From Cinnamomum chago (Eukaryota > Streptophyta > Magnoliopsida > Laurales > Lauraceae), in assembly GCA_038049695.1 (NCBI GenBank), contig CP142452.1:28818501-28882500 (forward strand): a stretch of 64,000 nt of DNA. The letters run 5' to 3'. Shown here piece by piece: positions 1 through 64,000 of this stretch; position 1 is the first letter of the stretch; each line of letters starts with the position of its first letter. The notes under the pieces were generated by a model. The model saw nothing but the letters and a program-made list of their open reading frames with translations. It did not search any database and was not told where the DNA came from. The translations under genes were made by a program, and so were the position numbers.

Positions 1-1
1 C

Positions 2-1530
2 CCCGATCTCCTAGAAGATGAAAATTGGGAGGTCGTCAAAACAAAGCCAACCGCTCAACAGCGAAGGCAAGCCAGGAGACAACTCCGCAAGCTCAAACAG
101 CAGGAGAAAGCTCCGAAAAAGCAAGAAATCGTTGAAAAGGCAGAAACCTCCTCTACCGCTTCACTGAGGGCAACAGAAGAGTCTCCTCCCAAGACTTCAA
201 AGGCGGCAAGAAGATTCACTCTTGGTGATTTCATGCCACCGCACCTCAAAGATGAAACTACACAGGGGGCATCATACTCTTGCAACTCGGTGGTCGGATT
301 CCCCATGGATGGATACGAGTCCAGTGACACCGCTAGCGACATCGATGAGTGGGAGGAATCCCTCGAAACAGGAGAATATCTCTCCGACGATGAATGGATC
401 CCTGAATCTCATCTTATGCCGGTAATCTGGTATAACCCATTACAGCCGCAAGGATCCTGGTCTGATGATGAAGAAGACCAAGAGGCTGTCCAAGAAAATA
501 CTCCAGTGGAACCCAACCATGTTGAACCACAAGGAGCAGACGAAGAAGAAGTTTGGCCCCCATGCCTGATCTCGATGAATATGCAAGGATTTTGCAGCAC
601 CTTGCTATAGAGCAAGAACAAGGTCGCATCAACCAGTTTCTTCACAACCCAGCACCGGAAGTTCCTGAAAATCTACAGGAATCTCCTCCGGTAACCCCGG
701 AAAACGAAGAAAGCTGTTGGATCGATGATCCTCTTACATCTGACGACGAATCTGATTCGCAACAGTTCATCTTAGAGGCATCTTCCGTCAAAGTTACTTG
801 CAATGCAATAGCTCAGGATGATAATTCCTCTGGAACCACACCTTCTCAGGCTTCGTCTCCTGGAACAGTGACATCGGAACTCAAACCTCTTCCGACTGAT
901 CATCTTGAAGAAATTCCAGCCGGTGAAATCTTCTTCAGAGAAAATCCGGTCAATTGGTCCCAAATGCCCGATCTCATCGGTGATGTCTGGACCAACAAAA
1001 TATTCGATAAAGAAGGAAAGTTGCTGGATGCTGTTCAGGACTTGCTCCCGAAAAATGCTCCATGCAACACAATTACTGAAGATGGCAATGCTGACACAGA
1101 GACATCTTCAGCAAATGAGAAGGAACAACCCCTCGATCTCGAGGGTGATCTTCCAAACAAAGACCCTTCTCCAGAAGCTCTTGAAGTTGGTAGAGATACC
1201 CGTTCTGGCCAGGATTACCACAAAAACTACAACCAACCTTCTGCTTCTTATGTAAATCCTTCGGGAAAACAAGCTGAAAACGCCCCTAGTGGCAAGAATA
1301 ATGAAAATGCAGGTCCCAAGGAGGCTTTCAAGTATGACATGATTAAGCACTTCAAACACATACCTGCACGTCTGCACATCCTAGACTTATTACGAATGTC
1401 ACCACAGACTCGTGATAGTCTCATTTCAGAACTACAAATGCTGGATGCGGATGTCGACAAACATGCCCCACAAGTCCTACAAATTGAAATGGACTATAGG
1501 GTTAAAAAATCAAAAACTCCCTCAAAATGA
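2..1530 (+). pseudogene. gag-to-protease linker of Tat gag-pol (frameshifted, no start in window)
   Basis: The frame is open from base 2 in frame 2, then continues in frame 1 from about 553. The switch lies in the run of five C near 555-565 and looks like a single-base indel. It ends at an in-frame TGA (1528-1530), after which the same frame continues into the protease. The product is acidic and rich in Ser, Asp, Glu and Pro. A helix-like segment near 1330-1440 (IPARLHILDLLRMSPQTRDS) resembles the conserved stretch between gag and protease in Tat elements. No CCHC zinc knuckle or capsid domain is visible, so those must lie upstream of the window. The breaks stop this part from making a full polyprotein unless the host reads through or frameshifts. 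Confidence 0.75.
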
Positions 1531-2718
1531 GAAAAGAAGAAAACTGAGGGATTCTGCATCGAATGCCTCTCGGTTCAAAAAGCAGCAAGTGCAACCATCG
1601 CCTTCACCAAGGAAGACCTCCTGCTAGGCGAGACAAAGCACAACCGACCCCTGTACTTCACCGGGTACATCAAAGAGGTGCCAGTACGCAGAATCCAGAT
1701 CGATCCAGGTTCTGCACTCAACCTCATCTCCACTTCGGCACTCGAAGAACTGGGCATTCAGCCTAGCAAGTTGAGCCACACGTCTGTGTCCATCTTTGGA
1801 TATGATGGCAGCGCTCAAAGGCCGATCGGCAAAATCAGGTTCAAGTTGCAAATCGGTGATCTTATCTCCGAGGTCACTGTCTATGCAATAAAGACCCCTT
1901 CATCCTAGAACATCCTTCTCGGACGCCCCTGGATACACGAGAATGGTGTTGTCCCTTCGACTTTACATCAGTGCATCAAGTTCGTTGGCAATGACGGCTT
2001 GATACATCAAGTGTTTGCAGACAAAAAGCCCTCCAAAGGCAAAGAAGTCTATTTCGCAGATGCTCAGATGTACAAAGATGAAAAAGAAGAAAGGGAGGAA
2101 GAAACAGCACCCTTTGCCGAAAATCTCCAGAAAGACAAAGGCAAGGCTCCTCAGCAATCACCGGAAGAAAACAAACCCTCTATCAAAACCGAAGAGAATA
2201 ATCAATCTCCCTTCATGGTCTCCCTCAAGTCTTCAAAGCCTCTGGTGATCACCACCAAAGCAAAGAAGACAAAACAAAAGGCTGGGAGCAAGTTTGCTGT
2301 CTCCTTCGTGTCTATCCTGCAAGACACGGATTCGGACTCAGAGCCAGAAGACGACAGATCGTCAAGCCAAGCTGGTGATCAACAAGTCCAGCCCGCTCTC
2401 ACTCCGATGGAGACAACCGTTGAAATAGAAGATCCGGCATCTGCTTCCTTCGTTGTTCCAGCAACATCAGCAGAAAAAAAGCAAATCTTCTTCCATAAAT
2501 CGGGAGTTTCTTCATCAAATTCTTCGCTTAAACCTTTCCAAAATGAAGGTATGCCTCAACTATCCCTGTATAGTCCAATGGCACAAGCTATCATGAAGAA
2601 AATGGGCTACGACGCTCAGAACCCAATCGGTTTGGGAGGTGGCCGTGGTATTATCACGCCATTGGAACCAACCCTGACCAAAAGTAGCTGGAAGGTTGGA
2701 AACCCCACCGCCACATAA
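1531..2718 (+). pseudogene. Tat retropepsin plus G-patch segment of gag-pol (stops at 1906 and 2716)
   Basis: This continues the preceding frame past the TGA at 1528. The segment DLLLGETKHNRPLYFTGYI leads into the protease active site IDPGSALNLIS (about 1699-1731), the Tat form of the aspartic DTG/DSG motif with its catalytic Asp. The flap-side motif ILLGRPWIH follows, but a TAG (1906-1908) interrupts it where a Tyr codon is expected. The frame then stays open to 2715 through an acidic, Lys/Glu-rich linker. Near 2587-2660 it encodes MGYDAQNPIGLGGGRG, a G-patch-like glycine-rich motif that may bind nucleic acid. A TAA at 2716-2718 and a frame change near 2705-2735 separate it from the RT frame; in the new frame the text resumes with GLGYDPDAPLRQLTQRLQ. 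Two stops and one frameshift make this a broken stretch. Confidence 0.8.
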
Positions 2719-2759
2719 AAAAGTCTTCACATGGGCTGGGGTATGATCCTGACGCTCCC

Positions 2760-5700
2760 TTGAGACAGTTGACACAAAGGCTGCAAAGTCGTCTTGCTGA
2801 CCAAGCCTCAACATCTCATATTAATGAAGACATCGATCTCCCCGGATATCTCTTTGAAGAGTCACCCATCGAAGATTTAGGAAGCTCACCCAATTGGTAT
2901 GATTTCTCGAATGATGAAGAGGAATTGACCGATGATACGGATACACGATTTTCTAGCCCAGAAGAACCATCATCTCCAAAAGAAGTGCCTTACTTCGACC
3001 TAGTTTCAACAGGTGATTGGGACCATCTCATAGCAAATCTTGAGAAAAGTACCAATCAAGAAGACCCATGGACAAAAGCAGAGCCGTGGTCTGTAGATAC
3101 CTTTGGAACTCCAGAAGGCTTTGTTGGGCTGGAAGCCTCCGAAAATATTGTGGAGGAACCACCTTCAAACCTTCCAACCGAAGATTTTGTTCAAAAGATA
3201 GACTTGGGAACACCTGATAACCCACGTCCTGTATTCATAAGCAAGAATATAAAGGATGATGAGTTACCCGAGTATATCGCGTTTTTTCATGAGTTTGTTG
3301 ATTGTTTTACATGGTCTTACGCTGAGATGCCTGGCTTAGACCCCAAAATAGCAGCCCACAAACTCAATCTTCAAAAAGATATCAAGCCTGTCAAACAAGG
3401 CCAAAGAAGGTTCCGTCCTGACGTGATGGACAAAATTGAACAAGAAGCTCAAAAACTCAAAAGCGTTGGCTTCATCCGTGAGGAACAGCATCCTGAATGG
3501 TTGGCCAACATCGTCCCCGTGACAAAGAAAAATGGGCAAATCAGGGTCTGCATTGATTACAGAGACCTAAACAATGCATGCCCAAAAGATGAATTCCCGC
3601 TCCCTATACCGGAGGTGATGATCGACAACACTTGTGGGTTCGAGCGAATGACATTCATGGATGGCTTCTCTAGCTACAATCAGATAAAGATGCATCCTGA
3701 AGATGAAAAACACACAGCATTTCGGACCCCGTTTGGCGTGTATTGCTACACTGTCATGCCATTCGGTCTGAAGAATGCCGGCGCTACATATCAGAGGGCT
3801 ATGATGAAGATATTCCAAGATATGCAGCACAAGACGGTCGAATGTTATGTCGATGACCTCGCCGTCAAAAGCAAAAGAAAAGAAGACCATCTCAAAGATC
3901 TTCGAGAAGTCTTCCTCCGACTTCGCAAACACAAACTGCGAATGAATCCCCTTAAATGCTTCTTCGGTGTTTCATCGGGTAAATTTCTCGGATTCATAGT
4001 ACGGAAAGCTGGCATAGAGCTTAACCCCACCAAAGTTAAGGCTATCCTAGAAATGCCATCTCCAAGAACCCTAAGACAATTAAAAGGGCTCCAAGGAAGA
4101 TTGGCATACATTCGACGGTTCATCTCCAACCTATCAGGGAAGTGCCGTTCATTCTCTCGGTTAATGAAGAAAGGTGTCGATTTTGTCTGGGATGCTGAAT
4201 GTGAAGCCGCGTTCCAGGACATCAAGTCATACCTGACTAAACCTCAAGTGTTGGCTGCCCCCACAACTGGAAAACCATTCCTCTTGTACACAAGAGCCCT
4301 TGACTGTTCTTTAGGCGCTCTACTCGCACAAAAGAATGACGAGGGAAAAGAAGCTGCTCTATATTACCTTAGCCGCATGTTGGTAGGTGCAGAGCATCGC
4401 TACTCTCCAGTCGAAAAAGAATGCTTGGCAGTGATGTTCGCGATACAAAAACTGCGTCACTACCTGCTAGCCAACACAGTGTACCTGATTTCGAGGATCA
4501 ACCTCCTAAAGGTCCTTGTCACAAAAGCAGGTTCTCTCAATGGCCGACTAGCAAAATGGTCCATCCTCCTGTCACAATTTGACATTAGGTATGTACCACA
4601 AAAAGCAATCAAAGGCCAAGCTCTAGCAGACTTCCTCGCGGAGCATCCATTGCCTAAAGATTCTCCACTCAGGGATGACCTCCCAGACGAACCGGTCTAC
4701 AGTGTGGAGACTTCCTTATCAAATGCTTCCTGGCACATGTACTTCGATGGCGCAACCAGGACAAATGAAAAGGGAAATCAAATATCGGGAATTGGCATTC
4801 TCTTTGTTAGTCCCGACAAATACATGATTCCACACGCATTCTCGCTACTGGAACCATGTTCAAACAATGCAGCTGAGTACCAAGCCCTGATCATAGGATT
4901 GGAACTCGCCCTCGAATCCGGCATCACTACGCTGGAAGCTTTTGGAGACTCTCAACTGATCGTCAACCAGATGAATCAGAAATTTGAAGTCAGGAAGCCC
5001 GATCTGTTGCCTTACTACAACAAGGCACAATCGCTTCGACAAAAGTTTGACATCTGTCACATCACCCACATCCTCAGAGGTGAAAACATTCGTGCAGATG
5101 CCCTGGCTGGACTTGCTGCGTCTATGGCAATCCAAGAAGGGGAAAACATGCAAGTTACAGTGTGTCAAAAAAGGATTCTCCCTCCTCTCAACACACATCA
5201 AGCAGTTGCTGAATGCCACCAAGTGGTTGGAAATCGGATCTCCGTCCTTAAACCTCTGATCGGCGACTGGAGGGATCCGTTCATTGATTACATAATGTTC
5301 GGAATCCTACCTGAAGATCCAAAAGAACGGGTAAGCATCCAAAGACGAGCCCCGAACTTTCATTTGGATATTCTTTCAAAAATGCTGTATAGAAAATCCT
5401 ACAATGGAGTACTTCTACGCTGCTTGTCACAACAAGAAGCTGAAGAAACACTCAAAGAAGTACATGCTGGTCTTTGTGGAGCCCATCAGGCTGGCCCTAA
5501 GCTCTACGATCAGATAAAAAGGTTAGGTTATTATTGGCCTACCATGGTGGCTGATGCAATGCAATTTGCTAAGCGCTGCCAACAATGCCAAATTCATGGA
5601 GACTATGTCCACATGCCTCCAGAATGGCTGCATCCTACAGCGATCTCATGGCCTTTTGAAGCCTGGGGTATGGACATCATAGGTCCTATCTCCCCTCCAT

Positions 5701-6524
5701 CGAGCAAAGGTCATCGCTTCATCTTCGCCGCTACGGATTATTTCTCCAAGTGGTCAGAAGCATTCTCGCTTAGTGAAATGAAGACCTCATCAGTCCTTCA
5801 GTTCTTGCGCACCAACATCATTTGTCGCTTCGGCATACCTAAAAGACTCGTCCATGATAACGGACCGCAATTCCGGGATCACAGATTCTACAGGTTCTGC
5901 GACAAATACAAAATCCAAAGTTGTCCTTCAACTTCGTACAATCCGGCAGCGAATGGACTAGCAGAGGCCTTCAACAAGACGCTCTGCAAAATCCTCAAGA
6001 AAATGGTCTCTAGTCACAAAAGAGATTGGGGCGACAAACTGCCTGAAGCTTTGTGGGCCTATCGAACCACCGTTCAAGGACCAACCCATAGCACACCATT
6101 CTCCTTGGTCTATGGATGCGAAGCTGTTGTCCCTTTGGAAGTTCAAATTCCTTCCTTAAGGGTATCTCTACAAAATGACATGACGCAAGAAAGCAATGTC
6201 AAATTGAGACTTCAAGAGCTGGATAATCTCGATGAGAGACGGCTCGAAGCTCTACAAAACATTGAACTCTACCAAGCACGCATGGCAGGATCTTTTGACA
6301 AGAAGGTCAGGCAACGCGCCTACAAAAAGGGAGACCGGGTTCTTACAGTAAGAAGACCTATGGTTTTTGCTCACAAATCCAAAGGCAAATTTGAACCAAA
6401 ATGGGAGGGACCTTTCGTCATCGACAAAATCTTCTCCAACGGCGCATACGCTCTTCTAAATATGGAGGGTGACAAGTGTATGCAGCCCATCAATGGAAAG
6501 TTCTTGAAGCGGTACTACCCTTGA
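2760..6524 (+). CDS. pol: Tat polyprotein: reverse transcriptase, RNase H, archaeal-type RNase H, integrase
   Basis: This is an uninterrupted frame of 1254 codons. The first codon taken here is TTG at 2760, so the natural product is probably joined to the upstream protease frame. Residues are counted from 2760. Reverse transcriptase spans about 200-450, with CIDYRDLNNACPKDEFPLP, MPFGLKNAGATYQR and the catalytic YVDDL near 363. A Gypsy RNase H follows around 510-600 (RALDCSLGALLAQ). A second, archaeal-type RNase H spans about 655-790 with acidic residues in YFDGATR, NAAEYQAL, GDSQLIV and RADALAG. Integrase has its zinc-binding part at about 902-945 (HAGLCGAHQAG, then CQQCQIHG), and the DDE core lies in GMDIIGP (~970), HDNGPQF (~1031) and NGLAEAFNK (~1065). 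I see no chromodomain. All catalytic motifs look intact, so the enzyme part could work if expressed. Confidence 0.95.
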   Translation: MRQLTQRLQSRLADQASTSHINEDIDLPGYLFEESPIEDLGSSPNWYDFSNDEEELTDDTDTRFSSPEEPSSPKEVPYFDLVSTGDWDHLIANLEKSTNQEDPWTKAEPWSVDTFGTPEGFVGLEASENIVEEPPSNLPTEDFVQKIDLGTPDNPRPVFISKNIKDDELPEYIAFFHEFVDCFTWSYAEMPGLDPKIAAHKLNLQKDIKPVKQGQRRFRPDVMDKIEQEAQKLKSVGFIREEQHPEWLANIVPVTKKNGQIRVCIDYRDLNNACPKDEFPLPIPEVMIDNTCGFERMTFMDGFSSYNQIKMHPEDEKHTAFRTPFGVYCYTVMPFGLKNAGATYQRAMMKIFQDMQHKTVECYVDDLAVKSKRKEDHLKDLREVFLRLRKHKLRMNPLKCFFGVSSGKFLGFIVRKAGIELNPTKVKAILEMPSPRTLRQLKGLQGRLAYIRRFISNLSGKCRSFSRLMKKGVDFVWDAECEAAFQDIKSYLTKPQVLAAPTTGKPFLLYTRALDCSLGALLAQKNDEGKEAALYYLSRMLVGAEHRYSPVEKECLAVMFAIQKLRHYLLANTVYLISRINLLKVLVTKAGSLNGRLAKWSILLSQFDIRYVPQKAIKGQALADFLAEHPLPKDSPLRDDLPDEPVYSVETSLSNASWHMYFDGATRTNEKGNQISGIGILFVSPDKYMIPHAFSLLEPCSNNAAEYQALIIGLELALESGITTLEAFGDSQLIVNQMNQKFEVRKPDLLPYYNKAQSLRQKFDICHITHILRGENIRADALAGLAASMAIQEGENMQVTVCQKRILPPLNTHQAVAECHQVVGNRISVLKPLIGDWRDPFIDYIMFGILPEDPKERVSIQRRAPNFHLDILSKMLYRKSYNGVLLRCLSQQEAEETLKEVHAGLCGAHQAGPKLYDQIKRLGYYWPTMVADAMQFAKRCQQCQIHGDYVHMPPEWLHPTAISWPFEAWGMDIIGPISPPSSKGHRFIFAATDYFSKWSEAFSLSEMKTSSVLQFLRTNIICRFGIPKRLVHDNGPQFRDHRFYRFCDKYKIQSCPSTSYNPAANGLAEAFNKTLCKILKKMVSSHKRDWGDKLPEALWAYRTTVQGPTHSTPFSLVYGCEAVVPLEVQIPSLRVSLQNDMTQESNVKLRLQELDNLDERRLEALQNIELYQARMAGSFDKKVRQRAYKKGDRVLTVRRPMVFAHKSKGKFEPKWEGPFVIDKIFSNGAYALLNMEGDKCMQPINGKFLKRYYP

Positions 6525-6894
6525 AGGCTTTCCCCACCGGGTCAGAGCAATGTCTACACGGCCAAAGCCTATTCCTAGGTATCTGCTCGTCAAACCCACT
6601 CCTTTTGGAATTTTCATCCTCTTGTTGAAATTTCTAAAAAAAAACCCCTCAAAACAATGTTTCTTTCATCGTTTCATTGTTAAAAAAAAAAAAGCAAATC
6701 CAAAAATACAAGTTTAGGAGCCTCTTCCCAAACTTGACCAAAATTTTCGATCCTTGAACCCAAAATTCATGGTTTGAAACAAAATCAGGACCTAGGGATT
6801 TCAGCCCTAGTCCACCCCGGCTTTTACCACCAAAATGGTTTTGAGTCAAAATTTACGACCCTCATGTCTTTAAACAAAAAATGGTTTTTCAAAA
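6525..6894. other. Non-coding sequence just after pol
   Basis: This A/T-rich stretch contains several runs of A and T. Nothing in it looks coding. It leads into the first tandem array of the Tat 3' region. Confidence 0.6.
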
Positions 6895-7300
6895 ACCGCA
6901 GGGAAGCGACGTTCAGTCGATACTTGCAAAACCCAAAATCGGAAGGATGCGACACCCATTCGATACTTCCAAAACCCCAAAATTTCAAAAATCGTGGAGA
7001 CGCAACGTTCCAGTTGATATCCACAACCCAAATTTCAAAACAAACAAAAAACAAAACAAAGGTTCGAAAAAACCTCAAAATTCAAAAATCGTGGGGAAGC
7101 GACATTCCATCGATACCCACAAAACAAAATTTTTGAAAAAAAAGCAGGGAAGCGACGCTTAGTCCATACTTGCACCCAAATCCGCGGGGAGGCGACATTC
7201 CATCGATACTCGCAACCGAATGAGCAAGGAAGCGACATTCCATCGATACTTGCAATACCATTCAGCAGGGAGGCGACTTTTAGTCGATACTTGCATTTTT
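6895..7300 (+). repeat. Tandem array A: ~50-60 bp units around GCGACATTCCATCGATACTTGCA
   Basis: About eight degenerate units are present. Each carries a form of GCGACATTCCATCGATAC or GCGACGTTCAGTCGATAC, followed by an A-rich spacer. Several cores can fold as a small hairpin, for example CGAC-TTTTA-GTCG near 7275-7287. Tandem arrays in this part of the element are known for Tat elements such as Retand. The array has no convincing coding potential. Confidence 0.8.
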
Positions 7301-7311
7301 GAAAACCGAAA

Positions 7312-7992
7312 ACCTGGCTTTCACGCCAAAAAACCCGGCTTCCATGCCAAAAATCCGGCTTCTACGCCAAAAAACCAAAAACCTGGCTTTCACGCCAAAA
7401 ACTCGGCTTTTATGCCAGAAATCAAAATTCGGCTTCCATGCCAACAAAACAAAACTCGGTTTTCAAAAAAAAAAATTTGGCTTTCATGCCAAAAACAAAA
7501 AATCTGGCTTTCATGCCAAAAAAAGAAATTTCGGCTTTCATGCCAAAAACAAAATTTGGTTCTTACACCAAAAACAAAACCGGCTCTCATGCCACAAACC
7601 AAATCTTGGCTCTCATGCCACAAAAAAATCGGCTTTCATGCCACCTCAAAAATCGGCTTTCATGCCACCTCAAAATTCGGCTTTCATGCCATCTCAAATT
7701 TTTGGCTCTCATGCCATCCCAAAATTTGGCTTTCACGCCACCAAAATCGGCTTTCATGCTACCTCAAAAGTTCGGCTTCCACGCCATCCAAAATTTTGGC
7801 TCTCATGCCATAAACCCAAAATCGGCTTTCATGCCACCTCAAAATTTCGGCTTCCAAGCCATCCAAAACTCTGGCTCTCATGCCATAAACCCAAATTTCG
7901 GCTTTCATGCCATCTCGAAATTCGGCTTTCAAACCACACAAAAAAAAAACCCTGGCTTTTGCCACAAAATCTGGCTTTCATGCCAAAACAAC
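7312..7992 (+). repeat. Tandem array B: ~28 copies of CGGCTTTCATGCCA
   Basis: A 13-14 bp core, (T/C)GGCTTTCATGCCA, recurs about 28 times with spacers of 6-20 bp rich in A and C. Most cores keep GGC and GCC arms around a TTTCAT loop, so each can form a mini-hairpin. All three forward frames read as repetitive peptides (GFHAK, LSCQK), which is a by-product of the repeat and not evidence for a protein. Confidence 0.9.
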
Positions 7993-8195
7993 CCTTTTGA
8001 CAAAAGATTTTCACAAAATGATAACCTTTTGATCAAAATTTTCAAACAAACATTCTCATCCAACCTTTGCTTATTTTCATAAAAAAGAATTTAAGTAAAA
8101 GGCACACAGAGTACCAAAAAAATGTTTTACATAGAGGTACCAAAAAAAAAAAGGAAGAGAGAAAAGAAGAAAAGAGTTTGTTATAAATCAAGAGC

Positions 8196-9765
8196 TTAGT
8201 CTAGCATGGTCTTCAACCAAAGATCCAGCTCCTCAAGCAGACTCTTGGCCTTAGCCTCTAAAGCTTCCAGGCCGCGCTTCTTCAAGATCTTGCCATAAAA
8301 TACGACAGAACGCCGCGACCCATCTTCGGCACGAGGAAGCTCTTCCCAGAGAATTTGCCATTGCTCGTACTCCTGAGTCTTTCTCTGAAGGCTGCTACCG
8401 GCTTCTTCAACTTGGCGAATCAGAGTTCCCTCTTTAGCACGGGCTTCTACAATGGCAGTCCATTTGGCAGCACTTTGTTCTTGCAATTGCTCAAGGCGCT
8501 GCCTAGCTTCTGTGACCTCCCTATCAAGACGACGCAGGTCCTGTGTTAGCTCGATGATAGCCAACTCGGTAACGTTCCTCTCCCGAACGAATTGCTTCCG
8601 AGCCCGTGAGATCTCATCCATTTCAGATTTGATCTTACCGGATGGCTGCAAAAACATCTCATTGAAGAAGTCACCGCTTGGGAAATTCTTGGTCTCAGTC
8701 CATTTGTCGCCTAAAGCAATGACTTCATCAACAAAGGCCTTGGCACTTGCAACGTCCAGACCGACCTCTGCACTGTCAGCAAGGATGTCATGTACATGCT
8801 TGACCATGCCAAAACCAGCTTTCAAATGGCCAGAAGAGAGAGTTTCAACCCATGAGCTCAATACACTCTTCAACACCTTCTTTGCATATTGGAGGGATGG
8901 CCCAGATGAAGATTCACCACGATCTGTTGGCTGACTGCCCATGTCAGGTCGTGGTGGAGAAGAAATCAAAAGGCTCTTTCCAATCGGAGCCACTGAAGAA
9001 GCAATATCACCACAAAGTCCCGCCTCCGCCATGACGGGACTGGTAGAAGAAGCCCCTACTTCTGGATCGGCTGCTGGCATCTCTTGCTCTAGCCCTGAGG
9101 AAGACGAAGGAACTTCTCCTGTTGCTTCACAACCTGCTGGCAAAAACACAAGAAAAGGTATGAATATGATCTTGTCAAAAAAAAAAAGAAAAATCAATGT
9201 CAAGATTATCACTATGAAATACCTTCTTCCATGATGGGTGGAGTACTTTCTGTCTCCATTTGCTCATCTGAGGCATCGTCAAAAGCCATATCCATAGATG
9301 GCTCGAAGTCGGAACCCTCTGGCAAGTCAGCTGACAAAAAAAAAAAAAAAATGTCAGCAATCAAAAAAAAAAAAAAAATCTGGGCTGGCCCGCAGCCCAT
9401 GGCCCACAAGCCACGTGGCTATACGGCCCAGGCCGTACAGCAGCAAAAAAAAAAACAGAGAAAAAAAAAAAAGAAAGAAAACGTGCAAAAAAAAAAAGAG
9501 AGAAAAAAAAAGTACACGGTAAAAAAAAAAAAAGAAAAACCGTGAGCAAAAAAAAAAGAAAAAGAAAGAAAGGAAAAAAGGAAAAAAAAAAGAAAAAAAA
9601 AGAAGAGAAGAAAAAAAAAGCGTGTGAAAAAAAAGAAGGAAACACGTGAAGAAAAAAAAAAGAAAAAAAGAAAAAAAAAGAAAAGAAAAAAAAAAGGGAA
9701 AAGAAACTTTTTTCTACTTTTACATGCAATTTCTTGTTGAGAAAGAAAAACTCACTTGAAGCCAT
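8196..9765 (-). CDS. Antisense spliced gene inside the Tat element, 352-aa coiled-coil protein of unknown function
   Basis: This gene lies on the strand opposite gag-pol. Exon 1 is 9765-9756 (MAS plus one base) and ends at the donor GTGAGT. Intron 1 (9755-9331) is T-rich and ends in TTTTTGTCAG. Exon 2 is 9330-9223 and ends at the donor GTATTT. Intron 2 (9222-9137) ends in TTTTTGCCAG. Exon 3 runs from 9136 to the TAA at 8198-8196. The exon lengths (10, 108 and 941 nt) join in phase to give 352 codons and a stop, without a break. The second acceptor is a NAGNAG, so a 351-aa form is possible. Residues 1-120 are acidic and Ser/Pro-rich, 120-200 look helical, and about 210-299 form a Glu/Gln/Arg-rich coiled coil. 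I see no catalytic motif or membrane segment. Antisense ORFs after pol are known in Tat elements (Grande, RIRE2), but I do not recognise this protein. Confidence 0.78.
9137..9222 (-). other. Intron 2 of the antisense gene
   Basis: An 86-nt intron with donor AG|GTATTT and a T-rich tract before TTTTTGCCAG|CAG. Reading without splicing inserts a hydrophobic Phe/Leu/Ile stretch, while splicing joins MEE directly to AGCEATGEV. The intron is phase 1. Confidence 0.75.
9331..9755 (-). other. Intron 1 of the antisense gene, oligo-T rich
   Basis: A 425-nt intron, almost entirely T runs broken by C and G on the minus strand (A runs on the plus strand). It runs from GTGAGT to TTTTTGTCAG. A GC-rich island at about 9380-9445 contains GGCCCA/TGGGCC motifs. 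The oligo-T tracts could be a long polypyrimidine tract, or could have expanded by slippage. Either strand yields long Phe- or Lys-rich open frames that I treat as artefacts. Confidence 0.65.
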
Positions 9766-9876
9766 GGAGAAGAAGAAGAAGAACTTGAAGGTCTTTGAAG
9801 AAGAGGAGATCTTGGAGCTCTCTTGAAGACTTTTGCAAAAAGAAAGCAATAGGAGCAAGAGATCCCACCTCCCTTG

Positions 9877-9884
9877 CTTTTATA
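9877..9884 (-). promoter_or_regulatory. TATA box of the antisense gene (TATAAAAG)
   Basis: The minus strand reads CTCTTCTATAAAAGCAAGGG. The box lies 112 nt upstream of the proposed ATG at 9765, so a start site about 30 nt downstream would leave a leader of some 85 nt, rich in CTTCTT pyrimidine repeats. This is the spacing of an ordinary plant RNA polymerase II gene, and it is separate from the LTR promoter. Confidence 0.65.
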
Positions 9885-9929
9885 GAAGAGAGCAAATCAA
9901 AAGAGGAAAGAGGAGAAAAGTAAGGAGGT

Positions 9930-10165
9930 AAGTGCTAAAAATTGGCAACCTTCCCAAAAGAAAAGGAAACTTGAGATATTCTCTCCCAAAACAAAGATTC
10001 TTTGAGAAATTCTCTCCAAAAAGAAAAGGGAATGAGAGATATTCTCTCCCAAAGAAAAATATTTTGAGAGAATCTCTCCCAAAATCAAGGAAACTTGAGA
10101 AAATCTCTCAAAGTAAAGATATTTTTAGATATTCTCCACCCAAAGGAGATATCTTTAGATATTCT
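9930..10165 (-). repeat. GAGA/CTCTC hairpin tandem array upstream of the antisense TATA box
   Basis: About five to six degenerate units of ~40-50 bp carry TTGAGATATTCTCTCCCAAA and similar text. The best units form short stems, such as GAGAG-AAT-CTCTC near 10066-10078. The array lies 45-280 bp upstream of the antisense TATA box, the position expected for an enhancer of that gene. Confidence 0.7.
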
Positions 10166-10169
10166 TTAC

Positions 10170-10838
10170 AAAAATGACACCATATGAGATCTAAGCCATC
10201 TTTCAAAGCTTAAGGTCCCATGGGTTAGCCCATATGAGCCAGGTTTGACCACCTAGGCACTAAAAGTGGCTTTTAGTCCAAATTCCTCTTACCAAGAGCA
10301 TACAAAAAAATGGTTCCATGCCTCTTTTGAGTTGATTGGACCATACAAAAATTCCAAGACTCATGAGTTTCCAAAAATCCAAACCATCCCATCTCATGAA
10401 CCAAATTAAGCCAAAATCTTGAAATTGACATTCCACAAAAGCCCAAACCACTCCAATGGACCCAAAATTGTCCCAAAGAGTGAACCAAAAAAACCAAACC
10501 ATGGTCCCCTAACTCGCCACATACAGCCTGTGAGGTCACAAGACCAAAACCAAAAAATCAAATCCCGACCCCCTAACTTGCCACATACAGCCTGTTAGGT
10601 CACAAGGTCAAAATCAAAACCAAAAAACCAAAACCAAATCCAAATCAAAATGTCATTCTCAAAATCTTGCCTTGAAATGGTATGTGATCCCTCTCACTAC
10701 CATAAAATCCCCTGGAAGCTCAAAAGGCTATTCCATCAAAAAAAAAATGCTTAAAGACTCTTGGTCAAGTCAGAACCTCTTCTTCAAGATTCTCTTCGAG
10801 GCACATCGACTGCAAAAGCTATATCGTCGCTGTACCTC
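10170..10838. other. Tat 3' region between the antisense gene and the LTR
   Basis: No coding frame is supported here. A direct duplication of about 64 bp (GCCACATACAGCCTGTNAGGTCACAAG) occupies roughly 10506-10633. The rest is CA-rich, of the type AACCAAAACCAAA. Confidence 0.6.
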
Positions 10839-10849
10839 GAGGGGGCATT
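10839..10849 (+). promoter_or_regulatory. Polypurine tract of the Tat element
   Basis: GAGGGGGCATT lies immediately before TGTTGACACC, the expected place for the plus-strand primer in Ty3/Gypsy replication. It fixes the left edge of the 3' LTR at 10850. Confidence 0.75.
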
Positions 10850-11009
10850 TGTTGACACCAAAAATGTCACTTTGCCTCTTCATAGCAAAAGCTACATTGA
10901 GCCGCATCCTACCAAAAATAGGCAGGCGCCACTTCAAGCATCAGATCTTGTCAGAATCAAACAGAAACTGCAAGGTCATTCAAAACAACCAAAAGAGAGG
11001 TACACATGA

Positions 11010-11990
11010 AGTTTCGGGCCATTCCGACATCATTTGGCCTAGCTTCACTTCTCCAACAGCTAAGCAGCAGCCCCCGGAGGCGACAGTGTCGAAGACCCCA
11101 AATCTTCGATTAGAGCCTACGGATGATCTCAAAATACCTCCAAAAGGCTACATGTCAAGTTTCAAGTCAAACCGACACCGTTTGACCCTCCGTCAACTCT
11201 CGAGCAGCAAAATCAAGCCCTTAGATAGCGAGAACTACCGAGATCGTCACTCATCAAACAGAGCACATGGGCGGCTTCTACATACCTCCAAAGGGCTGCA
11301 CAACAAATTTAAGGTCAATCGGACATCATTTGACAAGAAGTCAAAGCTTGGCATTTCCCTCGCAGTGAAATAAAGGCGAGCATTTGCATGACTCCAAATG
11401 GCTACAAAACTCAAACGAAAGCCTATGGTTGGTCTTATCTACTAATGAGGGAGTCACACGTCAAATTTCAGGTCAATCGGACATCGTTTGACCAAAAATC
11501 AAAGCTCGGCATTTCCCTCGCAGTGAAATCAAAGTCAAGCGTTTGCATGACCCCAAACAGCTTCAAATCTCAAACTAAAGCTTATGGTTGGTCATATCTA
11601 CTGATGAGGGAGTCACACGTCAAATTTCAAGTCAATCGGACATCGTTTGACAGAAAGTCAAAGCTCGGCATTTCCCTCGCGGTGAAATAAAGGCAAGCGT
11701 TTGCATGACTCCAAATGGCTTCAAAACTCAAACAAAAGCCTATGGTTGGTCTTATCTACTGATGAGGGAGTCACACGTCAAATTTCAGGTCAATCGGACA
11801 TCATTTGACCAAAAGTCAAAGCTCGGCATTTCCCTCGTGGTGAAATCAAGTCAAGCATTTGCGGGCCCCCAAACGGCTTCAAAACCTGAACAAAAGCCTA
11901 TGGTTGGTCTCGTCTACTGCTCAAGAAGCTACACGTCGAATTTCAGGTCATTCCGACATCGTTTGACCTAGTTTCGACGCTTGACAAAAA
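11010..11990 (+). repeat. ~158-bp tandem array in U3
   Basis: The segment GGTCAATCGGACATCGTTTG starts at 11313, 11471, 11631, 11788 and, in a diverged form, 11946, giving spacings of 157-160 bp. Two older copies lie near 11017 and 11165. The units contain GGCATTTCCCTCGCAGTGAAAT. U3 repeats of this kind usually carry enhancer function. Confidence 0.88.
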
Positions 11991-12187
11991 ATCAGCAGTT
12001 CTCCACAGCAAAGTCTTCGGCTTTTTAGAAAATGGGAAACTTTGAGATCCGATTTGCACGGCTTCTCGTCAGGTTTTCTTGAGGGAAATCCAGCCAATAA
12101 ATGAGAGGAAGTTCCAAGAAAAATGCAGGAGAAAACAGAAGCGAAAACGGATGAAAAACGGCGAAGAAAAGGCGACCGAAAGACGGT

Positions 12188-12263
12188 CGACCATGGGGCA
12201 CAAACCCCATGGTCGCCGGCCCCATGGTCGCCGGCGACCATGGAGGTCCGGGCCGCCGGACCT
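12188..12263. repeat. Three consecutive GC-rich hairpins in U3
   Basis: Hairpin 1 pairs CGACCATGGGG (12188-12198) with CCCCATGGTCG (12205-12215). Hairpin 2 is a perfect 22-bp palindrome (12222-12243) with half-site CCATGGTCGCC. Hairpin 3 pairs AGGTCCGG (12244-12251) with CCGGACCT (12256-12263). All three are exact in their stems. Confidence 0.9.
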
Positions 12264-12947
12264 CGCCCAAAAACCCTGTTTTTCAGGTACTTTTCGCGTT
12301 TCAAGTTGATTGGGCCCTGTGATTTTTCCAAAATCTGATTTTTTGTGCATGATATCCGTCGATCTTCATCAACATCACGGATCCATCACTGGAATCATTA
12401 GATCATCATCGGACGCCTCAAGATCGTCAAACGGCTGACCAAGAAAGCACACTTTCTGCCCGCCCGATCGCGAAATCGACTGGACAGATGTTGCTGGCCC
12501 GCTGACATCAACCAATGTTTGAAATTGGATCACCATCCGACATCAAATAGCATGTGGGTCCATTGGTGATCATCGCAAGAAGAATCCCAAAGGACGCGGC
12601 ACGGCCCGCGACTCTTCAAGCGCCCGGGCAATCAATTAATGAAGTTAAATGACCCGTTTATGGCAAGTTAATGTGGTCATTAACCCATTATCTTGGACGT
12701 CCCAATCAGAAGCCTCCGTTTAGGAGTTACAAGTCCAAGCAATCATGGCATTCAAGCCATGAAACTCCTAACATAATGGAGATTAAAGGCAACTAAATGC
12801 CCATGACTCTCCTTTGGCCAATGAAATCCAAGGGTCAGGAGTTACAAAACAAAAAGCAATTAAACCTGTAACTCCTCCCATAACTTGGCTTTATTGCCAT
12901 AATTGCCATAAATGACCATAAACCACTCCTAAAGGCCACCAAAAGCC

Positions 12948-12955
12948 TATAAATA
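12948..12955 (+). promoter_or_regulatory. LTR TATA box (TATAAATA)
   Basis: CCTATAAATAGGAGTCCCC fits a plant core promoter. Transcription of the element would start about 30 bp downstream, near 12980, which separates U3 from R. Confidence 0.75.
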
Positions 12956-13156
12956 GGAGTCCCCTCCAAGCATTCCAGGCATCAGAATCATCAGAAGGAT
13001 CAGAAGCATCAGAAGCATCGAAATCATCAGCAATTCCTGCTCTAGAGATCCAGAGAAATCGCCAGAAAATCATTCAAAAATCCTCGGAGAAATCTCTACA
13101 ACTCTGCTCCTTCAAGAAAACTCTACTGCAACAAGCACAACAAGGTGATCAAAGTT

Positions 13157-13185
13157 CCTTGGGGGGGCCACCCCCCCCCCCAAGG
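13157..13185. repeat. C/G hairpin in the LTR leader
   Basis: CCTTGGGGGGG (13157-13167) pairs with CCCCCCCAAGG (13175-13185). It lies about 200 bp after the TATA box and so would be in the transcript leader. Confidence 0.85.
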
Positions 13186-13510
13186 CCACCTCTCCTTCTA
13201 TCCAACATGGCTAGATGCGGTTTTTCAGCCCGTCTACTCAGTTTTTTACCGGATATAGGACCTTACCTTGGTCCTTATCCTCTAAAAATCTAAGGTTGGA
13301 GCCAAGCCAAGAAATCAAGCATCAAAGTTCTCATCTGAAGGACGATGGCGGAGTCCATACATGACTCGCGACCGTCGATCTGAACGGGTCCCCCACAATC
13401 GCATGAGAAGTTAGATTCCATTTCTTTCTTTTCTATTGTATTGTATTTTTTCTTAAAGAGACACAAAATTCGCATTTCTTGTCTTTTCATTATTAATGAG
13501 ATTTGTAAAC

Positions 13511-13615
13511 CGCCTTTCACGGCAAAATCGCCTTTCACGGCACCAAAATCGCCTTTTACGGCAAACAAAGAAAATCGCCTTTCACGGCAAACAAAGAAAA
13601 TCGCCTCTCACGGCA
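13511..13615 (+). repeat. Five copies of TCGCCTTTCACGGCA in U5
   Basis: Cores of 14-15 bp with GCC/GGC arms around TTTCAC are spaced by CAAACAAAGAAAA-type linkers. The pattern is close to array B at 7312-7992, with the two arms exchanged. Confidence 0.85.
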
Positions 13616-13861
13616 TTCAAAACAAACTTGTCTCTTTTCTTTAAAATATGTGTGCAATGGAAAGTTAGGAAAAAGTTTGATTTCCTTTCTACTTGTGAAG
13701 GTGAATCTCCGGATCACTACTCTAAATTCCAAGTAGAAAAGAAAATCTGGCATACCCACAAAAATGTTGATACCCGCCTTTCTTTCTTCCCTCTCCCTCC
13801 TTCCGGACCCCGACAGACCCGGGCGGATGGCAGCGGAGGAGGAACGGAGGGGCGCGGTCCA

Positions 13862-14273
13862 TCATATATGTATCCTCATACCCCACTAATGGTAGGGCAT
13901 CTTCAGCTAAATGATCACAAATTTCCTCTTGATCATCGTCCTCCGATTCCTGCGATTTTGATACAAATACATCAACTGTCCCCAATCCCATTGAAGAAGC
14001 CAGCATGGACAAGCTCATTAGATTTGAATCGCTGTCCAGCAAGCACTTTGGGTGGCCAGGCAACGCATAAGTAAAACAAACCATGTTCATTGTAAGATTT
14101 CTCCACTTGCTACAAACTTGACGCATCAAACCATCATAGCTCATACCCCGACTCAAATGAATAACAGCCGTAAGCATGCCATACTTACAGAGAAGCAATA
14201 ACGGCTGTGACATCTGTAAAACAACAAGATTCAATGGATATAAATGGCCAGTATCATTGCCCAAATTGTACAT
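13862..14273 (-). pseudogene. MULE (MuDR-like) transposase, N-terminal fragment
   Basis: On the minus strand the translation contains LLLLCKYGM, then YDGLMRQVCSKWR, FTYALPGHPKCLLDSDSNL and SMLASSMGLGTVDVFV. These match the order of conserved motifs at the N terminus of plant Mutator-like transposases, a PB1-like region before the catalytic core. An acidic linker (SEDDDQEE) follows, and the frame then meets the retrotransposon LTR. The MURA catalytic domain, zinc knuckle and SWIM domain are missing. The Tat element appears to have cut the gene about 130 codons in, leaving only the promoter-side end of the transposon (13862-15590). Confidence 0.8.
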
Positions 14274-14530
14274 GACTCAGATAAATGTTGGCTCTAAACT
14301 CAGATAAATTGTACATAACTCAGATAAATTGTACATGACTCAGATAAATTGAACATAACTCAGATAAATTTTGGCTCTGAACTCAGATAAATTGTACATA
14401 ACTCAGATAAATTCTGGCTCTCAACTCAGATAAATTGTACATAACTCAGATAAATTCTGGCTCTCAACTCAGATAAATTGTACATAGCTCAGATAAATTC
14501 AATACAGAAATCAGATATTGTGTATAGAAC
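14274..14530 (+). repeat. Tandem AACTCAGATAAATT repeats
   Basis: About twelve copies of CTCAGATAAATT are separated by TGTACATAA or CTGGCTCT spacers and lie directly upstream of the MULE transposase fragment. The same motif recurs at 20125-20225. Confidence 0.88.
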
Positions 14531-15560
14531 TCAGATAAAATTACAAAAACTACGATTTGTCTGATTAACAGTCAGATAAATTTCATGCGAAAAGTCAAAT
14601 ATCTTAGATTGCATTGCTTCTTCCACAATGCATCTCTGAAATAAGACTGGTAAATAAGTCAGGCTCTAGCTAATCTAAATGCATAACCATCAAATCAATT
14701 CTACATCAACTGAGCTGATACAAATTGAATACTTCATCACCAACAAAACTAAAGAAACCTAACTATGAAAACTCGAAAAGAAAAATGAAAAACTTCACGT
14801 CCATATAAAAGATAGAACTGCTACACAAAAGTTAGATCTGAAAACAACTTCACGTCCATATAAAAGATAGAACTGCTACACAAAAGGTGGATCTGAAAAC
14901 AACTTCACGTCCATATAAAAGATAGAACTGCTACACAAAAGTTAGATCTGAAATCTTCTATACAGTAAATCAAACTACACAGCTAAAAACCAATAAGAAT
15001 ACAACTGAGCATGCGCATCAGATATATATATCTACACATTCAAATAACAAAAACTGCATAATCTCTTATGTAAACAGAAAAAATCGCTTACCTCAAAAAA
15101 GATGAATCCCTTCCCAACGTTTGGATCTGGTTTCTGCTTCCAAGCCAATTAACTGTTTCCCAGCCAATCAATATACGAGACTATAATCCAATTACAGTAG
15201 AACTCCTACCAAAAGTTTGATCTGCAATCTGCTTCGCAATCAATGAATCTCTCTCTCGTTAGGTTTCTACATTCAGATTCAATATCATAAGCGATTGCAG
15301 GTTTAGATTCAAAAAATGAGATCTGCACTGGAAGACAGGGGCATATCAGTAATAACTTCCCCACTTATGCACTTAAATCGTGGCTAAATAATCGTGACAC
15401 GTTGGGGACCACTCCACTGCATGCTGCGACGATTACAGGGGTAAATTAGTCTTAAAAATTGAAACCATGTGGATAGAGGGACCTTAGGCTGCAAACATCC
15501 TAACTGCTTGGACCAGAGCCTTTAAAAAGAATCCGCCTGGACTGGAGGCTGGAAACATTC
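14531..15560. other. Non-coding 5' region of the MULE, with a 55-bp triplication
   Basis: Three copies of AACTTCACGTCCATATAAAA-type units start at 14791, 14846 and 14901, giving a period of 55 bp. The rest is likely MULE leader and subterminal sequence. I see no coding frame. Confidence 0.7.
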
Positions 15561-15597
15561 CATTCGAGGGACCTTTCGCTAATTAATCCTTAAAATT

Positions 15598-15690
15598 AAA
15601 AGGTATGGGTCTATCTGCAAATACTAAAACTATAGATGCCTATTTACAAATCCTACAAACCTTAGAGGGGTATATGCAAAAAGATCATAA
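15598..15690 (-). repeat. Copy 1 of a ~90-bp ATTTGTAAATAGGC repeat family
   Basis: On the minus strand it contains GGATTTGTAAATAGGC, then TTTTAGTATTTGCAGATAGACCC. The same order occurs at 29487-29585 (plus) and 40092-40185 (minus). Origin unknown. Confidence 0.7.
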
Positions 15691-15923
15691 ATGAATGACT
15701 TTTCACTGTATAGGATATCCTCAAATTTTACCCCTATGGGAGTTTTTTTTTTTTTTTTGAAGAGTAAGTTCGTTCTTCTTTTCTTCTAAAAGAATTATAT
15801 ACAAAAGAATGGAAGTCTAAAAAACAGCAATGGCATTAGAAACTCCCAATGGGGCATACCCCATTAATACAAGAAAAAGAAATAAATCAGCTCACATTGC
15901 CCACTACCCGGGCCTCAAACAAA

Positions 15924-16685
15924 TCAACTGCTCCATAACATTACTATTTCAACATTGGAGATATGAGATGGAATCAATCTGTCTCTACTCAACTTCTTGC
16001 TAAACCGAACCGTTGCAAGTTGAAGGCCCACATAGGTAACATGATACTTCTGAAGTACAGCAGCTATACTCCTTACTTGAAAACGCACAGTCCATGGAGA
16101 TTTATGAGGAAACCGTGACAATTGAGCTAATGAAGGTTCCATTTCAAGTAAAATGCATGACAAATGAGCTGGAATGAGAGTCACTAGATGAAGAAGTCCC
16201 TTATATAGATCCATAGCTGGTTGCACCGCCCCTACAAGTGGCTGGTCACTATCTTCCCATATGATACCAATACTCGTATGAGGAGTAGTGTATAGAGAGA
16301 GTCTCCAGCCGTGATAAGCAATAGGAATGAGATGTGCAAGTGTGGAAGAAGAGGGAGGAAGGTTCCAATGCCATGAAACACTATCCGGAAGAGATATGCC
16401 AAGGTACAACAGCCTACTTTGAAGAGTCTGAATGATACAATGAAGTACTGCAGAAGCTGGTTGGAATTGATCTCTGAAGATGCGCCTATTTCTTTCAGCC
16501 CATATGTGCCAAACATAAGCACAAAAAATTAATTTAGCCACTGTTTGGAGCCCTTTATGATGCTGATCAACACGTAATAGGATTGAGTCCAACAACTCTA
16601 AAGGTGAATCACATGAAATATAATTCAAGTTTAGAGTAGCTAGTAATGAAGTCCAAATTGTTTGAGAATAGGAACACTGAAGCAT
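15924..16685 (-). pseudogene. LINE C-terminal region, RNase H-like tail
   Basis: It continues from zf-RVT with YVWHIWAERNRRIFRDQ, a common plant LINE segment. A divergent tail follows (SIGIIWEDSDQPLVGAVQ ... GLQLATVRF) in the place where an RNase H domain is usual. The acidic catalytic set is not obvious, so I call it only RNase H-like. The stop at 15924 lies about 165 nt before the poly(A) tail. Confidence 0.65.
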
Positions 16686-16703
16686 AAGATGCCACCCAGA
16701 TTC

Positions 16704-17285
16704 CTAGGTACAATCACAAAACATACAGCAAGAGTCACAATCCACATTTCTTTGGAGCAGAAAATCCTTTGTCTTCAACTTTCCTCTGAAAAACATCCAT
16801 GCACAGATGGAGTGTTTTTTAATACAGCCCGAAAACCATATTAAGGGAGGCCAACGTAAATTATGATCATGGCTGAAAGTTAGCATCCTGTAGGCAGATT
16901 TGAAAGTAAAGGAACCGTCCTCTTCCAATGTCCATACAAGCTCATCATCAAAATCATAACAAGGTCGGACTTCTAATGGAATCTCATGAAAAACATCCAT
17001 AAGAGCATTAGATGTAGGAGGTGGAAACAACCACTCATGATCAACAATAAAAGAATGCCACCTGATGTCACACCCAAAACCAAGATCATAAATTGCTCTT
17101 GCACCATATCTATCTTTTAACCTTCCTCCATTTAACCATGGATCAATCCAGAATTTAATCAGATGCCCATTCCCAACAAGGAGTTTTATGTGGGGAAGCA
17201 TTAGCATTCGAAGGCCAAGAATTCCTTTCCATCCTGACGAGGCATGTTTTGGCACGGGCACATCCCATATAGAAACACTGTTCAA
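16704..17285 (-). pseudogene. LINE zf-RVT zinc-binding region
   Basis: The frame reads LLVGNGHLIKFWIDPWLNG, then FTFKSAYRML, IWFSGCIKKHSICAWMFFRGKL and CDSCCMFC. This is the conserved segment after RT in plant L1 elements, with Cys residues at its end. It is separated from RT by about 400 nt of broken frame and from the downstream piece by a stop at about 16704. Confidence 0.82.
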
Positions 17286-17689
17286 ATAGCATTAATCCAT
17301 AGATTCCAACAAGTGAGCTTGTTTTGGAGCACATTCCACAATTGTCTCATCAAAGCCGCCCTAACAGTCCCTGCAAAGGATCGGATACCCAAACCTCCAG
17401 AAGAGATAGGCTGACAAATAGAGTCCCAAGCAATAGGATGAAGATAATGAGATGACCAATTGTTCCAAAAGAAATCTCTGACCTGTCTATCAATGGCATT
17501 AAGTATAGTTGTAGGGAGAAGAAAGACTGCAGCCCAATAGAGATGAATTGTAGATAAAGTAGATCAAATTAGTTCCACTTGGCCTGCATATGATAAAGCC
17601 TTAGATTTCCACCCAGCCAAACGCTTTTGAATTTTGCCAAGAAGAGCTTGACAATCAGTAAAAGTCAGTCTCTTTGAAGATAATGGAAC

Positions 17690-19220
17690 ACCCAGCTATT
17701 TAACAGGAAATCTGCCTCTTTGAACAATAAGAATATCAGAAATAATGTGCTGAATCGGAATAGAGCAATTAGCAAAATAGACTGCACTTTTCCCCCAATT
17801 AACTCCCAAACCTGAAAATTGCTTAAACTTTTCCAGGAAGTGTCTTAGGTTAACAGCAACAACATCAGTAGCTTTGCAGAAAACAAATAAATCATCAGCA
17901 AACATAAGATGAGAGATAGCCACTTGACCCTTTTGAAAAGGAGTCGGGATCAGATTTGATGAGGCATAGTGAGACATCAAAGTAGAGGAAAATTCCATCA
18001 CAATGGCAAAAAGGAACGGAGATAATGGACAACCCTACCGTAATCCTCTTGTACCTTTAAGGTAACCTTCAGAACTGCCATTCACCAAAACTGATTAATG
18101 AACATCAGTAACACATGCCATGATGAGGTTAATGAAGTGAGCTGGAAAGCACAAGCATTTGAGTGCTGCCTCAAGGAAGTTCAATCGAACACTATCATAA
18201 GCTTTAGCAAGATCAATTTTGATACACATACGAGAAGGCCCACTCGATAAATGAAAGTTATGAATCAAATCTTGTGCCAGAAGGATATCATCAGCAATGC
18301 TTCTCCCAGGAATGAAAGCTGATTGCATTGGGCTCAAAAGTTTTCCAATAATCGGCTTTAGTCGATGCACCAGGAGACGACTAATTATTTTATAAAGCTC
18401 ATTTGTCAAGGATATGGGCTTGAACTGATCCGGGGAATTAGTATTCTCCCTCTTTGGAACAAGCACTATAAAAGTGGATTTTACCTGATTAAGCAGCTTG
18501 CCATGCTTAAAAAAAATCAGTAATGGCTTCACAAACATCATTCCCAATGATTGGCCAAAAATCTTTGAAAAATGAGCATTAAAGCCATCTGGCCCAGGAG
18601 CCTTGTTTGGATTTGCAGCTTTTATTATCTCCTCAATTTCTGATATTTGCACTGGCAAAGTGAGGCTCACAGCATCCTCCTTAGAAATATAAGCATATGG
18701 AGGAAGATAAGAAAGATCTGGCTGTTGCAAATCAATAGACGGCCCAAGAAGACCAGAAAAATAAGAAACAAAAGCCGCTGCAATACCTTGATGATCAGAA
18801 AGAGTGGTACCTTCCAAGTCAATTATTTGAGAGATGAATGAGTGAGCATGTCTCATTCGCATCAACCGATAAAAATATTTAGAGTTCCCATCACTGAGAT
18901 TCACAACAAGATCCCCGAGAGCGCTGCTTGTACATGCTTTCCTCTACTCGACATAAAGAATCAAGACGTAATCTGGCCAATCGTTCTTGAGCCTGAAAGG
19001 ATAAATTATTTGGATCCCGAGTCATGTTCTTTTGAATTTCATCTAGTAAAGTCCTGGCATCTTGAAGTTTTGTAGATATCGGAATTTGACTCTTTTTCCA
19101 TGCAATAATTCTCTCTTTAACTCTTTTCAGCTTTTTAACCACCCTAAACAAGGGTGTACCATTAACCTCTTCTGCCCAAGCTTGTTGGATAACTGTGCTG
19201 AAGATAACATCAGAAGGTAT
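17690..19220 (-). pseudogene. LINE reverse transcriptase (stops and frameshifts)
   Basis: The N-terminal part holds FRVVKKLKRVKERIIAWKK. RT motifs follow in order: ANPNKAPGPDGFNAHF, FKPISLTNELYKIISRLL, QSAFIPGRSIADDILLAQ, IDLAKAYDSVRLNFLE and the catalytic FADD in HLMFADDLFVF. A frame change lies near 18904. A TAA near 18094 replaces a codon in VTDVH-SVLVNG, and a TAG at 18035-18037 replaces the Gln of the usual GLRQGCPLSP motif. These are L1-clade motifs of plants. The gene is dead but still easy to read. Confidence 0.88.
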
Positions 19221-19739
19221 TTATTTTGAGTGGCTTGAATTTTCAATATGTTAGCCCCTTATAGATTCCATTTCTTTAAATAAAGAGTTTCTCCCAATCA
19301 ACACCTCAATGGATCCAAATTCTATTCTTTATGCCTTATTTCAATCAAGATCAGTCACAGCCCTATCAATAGAACTTTCTAATTAAAAGAGTAACTCATC
19401 AATTGAACACCCTATTACAAATCTGAGTTCCCCAAGATGAACACCTTCATCATTTATGACATGTCCCAGAATTTTATTCCACTAAGAGTTGGACTCATTG
19501 TAAGATTGGTCATATGAGGAATTATGTAGCTAATCGTGTATAAGATTGTATTAGTCGTGTTATTCTTCATATGACTAGTGTGAGAGGCCCGTGCCCAACA
19601 TGAGCCAAAAAGAAATATTATATTAAAAAAAGATTTATAGAGGAAGCAAGATGAGGGAAGGAGTAAAAGAAAAATAAAAGAATTGGACTGATTAGGTGGG
19701 CCCATAATGGTATAGTGCTGACCTAGTGGTCAAAAATAA
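19221..19739. other. Intergenic sequence between LINE and MULE
   Basis: No gene is seen. The opening GTATTTATTTTGAGTGGCTT resembles GCATTCATTTTGAGTGGCTC near 29100, which suggests a shared old repeat. Confidence 0.5.
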
Positions 19740-19748
19740 AAAAAAATG

Positions 19749-21910
19749 GGGCATTTGGCGACAGGTCCCTGAACATTTCACTTTCTGGCCTTAGATCCAC
19801 AATCTTTTTCATAGTGTTGTATGTCCTTTTTCCAAATTTAAAGACCTAAAATGTCCAAGTTACAATTTCTTTAAAGTTCTTATTTATGTAAAGATAAATC
19901 ATATCCCATGATTAGTGAGATATACCATTAATAATAGTCAATTACCGTTTAATTGGCCACGATTAATGAAAATCCCATTAAAGAGATTTTCAAATAAATT
20001 TCAAAAGAACGCAAATAAGTTTTAAAAAATACAAATAAATTTCAAAGGACGTAGATAAATTTCAAAAGAAAGCAAATAAATTTTAAAAAATTTAAATAAA
20101 TTTCAAAAGAGTCAAATTTAAAAAAAAACTCAGATAAATTGTTTTTAAAAGTCAAATAAATTGGACAAAAGCTCAGATAAATTTCACAAAAACTCAGATA
20201 AATTTGACAAAAACTCATATAAATCCTCTGGCCCTGCTACCTTCCTTCTCCGGTAAGGCCAACGACGATGATGGATTCCGGTAGTTCTGCTTCTCCGATG
20301 CCAGTGAAGAGATCCGACGATGCCCTTTCTCCGATTCCGGCGTGCGGAATCTGCATCGACTGGTTTTGTGAGTTTTCTTTCTTCTCCGGTTCTGGTAACT
20401 CCAGTCGGTTGTGATAGCCAAACATACCTTCTACAACTATCTACTGCTTCCTGAATCTATGTTTCTGCGATTCACAATCAACTGTCGATCTCTGTAATTC
20501 GTCTTCTCCATCCAGAACCACCGAAGTCCTTCTGGATCTTTTTTTCGATCGTCTTCCTCGGCAATAGAAACACACATGCCTCTACTACTTTATTCTCCTC
20601 CAGCCTACTACTCTATTTCTTCTCCGAGCTCAATGCACAATAATTAGACCTGTCAATTTAGCCCGTTGAAATAGGTACCCGGCCCGATCTGACCCGTCCC
20701 ATGCCTGAAAACACAAGGCGTTAAAAAAATTTTGAGCCCAGCGAGCTGAGCTTGGACAATTTTTTGAAAGCCTGGCCAAAATGGGACTGAAAATGGGTAA
20801 AGCAGGTCCAGCCCGTCCAAGCCAGGTCCGGTTGGGGTGCAAGATAATTTTATTAAGTTTTTTTTTATATATATTTACCTCATGTTCCATGATGAGATAT
20901 TTCGGCACTGTTGGGCGCTACTACCATGCTAGTATGTATTCGGGCAAAATTTTCTCCTATGGGACATTCATATGTGGACATTTTGATCTGGACATGGAGC
21001 CCATAAAGAACTTGAACCCACCTGAATTTAACAGCACCCACCTTGATGACATGGAAAAATTCCCATCCATCTATATGGCCTGACCCAATAGGAACATAAA
21101 AAGGCCCACTTTTGGTGGGGCCCACCTAAAGGACATACAACTAATGTTTAGCCTATGTTCAAGATTGGGCAAAGCCCGGGCCCGGGCCAGGCCCTATCCC
21201 TACCCCTACCCGAGCCTGCACGGGATGGGCTTTGATGTAAACACATTTGATTTAGGGCCAGGATTGGACAACCCCTAATAGACCCGTCCAAAATTCAGGA
21301 CGGGATTGGACAACTCAAGCCCAGGCCCGGCCCGGCCATTGACAGGCCTAACAGTAACTAGCACCATCGTCGGCTACGCTTGGGCTGAGAGTCTGGATCC
21401 CCTTCTTTCTGGGAACGATTAGCATCCTACCTAGGTTCTTTTTGGATTTGAAATTCAGGAGCTTCTAAAGTTCTTCTTCGATCTGACCAAATAGGGAACC
21501 AATCTTTGATATACGATGGCCATTTACTTTGCGATGGTCGAGCAACACCCACTTCGATCTGCACCAGTGGTCCACTTGAGATCTCACCAATCTTGACATC
21601 GATCGCGTACCACAACTTGTCGAGTGAAACAGAGAGAAGAAGACCAAAGGGGGCTATCCGGGACAATAGAGAATGAAAGAGAACCTTGCCTTACGAATGA
21701 GCGAGAATGGAAGATTTGAAATTTTAAAACTCAAATTTTATGCCTAAATAGTTGAAAAGAAAAATCAGTTATGAAAATGTTTGATGTGGTGTATCTAGGG
21801 ACCTCTCGCCAAAATATGTCCAGCTGTATGAACTATAGACCTTAGAGAAAAAGTTGTTCGACTGGAAGTATTGCAAGACCATGCTGAGAGACTTTTCGCT
21901 AATTATCCCT
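19749..21910. mobile_element. Non-autonomous MULE with 9-bp TSDs
   Basis: The left end GGGCATTTGGCGACAGGTCC and the inverted right end AGGGATAATTAGCGAAAAGT are related, and both run into GTCYCT. The 9-bp target duplication AAAAAAATG is exact at 19740-19748 and 21911-21919, as expected for Mutator-like elements. The inner part has AAATAAATTTCAAAAGA and ACTCAGATAAATT repeats near 19990-20225, shared with the MULE fragment at 13862-15590. A GC-richer stretch (20226-20640, 21360-21690) has short open frames but no transposase; it may be captured host sequence. Confidence 0.78.
20645..21350. mobile_element. hAT-like MITE nested in the MULE
   Basis: The termini are TAGACCTGTCAAT and, inverted, TAGGCCTGTCAAT. 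The 8-bp flanks ACAATAAT (20637-20644) and ACAGTAAC (21351-21358) match at six positions. The TIR with 8-bp flanks is typical of hAT elements. The interior is rich in GGCCCGGCCC and has no transposase. Confidence 0.7.
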
Positions 21911-21919
21911 AAAAAAATG

Positions 21920-22306
21920 TAACAGCACTAAGCTATAGAAAACTTTCGGAGATATTGGCCCAACCCGAGCCCGTAGGCTTGATATGCTAAGTTCAGAACC
22001 TAAAAAACTTTCTTTCAATGCAAAATAACTAAAATTTAAAACAAACTACAACGTAAAAGGATGAAAACATGTAACTTATGTATTAAAAGTTAATGGGTGG
22101 GATGTGGTCCCATACTGACAATATTTTAATAAACAAAATATAGAATATAAAATAATATATAGATGAACAATGTTCCGTAAAAATGGTAGAATATCATATT
22201 AGTAAATGGGTCCCATGAATATTTCATGGTCATAAAACATTTTTTTTTGGTAGAGTGGTCATAAAACACTTGATTTTGGTTTAAAATTTTTTACAGAGAT
22301 TAGTGT
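21920..22306. other. Intergenic, no feature seen
   Basis: AT-rich sequence with no supported gene and no clear repeat. Confidence 0.5.
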
Positions 22307-22860
22307 GGACCCCATAAATGAAGGTTCTAAGTACTAGATTATAAGAATTTTATGTGGGTCAACTTTTATGGAGGGAGATTTGATTTGGATTCATAAGAAA
22401 TGATGTCATTATTTTGATTGGTTTGTATATCTTTTAGAAGTGGGCCCAATGAGGACACGTAGAAGATGGGTCGATTTAGGAGTATTATGAATTTGTCATT
22501 GATCCACTGAGTGCTAGGTTATGTGAACCCCATAAATGAAGGTTCTAAGTGCTAGATTATAAGAATTTTAAGTGGGTCAACTTTTATGGAGTGAGATTTG
22601 ATTTGGATTCATAAGAAATGATGTCAATATTTTGATTGGTTTGGATATCTTTTAGAAGTGGGCCCAATGAGGACACGCAGAAGATGGGTCGATTTAGGAG
22701 TATTATGAATTTTTCATTGATCCACTGAGTGCTAGGTTATGAAGATTTTAAGTGGGCCAAACTTTTATTGTGTGATATTTGATTGAACCCATAAAATATG
22801 GGACCATTTATTTTTGTTGGATCAGATTTTCTTAATAGGCTCAATGAGGAGTGTTTTGGA
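22307..22860. repeat. 218-bp tandem duplication with a partial third copy
   Basis: Units start with ACCCCATAAATGAAGGTTCT at 22309 and 22527 (period 218 bp) and are nearly identical. A diverged, shortened third copy covers about 22740-22860. No coding potential. Confidence 0.88.
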
Positions 22861-23013
22861 AAAAAAAACTTCTTTTGTGATGTTTTTAATTTTAAAAAGT
22901 ATAATGTTAAGTATGAATATATTTGGAATGGATGAGTATCAAGAGATTTGAATTAAGGATTAACATTATAAAGAGATTTGAGTAAGGAGATTTTTTTTTT
23001 GTGTGTGAGTCAC

Positions 23014-26000
23014 TGTCACGCCCCCGAACCGGAACCTCGGGGGCGGGAATGGGATTTAGCATAAATATATATTTTTCTCCCAGGATCCGCGTGTGTGAAG
23101 ACAACACATTCTGAATATTTTGCGGAAGCTTTCGTGGCATTGCAACCCGGAGTCCGTGGCCATCGGATTCCGCGTCGCACTCAACCTTTAGCGTATAGCT
23201 ATTATATCAAGAATCATATCAGACTGGAGTAAACCATCACAATATATTACAGAGCTGACAGTAACAGGATATTACATTCCCATATATGTTCCAGTTACAA
23301 TTATCAATGTACATTAATTAAGAATCCCAAGAAAAAGGCTAATAAAAGCCATACAACAATAAGCTATAATCACTACCCCAAATGCAACGTAGCTCCGATG
23401 TCAAGCTCAATGTCTACATGACATAGCCGACAAAACAACCTGCAAAACATGGCTCCACAGCCAACCCAAGCACTCATCTCGGGACGAAGAAATCTGAACC
23501 TGAGTACCAAAAGTAGTGGGTCAGACACGACGGTCTGACAGGTGGATGAAAAGATAACAAATATACTGAAGAATAAAACATATGATAAATCATGTTATTC
23601 GATCAAATGCTGCATATAATTAAACGGGTGAAAAATCGTGGATCTCGGGCAAAACATGTATTCGTTTCAAGCATGGGTAAAACATGAATATCTAATAAAA
23701 CATGTGTTCATTTACATCATCTATAAACATAGATATTTGACAATCGGGTGTTCGTCTAAAACATGTATAAATATAGTGGTTTGACAAACAAACGTTCATT
23801 TGAGACTTAGGTAAAAACATAAGTATACAACAAACCAAGTATTCATAGCAGTCTGGCAAAACCAATGTCCATTTGAAACATATGTAAAAATACGGATATT
23901 TAACAAACCGGGTGTTCATTTAAAACAGGTGTAACCAAAGAAATCTAACAAAACTAATGTTCATTTAAACATATTTCAAGGCATGGATATTAAATAACTC
24001 GGGTAATCATTTAAAACAGGTATAAACATAGGGGTCTGGAATACAAGTGTCATTTAAAACAAAGCACGGGTATTTAACAATTCGGGTATTCATTTAAAAC
24101 ATGTGCAATCATATAAATCTAGCAAAACCATTGATCGTTTGAAACATATGTAAAAGCATGGGTATTCACCCAACCGGCATTCATTTAAAACATGTGCGTG
24201 TACAAAGGATAGAAAACAATATAATAACAATAACTGAATTCACTTGGGAGACTATTAACACTTGTTTAATTAATAACTTTCATAAAGGAAATGAATCATT
24301 TATCGGAAAACATATAAGCAATATAAAACATGTCGGGTATCCAAGGGATCGGGAACTGGCAAGATGGCAATCACAAAAAGCTAAGTCCTCTATCACCGAA
24401 GTGACAAGAGTATAACGGGACGTTGGTCTCAGTCACACAAGGTGAGGAGACTCAACGCAAATCATATATACAATATAAATATACGGGAACGGGACCACGG
24501 TAGCGAACCGGGTATCGGGACGGGACCACGGCAATAACCGGGTATCGGGATCCAAACTGCAGCTGGCGGGACGGGAGGGGGATTTCCAAGTCAGTGGATC
24601 AAACCGACAAGGTTATCCAAGCTTAGTGATGCCGACTCATAGGTCAAAACCAATCGAGACATATGCAAGTAAATCAAGTACAGTAAATAAACGGGTAAAA
24701 CGGGGGTGCTCAAGGGCACATTGTCATTTCATATAGGGCAATACATTTCGGGACAATTAACTGTTACTAGAGTAACTTCAAATGCTTTCGGGAAAACAAG
24801 TCATATAATGCAAATCTTGGAAATGAGGTGAAACAATGAACTATAACAATTCCGGGAAAAATATTAATTTCAAGATCTATTTAAGTGAATAGGGGTCCCG
24901 TATGTCGATTATGGAAATAACTTGGTACTCCTTGAGTTTGAAGACATTCCGGGCTCCTTATGCACTTTTACGATTTTCAAATGCACAACATCAAGTTGAC
25001 AACTCTTAATCACATACTAGTTTTCATTGGTTCAAATATCCACTTCACTTTTCAATCTTTTATCACTAATATAAGTATACCATTGTATTCCTTGCTTCAA
25101 GAGCTTTCCAACGGTATATAGAACTTCCAAATCCGATATGGGAATCAAAAGTTATAGGCGTTTCAAAGTGGCTCTTTTCTTCTTTTCTTTCCTGCAGGTT
25201 CCCGGCGTTCGGACGCCAGAAACCCGGCGTCTGGACGCACGGAAGCAGAAAAGGGCGCCCAGGTCTCTGTCTCCTAGCGTCCGGACACCCGAAACCTGGC
25301 GTCCGGACGCCAGGAGGCAGAAACCTCCCAAGCATCCGAAATTTTGCTGTTTTTTTTACATCATTTCCCTCCTTTCTCTTCCACTTGAACTCTTATACAA
25401 ATTGAGTTTTTCCTTGCTTCAACAAACATCCAAACTAAAATAAAAACTCCCATCAAAACTTCAATGAACATTAAATCCAAACACCTTCTTTCTTCTCATT
25501 TCACAATAAACAAAGGGAAGAATCCCCAATATACACAAGAGTCCATTTGAGCCAAAAATCTAGAGATAAATCAAGACTATTGATTCACATTTCCTTAACC
25601 ATAGATGATTTAGCAAAACTCATTAAATGAGCATCTATTTCAAATCAATGCAAGCTAGTAAACATAAAAATGGGTGGAGAAACCAACCCCATTCATTACA
25701 AAATCATATGAACAAGTAACATATCACATTATCAAGAACAAGTAACAAAACTTAGGATTTTCTCATAAAATTTTGATAACATTCAAACCATCCATTCATC
25801 CACTTGCCTTGGGTTCCCATCTAGCAAACCAAGCTCCTAATCACCTCTCAAGCTCAAGATCAACAATCTCTACAAAACCCCCAAAACAAACCCTAAAATG
25901 GGTTACATAAGGAATGAAAATGAATGAACCAACAATAATGCAAATGTAGCTTCTCAAGGTCTAGGAGACAACAAATCTAGAAGATGGGAAGAATCACTCA

Positions 26001-26738
26001 CTTGGATGACTTTCAAATGAAGAGAACTAGCTCCAAGAAGATCCCAATGTTGATGGATTTCTCCAAAAATGGTATCAAGATGAAGCTTGCAAGGAGAGGA
26101 AGAGATTGATGATCTCCATTTCGAGTTTGGTGCAAGATTGGTGTGGCTTGGAGATGAAGAAGCAAGAAGAAGAAGGTGGAGCAATGGAGAGTGAAATGAA
26201 TGAAGGAGGTGGGTTCTCTTTTGTTAACAAGTGAGAGGTTGGGTCCCACAACTTAAGGGACTAGTTTGGCTGAAATCATCTAATTCGGGACCTCGGATGG
26301 ATTCGACGAAGAAGGAAGAAATGATCGTCGAAATATCTAGTTTCCAAAAAGTATATGTTTCGTGGGTTTCGGGAATATCAAGTTTTGGGTACAGATTTGG
26401 TGTGCAATGACTGTTTTGCCCTCCAGGCTATGAAAATCGAGTTTCGGGGCCTCGAATGGACACGAGATCAACATGAAAGTTGTAGGATTCCTCAAGATGA
26501 ATGCAACGGGCCAAAACCACAATGCGAAACAAATCAGAAAATTTTCACAAGAAAATGCAAAGCCGAAAAGGGAACCCCCAAAGGGCCCCACAAGCTACCA
26601 AAGCACTCAAAAGCCCAAAACTAGAAAAAAAACCATTCTAGCTCACAAACTCAACCCAACAAATACTAATCCCACTAAAAAAACTAATCCACAAATAAAA
26701 CAACACTAATCCAAGAGATTAGGGGTCGGGTTCTCACA
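23014..26738. mobile_element. 3.7 kb solo LTR (or internally deleted LTR element)
   Basis: It starts TGTCACGCCCCCGAACC and ends GGGTCGGGTTCTCACA, with an exact 5-bp duplication GTCAC at 23009-23013 and 26739-26743. No protease, RT or integrase is present. The first bases hold a perfect 9-bp stem, CGCCCCCGA/TCGGGGGCG. Internal repeats of ~60-120 bp (TTCATTTAAAACATGTG) cover about 23600-24200, and a 20-bp palindrome lies at 25295. All short open frames inside are taken as noise. Confidence 0.8.
25200..25325. repeat. GC-rich GGCGTCCGGACGCC repeats with a perfect 20-bp palindrome
   Basis: Three or four variants of GGCGTTCGGACGCCAGAAACC occur inside the solo LTR. The last is the perfect palindrome CCTGGCGTCCGGACGCCAGG at 25295-25314. 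The region is much richer in CpG than its surroundings. Confidence 0.85.
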
Positions 26739-26872
26739 GTCACCTTCTTAATGCACTTATAAAAAAAATATACCAAATAATTAAGCTTATAGTGTAATTA
26801 ATCGATTTTGCAAAGAATGATAATAAAACCACCATTTAGTTGTTTGTACCTTTTTTTGAAGAAATTACTCCA

Positions 26873-27177
26873 GTTGACGATATCGCCAACTAAGTTGGAG
26901 ATATCGTCAATTGCCTGTATTTAAACCCCACAAGTTTTCTTCTTCAAACACTCTTCTCTCTTTTACCCATTCCTCAGTTTCATGGATTAACTTGTTGTGG
27001 ATTTTTTTGGTTGTATCATTGAGTAAAATGTGGACTGAAAAGTGGGTTGGATGGTGAGTTATTCGTGGGTCTCACGAAGAAGACCCAAAGAGAAAAAAGT
27101 GTTTCACGAAGAAAGAAGAAAATTTGTAGGTTTAAATACAGGCAGTTGACCATTTATGACGAAAATTATCAATTGAA
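26873..27177. mobile_element. Foldback MITE with long inverted repeats
   Basis: The left arm (CAATTGCCTGTATTTAAACC ... TTTTCTTCTTCAAACAC) is matched in reverse by the right arm around 27080-27170. The left arm carries an extra hairpin, AGTTGACGATATCGCCAAC paired with GTTGGAGATATCGTCAATT (26874-26914). TSDs are not clear. Confidence 0.65.
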
Positions 27178-27462
27178 GGGTTTCAGGGCCTCAAACTGAT
27201 TCGAGTTGAATACAAGAGTTGTCCGGCTCAGAATAACGGATTTACAGAATTTATGAATAACCCCCAAATCTCACTCGAAATAACAGACGAGCTCCAAAAA
27301 GGGTCAAATTAGACTCTGAGGCTCTCACAACTTCCCAAAGCTATTCGAAAACTATTCTAATACAGAAAACATTGCGATTGGCCTCTAATCCCACTTAGTA
27401 ATCCCAACCACAGAATTAATTAGTGTTAACCCTAAGGTTAAGAGGTCGGGTTCTTACATCTA
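27178..27462. repeat. LTR-end fragment related to the 23014-26738 solo LTR
   Basis: The end AAGAGGTCGGGTTCTTACA parallels TTAGGGGTCGGGTTCTCACA of the solo LTR, and the upstream text (GGGCCTCAAACTGATTCGAGT) parallels its 26280-26460 region. It is followed by an A tract. Confidence 0.55.
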
Positions 27463-27470
27463 CAAATCTG

Positions 27471-27500
<30 letters not shown>
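27471..27500 (+). repeat. A(30) tract
   Basis: An uninterrupted run of about 30 A after CTACAAATCTG. It could be a retrotransposition tail or a slippage product; no LINE or SINE body is seen before it. Confidence 0.8.
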
Positions 27501-27502
<2 letters not shown>

Positions 27503-27867
27503 TGACATCATGTGCCTTGAGGGCCATCCATTGGTGGGCCCACCTATAAAGTGGCTCTAAAATGCAATTAATGTTTAATCTTCTAAATATCAACACAAAA
27601 GACGCTTCTAAGGGGGCCCACTATTCAGATCATATGATGCAAAACTATCAACCTCTTTCACTTAAGTGTTGTCCCATATAAATTTTATTGAACTCAATAA
27701 ATCTGACCCATATAACATCTGAGTGGGACCTATCAAATAAATATTTTACTAAGCTATTTAGGATTTGATAGATTAAAGACCAAAGCCATCTTAAGTTATT
27801 AACATTATCTACGAGACTCATTTGATGAAAAATCAACATATATCTATCATAGGGAAATATTCATGAG

Positions 27868-28202
27868 CATCATCCCTCACCATATTATGGTGAGGGACAA
27901 CATAGTGGGGCTGACTTTTTGATACATCACAACCATCTACGCACATGGGACCCCCTGAATTACATTGGATCTATTGAGTTCTCACCTATCCGAATGGATC
28001 TGATTGTTGGATCGAGGGTATTTTTTTAATATAAAGTCGTTAAATTTGTTAGTCACGGATGAATGGGTTAGAGGCATGGGATTGATTCCAAACTTGATAT
28101 ATGGGCCCATACAAGATATCTCTTTCCATCCACTAAGTCCCATGCTGGAACCCATTAAGTTTGTCCCTCACCATATGGTGATGGAGGATGCATATGCATG
28201 TC
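27868..28202. mobile_element. MITE family M1, copy 1
   Basis: The left end carries CCCTCACCATA-T-TATGGTGAGGG, an 11-bp inverted repeat, and the right end carries CCCTCACCATATGGTGATGG. The interior ATAAAGTCGTTAAATTTGTTAG...GTTAGAGGCAT is shared with copies near 50340-50690 and 57340-57735. Confidence 0.65.
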
Positions 28203-29486
28203 CCCCATCTATCATGTGTAGTGGTGTTTTTGTTTTTGCTTTATAGTAAAAATTATCAGTTATCATAATCATTCTTCTCTTTTATATAATTCTTTGATAG
28301 CAATTTCAAAGTTAGAAGACAATAGCATTTCAATCTAAATTTTATGAATTAATTAATTTAGTCTTTTTGCTAAATAATATTTATTTATTTATTTTTCTTT
28401 ATTTCTTTGTAAGTAATGTTTTAAAGAAACCAATAAAATTAGGTATATTTTTATTGTTTGGTCTGGGCCAATCTAAAGTATCACATCTCAATTAACTAGA
28501 TTTAAAATCATATCTCCTAAATTATTGGCATTAATATCACGCATTCTCTTTTATCTCTTCACGTACGAAGTTTGGACCATTGATTGTGATAGCACCACAA
28601 ATTATGTCAGCACCATTCATAATGCAATTTGGAATCTACTAACCAAATTTTTAATCGTGTGTTTCCTTGAAGCCTTGGCCCACCCATCATGTGTCTTAGA
28701 GAAACTCTTCTTTGGAACTCACGAGAATGCTCCATCCACCTCAAAATTTACCTAAAATCTTATATTTAAATTATAGCATATTTCTTTTCTTCTTTCTAAA
28801 AATCACATGGAAAATAAAAATGGGTGGAAGTTTATAATTTTGTATTTGGTTTGTAGTTTTTGTCAGTTTATCTCAAAATTTTCTTTTTATGTAGAATTTT
28901 GATGCATAAAATAAATATCAATGATGATAGATAGATAGATTTGTTTTTCTTAAAGAATTTGGTTTGCTTCTCCTTTTAATATTTGTTTCTCTTAAAATAT
29001 TTTTAGAAAAACTTAAATGTTAATAATATATTTTTCCTTTAGCACGGACCTTTGTTACTAGTATTGAAGTAAAATTTAAGAATGTTAAGAAGGGGCATTC
29101 ATTTTGAGTGGCTCAAATTTCACATGTAGCCTTGGAGTTCCACTCTTTTAATTTTACTCTAGAAGCTACCAACTCAAAGAGTCAAAGAGGATTGAGATGC
29201 CTTTTTCATTATATTTTTTATTCTTTAAAATTTACAAAGAAGTTTGCTAATTAAAGAACTGAATAACATAATCTTGTAAGGTCTAATCAAGCATTAGGAT
29301 GGACGAAGATGAGAAATTTTCAGGTATGAGGCTCTCCTATGTGGTTTCCGCGAGGTAAGGACGTGGATACTCATCAATGATGATCCATACGATTGAGAGG
29401 AATATCGAACGGCTCATATATGGCTTATATTAATATATAATACAAAAAAGAGGAGAGAGAAAAAAAAACTTCTTAAAAAAAAGATT
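28203..29486. other. Intergenic, AT-rich, no gene seen
   Basis: It contains short T-rich and TTTATTTATTTA stretches and a GATA run near 28927. Around 29095-29150 a segment resembles 19221-19260. No supported coding frame. Confidence 0.5.
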
Positions 29487-29585
29487 ATATATATATACCC
29501 CCTAGGGTTCTATGATTTGTAAATAGGCCCATGTGGTTTTAGTATTTATAAATAGACCCTTACCTTTTCATTTTAATATCTTTCA
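29487..29585 (+). repeat. Copy 2 of the ~90-bp ATTTGTAAATAGGC family
   Basis: CCCCCTAGGGTTCTATGATT is followed by TGTAAATAGGCCCATGTGG and GTATTTATAAATAGACCC, in the same order as at 15598-15690 and 40092-40185. Confidence 0.7.
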
Positions 29586-30960
29586 TATCCCCAAAATCAA
29601 TATTACTAATAATATATTTTAAAACTTTCATCAATCTAATGAGGGGTCATGCATAGATTGGATCGATTATAACCAATTATAAGCACATGCATTGATTGTC
29701 ATTATCGTGAATTTAGATTTAATGAAATTGGCCTTGTATTGATAAAAATAAATTTACATACGGTTATTATCTCCCACTAAATGTAATTAATTACTAATGT
29801 TATAAACTTTAAAGAAAAATAAGTCCAAGCTTTTGAATTTAAGCATATAAGGATAAACAGATAAGTAAAAGTGTCATTTCACTCTAAAAATCTTTTGTGG
29901 TTGAAGGACTACTTATCTCAAGAACACAAAGAGCATGTTTGGTGACAGGCAAGGAACCCATAGATCTAATGATTCTTCACTACCACTAGAATAAAGATTC
30001 CTCGTTGGGATTTGTATAGATGAGGATTTCACATTGGTATTAGCCCCTGTTTGGCATATCTATTTTTTTGCCTCTAATCCTCTATTTCTCTAAAGCGGGT
30101 AGAGGTTTTAAAATTAGAGGTGTTTGGCAGTGATTTTTAGCCTCTGCCCACTTTAGAGAAATAGAGGCAAAGCCTCTTAAAAAGAAATACCCCAAATCTG
30201 GGCATGTGGAAATCAGAGGCATTCTCTCTTGAAAAAGTAGAGGTGGAGCCCTTTTTTTAAGACAAAAATGCCTTCTGACGGTGTTTAATTTCCAACGAAA
30301 ATCCTTCCAATATAACGGATGAAAGCCTATTCGTATTGAGTGGGAACAAAAAAACACATTTTGGAAGGGGAGAAGACGACACAGAGAACGGTAAGCATTT
30401 GTACAGTTCTTCTCATTTTTTTTCTTCTCGTTTTTCTTTGTATATAGAACATCCAGTCTACTGTGTGTATTGATACAACCATGGATTCCACTGTTGTTAA
30501 AAAAAGGGACGGAACCCTACCTTTTTTTCTTTTCTTCCTTTCTGCTCTATCGATCCCATTCTATACTATAGTCCATTTTATTTTTATGTAAATGAGGTGA
30601 ATTAACTTAAGTAACTACATAAAGCATCTTCAAAAGTTCAACCCATCAAAGAGATTTCAAATGTGCCTTTTGAAACTTAAAAGGAAAAAAAAAAAAAAAC
30701 ATGCTAAAACACATGATTCTGGGTAGAAAATCATGTAAGTAAAAAATGAACAGGGAGCTGCTCAGCCATTTCTCAAAAAATCAAACTTATGCAAATCAAT
30801 GAAAAAGAACCATATGAAGCATGAACAGAACCAGGAATTTAAAGAGAGAGAGAACCATAAATGGCATCGACAAATTGTCCATTGATGAAGAGCTTTGTGA
30901 ATTTGATTTCTGGAAGCTTGAATTGCTTCTCAGACATTCCATTGCAGTTAGTCCTATAGC

Positions 30961-31198
30961 TCAGTTTTTCTATCTCCGTTTTGTTCCAAAAGAGCCTTTT
31001 TGATGTCCTTATAATGAGGGAGAGAGGGTCTATAGTGTAAACAGAAGATATGTGATATATAATTTTTTTAATGAGTGGCTCAGTTTTTTTTATCTCTTTT
31101 CTGTTCCAAAAGAGCCTTTTTGATGTTCTTATAAAGAGGGAGAGAGGGGGTTTATAGTGTAAACAGAAGATAGGTGATATATGATTTTTTAATGAGTA
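30961..31198. repeat. 119-bp direct duplication
   Basis: TCAGTTTTTCTATCTCCGTT and TCAGTTTTTTTTATCTCTTT begin two copies at 30961 and 31080. Both run through TTCCAAAAGAGCCTTTTTGATG and GTGTAAACAGAAGAT. Confidence 0.85.
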
Positions 31199-31297
31199 TA
31201 CTCACCTCTCTTTTATAAACTGTTTCTCAAATTCTATTCTACAGTGATAAATTTCTTATGATATATGGATGGGTAGAATAGTTTTGATATACATGAC

Positions 31298-31983
31298 TGT
31301 AGGTGCAAAAAATCTCGCGGACTTACTCAGATGAATGTATGAGGTTTGTGGAGCTGTTGGAAGCTTTTGGGAGAAGGATCAGACGCCTGAAACCTGGAAA
31401 AGAGAGGAGAAGCAACGGTCAGGGACCCTGGCTGCTGTCAGCGCAAGGCCCTCCGACGCCTAAGTTAGTGCAATCACTAAACAAAGGGTGAAGTAAGGTG
31501 GAGAAGAAGAGAGAGCTTAGAGTAAGGGGGGTCCTTATCTCTCTGAACCCCCTGTATTGTGTATCGTATGAGCGTAATATAGAGGTGGGGAAGTCCCATC
31601 AGAAGCTTCCTTAGTGGAGGTAGGTGAAAAGGGGATGTCCCATCTGCCCATACCTCGATCTCTGGTGGACGTGAGCTTTCGGAGCCCATCATATCTGTCA
31701 GTTCGTACTGCAGCGTGACTGTCTTATCATCTGGCACTGCTGCCTAGATGGAGCACTTGGCCGAGATGAGCTGTCTGGCCGAGGTGAGCTGTTTGGCCGA
31801 GATGAGTTGTTTGGCCGAGGTGAGCTGTCTTGGCCAAGATGAGCTGTCTGGCCGAGGTGAGCTGTCTTGGCCAAGATGAGTTGTTTTGGCCGAGATGAGC
31901 TGTTTGGCCGAGGTGAGTTGTCTTGGGCGATACTGTTACCGAAGCTTAGCACGATTTTGGTATTGTGAAATTATCCCCACACA
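31298..31983 (-). repeat. 3' LTR of the non-autonomous element (686 bp)
   Basis: Nearly identical to the LTR at 33170-33801 but about 54 bp longer, because it holds more copies of the TTGGCCGAGATGAGCTG minisatellite (31750-31925). High LTR identity suggests a recent insertion. Confidence 0.9.
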
Positions 31984-32879
31984 ATAGCCCCCCAGCTTCT
32001 GACTTCTTAGAGTTTAACTCTTTGAAGTCGGGAGCTATTAGGATGAGAGGGCTTTCTGAATACTGAGTTTGGAGCTCAGATTATATCTTGGTGTCGGTTG
32101 GTGACGCGCGATCTTTTTGGCTGAAATGGCTGGTGACGCCATCGAGCTGAAACTGTAATGAGCTGGTGCTGCTAGGGAGGTTGTTGGTAGAGGACCTTGC
32201 CGCCGAGGATGATGGTAGAGGATCGTGCAGCCGAGGATGACGGTAGAGGACCGTGCCACCGAGGCCGACGGTAGAGGATCGTGCCGCTGAGCTGAAGCTG
32301 TGACCGAGCTGGAGCTGTCCGAGCTGGTGCTGACCGAGCTGGAGCTGTCCGAGCTGGTGCTGTAACCGAACTGGAGCTGTCCGAGCTGGTGCTGTATAGC
32401 GAGCTGGAGCTGTCCGAGTTGGTGCTGACCGAGCCGGTGCTGTCCGAGCTGGTGCTGACCAAGCTGGAGCTGTTATCGGGGCCACGAAGCTGTTGAGGTA
32501 CCCACCAAGTTCTCTAACCTGGTGTTTCGCCTGTGCCTTCTGGAGGCAACTAAAATCGAGCTGCTCTCAGCCTTTTTTTTTAAGTCAAGGATCTGTCGAT
32601 GAAGACCTTCCAAGATGAACCAAAGAATTGTCTCTATGGTTATTCTTCTGTCTTGGTGACTTTTTCTTTATCTTCTGCCCCACAGTTTGGCTGCGCCTAG
32701 GGGGCGAAACTGGAGTTGCCGCCCTTTCTCGTAGCTGCTATTGGAGGTGACGAATCAATTCGTCTTGCTCTTGGATAACAAGGCTTCGGGCCCTGATGGT
32801 CGTGAGGAGAGAGTCGGCATCGTCATCTTTGTTGTCAGTCCAGTGATGGGACTGACGAGATTTGGATAGCACTGGAGTT

Positions 32880-33140
32880 TTATTTCACTCGGGAGGCTCC
32901 AGTTGAAGATCGTCTGGCCGTGGTTGCTTCAGTTGAAGGTTATATTGCCTAAGAGGTGCTGTCACCCCCCTCGAAGGAGAACCTAACTGAGACACAGGCC
33001 CCTCGACGCCTGCTGGACCAGATCTTGCCCGAGATCTCTTCTGGCGAGGGACCGACGGTTGCTCTGGCAACACAAGTGACGGCGGTGGTAAGGCCTTTGA
33101 TGATTCTCCACCCTTCTTAACTCTCGGAGGCGTGGCGTTT
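32880..33140 (-). pseudogene. Decayed gag N-terminal-like segment
   Basis: Minus-strand text after the primer binding site encodes LPEQPSVPRQKRSRARSG and GPVSQLGSPSRGVTAPLR, followed downstream by a helical RARSLVIQEQDELIRHL. This has the composition and position of the start of a Gypsy gag. Stops occur within it and no capsid or zinc knuckle follows. The call rests mainly on position. Confidence 0.45.
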
Positions 33141-33169
33141 TTGTATCGTTTCCCACAGACGGCGCCAAT

Positions 33170-33801
33170 TGTAGGTGCAAAAAATCTCGCGGACTTACTT
33201 AGATGAATGTATGAGGTTTGTGGAGCTGTTGGAAGCTTTTGAGAGAAGGATCAGACGCCTGAAACCTGGAAAAGAGAGGAGAAGCAACGGTCAGGGACCC
33301 TGGCTGCTGTCAGCGCAAGGCCCTCCGACGCCTGAGTTAGTGCAGTCACTAAACAAAGGGTGAAGTAAGGTGGAGAAGAAGAGAGAGAGCTTAGAGTAAG
33401 GGGGGTCCTTATCTCTCTGAACCCCCTGTATTGTGTATCGTATGAGCGTAATATAGAGGTGGGGAAGTCCCATCAGAAGCTTCCTTAGTGGAGGTAGGTG
33501 AAAAGGGGATGTCCCATCCGCCCATACCTCGATCTCTGGTGGACGTGAGTGTTCGGCACCCATCATATCTGTCAGTTCGTACTGCAGCGTGACTGTCTTG
33601 TCATCTGGCACTGCTGCCTAGATGGAGCACTTGGCCGAGATGAGCTGTCTGGCCGAGGTGAGCTGTTTGGCCGAGATGAGGTGTTTGGCCGAGGTGAGCT
33701 GTCTTGGCCGAAATGAGCTGTCTGGCCGAGGTAAGCTGTCTTGGCCGATACTGTTACCGAAGCTTAGCACGGTTTTGGTATTGTGAAATTATCCCCACAC
33801 A
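33170..33801 (-). repeat. 5' LTR of the non-autonomous element (632 bp)
   Basis: On the minus strand it begins TGTGTGGGGATAATTTC and ends GCACCTACA, directly before the primer binding site. It pairs with 31298-31983. Confidence 0.9.
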
Positions 33802-35303
33802 ATGACAATCTCTTAGATGTATTAGATGTATTTTATTTGGGTCAAGAAAAACCAATTAGATAGTGTGTAAACAGACTATTTACTTTGTAGTGTGTTCCAT
33901 TCTACCATCTGTAATGAATGGTTCTTGTGCGTAGGTGCTTTGAAAATTTTGATTAAGGGAAAGAAAGGAGGTTTTTTTTTTTTTTTTTTGGGAGTGTTTG
34001 ACCGTGGCATTTGTGATTGGTGCTGGTATGCGTTGGTGGGCTTCATGTGTATGTAGTTTTTCTCATTGTGGGATGTATTCTAGTTGAGTTTGTGAAATTG
34101 ATAGCACTTGGAAATTAAGGCTCTTTGAGCTGAACATGTAGATGACTGCCTGACTATCTTTGAGATTATGTGATTGTTTACAAATGATTGTAGATGAATT
34201 ATTTTGGAATCTAAATTAGAAGACATTAGACATTCATTCATTTGCTTTTTCTTGTTATATATTTTATATAATCATATGTTGTAGATATCTTTTGTCATTT
34301 TTTACATAATGACAGAAGCTACCCCTCTAAAATGAGGCAAATAGAGGCATACCAAACGTTCTATTTGAAGTAGACCTATTCATTACCAACCACATTTTTT
34401 GTTTTAGCCTCCTTTTTTTTATAGCTCTTTTTCTAATGGCTCTATTTTGAATGGTAAATCAGAAAAAGAGTAGAGATGCCAAACAAGGCCTTAGTGTGTA
34501 TCGATGCATATAGCTGAGAAAACTAAGGTTGGGTGTGCAAATCCACTAAAAGTAAGGATTTTCAAAAAATTTATGGGAAGTGGTTGGATCTGAAAATCTT
34601 AACAAATAAAGATTTTAATTCATTCAAATTCTCAGGAATTTACAATTACCAAATTTGGATTTACCACAACATGAGGGAAACCAAAAATAGTTTCCCTAAA
34701 GATATATGGTTACCAACATGGTTCAAAATCTCGGTCTCGGTCGCGGTATCGGCCGGGCAGAAAAACCGATATGATATCGGTATCGGTCGCAGATATCGGT
34801 CAGTCGCGGTCATCGCGGTATAAATTTTTTTTAATCCAAAAAAATTTGCAAAAATATTCAAAAAATCCAGAATATTAGAAAATGCTGGAAAACAATATTT
34901 GTTTCCATTAATAACAGCAATAAATCAAAATCTCGGTTACCTTAAGTTATGAGTCTTGTCTATGTCGCAGACTCGCAGTTCACTATCTTTTCCAGTATTT
35001 CATATAATGCAAACATTATTGATGCTCTGCTCATGATCAATTTATTAGTGTCAAATATAAGAAGATAAAGATAACATATCAATCATCATTTAATACTACC
35101 TTAATCATCAAATAAAGTTGTGAAATTCAAGACCCTAAAGATTAGTGAATGAGATAGTGAGTTAGTGACTAAGATAGATAAATCATAAAGCACTTGGGCA
35201 TCAAAATGTTCATGGTTTACCTGAAATTAAAGGGGACTAGTGGAGAGTACTAGTAGAGACTAAAGAGAGACTGATGAGTATGAGTGTATGACATATTGAC
35301 AGC

Positions 35304-38300
35304 CTAATACCAAGTGGAGTGTCGCCCTGGCTCGATATCATCATCATCATCATTTCTTCGGTATTGGCAAATAAGATATACTCCATACTGCTGTGCAGCA
35401 CTAGCACTACCATATCCATAATCATATTCAGATTGTTCTTGATAAGATGATGAACTATCTTGATCCCCTGTGACTGTGGATTGAGATGGCTGGTTGTAAT
35501 CAAATGGCATGAAATAGTTATGAGGGGCATAATTAGGTCGTCGAAAAACTGGTGGGGGAAGCCTCCTTTGCTCAATTAACATCTGTTCGATAGAAATAAT
35601 CGGTGTTGGTAAAGGGGGTACCCAATTATGGTCATATGAATAACTCTCATGCTGTCCATACATGGCACCTTGTTGGCCAACATAATCCCCATGTTGTCCA
35701 TACATGGCACCTTGGCCAACATAACTCCCATGATGACCATGAGTAGCGGCGCCGGCGCTGCTACTACCCCCGGCCTCAGTCTGTCCAACATGTCTGACAT
35801 AGCCACGGCGAGTATCTAACTCAGTAGCATGAGGAAAATGCTCAACTGTCTCATAAGTGACAGGCTCATCATCTCTATAATGACCCTCATCCCCGGGAGA
35901 GTCAGGTGGAATTCCTGCTGATGATGAAGAAGTAGAAATACTTGACTCACTCTCTTCATCCACCTCCTTTCCCCTTGGCTCACTTGTATTAGGTGCACGC
36001 CCCTACTGCATTGTCAAGTTTATTTCTTCTATCCTTTCTGCAGCCCTCACTGGCTCAGGCCTATCCCCTGTCAATTCCTCCATCAACTGCTCAAACTCTG
36101 GGTCTTGGTCTAACACAGGTTCTTCTTGTTCCTCCAACCATTGACCTAACACAGTATCCTCTTCTGAAAAGATATAGTCCAAATTAATTGGACAGAAATA
36201 ATCCTGGTGATCCTCAAACTGTCTTCTCCTTCTATTTCTACTCTGGAGCTTGAGGTTGTAGTGAATGTAGACCAATTTATTTAGCTTTTGCATTGTCAAT
36301 ATATTTCTTGGTCTTGTGTGGATAAATGAGAATGTGCTCCAGTTTCTTTCACAATTGGAAGACGATGTAGTTTGACTAAGGACTTTAATAGCAATCGTCC
36401 TTAGTGCAGGAGCACTCTCTCCATAATTCAACCACCATTCAGCTGAAAAAAAAATAGAAATGATATTAAAGTCAATAAAAAAATAATAAGTCCTTAAATT
36501 ATATAGAGATGACATTACAATCAATACCAGGATAGGTCTGTGTCACAGCTCTCCGCGCAGTCGTTGTTCCAAAGCTTCCAGCCCGTACATTGTATATGTC
36601 AATCTGAAGACATTAACGTAGAAAAAATAAATTAGAGAAATTACAATGTTATATACTTTTTTCCTTAATTATCCTACATTCCTACCCGATTAGTAGCCCA
36701 AATTGCTTCATCTGTACTCTCTGCCAATCTTTCAATTACATTTTTTAGTCCTAAACGGATTTCATTAGATATGTGTCCGTCCGTAAATTGGGGATTAAAG
36801 AAGTATCATGTAACAGTAAAACCAATGAATTTTAGTCATTGATAAGAGTTGAATACAACAATTCAAGTATTAAAGGATATTCTTCACTTACCGGCAATGT
36901 GTAAATCATGTTTTAATTGTCGTCCCCATTGATCATCGATGATCTTCCAAAACTTTTTGTAATATTTACAATCTGCTTGAATAGCCAGCTTTGATCTCTC
37001 CATAGCCTCATGTAAGAAGCTCATTGTTGGCTTATCATCGCCATCAACCAATCGAAGAACCTTTATTAGGGGATCAAAAACATTTAAAACACCCTTCACA
37101 TGAGGCCAAAACTTGTTGGACTCAATTGTTTTACATACTTCAACAGTAATGGGATTTGACCTTTTTCCCCATTTTGAATTCATGAATTCATTTGATTTTA
37201 TCAATCGGAGAAGTCCTTCTCTATACTTGTAAACACTTTCGATAGCAATGAAGTGGGTGGCAAATCTAGTGATGCCAGGCCGTAGTAATTCATGGTTGTC
37301 TGTATGCATTTTCATCATGGAAATGAGTCTATATGATTGATAAAAAAAATTGGTGATCTTTTTTATCTTACTAATCACAAACTTCATGACTTTTCCTTTT
37401 GCAATATCTTCAAGCATTAAATCCAAGCAATGTGTTGCACATGGAGACCAGAAAATCCTTGGCCTTTGTTTCATAAGCATCATTCCTGCAGCCTTCATGT
37501 TTGCAGCATTGTCGGTAACAACTTGAACTACACAATCTGCCACAACTTCTTCAATCACCTCATTCAATAACTTATTAATATATTTTGCATCTTGAATGTA
37601 ATCAGTTGCATCAACTGATTTGATAAACACCGTGCCCATAGACGAGTAGACTAGAAAATTCAAGAGATGACGGTGTGTGATGGTCGTCCACCCATCACAC
37701 ATTAGTGTGCAACCTCTTTCCTTCCATGCCCATTTGAAAGTTTGCACCCAAGCCTGTAACTCTTCATACTCTTTCTCAACACAGACATGCCCAATCTCAT
37801 AAGGGGTAGGTGCCTTTATACCTGGACCATGTTCTGCAGCTGCATCTAACATGGTGGTGAAATAAGGAGATGATGCCTTGTTGGGAGGAATGCCTCCATC
37901 CAAAAAAAACTTCCCAGCGGCTCTCACTAGATGTTCTCTTGCTTTACCAAGCCCGCCTTTTAATGCTTTCATAATGCTGGGCTGCTTTGATGTTGGTTTT
38001 CTATAAGCATATGGGTCAGTTGGCCCCACTTGCTGAGGTGCACGTATAGGAGTTCTTTCAATCTCCTCAATGTCTGGATCTCGACGGGGTTGTTTTTGAC
38101 TAAATGCCCGACGCAAACTTGCTCCCCCAGGTTCGGATGACCCACCCTGCTCATATTGGCTACCTCAAGAGGCTGCTTCATATTGCATTCTTCTTCTCTC
38201 TTCTTCCTCCTGAAGTGACCTAACACTTTCTCTCCTAGCCGTCCTCATTTCCGGGTCTTCATCGTCATCATCATCGGAGGAACCGAATACTTCTTCTCTA

Positions 38301-38564
38301 CATGCATCAAATTCCTCAGTTCTTCTTCTTTGTTGTAACACTTTTTTTTTTTTTTTTTTTTGCTGATGCATCTAGGAGCTCCTTCATTTCAGCAGTCACA
38401 TTTGGTGGCTCTTTATGACATTTTATCACCTGTCCTGTTACATGCCCCAAATGTTGTTTTAATCGAGTAATCCCGCCATTGAACACTCTTCCACAACATT
38501 TCACTCTACTTTTGCTTCCAACTGGTTCACCATGGTTCCATGCCGGATCTATTTCACGTACCAT
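35304..38564 (-). pseudogene. hAT transposase, four exons, a few disabling changes
   Basis: Exon 1 is 38564-36892: a BED-type zinc finger (RVKCCGRVFNGGITRLKQHL), an acidic linker, a DUF659-like region (TPYEIGHVCVEKEYEE) and the hAT core (CDGWTTITHRHLLNF, VVQVVTDNAANMKAAG, SPCATHCLDLMLEDI). Exon 2 is 36807-36686, exon 3 36603-36528. Exon 4, 36442-35304, carries the hAT dimerisation domain (SSNCERNWSTFSFIHTRPRN) and an acidic, Gly/Tyr/His-rich tail. Exon lengths fit an open frame of about 1000 codons except for four faults: a one-base gain in the A run near 38341-38361, a TGA at 38167-38165 (CGA expected), AT instead of AG at the first acceptor (36809-36808), and a TAG at 36005-36003 before the tail. 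The other splice sites are canonical (GTAAGT, GTAGG, CTTCAG, GTATTG, TTTCAG). Confidence 0.88.
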
Positions 38565-38659
38565 CTTATTCCTATAAAATAAGAAATTCATGCAATAGTA
38601 ATACACTAATACTCTAACAACAATTATTTTTAGGAAAAGTCAAGATTTAATAAAATTAT

Positions 38660-39475
38660 TTTCAAAAATCCTAAATATATAGATATAGCATAAAAGTATG
38701 TAGATCAATCATTTACACACCATACAATGATCATGAATCATTAAAAGAACATATTTATGAAGAAATCCCCAAAAAATGATATATTATAATTCAAATATTA
38801 AAAAATTTGAAAATAAAATAATTAAAATAAAAATCTGAATCTTGTTTATGACTAAGAGTAGATGTAGATCTATCATCTACACACTATTAATAAGACTTTG
38901 GTATCATAAATATTCTAACAAGTAACACCAATTAATTTTTGGAATTTTTTTTTAATAAAATCATTTTCAAAATCCTAAATATATAGATTTAACATGAAAG
39001 TATGTAGATCAATCATTTACACATCATACAATGATCATTAATCATTAAAACAACATATTTATGATGAAATCCCCAAAAAATGATATATTATAATTCAAAT
39101 ATTAAAAAATCCGAAAATAAAATAATTAAAATAAAAATCTAAATTATGTTTATGACTATGAGTAGATGTAGATCTATCATCTACACACTATTAACAAGTC
39201 ATTAAGCCTTTGGTATCACAAATATCCTAACAAGTAACAACAATTATTTTTTGGAAAACAAGAATTAATAAAATCATTTTCAAAATCCTAAATATATAGA
39301 TCTAACATAAAAGTATGTAGATCTATCATTTACACACCATACAATGATCATGAATCATTAAAACAACATATTTATGATGAAATCCCCAAAAAATGATATA
39401 TTATAATTCAAATATTAAAAAATCTGAAAATAAAAAAAATTGAAAAAAAAGTTCAAAATCATGTGTATGAGTAGA
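38660..39475. repeat. Three ~308-bp tandem units in the hAT 5' region
   Basis: CTAAATATATAGAT starts at 38671, 38975 and 39288. Each unit carries AAGTATGTAGATCAATCATT and CCCCAAAAAATGATATATTA. They lie between the transposase start and the right TIR, so they may hold promoter elements. Confidence 0.88.
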
Positions 39476-40091
39476 TCTAGCATGAAAGTATGTAGATCTA
39501 ACTTCTAAATGAAGAAAACAACACAATTACACAAGTGAGTAAGTGACAAACCTCTTCATCTATAAAAATAAAAAATAAAAAAAAACACATAATATGCTTT
39601 AAGAGTTTAAGTTGATTTCCTCTTACCTTAGATAATATTTTCTTCAAAAAATAAAAATGAGATTTGAAAATATGCAAGAGAGACGGTGGCTGCTGCTATG
39701 GCTAGTAAGGAGTTGAGAAGAGAGGAAAAGAAGATGAAGAAGGGAGAAGAAATATAAAAATTAGGGTTCTCAAGCTTTTATATAGGGCAATGCTACCTGG
39801 ACAAACTCCTGGGACCGGACCATGGCCCGGTTCCCAGGAGGACCATGGGATCCCAGGTAGGAGTTTGTCCATATGGACTTATACTTTTATATATATCTCG
39901 GCCGATATATCGTCCGAGATATTGAAAATCCCGAGATGAAGTTCATCTCGGCCGAGATGGGCCGAGATAATGAAGAAAAAACCCGAGACCGATATCTCAG
40001 TGAGATATCGGCTCGGTAGCGGCCGATACCAGTTCATATCGGCCGATATGAACCGGTATCGACCGATTTTTAAAATCATGGTTACCAAATA

Positions 40092-40185
40092 TGACCGAAA
40101 AGTATTAAAATGAAAAGACAGCTATTTACAAATATTAAAACCGTGTCCATTTACAAATCCCAAAAACCTAGGAGTACATGAAAAA
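40092..40185 (-). repeat. Copy 3 of the ~90-bp ATTTGTAAATAGGC family
   Basis: The minus strand reads CCTAGGTTTTTGGGATTTGT followed by AAATGGACACGGTTTTAATA and TTTGTAAATAGCTGTC. It sits right beside the hAT insertion. Confidence 0.65.
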
Positions 40186-40189
40186 AAAG

Positions 40190-40481
40190 CCCTAAAAATA
40201 AATTTTATCTCTCAAATTTAAAGAGATTAATACGAATCACAACTTCAAATTGGTCCCACATAAAACACATTTATTAACAAACAGTCCAAAAGGATGAAGG
40301 CATGACCTTGCGCCAGAACTCCTCCTAATTAGCGAGATAACCGGATCCCTTCTCTCCTCCCACTTCCCGCCTTCATTGCCGTCTCCTCCCCAACCTCCTC
40401 CTCCTTCCACTTTCTAAATATTAGTGGAAGACGAACTAAGGCCTCTCTCTCTCTCTCTCTCTCCCCGCTTTGAAGGTTCAG
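40190..40481 (+). promoter_or_regulatory. Upstream region and 5' leader of the ACA exon
   Basis: The sequence turns GC- and pyrimidine-rich from about 40310 (CTCCTCCC, CTTCCCGCC) and contains a CT microsatellite at 40443-40463 just before the ATG. This is typical of a plant 5' leader. I do not see a clear TATA box. The hAT element ends only 395 bp before the ATG, so it lies in the promoter. Confidence 0.5.
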
Positions 40482-40655
40482 ATGGAGAAATATCTGGAGA
40501 AGAACTTCAGCCTCCCGGGTAAGAACTCCTCACCAGAGGTGTTGAAGCGGTGGCGCCAGGCCGTTTCCATCGTCAAAAACCCTAAGCGCAGGTTTCGTAA
40601 CGTTGCTGATCTGGAAAAACGAAACGAAGCCGAAGAAAAGAAGAAGAAAATCAAG
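40482..40655 (+). CDS. ACA: First exon of an autoinhibited P2B Ca2+-ATPase (ACA)
   Basis: The exon encodes 58 residues from ATG (40482) to a canonical donor, AAG|GTACAT, in phase 0. It starts MEKYLEKNFSLPGKNSS and contains RWRQAVSIVKNPKRRFR, the Trp-led basic amphipathic helix that in plant ACA pumps binds calmodulin and the pump's own catalytic part. It ends in a Lys-rich stretch (EEKKKKIK). ACA pumps export Ca2+ from the cytosol across the plasma membrane, ER or vacuole membrane. The usual next text (EKIR...VQKAA) would start exon 2, but no exon with transmembrane or DKTG sequence is visible up to 64000. Either intron 1 exceeds 23 kb or this is an orphan exon. The ~4/11-type resemblance is from general memory of the family. 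Confidence 0.85.
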
Positions 40656-40658
40656 GTA

Positions 40659-40700
<42 letters not shown>

Positions 40701-41448
40701 AATATCTCATGCTCTGTTTTAATCTTTGGCCTCTGATTTATGGATTCTTGAAGTTTTTAATCTGGAGCGATTTTGATTGTAACGATTCGTTTTTGCTTTT
40801 AATCTGACGTTCCTTTAACACGGCTGAGATGATCTTCGGAATTTCATACATTCAGGACTTCTGAATCGTTCGTTCGATTCGATGTTTCTCGTTCGATCTG
40901 GAAATGCTGCTAGTTGCAGAGTTTAGATTGAGATTTAGGGTTTTCGTGTGTCAGATCGGAAATCGATGTGCGATTTCTTCGGTTGGAGAAGATTTCGGGA
41001 AACGGATTCCCGAATTCCAAAATTTCCCCAAAAGTTTCCGTTTCCGTAACGTATCCGATCTCTCGAGATGTGAAATCCTTATGGAATGGAATTTTAGAAT
41101 GGAGACGTGTGGACCACACTTGATTTTTACATTATCGCTATAAAATAGGCGGGAAATTCCCTTCAGAGCTATTTATCATTTACATAAAAGCCATTACTCG
41201 ACATGGGAATCCACATCGTGAATCGTGTGCCATGAGAAGAAGCTACCTTGCAATTGGTTGTGTGTGACAGGTTATTCTTCTCGGGTTGGGAAGAGAACCA
41301 CTTTCTTGTTTTTTAAGATATCAAATCTTTAATTTTCAACTCACATGCGTGAGGATTTACGGTTTGAACCCAAAACCTCCTAAAGAAAAGGAGGCTTCTC
41401 TCCTCGAATCTCAAATCTATTTTAGTGCTCGTTTGTTAGTATTAGAAT
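40656..41448 (+). other. Start of ACA intron 1 with a (TC)18 microsatellite
   Basis: The microsatellite covers 40661-40697, five bases after the donor. The region to about 41150 has low AT content compared with the rest of the window and may be unique gene sequence. No further exon is recognised. Confidence 0.6.
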
Positions 41449-41969
41449 CAGAGGCGGATGCAGTTAATAGTCACTTAGGGGCCAGGCTCCCCCCCCCTAA
41501 ATGACTTTTTGGAAAAAAAAATTATGTATACTAAGTTAGGCCCAAATCAATTAGGCTCTCAGTGACATTGAACCAGGCCCTCCAATGAAAACTCGTAGAG
41601 AACAATTGTGATAAATAAATATGCCTTGTTTTATTGCTTGAAATTATTATATTATATTTGTTCCATGTAAAAGGTTTGGGGTAAATTTGCACACTATTTG
41701 TCCTTGCTAGGCATGATTTGCAATGCAGTGGAAATCTACAAACTATCCATCTTTGAATGCACCTTTCTATGTATTAGTTACTGATAGTGTATGTAAAAGG
41801 TCCACTACTTTTTTTGTGTATTGTTTTTTCTCAAGCATGAAGAAAAAAGGAAGAAAAAATTATTTGCAATCATATAAATAACCCAAAAACAAATTCCGGG
41901 GGCGTTGCCCCTGGACCCCCTACTACTTAAACGTGCCCCCAGTGATTTTGAATCCCGGATCCGCCACTG
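41449..41969. mobile_element. hAT-like MITE
   Basis: The left end CAGAGGCGGATGCAG and inverted right end CAGTGGCGGATCCGG are matched. The 8-bp flanks ATTAGAAT (41441-41448) and ATTGAAAT (41970-41977) agree at six positions. The text next to the right end, GGGGGCGTTGCCCCTGG, is common in plant repeats of this kind. No transposase. Confidence 0.7.
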
Positions 41970-41977
41970 ATTGAAAT

Positions 41978-42955
41978 ATTTAGGAATTAAATACATAGGA
42001 TCTTTAAAAATAAAGATCAAAGTGAATTCTTAAAACTAAATATCAAATAATATTTTCTTTTAGGATTTTGAGGATATTATCTGTTTTGTATAAAAAGGAA
42101 TTCAAGTTTCTCTCCTCCTTGCCCTAACGAGGTGACTTAGATTTATGATGGATACATTTTCAGGCTTACCTTGAGATGCAAATTATATTTTAAAGATTTG
42201 TTTACATGAAACGGTGGCAAATATATAATTATATATATATGGACTTTGGTTTAGCTGGAGATTGGGGAAGTATTTTTAAAATGAAATATAACTTCTCAAA
42301 CTTAAAAATAAAAACTCAATGGAATATTTCATAATTGATTTGAGGGACTCTTTGTTTGGTTGAAATACATAGGATTTCATGTTTTTAAATTATCTCTCCA
42401 ATGATATATGATAGCCATGTTGATGGGATCTAGACTTTATTACTAAGGTGATAGCCAAGTATGTATTTCCCATATTCTCTTATTTAATTTTCTATGAAGC
42501 AAGAATTATTTGATGGTCAATTTTTAAATATTTGTGTTTCATTTCTTTATTTTTAACTAAGTAGAGATACAGTTCTAGGAATTCAATTATATCAAAAGAC
42601 CAGCTCTCTTGATAAAAGTGAGGAACTTCAGAGATTGGTTATCAATTTGGATCCTCCGTTTGTTTTAACATGTACGTGGATTTTGCCCGGCCATTTGACT
42701 GTTGCATGAAACTCTGTCTTCATCTTAATTACTCCTCTTTGCGCGTTTATATGCTGCGGTACAAAGTAGAATAATTTTAAACACAGATAAATTATTGCTG
42801 GATGCAGTTGCACAGTTTTTGAAGTTTGTCAATTTAAAAGTTTTGATTTGACTTTCAAACACATTTTTTCTTTGATTTGACTTTATAGAATCATTGAGGG
42901 AATCATAATCTTATCATGTTACCAATACACTATTACTCTGAGCCATACTCTGATG
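41978..42955. other. No gene or clear repeat seen
   Basis: AT-rich sequence, treated as intronic or intergenic. No supported frame. Confidence 0.5.
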
Positions 42956-43032
42956 CTGAAAAGGGGGATGGGTTCTTGGTAGCTGTGTACATGATAAGAC
43001 GTTCTGATGTATTCGTAATTGTGTACATGTGC

Positions 43033-43985
43033 CATCTTTATTAGTGGCCCCTCATTTAATGCACAGGTTGGAGCCATCCTCAAAATTAAGAAGTGCTAAC
43101 AATAAATTATGACAAAAAAGAAAAAATTACTAAATCAAACACAGTCAAAATTACTAAGTTTAAAAAAAAAAAAAAAAACGAGAACAAAAAAACGTAGAAT
43201 AAATGGTCTAGATTGGCTTCGAACAATATTAATTAGAATCAATAACAAAATAGTCTTCAAACAATACTAATCAGAATCCAAATGTACATTAGGTTGGGTT
43301 ACAGTTGATGGATTCCATATCCGCTTATAGTCTTCAAAGTTTTGTTAATAAATTAAAGCCCATTGTGCTGCACATTGGTATCTATATACACCTCATTGGA
43401 TCATGATAGGGGGCATTGGAGGATTAGGAACTAAGGATACCTCCACAAAGTGATTCTGATTGACATGTCCAATGCAAATTACATGTTGTTCGTGTGGTGG
43501 TGGTGGTGCAGACCGTAGAGGAAAAAACGTCATGCTCTGTGATTCACTAATTAAATTGAAAACCACATTATACCATAGCGCAATCAAGTGACCCATGTCC
43601 GGAAAATTCATCCAATGAAGCAATGGTGCAGGCTTATTTGTCTCAAAAAATGTCTGTGCTTCTCTTATGTGCGAAAGCCTTTTGTAACTTCCATACAAGG
43701 ATGCATGCTCATCAACATTGTTGTTCAGCTCAGTTAGCATACCATGCAATACAATAGCCCATCCATTTTATTTTTTTTAGATTCACAGTTGAGAGGGCTT
43801 AGAAGATGATCATCACCTTCTATGGAGACCCATGATTTTTGCCATGGAGCAGAGGCGTATGTATGCAAATCATTCCTACAAGTAACTTTAATCCTTAAAA
43901 TTTTTTTTTACTTCTTGCACTTCTTAATTTTAAGGATGGCTCCAACCTGTGCATTAAATGAGAGGCCACTCATAAAGACGGAGAA
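43033..43985 (-). mobile_element. TIR element carrying an OTU-like protease fragment
   Basis: Inverted repeats of at least 65 bp (CTCATTTAATGCACAGGTTGG at 43051 and its reverse near 43940-43965) bound about 0.95 kb. The cargo is a piece of an OTU-like protease. The TIR length and the cargo suggest a MULE or Pack-MULE. A direct repeat GAAAAGGGGGATGRGTTCTT lies outside at about 42959 and 44008; a clean 9-bp TSD is not seen. Confidence 0.6.
43393..43749 (-). pseudogene. OTU-like cysteine protease, C-terminal fragment
   Basis: The 118-codon frame contains LHWMNFPDMGHLIALWYNVV, LISESQSMTFFPLRS and HVICIGHVNQNHFVEVSL. This order matches the C-terminal half of plant OTU-like proteases found in MULE-associated genes, with the likely catalytic His in NHFVEV. 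The N-terminal catalytic Asp/Cys region (usually DGNCG) is not present, so it could not cleave ubiquitin or other substrates. It is read on the minus strand inside the inverted repeats. Whether it came from a host gene or from a longer transposon ORF cannot be decided here. Confidence 0.65.
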
Positions 43986-44030
43986 CCATCTATTGAGTGA
44001 GTGAGTTGAAAAGGGGGATGAGTTCTTTTA

Positions 44031-44757
44031 GCCGGCAGAAACACGTTCTAACGGTAGGATTGCATGAATCCTTATACTACACAGTAATAATGCATTGATA
44101 ACATGATAAGACACATGATTCCATGAATGATTCCATAAAGTATTTCAACTGACCATTATAAAAAATCGTGCATATGCATCAAGTAAAAATCCATCTGTAT
44201 TTAGATATACCCTCCAAAGTAATCAATGTATATTCGTACATTGAACCCACTGGATTGATGCACTGGATTGATGTACTGGTGGATTGATCCAATGTAGGCC
44301 ATACACGTGGCTAAGTTTGGGTATAGATCTTATGGACCGAACGTGTTGTGTGCCAAAGTCATCATGCTATCGTCTTTATTCTCTCGTCCTTGCCCTCACT
44401 ATGTTGGAGCTGACTTGGCTTTGTGAATTCTATTTTTCCTGTCTGACCTATATGGCTCAAATCTTGAGATGGTTTGTACTTTTTAAGGTTTGTTTTTATT
44501 ACTTCCATTAGCATTTCCTCTCCACCTTTTTTTACTTTTTATTTTTTTATTATTTTTTTCTTGGTGGGTCATCAACCTTATATACAGTGTTATGACAAAA
44601 TGAAATTCAGAAAATCTCATGGATGGTTTGCATTAACATGGTCCACATCTATATGCAGTAAACAACCTTTTGGTTGGTATAGATTTGAGCTCCGCGACCC
44701 ATGAGATCCCTGGTTTAAGGCCCTAATTCGGGTCCTCATGATTCCTTTCCCTCCATA
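44031..44757. other. No gene seen
   Basis: AT-rich with T runs near 44525-44570. Small open frames have no recognisable motif. Confidence 0.5.
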
Positions 44758-44945
44758 TTTTTTTTTTCTATTTTGCTATCGGAAGGTTCCAATCATTTGA
44801 GCTGGACTAATCCCCTTGAGTCTAGAGGGAAGCCGGGTGAACTTCCCTATAAACCCAGTGTACCAAGTGTGGTAATGGAGTTTCAAACCCACAACCTCCA
44901 GATGCAAAACATGGTTCTAAGCCAACTGGGCTACCCTCCCCTCTA
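44758..44945 (-). mobile_element. tRNA-derived SINE
   Basis: On the minus strand, an A box TAGCCCAGTTGG (44933-44922) is followed 31 bp later by a B box GGGTTTGAAACTC (44890-44878), a tRNA-like internal RNA polymerase III promoter. The body ends in ATAGAAAAAAAAAA at about 44760. Length is about 187 bp. TSDs are not certain. Confidence 0.78.
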
Positions 44946-45340
44946 CGTGAAATATTGTCTCCAATTACAAGACTAGACCCGATTTGACCCATGTATTGGC
45001 CACATCATTTTATTTCAGATGGAGATTGTAACCATTGACATTGTATGAAGCATATGTTGTTCGGGATAGATTCCTTGGAGCTGAGAACCCAACTTGCTCA
45101 TTTTCCTCCTTTCCTTCTCTTATTTAAACCTCCATCAGCCTAGTCCATTGGTACTTATTCCATCTTCCAGGGTGCCCTCATAGGGCTCTTCCCTAGTTCT
45201 AAATATTTTGTTACTAGTCATCAAATCTGCATAAACTTGCCTTTGATGTGATTTTTAGGCGAATACATTGATTGCCCTGCTGGGTGGGTAGGAATGTTTG
45301 TAGCGTGCTTGGGGGAAAAAATCATGTGTAGACTGAGATC

Positions 45341-45558
45341 CAAGGTCTGGCAATTTACATTGGAGACCAGCCAACCAAGTCGCTTTTAATGGTAGTTAGT
45401 TGGGAATTTTCAATTTTTTGCAGCTTTATGTTGTCACAAGTACCGACTGCAAGGTCTGGCAATTTACATTGGAGACCAGCCAACCAAGTCGCTTTTAATG
45501 GTAGTTCGTTGGGAATTTTCAATTTTTTGCAGCTTTATGTTGTCACAAGTACCGACTG
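45341..45558. repeat. 109-bp tandem duplication
   Basis: CAAGGTCTGGCAATTTACAT starts at 45341 and 45450. The copies are almost identical; AGTTAGTTG against AGTTCGTTG is the difference I noted. A recent local duplication. Confidence 0.93.
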
Positions 45559-46183
45559 TATTCTCGGGGTTAAAACTCTAGAAGCAAAGCTTGCATTGGT
45601 CTAAAATAAAATAAAAAACAACAAAAATGAAAAATCGAATATTAATTCCGATCAGAGAGTGGTAGAGTGTTTTTTAATGTTTTATTCATTAACTTTGGCG
45701 AAATGATTATAAATTTTTTAAAATTATAAGAAACAATTAAAAAGTAAAAAAATTCAATAAAAATATAGCAAGTACATATGATCTGTAAGGGGAGATTAAA
45801 GCAAGAAAGAAACCAATGGAGATATTAAACTAATAAAAAATAGAGATCTAAAAATGAGGTTGAAACAAATTGGAAAAAAAAAAAAAACAACCTATAAGTA
45901 AAATAGAAAAAAAAAAGTAAGATAAGGTGAACAATTTGGCATATACGGATTTTTCAAATTAAAACTGTGTAACGGGTGACATAAAATATTTTCTAACCTT
46001 TTATTTTTTGATAAATACAAATAGATTAATTGTATTGAAAACTAATATTTTGATTGTTGTGGTTTTCCTGCTTATAGAAAAAGTCAAGGCATTTCCGTGA
46101 GTTGTAATATTCCTTTATATGGGCATAAATAAAATATAAATAGTTCTATATTTTATGTGACTAATTCAAAGATTTTCAATATT
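45559..46183. other. AT-rich sequence, no gene seen
   Basis: Many A runs. No supported feature. Confidence 0.5.
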
Positions 46184-47330
46184 CTAACTGTAAGTGTCTA
46201 AAAATTACGGATTTTGTTCGGATGAGTGTGAAACTCATAATTTGCTGTTTAAGCTTCTTTGGGAAAGATGGATCGCCTCAAAACCTGAAAGGGAATGAGA
46301 AATAGAGATCAACCTTGACTGCCTTCAGTCGAAGGCTCTCCGATACCTGAGTTAGTGCTATCACTGAACAAATGATGGAAAAGAAGGACAAGTATCCTAG
46401 TTTGGTGTTATCTTGCATGGCGTTATGCAACAATGCATACCTGAGAAGGTATTTGTATCCCTGTATATAGGTGGAGGTTTCACTTGACGTTCCCTTAGTG
46501 GGGGTAGGTGGAGATACTATCTAGTCAAATCAAGAGATGACATCTCGTATCAATGTGGATGTGATTGATGAAGATGATACCTGATCATTATCCGGCGCCC
46601 ATCTTGTCTGTCAGTACGTTCTGTAACGCGGCCGTAACTTTATGGAAGTACAATTATGGTTTAATACTCATCTCTGTGGACGTACCGAGATGAAGATGAT
46701 ACCGAGACCAGATTTGGACGTATCCTGACGCTGTTGCCGAGGTGCCTAATATTGAGACTGAGATGAGCATAGTCAGTACTCTTACCGAGGCTAGTTCAAG
46801 GTTGGTGTTGGTTGACACTGTTGCCGAGCTGAGATGAGATGCGTAGCTGGTACCGTTATCGAGCTGGATGTGTCTTGGCACTATTGCCGAGTTTGGACAT
46901 TGAGATCGGGATAAATTAAGTCGGCACTGTTACCGAAATTAGCGTAATCATACTCTTAGGAAAACACCCTACACAATTGCCCCTAGCTCGTGACTTCTTA
47001 GAGTTCTCCAACGTTTTGAGGTCGGGAGCTAAGTATCGTGTCTGGAGAGTCTGAGATATCAATTTGAATTTCAACTTGGTGTTGGCTTATGACGTTTGAT
47101 CTTTATCATGAAGTCCGTTCGCCTGACCGAGATAATAAATAGCACGTCGGTGACGCTTCGTCTGCCTAAGGCGATAAATAGCATGCTGCTGTTTTGCCTT
47201 CCTAAGGCAATTAATAGAGCGTCTAGATCACAGCGAGAGATGAACTGGCGGTTCCACGTGTCTCCATCTGGTTGGTCGTTCAGCAAATTCGAAGCGACGC
47301 GTGCCTTCCGGAATTTGAACGGACGTCATT

Positions 47331-47342
47331 CTGTCTATATAT
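47331..47342 (+). promoter_or_regulatory. TATA-like box of an antisense unit
   Basis: GTCTATATATAGGG on the plus strand follows GGACGTCATTCTG, whose ACGTCA core is a bZIP-type site. It lies about 255 bp upstream of the ATG at 47593 and opposes the sense direction of the LTR element. Confidence 0.55.
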
Positions 47343-47592
47343 AGGGTTTTTCCTTTTGTGAGTCCCTACTTTGGCATTCATCAGAGAGAGTTTTCGCTGC
47401 AAGAGAAGAAATTCTGCCGGAACCCTGCTGGAACTCTGTCTTAGCGAATCCGAGTCCGGAGATCGTCTTTTCTTTGTGAGTCTTCTTCTTCATCTCTTTC
47501 TTTTGCACACCTTTTATTCTTTGTTAGAGGTTCCGCCTTAGGGTTTAGGGTTTCTGTCCTCTGCTTCTTCTAGTATCTCCATCTTTAGAAAA

Positions 47593-47760
47593 ATGGAATC
47601 TTATAGGAATTGGGTGGACACCCATGAGGCCATGGCTGGGTTCAGGGAGATGTATGAGATCCCAGAAGACGTCCATACCAAATTAGATAACCCGAAGAAC
47701 CTCTTCGAGGATTACTCCTTCCAGGATGGCTGGATGCTATGGTGCCGTCTGTGGGAATGA
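47593..47760 (+). pseudogene. Antisense ORF start, resembles plant gypsy-associated protein N terminus, truncated
   Basis: A 55-residue frame begins MESYRNWVDTHEAMAGF and contains EIPEDVHTKLDNPKNLFEDY and FQDGWMLW. The pattern I/P-D-V near an LDNP and a GWM motif resembles the start of putative gypsy-type transposon proteins (Transposase_28-like), which often lie in LTR elements of this kind. It breaks off at TGGTGCCGTCTGTGGGAATG (47741-47760), a copy of the family's primer binding site in plus orientation, and a TGA follows at once. The rest of the protein is missing. A strand switch during reverse transcription could explain the join. Confidence 0.5.
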
Positions 47761-48150
47761 TGGCGTCTGAGTCGTGGCTGGTGCTATCACCGAGACCATT
47801 GCTTGAGCTGTCACGACTAGAACTGTCTGAGCTGTGGTTGGTGCCATCACCGAGGCCACTGTTGAAGCTATCAAAATTGAACATGTCCGAACTGTGGCTG
47901 GTGCTATCACCGAGGCCACTGCTGGAGCTGTCAAGATTGGAACTGCCTAAGCTGTAGCTGGTGCTATCACTGAGGCCACTGTTGCAGTTGTCATTGAAGA
48001 AGCTGAGCCGAGGTTGGTACTGTCACCAAGGCCGCAGTTGCAACTCCTACCGGGTTGTGCTTTTACCCGAGCCGTGGCTGGTGCTATCGCCGAGGCCATT
48101 GCTGGAGTTGTCATGATTGGAATTGTCCGAGCTGTGGCTAGTGGTATCAC
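47760..48150. repeat. Minisatellite of GAGCTGTGGCTGGTGCTATC units
   Basis: About six to seven units of ~60 bp alternate CCGAGGCCATTGCTGGAGC and TGTCNNNATTGGAACTGTC. Similar repeats, in another arrangement, lie at 32290-32470 in the sister element. Confidence 0.85.
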
Positions 48151-48239
48151 CGAGCTGGGACTTGAGGATGAAGACTTAGCATGGCGAGTCAAGGAACTGC
48201 TTCCAAGACTGCAGCTTCTTTTCTGGAGGACTTATCCTA

Positions 48240-48572
48240 TTAGATATCAAGGCCCTCCCGAGCTCGAGCTCGAGCCTCGTCTTCTCGTTCGATGATCTGG
48301 TTCGCCCTGACGATTAGTGCCTTCGCCGTGACCATGGGGAACCGAGTTATGCCCTTTCGAAGCTCGTTGCTTAGCGGCAGAGCTTGTTTGAAGGATGCAA
48401 GGGCCGCGTCTTCGGGCCCTGGTTTCCACAAGGAACGAATCTTTATCATTATCGCTGTCGCGATCCACCTGGTGGAGGAAATGACGAGACCTGGTTGCTG
48501 CTGGAGCTTTGTTCCGCGGGGGAGTCTCCAACAGGGTAGCACTCTGCTGGGGGTGCTCCAGTAGAGGAACAT
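48240..48572 (-). pseudogene. Decayed gag-like segment of the second LTR element
   Basis: The minus frame contains ALIVRANQIIEREDEARARA, a helical segment that parallels SLVIQEQDELIRHL in the sister element. It stands about 200 bp after the primer binding site, in the place of a gag N terminus. No capsid core or zinc knuckle is visible. Confidence 0.45.
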
Positions 48573-48984
48573 TTTGCTGGGGAGGTGTTGTTACCCCCTT
48601 TGCTGATGAACCTATTGAGTTATAGGTCCTTGTACGCTTGCCGCACCAGACTTTCCCCCGGACTCCTTCGACGGGGGATCATTGGTGATGGTGGCAGGGG
48701 TTTGATTGATCGTCTTTCTCCGTTTCTAGAGGCATGACATTTTTTACCTCTCCCCACAGACGGCACCAATTATAAGTGCCTAAAAATTACAAACTTTGTT
48801 CGGGTAAGTGTGAAACTCATAATTTGTTGTTTAAGCTTCTTTGGAAAAGATGGATCGCCTCAGAACCTGAAAGGGAATGAGAAATAGAGAACCTGAAACT
48901 AAGTCGGTACTGTTACCGCAATTAGTGTAATCCTACTCTTAGGAAAACACCTCACACACTAACTAAAGTGAAATACTCACTACC

Positions 48985-49765
48985 ATGGTTTAAAATCTCG
49001 GTCGATACCGGTTCATATCGGTCGATATGAACCGGTATCGGCCCATACCGCGACAATATTTTGCCACGATACTGAGTCAGGCAAAATATCCCCAAAATAT
49101 TGGCTAATCTCAGCCGATATTTAGTAATGGTAAAAACCCTAATTTTTTATAACATTTTCCCTATTTTCCCATTTTCTTCTCCACTCCCCTCATCTCCTTA
49201 GAGCAACCATGTCTCCATAGCTCATTCTTTTACATATTTTCAAATTCCAACACTATTTCTTGAAGATATCATTTTATTTAGTAAGAGATAATCAACTTCA
49301 CCCCCTTATTTTTTACTATCATGTGTTTTTTATTTTTTATATTTTACATAAAGCATAGAAATGAATGAAAAGATCATTGGCATATCGTTTTTGGGTTTGT
49401 GTTGTGTTCTTCACTTAGATCTACACACTTTCATGCTAGATCTACTTATAAACATGATTTTGGGTGTAGAAAAAATAATTTTTTTTTTAAATCTTCTACT
49501 TTTAAAAAAAAATTATTGGAATATGTATGATATTAAATAGTAAATATCAATAGCTTATTAATAGTACGTAGATAATTGTTATGTTATCTTTATTTTCTTA
49601 TATTTTACACTGAGAAATTGACCATGAGCCAAAATAATAGTTGTAGTATATGACATATGGAGAAAACAATGAACTGCGACACAGATAAGACTCATAACTT
49701 AACATGACCGATATTTTAATTTATTGTTGTTACTAATGGAAAAAAAATATTATTTTCCAATAGTT
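48985..49765 (+). mobile_element. Internally deleted hAT derivative of the 34716-40079 family
   Basis: The left end ATGGTTTAAAATCTCGGTCG followed by ATACCGGTTCATATCGG matches the inverted right end of the complete hAT. The part near 49400-49460 (GATCTACACACTTTCATGCT) and the part near 49640-49765 (AAGACTCATAACTT, TTTTCCA) also match in order. All transposase sequence is missing, and the far TIR is not found. It lies in the opposite orientation to the complete copy. Confidence 0.75.
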
Positions 49766-50340
49766 TGTTTGTGAGATAGAGAAAAAATTACCATTTTATC
49801 CTTATTTTTATAAAAATTTTAAAATTATATTTAAAAATAAAGGACAGTTTAGTAAATTTAGATTTTTCCCCTCTTTTCCCCACCCCACAAACACCTTAAA
49901 AAAAAAAAAAAATTCCCACTATTTTTCTCCCCTTATGTTTTTTTTTTCCTCCCCACATTTAACCCTTCCCGAACGGAGGGTTAGAGGCACCTCGCGTGAC
50001 TTGAGGGTACATCCGGTACTAAAGGCTTAAAATTTCCTTAATTCCCTTGGAATATAGGGTTGTATGAGTCAATACTTCACATCGGTACCGATGTGTACGG
50101 CTGAAAAAATTTAATATTGATGTGAAATTCGGCAGAAATGACAGATTTTCAGGAGGGCGATTGATTAACTCACGAAAGGCGGCAATTTAGTATTCATCAA
50201 CCCGACCAATCATAGACCATGGACCCTCCTCTTTCATCAACCCGACCCATCGTAGACCCTCTCCATGACTATGCATGCGCCCAGTTTATATTAATACTAA
50301 TTATTACTTTAAATTTCATTAAAATAAAACCTAACTTGAG
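49766..50340. other. No gene; one perfect 18-bp palindrome
   Basis: CACATCGGTACCGATGTG lies at 50078-50095. The rest is AT-rich, with short C- and T-rich runs. Confidence 0.6.
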
Positions 50341-50344
50341 AAAC

Positions 50345-50690
50345 CGTTCAAATATATATATATAGGAATCCGTCTTACGTCAGCATAATCCGAAACGGCC
50401 ATTGAGGCCCACCTTATGACTCATCTAAATTGACCACACATTCACAAGCCCCTTATAGGAACTAAATTCCATGAATTTACATGAATTCGAACGAATTAGG
50501 CCGTTGGATTGATGATTAATTTTCTTATTTGATATAAAGTTGTTAAACTTGTAGACCACGGTTGAAGGAGTTAGAGGTATTAGATTGACTTCAAATTTGA
50601 TACGTAGATCGGCCCCAATTGGATCTTTCGGTCCCCCTCAGTCCCATGACCATTGGAGTCTCTGGTTCTCTATAAATATATATATCAATG
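50345..50690. mobile_element. MITE family M1, copy 2
   Basis: It shares TATAAAGTTGTTAAACTTGT and GAGTTAGAGGTATTAGATTG with the copies at 27868 and 57340. Ends are less clear than in copy 1. Confidence 0.5.
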
Positions 50691-51099
50691 GTATAAGCAT
50701 CTGATTGAGAAGAGAAAATTAGACAATATCCCCATGAAATGGTGTCCTTGGAGTTGCACTTCTCTCTCACCGAATGTGTGAATAAGTGAGACACATAGAT
50801 TATTCACATTATAAAACGTATGCTCATTTAATGGTGGGACCAACTACATCTACCCAAGAGAAGATGCTTTGAGCGATTTCAATTTTTATTTGGACCAACG
50901 TGAGCTTACTTAAGAGGATTGTAATGGGCAGAGGATGTACACATCTTATGGAGGCTAAGTGGAGTTGAATTCCCGTTGATGGGTTGTACGCTTGTACCTA
51001 AAATTTTAATCCATTATAAGTTGCTGGTAAGGACATTCTCGATTCTATATTTTGATTTTTAGAATTATATGCTCATGCTTATGGTAGAACCAACTCTTA

Positions 51100-52035
51100 G
51101 GGCCTGTTTGGATGCACAAGAAAGTACAAGAAAATAATATTTTTTAGAATATAATCTTTCATTTTTTAAAGAAGAAAATCTTGTGCGTTTAGTAACTCAA
51201 GAAAAATTTGAAGAAAAGATTCTTTTCTTTCAAAAAGCTCAATATTCTATCCTACAGCTCCCCCCTGTAGAAAATTTTCTACAAGATAAAAATCTTTTAA
51301 AATGACGATTACAAAGTGGTAGAGTAAAGTAAAGACATTGGTTCAACAAATCCATCATAATGTGTATGTTTACATTTATGGAAAAGTAAAGTAAAAGTAA
51401 ATCTCACATGACAATAAAGGTGGGGTAAAGTAAAGGTGGGATAAAGTACATGGTGAAGTAAAATGAGAATGAATGGTAAAGTAGTTTCTTTTTCTTTTTT
51501 TTTACTTTACTTAAACATTTTATCGTAGTTTTATATGATAAATAAAAAGTGACTTGTTTACAGATGTGGTAAAGTAAAATAAAGATCGATGTCATATCAT
51601 GGTAAAAGATGAGGTAAAGTAAGGTCAGATGAAGTATGTGGTAAAGTAAAGTGAGAGAGAGAGTTATAAAGTAGTTGCTTTTTCATTTACTTTACTTTAC
51701 TATAATTTACCATGGTTTTATGTGATAAAATAAAAGTAAATTATGATAAAAACATGAAAGTTAAACTTTACTTTACCACATTACTTTTTTTATCCTGACG
51801 TGGTAAATTATATATAAATTAAAATATTTAATAAAAAAAATTCTTATAATGTAATTTACTTTAATCATAGCACCTTTCAAATATCTCAATTTAAAATCTG
51901 TAGTATTCTTCAAAAATTGTCAAACGGTAAAAGAATTATACTATTATAATATTGCATTATTGTATTCTATACTATTTTATTCTTACAATATTTAAATATG
52001 TAAATATTTTATTCTGTAGATATCCAAACGGGCCC
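51100..52035. mobile_element. PIF/Harbinger-type MITE with TAAAG repeats, copy 1
   Basis: The left end GGGCCTGTTTGGATGC and inverted right end GGGCCCGTTTGGATATC are matched, with TTA at 51097-51099 and 52036-52038. The interior is full of GGTAAAGTAAAG in both orientations. No ORF. Confidence 0.8.
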
Positions 52036-52039
52036 TTAT

Positions 52040-55000
52040 CCTTATAAAAAAATAAAAAAATAAGAAAAAACTTATTAAAGTAAAATTTAGAAAAATTTCT
52101 TTTTGTTCCCTACCATTCAATAAAAAAATAGATTTAAAAAAAAGGTAAAGCCCACTGAAGGGTAGGACATTTGTTTTGAATGGTCAAATATTCAATAGGT
52201 AGCTGGTAGGCCTTCCACTATGGGTTTCACACCCCCTCACAATTTTACTGTTCACCTTATCATGATGACTTGGTGAGTGACTTCTAACGCTACGTTCCTT
52301 GGATCTGGGGAGCCGGCCGAATAAGGGGTTGCCACGGGTGGACTCTTTCCTCCGCCCCCTTCTCCCCCTCACGTGGCGATTTCGGATACGTTCAAACAAG
52401 GCTCCTCCCTTTGGATAAAACAAGGGATTGTTTCACCTTCCTAACCATTAATACCTGCTGCGCATTGATGGTAACTAACCAATGGGCAGATTTCATGCAT
52501 TCATTGTGTGTGTACGGGTTTACATGCAATCAATTGTACATGAGTTCTACTTTATTAGAGTAAGATACAATTCTTAGAACTTAAACAAGGAGAAATTAAT
52601 TATTTTGAGTAGTTCGAACTGTTCTCCCAAAGTTTTTGGAAGATTATGCTTGGGGAAATGCTTAGGATTTTTAAAATTAAGTATGTTTCTACTTTGGTTA
52701 TTGTTGAAAATTTTGAAAAAAGAAAATAAAATTTTCAAACAGTTAGTATTCAACTAATAAATATAAAATGTTATTGGTCGAACAACATTGGCCTCCGCCC
52801 ACCTCGCACGTATGAAAACTCTAGCCTGCCAATAGGCACGTTTGTGGAAAACCGATTCTGTAGACTTTTTCCCTTCCTAGAAAACAAAGTTTTTCCTATA
52901 TCACTATAGGAAATGCTTTTTGGAATTTTGAAGAATTTAGAAAAACAACTCCACCAAGTGTGGAAAATTTTTGTTGCGAAAAAGCGATAAACTTTTCCTT
53001 GCCCTTTTCGTTGAAACATTCGGTTTTTTATTTTTTTTTGTCGACTTTTCCTCCTTTGCAAAATCTTTTTCTTACCCCTCGCCTCTTTGAAAATGCTTTT
53101 TTTCAAAATCACAAAAATTTTAACTAATTTTTGTTCCTTTTCACAGAAATTGGTTGCACCAAATGTAACAAGTTTTATTGTGGAAAATGGACAACCTCTT
53201 TATTTATTTATTTTTTCTTGTTCTATTTTAGTGTGTGTGGAAATGTTTTTTGCTTGGTAAACACGCCAGTATGTGTTTGGGCTGTTGCTGGGTCAAGATG
53301 CGAATCTTATATTCTTATCTATCCACATGAAAGCGGAGCAAAAAGTTTTTTGTTGATGAAATGTGGTTGTACCAAATGCGTGATTGAGGACAAGCACAAA
53401 AGGCTAGAATGAGTTTCCTCTCGGCTTTTTTTATTTAGTTTACTTGCATAGTAGGTGGAACTGGGAAGTGAAATATCACATCGTTGGAAATTAGTTGTTA
53501 TTAGAAAATAGATTTGATTTTTTGGTCATGACTATTTTGTATTAGGTATATACTATTCTGCAAATCTGCATTTTATTTTGCTCAATCAAACTGTCGACCC
53601 ACAACTACCAAGTTTAGCATATATTACTTGAGGTATGGAATTCATCTTAAACCGTCCATATTATCTCTAAGTGGGCTTCACAATGGAGTCACGGGCTGGT
53701 TCACTTGTCTTTCCCATGAAATTAGTCACATTTTCATCATGAACTCAAGCGAGTAGTGGGACCCAAATCTATTGAAATGAAATTATAGGGTGTCATGGAA
53801 AGAGATGATATTCAATTTAAACAGAATAAATTACCATCAAATGAGCCCCACAATAAATTCTGATAGACCGATAATTTCCCCTGTAATAGTTGCAGCAGAG
53901 GACTTCTATCAAATGGTGAGGGCATAAAGTCCAGACACCGCGTGTAAGTGAAACAAGGTACAGAGGTGTAAAACGATTTCGGCTCGTCTCTCCATTGAAA
54001 ACCAATTAGATAGCGCAATCCTGTTTGTTGTACAATCCGTGCTTTCTGCAGAAAGTTACAATAATAGTGTGAACTCTGATATGAGGGCTTGAGTGTTTCA
54101 ACGAAATAGGAATGCTGTTTGCCCTGCCCCTGCCCAAAAGCGCCACGTGTAAACAGTCACGTATCAATCATGGACCTCTCAGCTCATCTATTTTATAAAT
54201 ATAATAGTGGGGTGAACAAGAAACCCTCAACTATCGTCTTCACTAACATCGACGGGCGATGTTTCAACTCACTCCCTTTCTCCGGGATGGTGGACCCCAC
54301 ATGTCCCATTCCACAAAAGGGTTGGATGATCAGAGACGTCGACGAGTCCACACTCAGATGTGTAGGTTTGATAATCGATGAGGTGGGGCCATGTGGTCCC
54401 ACAATCCAGTCTAACAAGATCTTGTATTAAGGAACCATAAAACGTAGGAGACTGTATGGTGGGCCAGATGGGACCCACTCTATTGGTTGGAGAAGCCTAT
54501 CGGAGTTGAGGGTTTTTTATTCAACCCATTTTTTATATTTATTAAAAGGACCCTGCTTTTCTTATTTTCCATTTCAAAAAAACAGCCGAGAGGTCCACGA
54601 GCGGCACGTGACTCTTTATAGGTGGCACAGGCTTGTCCAAATAGCGTTCCCCTGTGTTTCTGTTTTTGTTGAAACGGGATCCGGACTCAGAGGAGCTTTG
54701 TTCACCACTACCAAAAAGTTGGCACTCATTTCCACTCTGATAGGACTTTAGCAGAAAGGAGGAAGCTACCAGGAAGCTTCCTATAATGATTGACAAATGG
54801 AACGGTACGATTTAGAGTACAAAAATAGGATCAAGTTGGCATCGGTGATGCGGCCAGCTTTCGTTGTCCTGAAACTGCTTATCGTAACTATGTGGTTACT
54901 GGTTACTCGTCACTGTTCATATATTATATATTATCACTATCTTTCTTATTAAACATTAAACGAAACTCAATCGCTTTCTCCTGAAGTCAAGGCTCTACCA

Positions 55001-55140
55001 TTCCTTTGGGATTGTCCCAATTTGGGACGGACTGGTTTAATAGCGTCATCTTAGCTCACAGTTTGCGCATGATTATAATAGTTTACATGTTAGAAACGAA
55101 TCTCGAACTACATCAAAGACTGTAAACTATTCCTCTATTT
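52040..55140. other. No gene supported over 3.1 kb
   Basis: Two short frames hold a repeated GCTKC string (near 53150 and 53371, text GGTTGCACCAAATG and GGTTGTACCAAATG), but no family is recognised. Segments such as GGTGGACCCCACATGTCC near 54290 look like old MITE remains. I see no exon of the Ca2+-ATPase. Confidence 0.5.
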
Positions 55141-55148
55141 CTCTTTTG

Positions 55149-55179
<31 letters not shown>

Positions 55180-55220
55180 GGTACTATTATAATCAATTAG
55201 AAACGAATCTCAAACTCCGT
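55085..55220. repeat. (TA)n microsatellite between two AGAAACGAATCTC copies
   Basis: A TA run at about 55150-55180 is flanked by TTAGAAACGAATCTCGAACT (55090) and TTAGAAACGAATCTCAAACT (55197). Confidence 0.85.
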
Positions 55221-55654
55221 GGAAGGATAGATGCTATTATTGTATATTAGATTGACTTCATTTTGACAATGACTCTGTGAATTTTGTTTTTTCCTCTTTA
55301 CTTCAATCGATTGATTTATACCCTCCGTTTTTAAATCCTCTTTTGCTGCCTAAACTCCCTCCTTACAAGTCTTTTATATTGGAATTGCTCATTTCTCTCC
55401 ACTTCCTTTTTTTCTTTTCGGTATGTTTTCAATATTTTAATGCATCATTTCATCTTCTCTGTGTATCCATTCTCTTGCCTTTCCTCTCTCTCTATTTCCA
55501 AAGTCGTTTTTTATAATATTTTTTACTATCTAATATTATGAATTACGTTAGCCCGTGCTTTTCGTTAGTCCTCATGAACAACAATTTGTTTGAAACTGTT
55601 GCACCATTGGTCCTTTTTTTTTATGGCTAAAACCCATAATTCATTCTTGATTGA

Positions 55655-56821
55655 GGGCAGATTGGATATTTACAAAATAATTACATTTTTTTTTTAAATT
55701 GAGTTGCTTGACTTGTTACAGATTATAATAATTATTTGATAAAGTGTAGTAAAGTAAATTCCAAACACGGCAACTACTTTACTGCTCTTTCTCTCTTTCC
55801 CCCTACTTTACTTCACCGGATAATGTCACTTTTCTTTACTTCACCTTTTATTAGAATGTGAAATTTACCTTTACTTTACCAAACTTGTAAATATAGATGC
55901 CTTGACCACTGTACTTTACACCTCTACCGCTTTACTTTACCACATAATTTACCTCACCTTTAGTTGACCCCACCTTTACTATGACATGGTCTACCATTCC
56001 TTTACTAAGTGCCTGTTTGGTTAGAGGCATTCCGACAAGGAATTGGGCTTGTTAATGATTTATGACATGATGTGACATCTTTTCCTTTGGGCATTCCAAA
56101 TGCTCTACTTGTTTGATGCAAGAATTCAGAATTTCATACCACTTGAAAAAGACACTTTTAGCCTTACGAATTTCCAGAATTCCAAATGCTAGAGTGGGGT
56201 TGAGCATTTGGATTTCTACTTTGGGGGGGCAGCATTTGGAATTCTCATGATTCCTCGAGACAAGAATTCTCACAATTCTTCTAACCAAACAGGCCCAATT
56301 TATATGAAAAAGTAGTATGGTAAAGTAAAGTTTAGCCGTTAAATTTTTTTTTTTACCATAAGCCGTGTTTTCTTTACCACTCAAAACCATGATAAAGCGT
56401 GATAATGTGAAGTGAAAACAACAAGCAACGATTTTATCGTTCTTTCCCACTTTACTTCACCACATGCTTTATCTCACCTTACTTTACCTCACATTTACTT
56501 TACCTTGCCTTTATTATGATGTTTTATCTACATTTTTTCTACCTTTAATTTACCCCCATATGTAATTAAATACATCACATTAGATTTGTAGAAGTAAAGA
56601 CTTTACTTTACCATTTTGTAAATTGCATTTTGAAGGTTTTTTATATTGTAGAAAATTTTCCACAAGAGGGAGTTGTTGGAAAAAATATTGAGCGATTTGA
56701 AAGAAAATGATCTTCATATTTTTCTTGAGTTACCAAACATACAAGTGTTTTTGTTTTAAAAAATGAAAGATTATATTCTCTAAAATATTATATTATTCTT
56801 TTTTCGCATCCAAACAAGCCT
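55655..56821. mobile_element. PIF/Harbinger-type MITE with TAAAG repeats, copy 2 (inverted), with nested MITE
   Basis: The inverted right end AGGCTTGTTTGGATGCG and the following ATAATATTTTAGAGAATATA match the left end of copy 1. The left end GGGCAGATTGGATATTTAC matches copy 1's right end. TGA flanks it at 55652-55654 and 56822-56824. Interior TAAAGTAAAG runs are shared with copy 1. Confidence 0.75.
56009..56296. mobile_element. Small MITE nested in the previous element
   Basis: GTGCCTGTTTGGTTAGAGGC and inverted GGGCCTGTTTGGTTAGAAG bound 288 bp. The interior contains AAGAATTCNNAATTC-type text. The 3-bp flanks do not match, so boundaries may be off by a base or two. Confidence 0.65.
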
Positions 56822-57339
56822 TGAAGTATTACAAAATATGCACGTACAAGATGATTGTAGTTTGAGGCTCTAAAATCAAGTTTTAGGGGGATCTAAGTTG
56901 AGTGATATTTTGGCCAATAAACCCATTATCTTCCATGTAACTCTATGATTGGATGGATACAGGTTGGTCCCATGCAAAACGAACACACCTTGAAAAGCAA
57001 ACTCGGTATTATTGAGCGTTTATTGTACATATCAGTTGCATTCTAAGGAAAGTTATGACTTATGACCCCGCACATGAACAACTAGGCTACTAATAGGACC
57101 ATTTTTCATTGCTTCTAGTGTTTATCATTGCGAAAACTGTTGTTTCCTTGCTGTCTTGGGTTCTAGGTTTATGTTTCGGCAAATTCTTGTAATTGACTGA
57201 TCTTTTATTCACCTCAATTTTCACGCTGGGATTCCAGCTATGATCAATCAATACCATTCCCACACACCAACAACCCATCGATTAGACAGTCTTAATTTGA
57301 CGCCTGTGAGACCATTTTAAAAATCAGTGAAATTTCAGA

Positions 57340-57735
57340 TGCATACACCTCTCACTGTATTACAATGAGGGCAACATAGTGGGGCATCCGAACCGTCCAT
57401 ACGACAAGACCCCTTGAAACTACATTGGGATTGTTGAGTTTTCACCAATCTGAATGGATGGATTGGACCATGGTATCAATGGTAAAAAAACTTCTTTGGT
57501 ATAAAGTTGTTAAACTTGTGGGCCACGGATAAAGGAGTTAGAGGCATTTGTTCTCATCCAAGATGTCTCTTTGCATCCCCCGGGTCCCATGGGCCACGAA
57601 TAAAGGAGTTAGAGGCATTTGTTCTCATCCAAGATGTCTCTTTGCATCCCCCGGGTCCCGTGATTACTGGGCCCCGGGTAGGCCCCATCAAGCTATCTCT
57701 CACCATAATACAGTGCGAGGAGTAAGCACATGAAC
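57340..57735. mobile_element. MITE family M1, copy 3, with a 71-bp internal duplication
   Basis: The left side CTCTCACTGTATTACAATGAGGG parallels copy 1. GGCCACGGATAAAGGAGTTA at 57521 and GGCCACGAATAAAGGAGTTA at 57592 start two 71-bp copies. Confidence 0.65.
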
Positions 57736-57739
57736 ATTA

Positions 57740-58540
57740 TTACCCTTTAAATTATTGGAGTATCCGCATAAAAAATTGCCAGAAAAGCCATTAAACTTTG
57801 GAACTTTAAAACCAAGGGCTCGGATTATCTAATCTTAATGATATGAGGTCGATGCTACTTATTCACCGTCCCTTTCTCTTGTGATTACTAAGCACCTAGA
57901 TAACCCCATAACGAGGTGAGGCCAGGCGAGATGCAAATTGAATTCTAATGTTTCTTTTGGTTAAATTTAGACTTTAAACTATAGTTGGTACTTGATAGTT
58001 CCATACTATGTTTGGTACGTTTTACACCTATAGCCATGTTCCCGCCATGTCTATTGGGCGTGGCTTATTACTTCATGAATATTTGTGGGCGATATCAGTA
58101 CTAGATTAGCTGTCGCATAGTCAGCATTGTCCAAACTTTATCCCATTTCCCTAGATTGGACTTGTGAGTTCTGCTTTTCCAGTGATCTTTAATAGTGTTT
58201 TTTTTATACGTTTTTAATTTAATAGTGATCTTTAATGGCCGATTCTATAGCAGAACACGGGGTAGATAGGGTTATTCCCTTGATTGCTTACACCACGTAA
58301 TTGTCTATCTTTGTTCTTTGGGTATAAGGCTCTTATACCTATTTTTTGGCATGTTTTATTTTTTGTTTGCCTTATTTTTAATATAATATCTCAGCTACCG
58401 TTCAAAAAAAAAAATTATACTTATTTATAAAATATGCCCATCAGCTATGGGTTTGTCGCCAACCCATTATTGGTTTTAATGAACTGTTGAAATTGGGGTT
58501 ACCTAGATCATTGGGCTGCAATTCCTTCTTTGCCATTGGG
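57740..58540. other. No gene seen
   Basis: AT-rich sequence without recognisable coding or repeat structure. Confidence 0.5.
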
Positions 58541-58544
58541 TACT

Positions 58545-59262
58545 GACAGGTAAGAATTAAACAAAATTGTGGTACCCTCATAGAGGGAGGCCCTTGTATT
58601 TATATCAATAATTGCAAATTATAGTTACATGAATATCCTTAGAAAAGGGTTTAAAGAGAATAAAATACAAATGTAATGTGAGAATGCCTAATTTATATGT
58701 AAATCTAAAGGAACTCGGATTTAAGATATCACTCTCTGGGTGTACCAGAAATGGTACTCTCTTCACATTCCCCTTCAAATTGATGTGGATCATCAAGAAG
58801 TATCAATTTGGATACTAAGAAATTATGATGATTGCGAGACATGACTTTAGTAAACATATCAACAATTTATAGCTTGGATGAGAGTCATGAAATTGTAATT
58901 GTTTTAGCTTCATAGTGTTCATGAATGAATTGATGATCAACTTCCATATGGTTAGTCCGTTCGTGAAATTCCTGGTTCGCCATGAGTATTATAGTACTTT
59001 TATTGTCTCCATAGATAGGAGTAGTTGTTGAGATAGGAACATTAAATTCTTTAAGCAACCGTTGAATCCAAATGATTTCGGAACATGAGGGGACATTGAC
59101 CGATATTCAATGTCTATAGAAGATTTGGAGATGCTATCATGTTTCTTACATTACTAAGAAATCAGTGAATTTCTTAAAAAAGACAGATCAACCCGGTCCA
59201 TGAGTGACGAGTGTTAGGACATCTTGCCAAATCAATTGATGCCAGCATAAGCAGTCAACTAT
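58545..59262 (-). mobile_element. Ty1/Copia fragment: RNase H end plus 3' LTR
   Basis: Minus-strand text shows SEIIWIQRLLKEFNVP, YGDNKSTI and ANQEFHERTNHMEVDHQFIH, the end of a Copia RNase H. A polypurine tract (TTGAAGGGGAA) precedes TGTGAAGAG at 58767, the LTR start. The LTR has TATAAATACAAGGG near 58592-58605. The upstream part of pol is absent. Confidence 0.8.
58768..59262 (-). pseudogene. Copia RNase H fragment (frameshifted)
   Basis: The order of motifs is a degenerate AYAGINWFGK (usual ADWAG), SVFLRNSLISW, SKSSIDIEYRSMS (usual SRSSAEAEYRAM), SEIIWIQRLLKEF, YGDNKSTI and EFHERTNHMEVD. They fall in at least two frames with stops between them. This is the C-terminal domain of a Copia polyprotein; RT and integrase are not present. 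It has long been inactive. Confidence 0.8.
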
Positions 59263-62104
59263 CACACCCCGAAGCCTGTATATCTAAAGAAATCCGTTTT
59301 TGTGAGTCGTGAGTTAAAATTTTCTATGTTTATGGGATTAGCTCGAATAAAACTTTGCAACGGAATCTTTTTCAACATTAATATCCCATATCAGACATCA
59401 TAGCAGAGCACAAGTATAAAAATCTAAATGCATTAATAACTTTAAATGTAAAATTCAAAATATGAACTTAAACCAGCTAATAATATCCTCGGCCAATTCA
59501 AGGGCCCTATTACAAGTGTCATAATTAAATTGAACTCATCAAAATGTAAAGTCTCTATAGAGTGAGTTCGATGTCTCTAAATACATCTTGAGTTTTAGTT
59601 TAATCTTCTAAAAGACAAATGTGCAATTGGATGCAGGTGGGCATCTAGAATGAAATATGACCCAATCACAATAAGATAACCCTTTTGGCTTACTTTTGTG
59701 AAGTTCTTGGAGACCTGACAACTCTCTTAACTTCTTGTCATGTTAGTAGTTAATTGATTTTGTTTCTCTGCCGTCTTATTTACTTTGGTAGATCTTGGTG
59801 AGATAAACAGAGATGCCCTACCCTCAACTGTATTAGAGGCCGCCCTTTCAATTTTCAAGGGCCTGAATCAATGAGCACCACCATAAAGAGCCAAGAAATG
59901 TGCAACCATTATGATCGAATGATGGTTTACACTACAAATAATCATATAGTTCAATTAGTCTAGCAAGTGGCTTTTTTCCCTAGATTGTCCCCTTATTATT
60001 TTTTATTATTATTTAAGGACAGGACTAACTTGAAATAATAAAAAGAAGAAAACAGTTGTAAACTCTTCGATCACGGGTTCATAGAAAACCATGAAATGGC
60101 ATGGTATATTTATAATATATAAATCTTACTAGCATTATTGTTAAACTCCTAAGATCTAGGATACGAATCTTTCAATTAATATCAATGCCTATGAAGGATA
60201 CATATCCATATAGAGTCACATTTACTCGCAAATCTTAAGACCTAGTCCCATGATTTAGGTGATCTGATGAGCAGGAATAAGAATAGTTTAATTATTAATT
60301 TTTGACATTTTTTACTTTTTTTTTTTTTCTCTTTATTTCCCCCTTTTTTTGTTTCCATTTTGAGAAGTTACCTAGTGATTAAGAAACCTCTTCCTCTTAT
60401 GATAAGAATTTGTGGTTGGGTTTTTTCAAGAGAAATGAATATACACAACGCGACTATAACATTCAACAGTAGGAATGTTTTTCACCCTACTTTTTTTTTT
60501 CCTTCATGAATCTAGAACAATTCTTAGTAGTGCACAGAATAATGCTCTGTTTATTGGGAAAAAAAACATTTGGCTTCTACCATGATAATCTACAATGACG
60601 AGATAAAAAAGTGGATATGAACATAGATATCAGGCTGGGGGAAACTACTATGCGCTTTTGGCAAGCTATGACATAGATTTGGATATGATGTTCTGTTACA
60701 TAACTTATCATTTCATATTTTATATTCAGTTTTTTGTATGAACTATTAATTTTCTTCTTTAGAGAATTTCTATATTAATGAAATTATCATTGTTTTACAT
60801 TTCTTTAATTTTCTTTTCCTTTTTTTTTATGTTGGAAGTCAGAAAACTAATAGAATAGAACTATAAGAAATGATGGACTTAGTAAAACAGGATATGCTAA
60901 ACTTGTGTCCTACAAGTATCTTATCTGTTCTACCGGGTTCCAGAAGATATATAGTATTCAAGGATCAACGATCATAATTAATTTGACCTAAGAGGTATAA
61001 TATCATTTTATAAGTTCCTAATAATTTACGATTCTGAGGTCTTTCCTATTCATCTGATGGTAAACTTTCCACACATTCTTCTTGTTGTCTCCAACGTAAG
61101 AGTCTCACTAGGGGGATTTCCCAAGGAGTATTTAAAAAAGGTGGCATCAACTTAACGAGCGAAAATGAACACTAAATTTACTTTCTTGAATGTTAAGAGA
61201 ATAAATTAACATGTAAGGACCTGTAGACATTCCATGGTCCTCGAACGCCAACTCAAACAACTTTATATGATACTAAAACCCATAAACTAGTCACCCACTT
61301 TTTCTATAAACCAGAAGTAAACTAATCTTGTCAAGATTGCACAATATTGGGCTTTTTGGGTAGGTAGTAATTAATTAACCATTCTTATACATCTAATTTC
61401 ATCTCCATTCACAGATCATTTGACACTCTTATAAGCATTTCTCTAGAAACGTGATTTGGACTCTGAACTCTAAGGATTTCTTCCATGACATAAGTAGAAG
61501 TAAAACTACTACACACTTCACTAGACGAGTGACTAGTTATTCACTTAAAGGTTTTGATAAATGTGTTCTACTTTCAAAATTTATAGGACTTTCCCCATTA
61601 AATTCGGACACGCAAATGCCTTCTAAGCTGGTTGTTTGGGGTCTTGGGCCTGCTTCTTGGAAAACTTGCATCTTGGGTCAAATTCCTAGGTTTTGGACTA
61701 CAATCATCCATGCTATAATAATCTCCTTGATGAAACAATCCTATTTGTTAGGGATGACCTTTTTATGGATAGTCATAGTATAACAAATGAAGTACAAGAG
61801 GTGGGTACTTAATCTTGGTCAAATTTAGCCCTGTCCATCCCTTTTCTATTAGATATAGTTGAGATCATCAAATTTCATGAGCCCCATATGTGCATGGCCC
61901 AGAGGTGACACAACTGAGGGATGGGGGGATTGACCAACAATTTAGAGGAAATCACTCAAATTATTATTTTCACTACATTTATTTTCTCTACATATAGAGG
62001 AATACATGAATATATAGACTTTTTTTTAAGAGAATATATAGACTTTAGTGTACATTCCGTAGCTTGCATTCTGAGCATCACATATCTAGTTAGGTTCTCC
62101 TAAA
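59263..62104. other. No gene supported
   Basis: ATCACACCCCGAAGCCTG at 59263 resembles the first bases of the solo LTR at 23014, and the following 300 bp (TAGCAGAGCACAAGTATAAA) may be a decayed relative. The remainder is AT-rich without a recognisable frame. Confidence 0.45.
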
Positions 62105-64000
62105 TTTTAGCAATTGACACTAACTTACATGAAGACTCATTCAATCTCTAGTCTCATCACAGTAATTCCAGCTCTTTGTAAATGCCCATTGAAGTTTCAA
62201 TCCATATATTCTATCTTTGTATGACTTATTTTAAAGGCTTTGGATTCTAAAGCCTCCTACCATCTCTCGAGTTTTGCATTGACACTCTCTCTTGATTATC
62301 CACCAAACTATATCATCTGCGAACAACATTCACCATGGTACCTCCTCTTGAATATGAGCTATTAACTCATCTGTAATCATTGCAAGGAGATGAAGGCTTA
62401 GGGCTGACCCCTGTTGCAAACCTTTGGTCACTAGGAAGTGGAAACTCACCTGTCTCTCCACAGTAGTTCTAAAACTCGTTACCACTCCTTCATACATGTC
62501 TTTAATATTTTCAATATAACCTCTCGGTCATTCCTTATATTTTAAAACCCCGCCAACTTAAATCTCTAGGTACCCTGTCATAAGCTTTTTCCAGATCAAT
62601 GAAGACCACGTGTAGATTTTTCCTCTTCGCTCGATATTTTTCCATTAGTTACCTAAGTTAGAAGATAGCTTCCATAGCTAACCTCCTTAACATAAAACCA
62701 AATTGATTTTCAGATATCTTGGTCTTTTGTGTAAGTCTTTGCTCCATTACTCTCTCCCATGGCTTCATAGTACGACTCATAAGTTTAATCCCACGGGCCA
62801 TGGTAGTTGGTACAATTTTGTATATCTCCCTTGTTCTTATATATAGCTGCTACAATAATTCTCCATTCATCCGACATCTTCTTTGTCATTAATATCTTAT
62901 TAAAGAGTTTAGTTAACCAAATCCCCCTAACTTCTCCTAAGTATTTTCCTAGCATCTATCGGAATACCATCTAGACCTATATCCTTTTATGTCTTCATTT
63001 GTTTCAATGCTTTCCTCACTTCCAGCACTCTAATTTTGCAGGAGAAATTATGTTTGCCAATAAAGTATCCTCTCTTGTTCTTATGTTCCTACATAGTCTT
63101 CATTTAAAAGTTTGCGAAAATATTCCCTCCACCTTTATTTTGATGTTGTTGTCCTTCAGTAGAGCCTTTTGGTCATTACTTTTAATACATTTGACATGAT
63201 CTAAGTCCCTACATTTCCTTTCCTTTCTTTTTCGCAAGCTTAAAAATATACTTTGTTCCTTCTCTTGTTCCCAAACTATTATATAGGTTCTCATCTGCTT
63301 TGAACTTTGCATCACTTTCAACTTTCTTACCTTCTTTCTTTGCCTTGTTATACATCTTATAGTTTTCCATATTCAGTCACCTACCAAACTTTGTAACAAC
63401 GTCTTTTCTGTCAAACAACTTCCTGAATCTCTACAATCCACCACCAGTTTTCTTCTTTAGTGTATTTTCCCTTTTGATTTTTCAAGTACCTCTTAAAAAA
63501 CCTTCCTAATATAATTAGTCATTTGATTGCACGTCGATGTAGTTTCTCATCAAAACCCCATTCTCCCTCCTTAATCACTTTATCCTTAAATATTGTTTCT
63601 CTTTCTCCTTTCAAATCCCTTCACCTTGTTTTAGGGAATATTTTATTGACTATCCCTCTCTTTCTACTTCTAATGCAAATATCTAAAACTAATAGCCTAT
63701 GTTGTGTGGTCAAACTCTCTCCTGGAATAATATTATAGTCCTTACAAGTCATTGATTCATGTTTTCTAACTAGAAAAAAGTCTATATGGCTCTTGCTAGT
63801 TCCACTTTATAGGTAATTAAATGCTCATTTTTCTTTTTAAACGTGTGTTTGCTATTACAAGGTCAAATGCTAATACAGAATCCAAGACAGTGTCACCTAA
63901 CTCATTCTTTTCTCCAAATCCTTGTCCTCCATGCACTCTCTCATACCCTCCATTATCCTTTCTTACATGCCCATTTAAGTTCCCTCCTAGGAAAATATTT
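62105..64000 (-). mobile_element. RTE-type LINE, decayed, runs off the right edge
   Basis: On the minus strand the endonuclease motif GGNLNGHVRKDNGGYERVHG lies at about 63920-63990. RT follows with [14 protein letters not shown] (about 62570-62610), LQQGSALSL (about 62395-62420) and FADDIVWW (about 62295-62325). The motif order and the YERVHG string fit the plant RTE clade, not L1. Confidence 0.82.
62150..63990 (-). pseudogene. RTE endonuclease/reverse transcriptase (many stops)
   Basis: The coding text is in pieces over all three minus frames. The endonuclease part keeps GGNLNGH, GGQGFGEKNELGD and LVIANT, then a weak LITYK-type end. The RT part keeps the catalytic FADD and the preceding LEKAYD motif, and the connecting region has stops about every 20-40 codons. 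In living elements this protein nicks the target and copies its RNA into DNA. This copy cannot do so. The N terminus lies beyond 64000. Confidence 0.78.

What the first reader, a model, noticed from the sequence alone, without database searches (positions are those of the whole stretch)
8196..9884. Spliced antisense gene with its own TATA box inside a Tat retrotransposon
On the strand opposite gag-pol, TATAAAAG, an ATG, two canonical GT-AG introns and three exons join in perfect phase to a 352-codon frame. Without splicing the frame reads through Phe-rich nonsense; with splicing it is clean. The gag/protease region of the same copy has two stops and two frameshifts, yet this frame is open. Antisense ORFs are known in some Tat elements, but a three-exon gene with a 10-nt first coding exon, an 85-nt leader and a coiled-coil product is not one I recognise. 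It could regulate the element (antisense RNA, or a protein acting on Gag or chromatin).
Basis: partly seen in the sequence, partly recalled or inferred. Interest (0 to 1): 0.88.

Follow-up and report, generated by a model that had tools for sequence, protein, structure and literature searches.

The report
Shortened antisense gene in plant retrotransposon

Summary
The reading as an unrecognised three-exon gene is only partly right. In other copies in the same genome the first intron holds two more exons, 2,484 nt encoding a plant mobile domain (PMD, PF10536) with a basic linker, and 114 nt. The window's exons are e1, e4 and e5 of this five-exon gene; avocado gene models use the same junctions. 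PMD extra ORFs of Ogre/Tat elements are a known kind. Shared variants in e2 sit mostly at third codon positions (27/21/95), singletons do not (96/101/111): the full gene was under purifying selection in the transposing lineage.

Of 40 copies examined, 16 lack e2 and e3, 2 lack e2, 2 lack part of e2, 2 lack e3. Displayed e2-loss junctions differ and mostly lie in T-runs; short copies are scattered on the tree; introns are phase 1, so loss keeps the frame. The likely cause is reverse-transcriptase jumping between A-tracts of the genomic RNA. I found no evidence that the short form has its own function, and no RNA evidence was available.

The parts
9877..9884 (-). TATA box (TATAAAAG) of the antisense gene
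   Evidence: identical in 24 of 24 copies covering it
9756..9765 (-). coding exon 1 (10 nt, e1 of the five-exon gene), after a leader of about 85 nt if transcription starts about 30 nt past the TATA box (start site inferred)
   Evidence: one avocado gene model (P0058) starts MTSSSSSRTNKG, consistent with e1 joined to e2
9331..9755 (-). intron 1, T-rich (A-rich tract 9445-9706 on the sense strand); in long copies e2 (PMD, 2,484 nt) and e3 (114 nt) lie inside this interval; deletion junction in or near the T-run after CAGCCCAGA (about 9363-9378)
9223..9330 (-). exon 2 of the finding = e4 of the full gene (108 nt, phase 1 on both sides)
9134..9222 (-). intron 2 with tandem CAGCAG acceptor (exon 3 from 9136 or 9133)
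8196..9133 (-). exon 3 of the finding = e5 of the full gene: disordered stretch, helices and a long helix of about 110 residues (coiled coil by inference); stop TAA 8198-8196
2760..6524 (+). pol of the host element: RT, RNase H, second RNase H (RVT_3), integrase
7143..7946 (+). tandem repeats between pol and the antisense gene
10839..10849 (+). polypurine-tract-like GAGGGGGCATT just before the 3' LTR
   Evidence: read directly; label recalled
10850..13864 (+). 3' LTR (TG...CA); its partner is at L048 932-3915, left of the window; 55 substitutions in 2,966 sites, 69 gap columns, K2P 0.0188

Best explanation
SHOWN by comparison: the window gene is a deletion form of a five-exon antisense accessory gene (e1 10 nt, e2 PMD plus basic linker 2,484 nt, e3 114 nt, e4 108 nt, e5 coiled coil) in an Ogre-like Tat element. 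e2 and e3 are missing here. The introns are phase 1 (computed in L033 and the window), so e1-e4-e5 stays in frame. SHOWN in the sampled copies: exon loss with many different junctions, mostly in T-runs, and a codon-position signal of purifying selection on the full gene while the elements transposed. INFERRED: the gene is transcribed from its own TATA promoter and spliced. Because it is antisense, its introns are not removed from the genomic RNA and so survive retrotransposition. In that RNA the T-rich introns are A-tracts, and reverse transcriptase jumps from one tract to another, dropping the exons between. INFERRED from the family: the full protein is a nuclear PMD factor acting in the element's favour against host silencing (Arabidopsis PMD proteins MAIN and MAIL1 act in silencing). 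The short protein lacks the PMD and is probably inert, or at most interferes with the full protein through the coiled coil.
For: In 16 sibling copies with both sides in view, about 3.2-3.4 kb more lies between the same leader/intron 1 and e4; it holds e2 and, except in L040 and L047, e3. PMD in 3 of 3 tested e2 frames, 62.3, 55.2 and 34.9 bits at a cut-off of 34.9. Phase 1 after e1, e2, e3 and e4 in L033. Of 74 proteins returned, 23 joined e4|e5, 19 e3|e4 and 2 e3|e5. Exon inventory of 40 copies: 16 without e2 and e3, 2 without e2, 2 with partial e2, 2 without e3, 15 with both complete, 3 with e2 only partly seen. Of 20 copies that lost all or part of e2, 18 junctions were displayed: 16 lie in a run of at least 11 T; 13 contexts by eye. 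Short copies are not clustered on the tree: 14 changes against a shuffled mean of 13.0, at least 4 forced by supported branches. 16 short and 20 long copies have alike end branches, means 0.0111 and 0.0105, p 0.89. Selection: e2 shared variants 27/21/95 by codon position, singletons 96/101/111 (17 copies).
Against: No RNA data were available; matches from ENA and Logan look like unspliced DNA. The 40 copies are the best-scoring of 3,778 candidates for a short-form query, so the proportion of short copies is not a genome-wide figure. Few tree branches are well supported (3 of 37 starred, bootstrap not settled), and the end-branch comparison is small. For e4+e5 the shared-variant skew is weaker: 13/11/26, p 0.019, and p 0.057 against singletons. 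Intron 2 is less diverged than the exons (1.31% against 4.26% and 2.82%). Of 17 sampled copies spanning e2, 16 carry at least one stop or frameshift in it relative to L033's frame, so most sampled long copies are themselves damaged. T-runs are present at these sites in long copies too, and their length changes fast, so junctions that look alike or different could mislead. 9 of 16 short copies and 13 of 24 others lack a premature stop in e4-e5, so the data neither show nor exclude a role for the short form.
Confidence: 0.82

Rival explanations
1. The short three-exon form is a gene in its own right with a selected function, for example a PMD-less regulator, kept and amplified by the element.
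For: Different deletions lead to the same predicted e1-e4-e5 exon set; 9 of 16 short copies, the window among them, have no premature stop in e4-e5.
Against: Short copies do not form a clade; they keep the frame no better than other copies (13 of 24, Fisher p 1.0); the codon-position signal is clearest on the PMD exon that they lack.
Confidence: 0.08
2. Same deletions, but made after insertion by recombination or repair between T-tracts in chromosomal DNA, not by reverse transcriptase.
For: Junctions are largely private to single copies (12 of 13 displayed contexts occur in one copy each; copies of the shared type do not cluster).
Against: Short copies are not older than long ones by end-branch length (p 0.89; small sample), as steady post-insertion loss would predict.
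Confidence: 0.25
3. The antisense transcript, not the protein, is what matters (dsRNA, siRNA or interference with the sense RNA).
For: Raised for antisense ORFs in the review PMC7264820.
Against: Codon-position bias in shared variants of e2 (27/21/95) and homologous proteins in avocado (33 of the 47 hits, 53-80% identity) point to selection on protein.
Confidence: 0.08
4. Polarity reversed: the short gene is ancestral and the PMD exons were inserted.
For: None found beyond the existence of both forms.
Against: PMD plus coiled-coil gene models exist in avocado; short-form junctions vary while 15 long copies hold the same e2-e3-e4 order.
Confidence: 0.03

Closest known systems
PMD-encoding extra ORFs of Ogre elements (Tat clade, Ty3/gypsy); reported in 57% of Ogre elements, PMC6317226 section 13
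   Same: PF10536 domain in sibling copies, second RNase H between RNase H and integrase, long LTRs, large element
   Different: Here the gene is antisense and interrupted by T-rich phase-1 introns, ends in a coiled coil, and the window copy has lost the PMD. The cited survey took ORFs of at least 250 codons from getorf (method passage), so it would not record introns. The orientation of its PMD ORFs was not stated in what I read.
PMD-A clades of Gypsy-encoded plant mobile domains (PMC5418596, passages)
   Same: Gypsy-borne PMD
   Different: Clade placement was not tested here; the window copy has no PMD
gene23 of maize Grande (Gomez-Orte 2013, known to me here only through PMC7264820 and a citation)
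   Same: Antisense gene between pol and 3' LTR with its own promoter
   Different: No sequence comparison made; splicing of gene23 not stated in what I read
Retand-lineage antisense TRP28 (PF04195) ORFs (PMC11963269, parts 1-3 of 5)
   Same: Same position and orientation
   Different: No PF04195 match in the window protein, in 9 avocado homologs or in 3 e2 frames

Membership tests
Tat clade, Ty3/gypsy | Second RNase H (aRH) in pol | tested here: met
   RT_RNaseH plus RVT_3 (72.6 bits, cut-off 21.6) at residues 668-784 of the pol frame
Tat clade, Ogre or Retand subclade | aRH lies between RNase H and integrase | tested here: met
   RT_RNaseH 504-607, RVT_3 668-784, rve 965-1062; criterion from PMC6317226
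Ogre | PMD (PF10536) extra ORF | tested here: met
   Met in sibling long copies (3 of 3 frames); not met in the window copy itself
Ogre | Very large element with long LTRs (frequent, not defining) | tested here: met
   LTRs about 3.0 kb, element about 20.9 kb
Ogre | RT phylogeny and PBS type | not tested
   No lineage reference set was used; sequence after the 5' LTR was seen but not matched to a tRNA
Ogre | Intron between gag-pro and pol frames | tested here: inconclusive
   Frame changes between 2715 and 2760; the gap is short and gag-pro also has stops
Retand | Antisense TRP28 (PF04195) | tested here: not met
   no match at the E-values listed there
Plant mobile domain proteins | PF10536 at the curated cut-off | tested here: not met
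   Window product: no PMD; e2 of long copies does reach the cut-off
Antisense accessory gene with own promoter (gene23-like) | Antisense between pol and 3' LTR | tested here: met
Antisense accessory gene with own promoter (gene23-like) | Active promoter, nuclear product | not testable with these tools
   Only a conserved TATA box seen

The most novel reading that the evidence does not exclude
The T-rich phase-1 introns act as a built-in exon-dropping device. Each round of reverse transcription can produce PMD-less copies that all encode the same short coiled-coil protein, which could act in trans as an interfering partner of the full PMD protein and so limit or parasitise the family.
Probability: 0.1. 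Interest if true: 0.78.

Novelty: new variant of a known kind. Interest (0 to 1): 0.5.

Why it matters
If right, it shows how a retrotransposon can keep a multi-intron gene: on the antisense strand, introns are invisible to splicing of the genomic RNA. It also shows a cost: homopolymer introns become deletion hot spots, yet equal intron phase keeps the remains in frame. Surveys that call plain ORFs in one copy would miss the full gene or mistake the remnant for a new one. The full PMD gene, with a signal of purifying selection in the lineage that transposed, gives a testable link between element-borne PMD proteins and the host silencing factors MAIN and MAIL1.

Tried and rejected
Rejected: TRP28 membership (no PF04195). 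Chance ORF (homologs and conserved TATA, start and splice sites). Loss by retro-copying of a spliced antisense RNA (parts of both flanking introns are still present). Zero exon indels taken as strong proof of selection: the 39 copies were ranked by match to these very exons, and e2, which was outside the query, does carry singleton indels. A first frame count on e2 by column occupancy mixed copies of different frame and was replaced. The structure model of the exon 3 product (pLDDT 77, pTM 0.35) had no PDB match at E 0.001 or better (0 of 47 listed). A third protein search aimed at the exon junctions (30 hits) gave full-span matches only from avocado gene models; its 4 ENA and Logan proteins covered at most 49% of the query. 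A genome-wide count of all e4 starts, needed for an unbiased short:long ratio, could not be obtained (tool busy); 90 exact places with the intact e3|e4 intron were counted. Whether the six copies of one junction type (WIN, L009, L010, L011, L019, L020) share it by descent was not settled: the rows do not cluster and their T-runs differ. The junctions of L026 and L028 (partial e2) were not displayed.

Literature limits: searches did not turn up a spliced five-exon antisense PMD gene or T-run exon loss in the listings and in the passages that I read. Steinbauerova 2011 and Gomez-Orte 2013 were seen only as citations, so priority cannot be excluded.

Full report
CHECK. On the minus strand: TATAAAAG at 9884-9877, ATG at 9765, a 10-nt coding exon, GT-AG introns 9755-9331 and 9222-9137 (or -9134), exons 9330-9223 and 9136 (or 9133)-8196, giving 352 or 351 codons. 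The element is a Ty3/gypsy Tat-type retrotransposon. Its pol frame carries RT, RNase H, a second RNase H and integrase in that order. Its 3' LTR lies at 10850-13864 and pairs with a 5' LTR left of the window; the pair differs at 55 of 2,966 sites (K2P 0.0188, 69 gap columns). The element is about 20.9 kb long. The flanking bases TATCT and TATAT would be a target duplication with one mismatch.

WHAT IT IS. A search of the host genome (1.06 Gb, 14 contigs) with the gene gave 3,778 candidates, of which 40 were scored; I fetched the 39 other copies. All 40 hold the end of the gene, as the search requires. In 16 copies where both sides are in view, a further 3.2-3.4 kb lies between the T-rich first intron and exon 2; four more hold e2 but their leader was not in the fetched stretch or not found. 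That stretch encodes a protein with the plant mobile domain PF10536: 62.3, 55.2 and 34.9 bits in three copies against a cut-off of 34.9. In the long copy L033 the exons are e1 10 nt, e2 2,484 nt, e3 114 nt, e4 108 nt and e5; the three introns before e4 are 928, 97 and 59 nt, and after each of e1 to e4 the coding phase is 1. The window's exons 1, 2 and 3 are e1, e4 and e5.

INDEPENDENT SUPPORT. Protein searches returned 47 relatives of the short protein, 33 of them avocado (Persea americana) entries, and 29 of e2. Of the 74 proteins returned in all by the three searches, 23 have e4 joined to e5 at the window's second acceptor, 19 have e3 joined to e4, and 2 have e3 joined to e5, by text patterns; one begins MTSSSSSRTNKG, as e1 joined to e2 would. 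These are gene models, not transcripts. A third search aimed at the junctions gave full-span matches only in avocado models, and some ENA entries read through the intron as unspliced DNA does (P0005, P0021).

SELECTION. In 17 copies spanning e2, variants shared by three or more copies fall 27/21/95 on codon positions 1/2/3, and singletons 96/101/111 (p 4e-16 and 0.57). The full gene thus evolved as a protein in the transposing lineage and drifts after insertion: 16 of the 17 carry at least one stop or frameshift in e2. In e4+e5 of 40 rows the shared variants are 13/11/26 (p 0.019; p 0.057 against singletons) and the singletons 70/60/66. Exons e4 and e5 had 0 indels in 39 copies, against 38 occurrences in intron 2 (in its T-run) and 113 occurrences, 37 distinct, in 266 nt of 3' flank. 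Since copies were ranked by match to these exons, I give this little weight. Against a simple reading, intron 2 outside its T-run is less diverged (1.31%) than exon 2 (4.26%) and exon 3 (2.82%).

RECURRENT EXON LOSS. Of 40 copies including the window, 16 lack e2 and e3, 2 lack e2 only, 2 lack the 5' part of e2, 2 lack e3 only, 15 have complete e2 and e3, and in 3 e2 is only partly seen, in at least one because the fetched stretch ends. Of the 20 copies that lost all or part of e2, 18 junctions were displayed: 16 lie in a run of at least 11 T and two in shorter T/C tracts; by eye there are 13 different contexts, six copies sharing one type. Long copies also have T-runs there, so the 3' side alone means little; it is the match of T-rich tract to T-rich tract on both sides that counts. 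On a tree of e4-e5, short copies are scattered: 14 changes against a shuffled mean of 13.0 (as low in 414 of 500 shuffles) and at least 4 forced by supported branches, though only 3 of 37 inner branches are well supported and the bootstrap had not settled. End branches of 16 short and 20 long copies are alike (means 0.0111 and 0.0105, p 0.89). Steady decay after insertion would make short copies older. Loss during reverse transcription fits better, because in the sense RNA these introns are A-tracts between which the enzyme can slip. This step is inferred.

FUNCTION. From published work, PMD proteins MAIN and MAIL1 act in silencing in Arabidopsis, and PMD-A clades are encoded by Gypsy elements (passages of PMC5418596 and PMC7156037). 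An anti-silencing role of captured PMDs was suggested for MULE elements. I infer a similar nuclear role for the full antisense protein. The window's product keeps an N-terminus without predicted structure in the modelled part and a long helix but no PMD. Short copies keep their frame no better than others (9 of 16 against 13 of 24 without a premature stop in e4-e5). I therefore read the window gene as a remnant, possibly expressed, without shown function.

KNOWN OR NEW. Antisense extra ORFs, in Grande with their own promoter, are known (PMC7264820, parts 1-2 of 3 read; PMC11963269, parts 1-3 of 5 read). PMD extra ORFs occur in 57% of Ogre elements (PMC6317226, section 13 and passages), and PMD was the commonest extra domain in a survey of plant Gypsy elements (PMC9289625, passages). 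The five-exon antisense structure and the repeated in-frame loss of exons at T-rich phase-1 introns were not found in searches. Two key papers could not be read, so I call it a new variant of a known kind.

Noticed in passing
P0023, P0024, P0049: Proteins of this plant element are deposited under Streptomyces clavifer and Yersinia pestis; this looks like plant contamination of bacterial assemblies, not transfer (inferred).
   Followed up: no
window 9134-9139: Tandem acceptor CAGCAG in intron 2; both choices are in frame. 37 of the 40 rows keep CAGCAG (L010, L019 and L021 differ); avocado models fit the second acceptor.
   Followed up: partly
window 11304-11968: About four copies of a 158-bp tandem repeat inside the 3' LTR, also present in the 5' LTR.
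   Followed up: no
window 15924-18904, minus strand: Fragmented frames that look like a LINE reverse transcriptase (recognised from memory; not tested).
   Followed up: no
window 13722-14273, minus strand: A 183-aa frame crosses the 3' LTR end; the host side may be a MULE-like transposase fragment into which the element inserted (recalled, untested).
   Followed up: no
own genome, 90 places: 90 exact matches of the intact e3|e4 intron, a lower bound for copies that keep it.
   Followed up: partly
L040 and L047: Both lack only e3; the junction lies in a T-rich tract between the second and third introns: a different exon lost in a similar way.
   Followed up: partly
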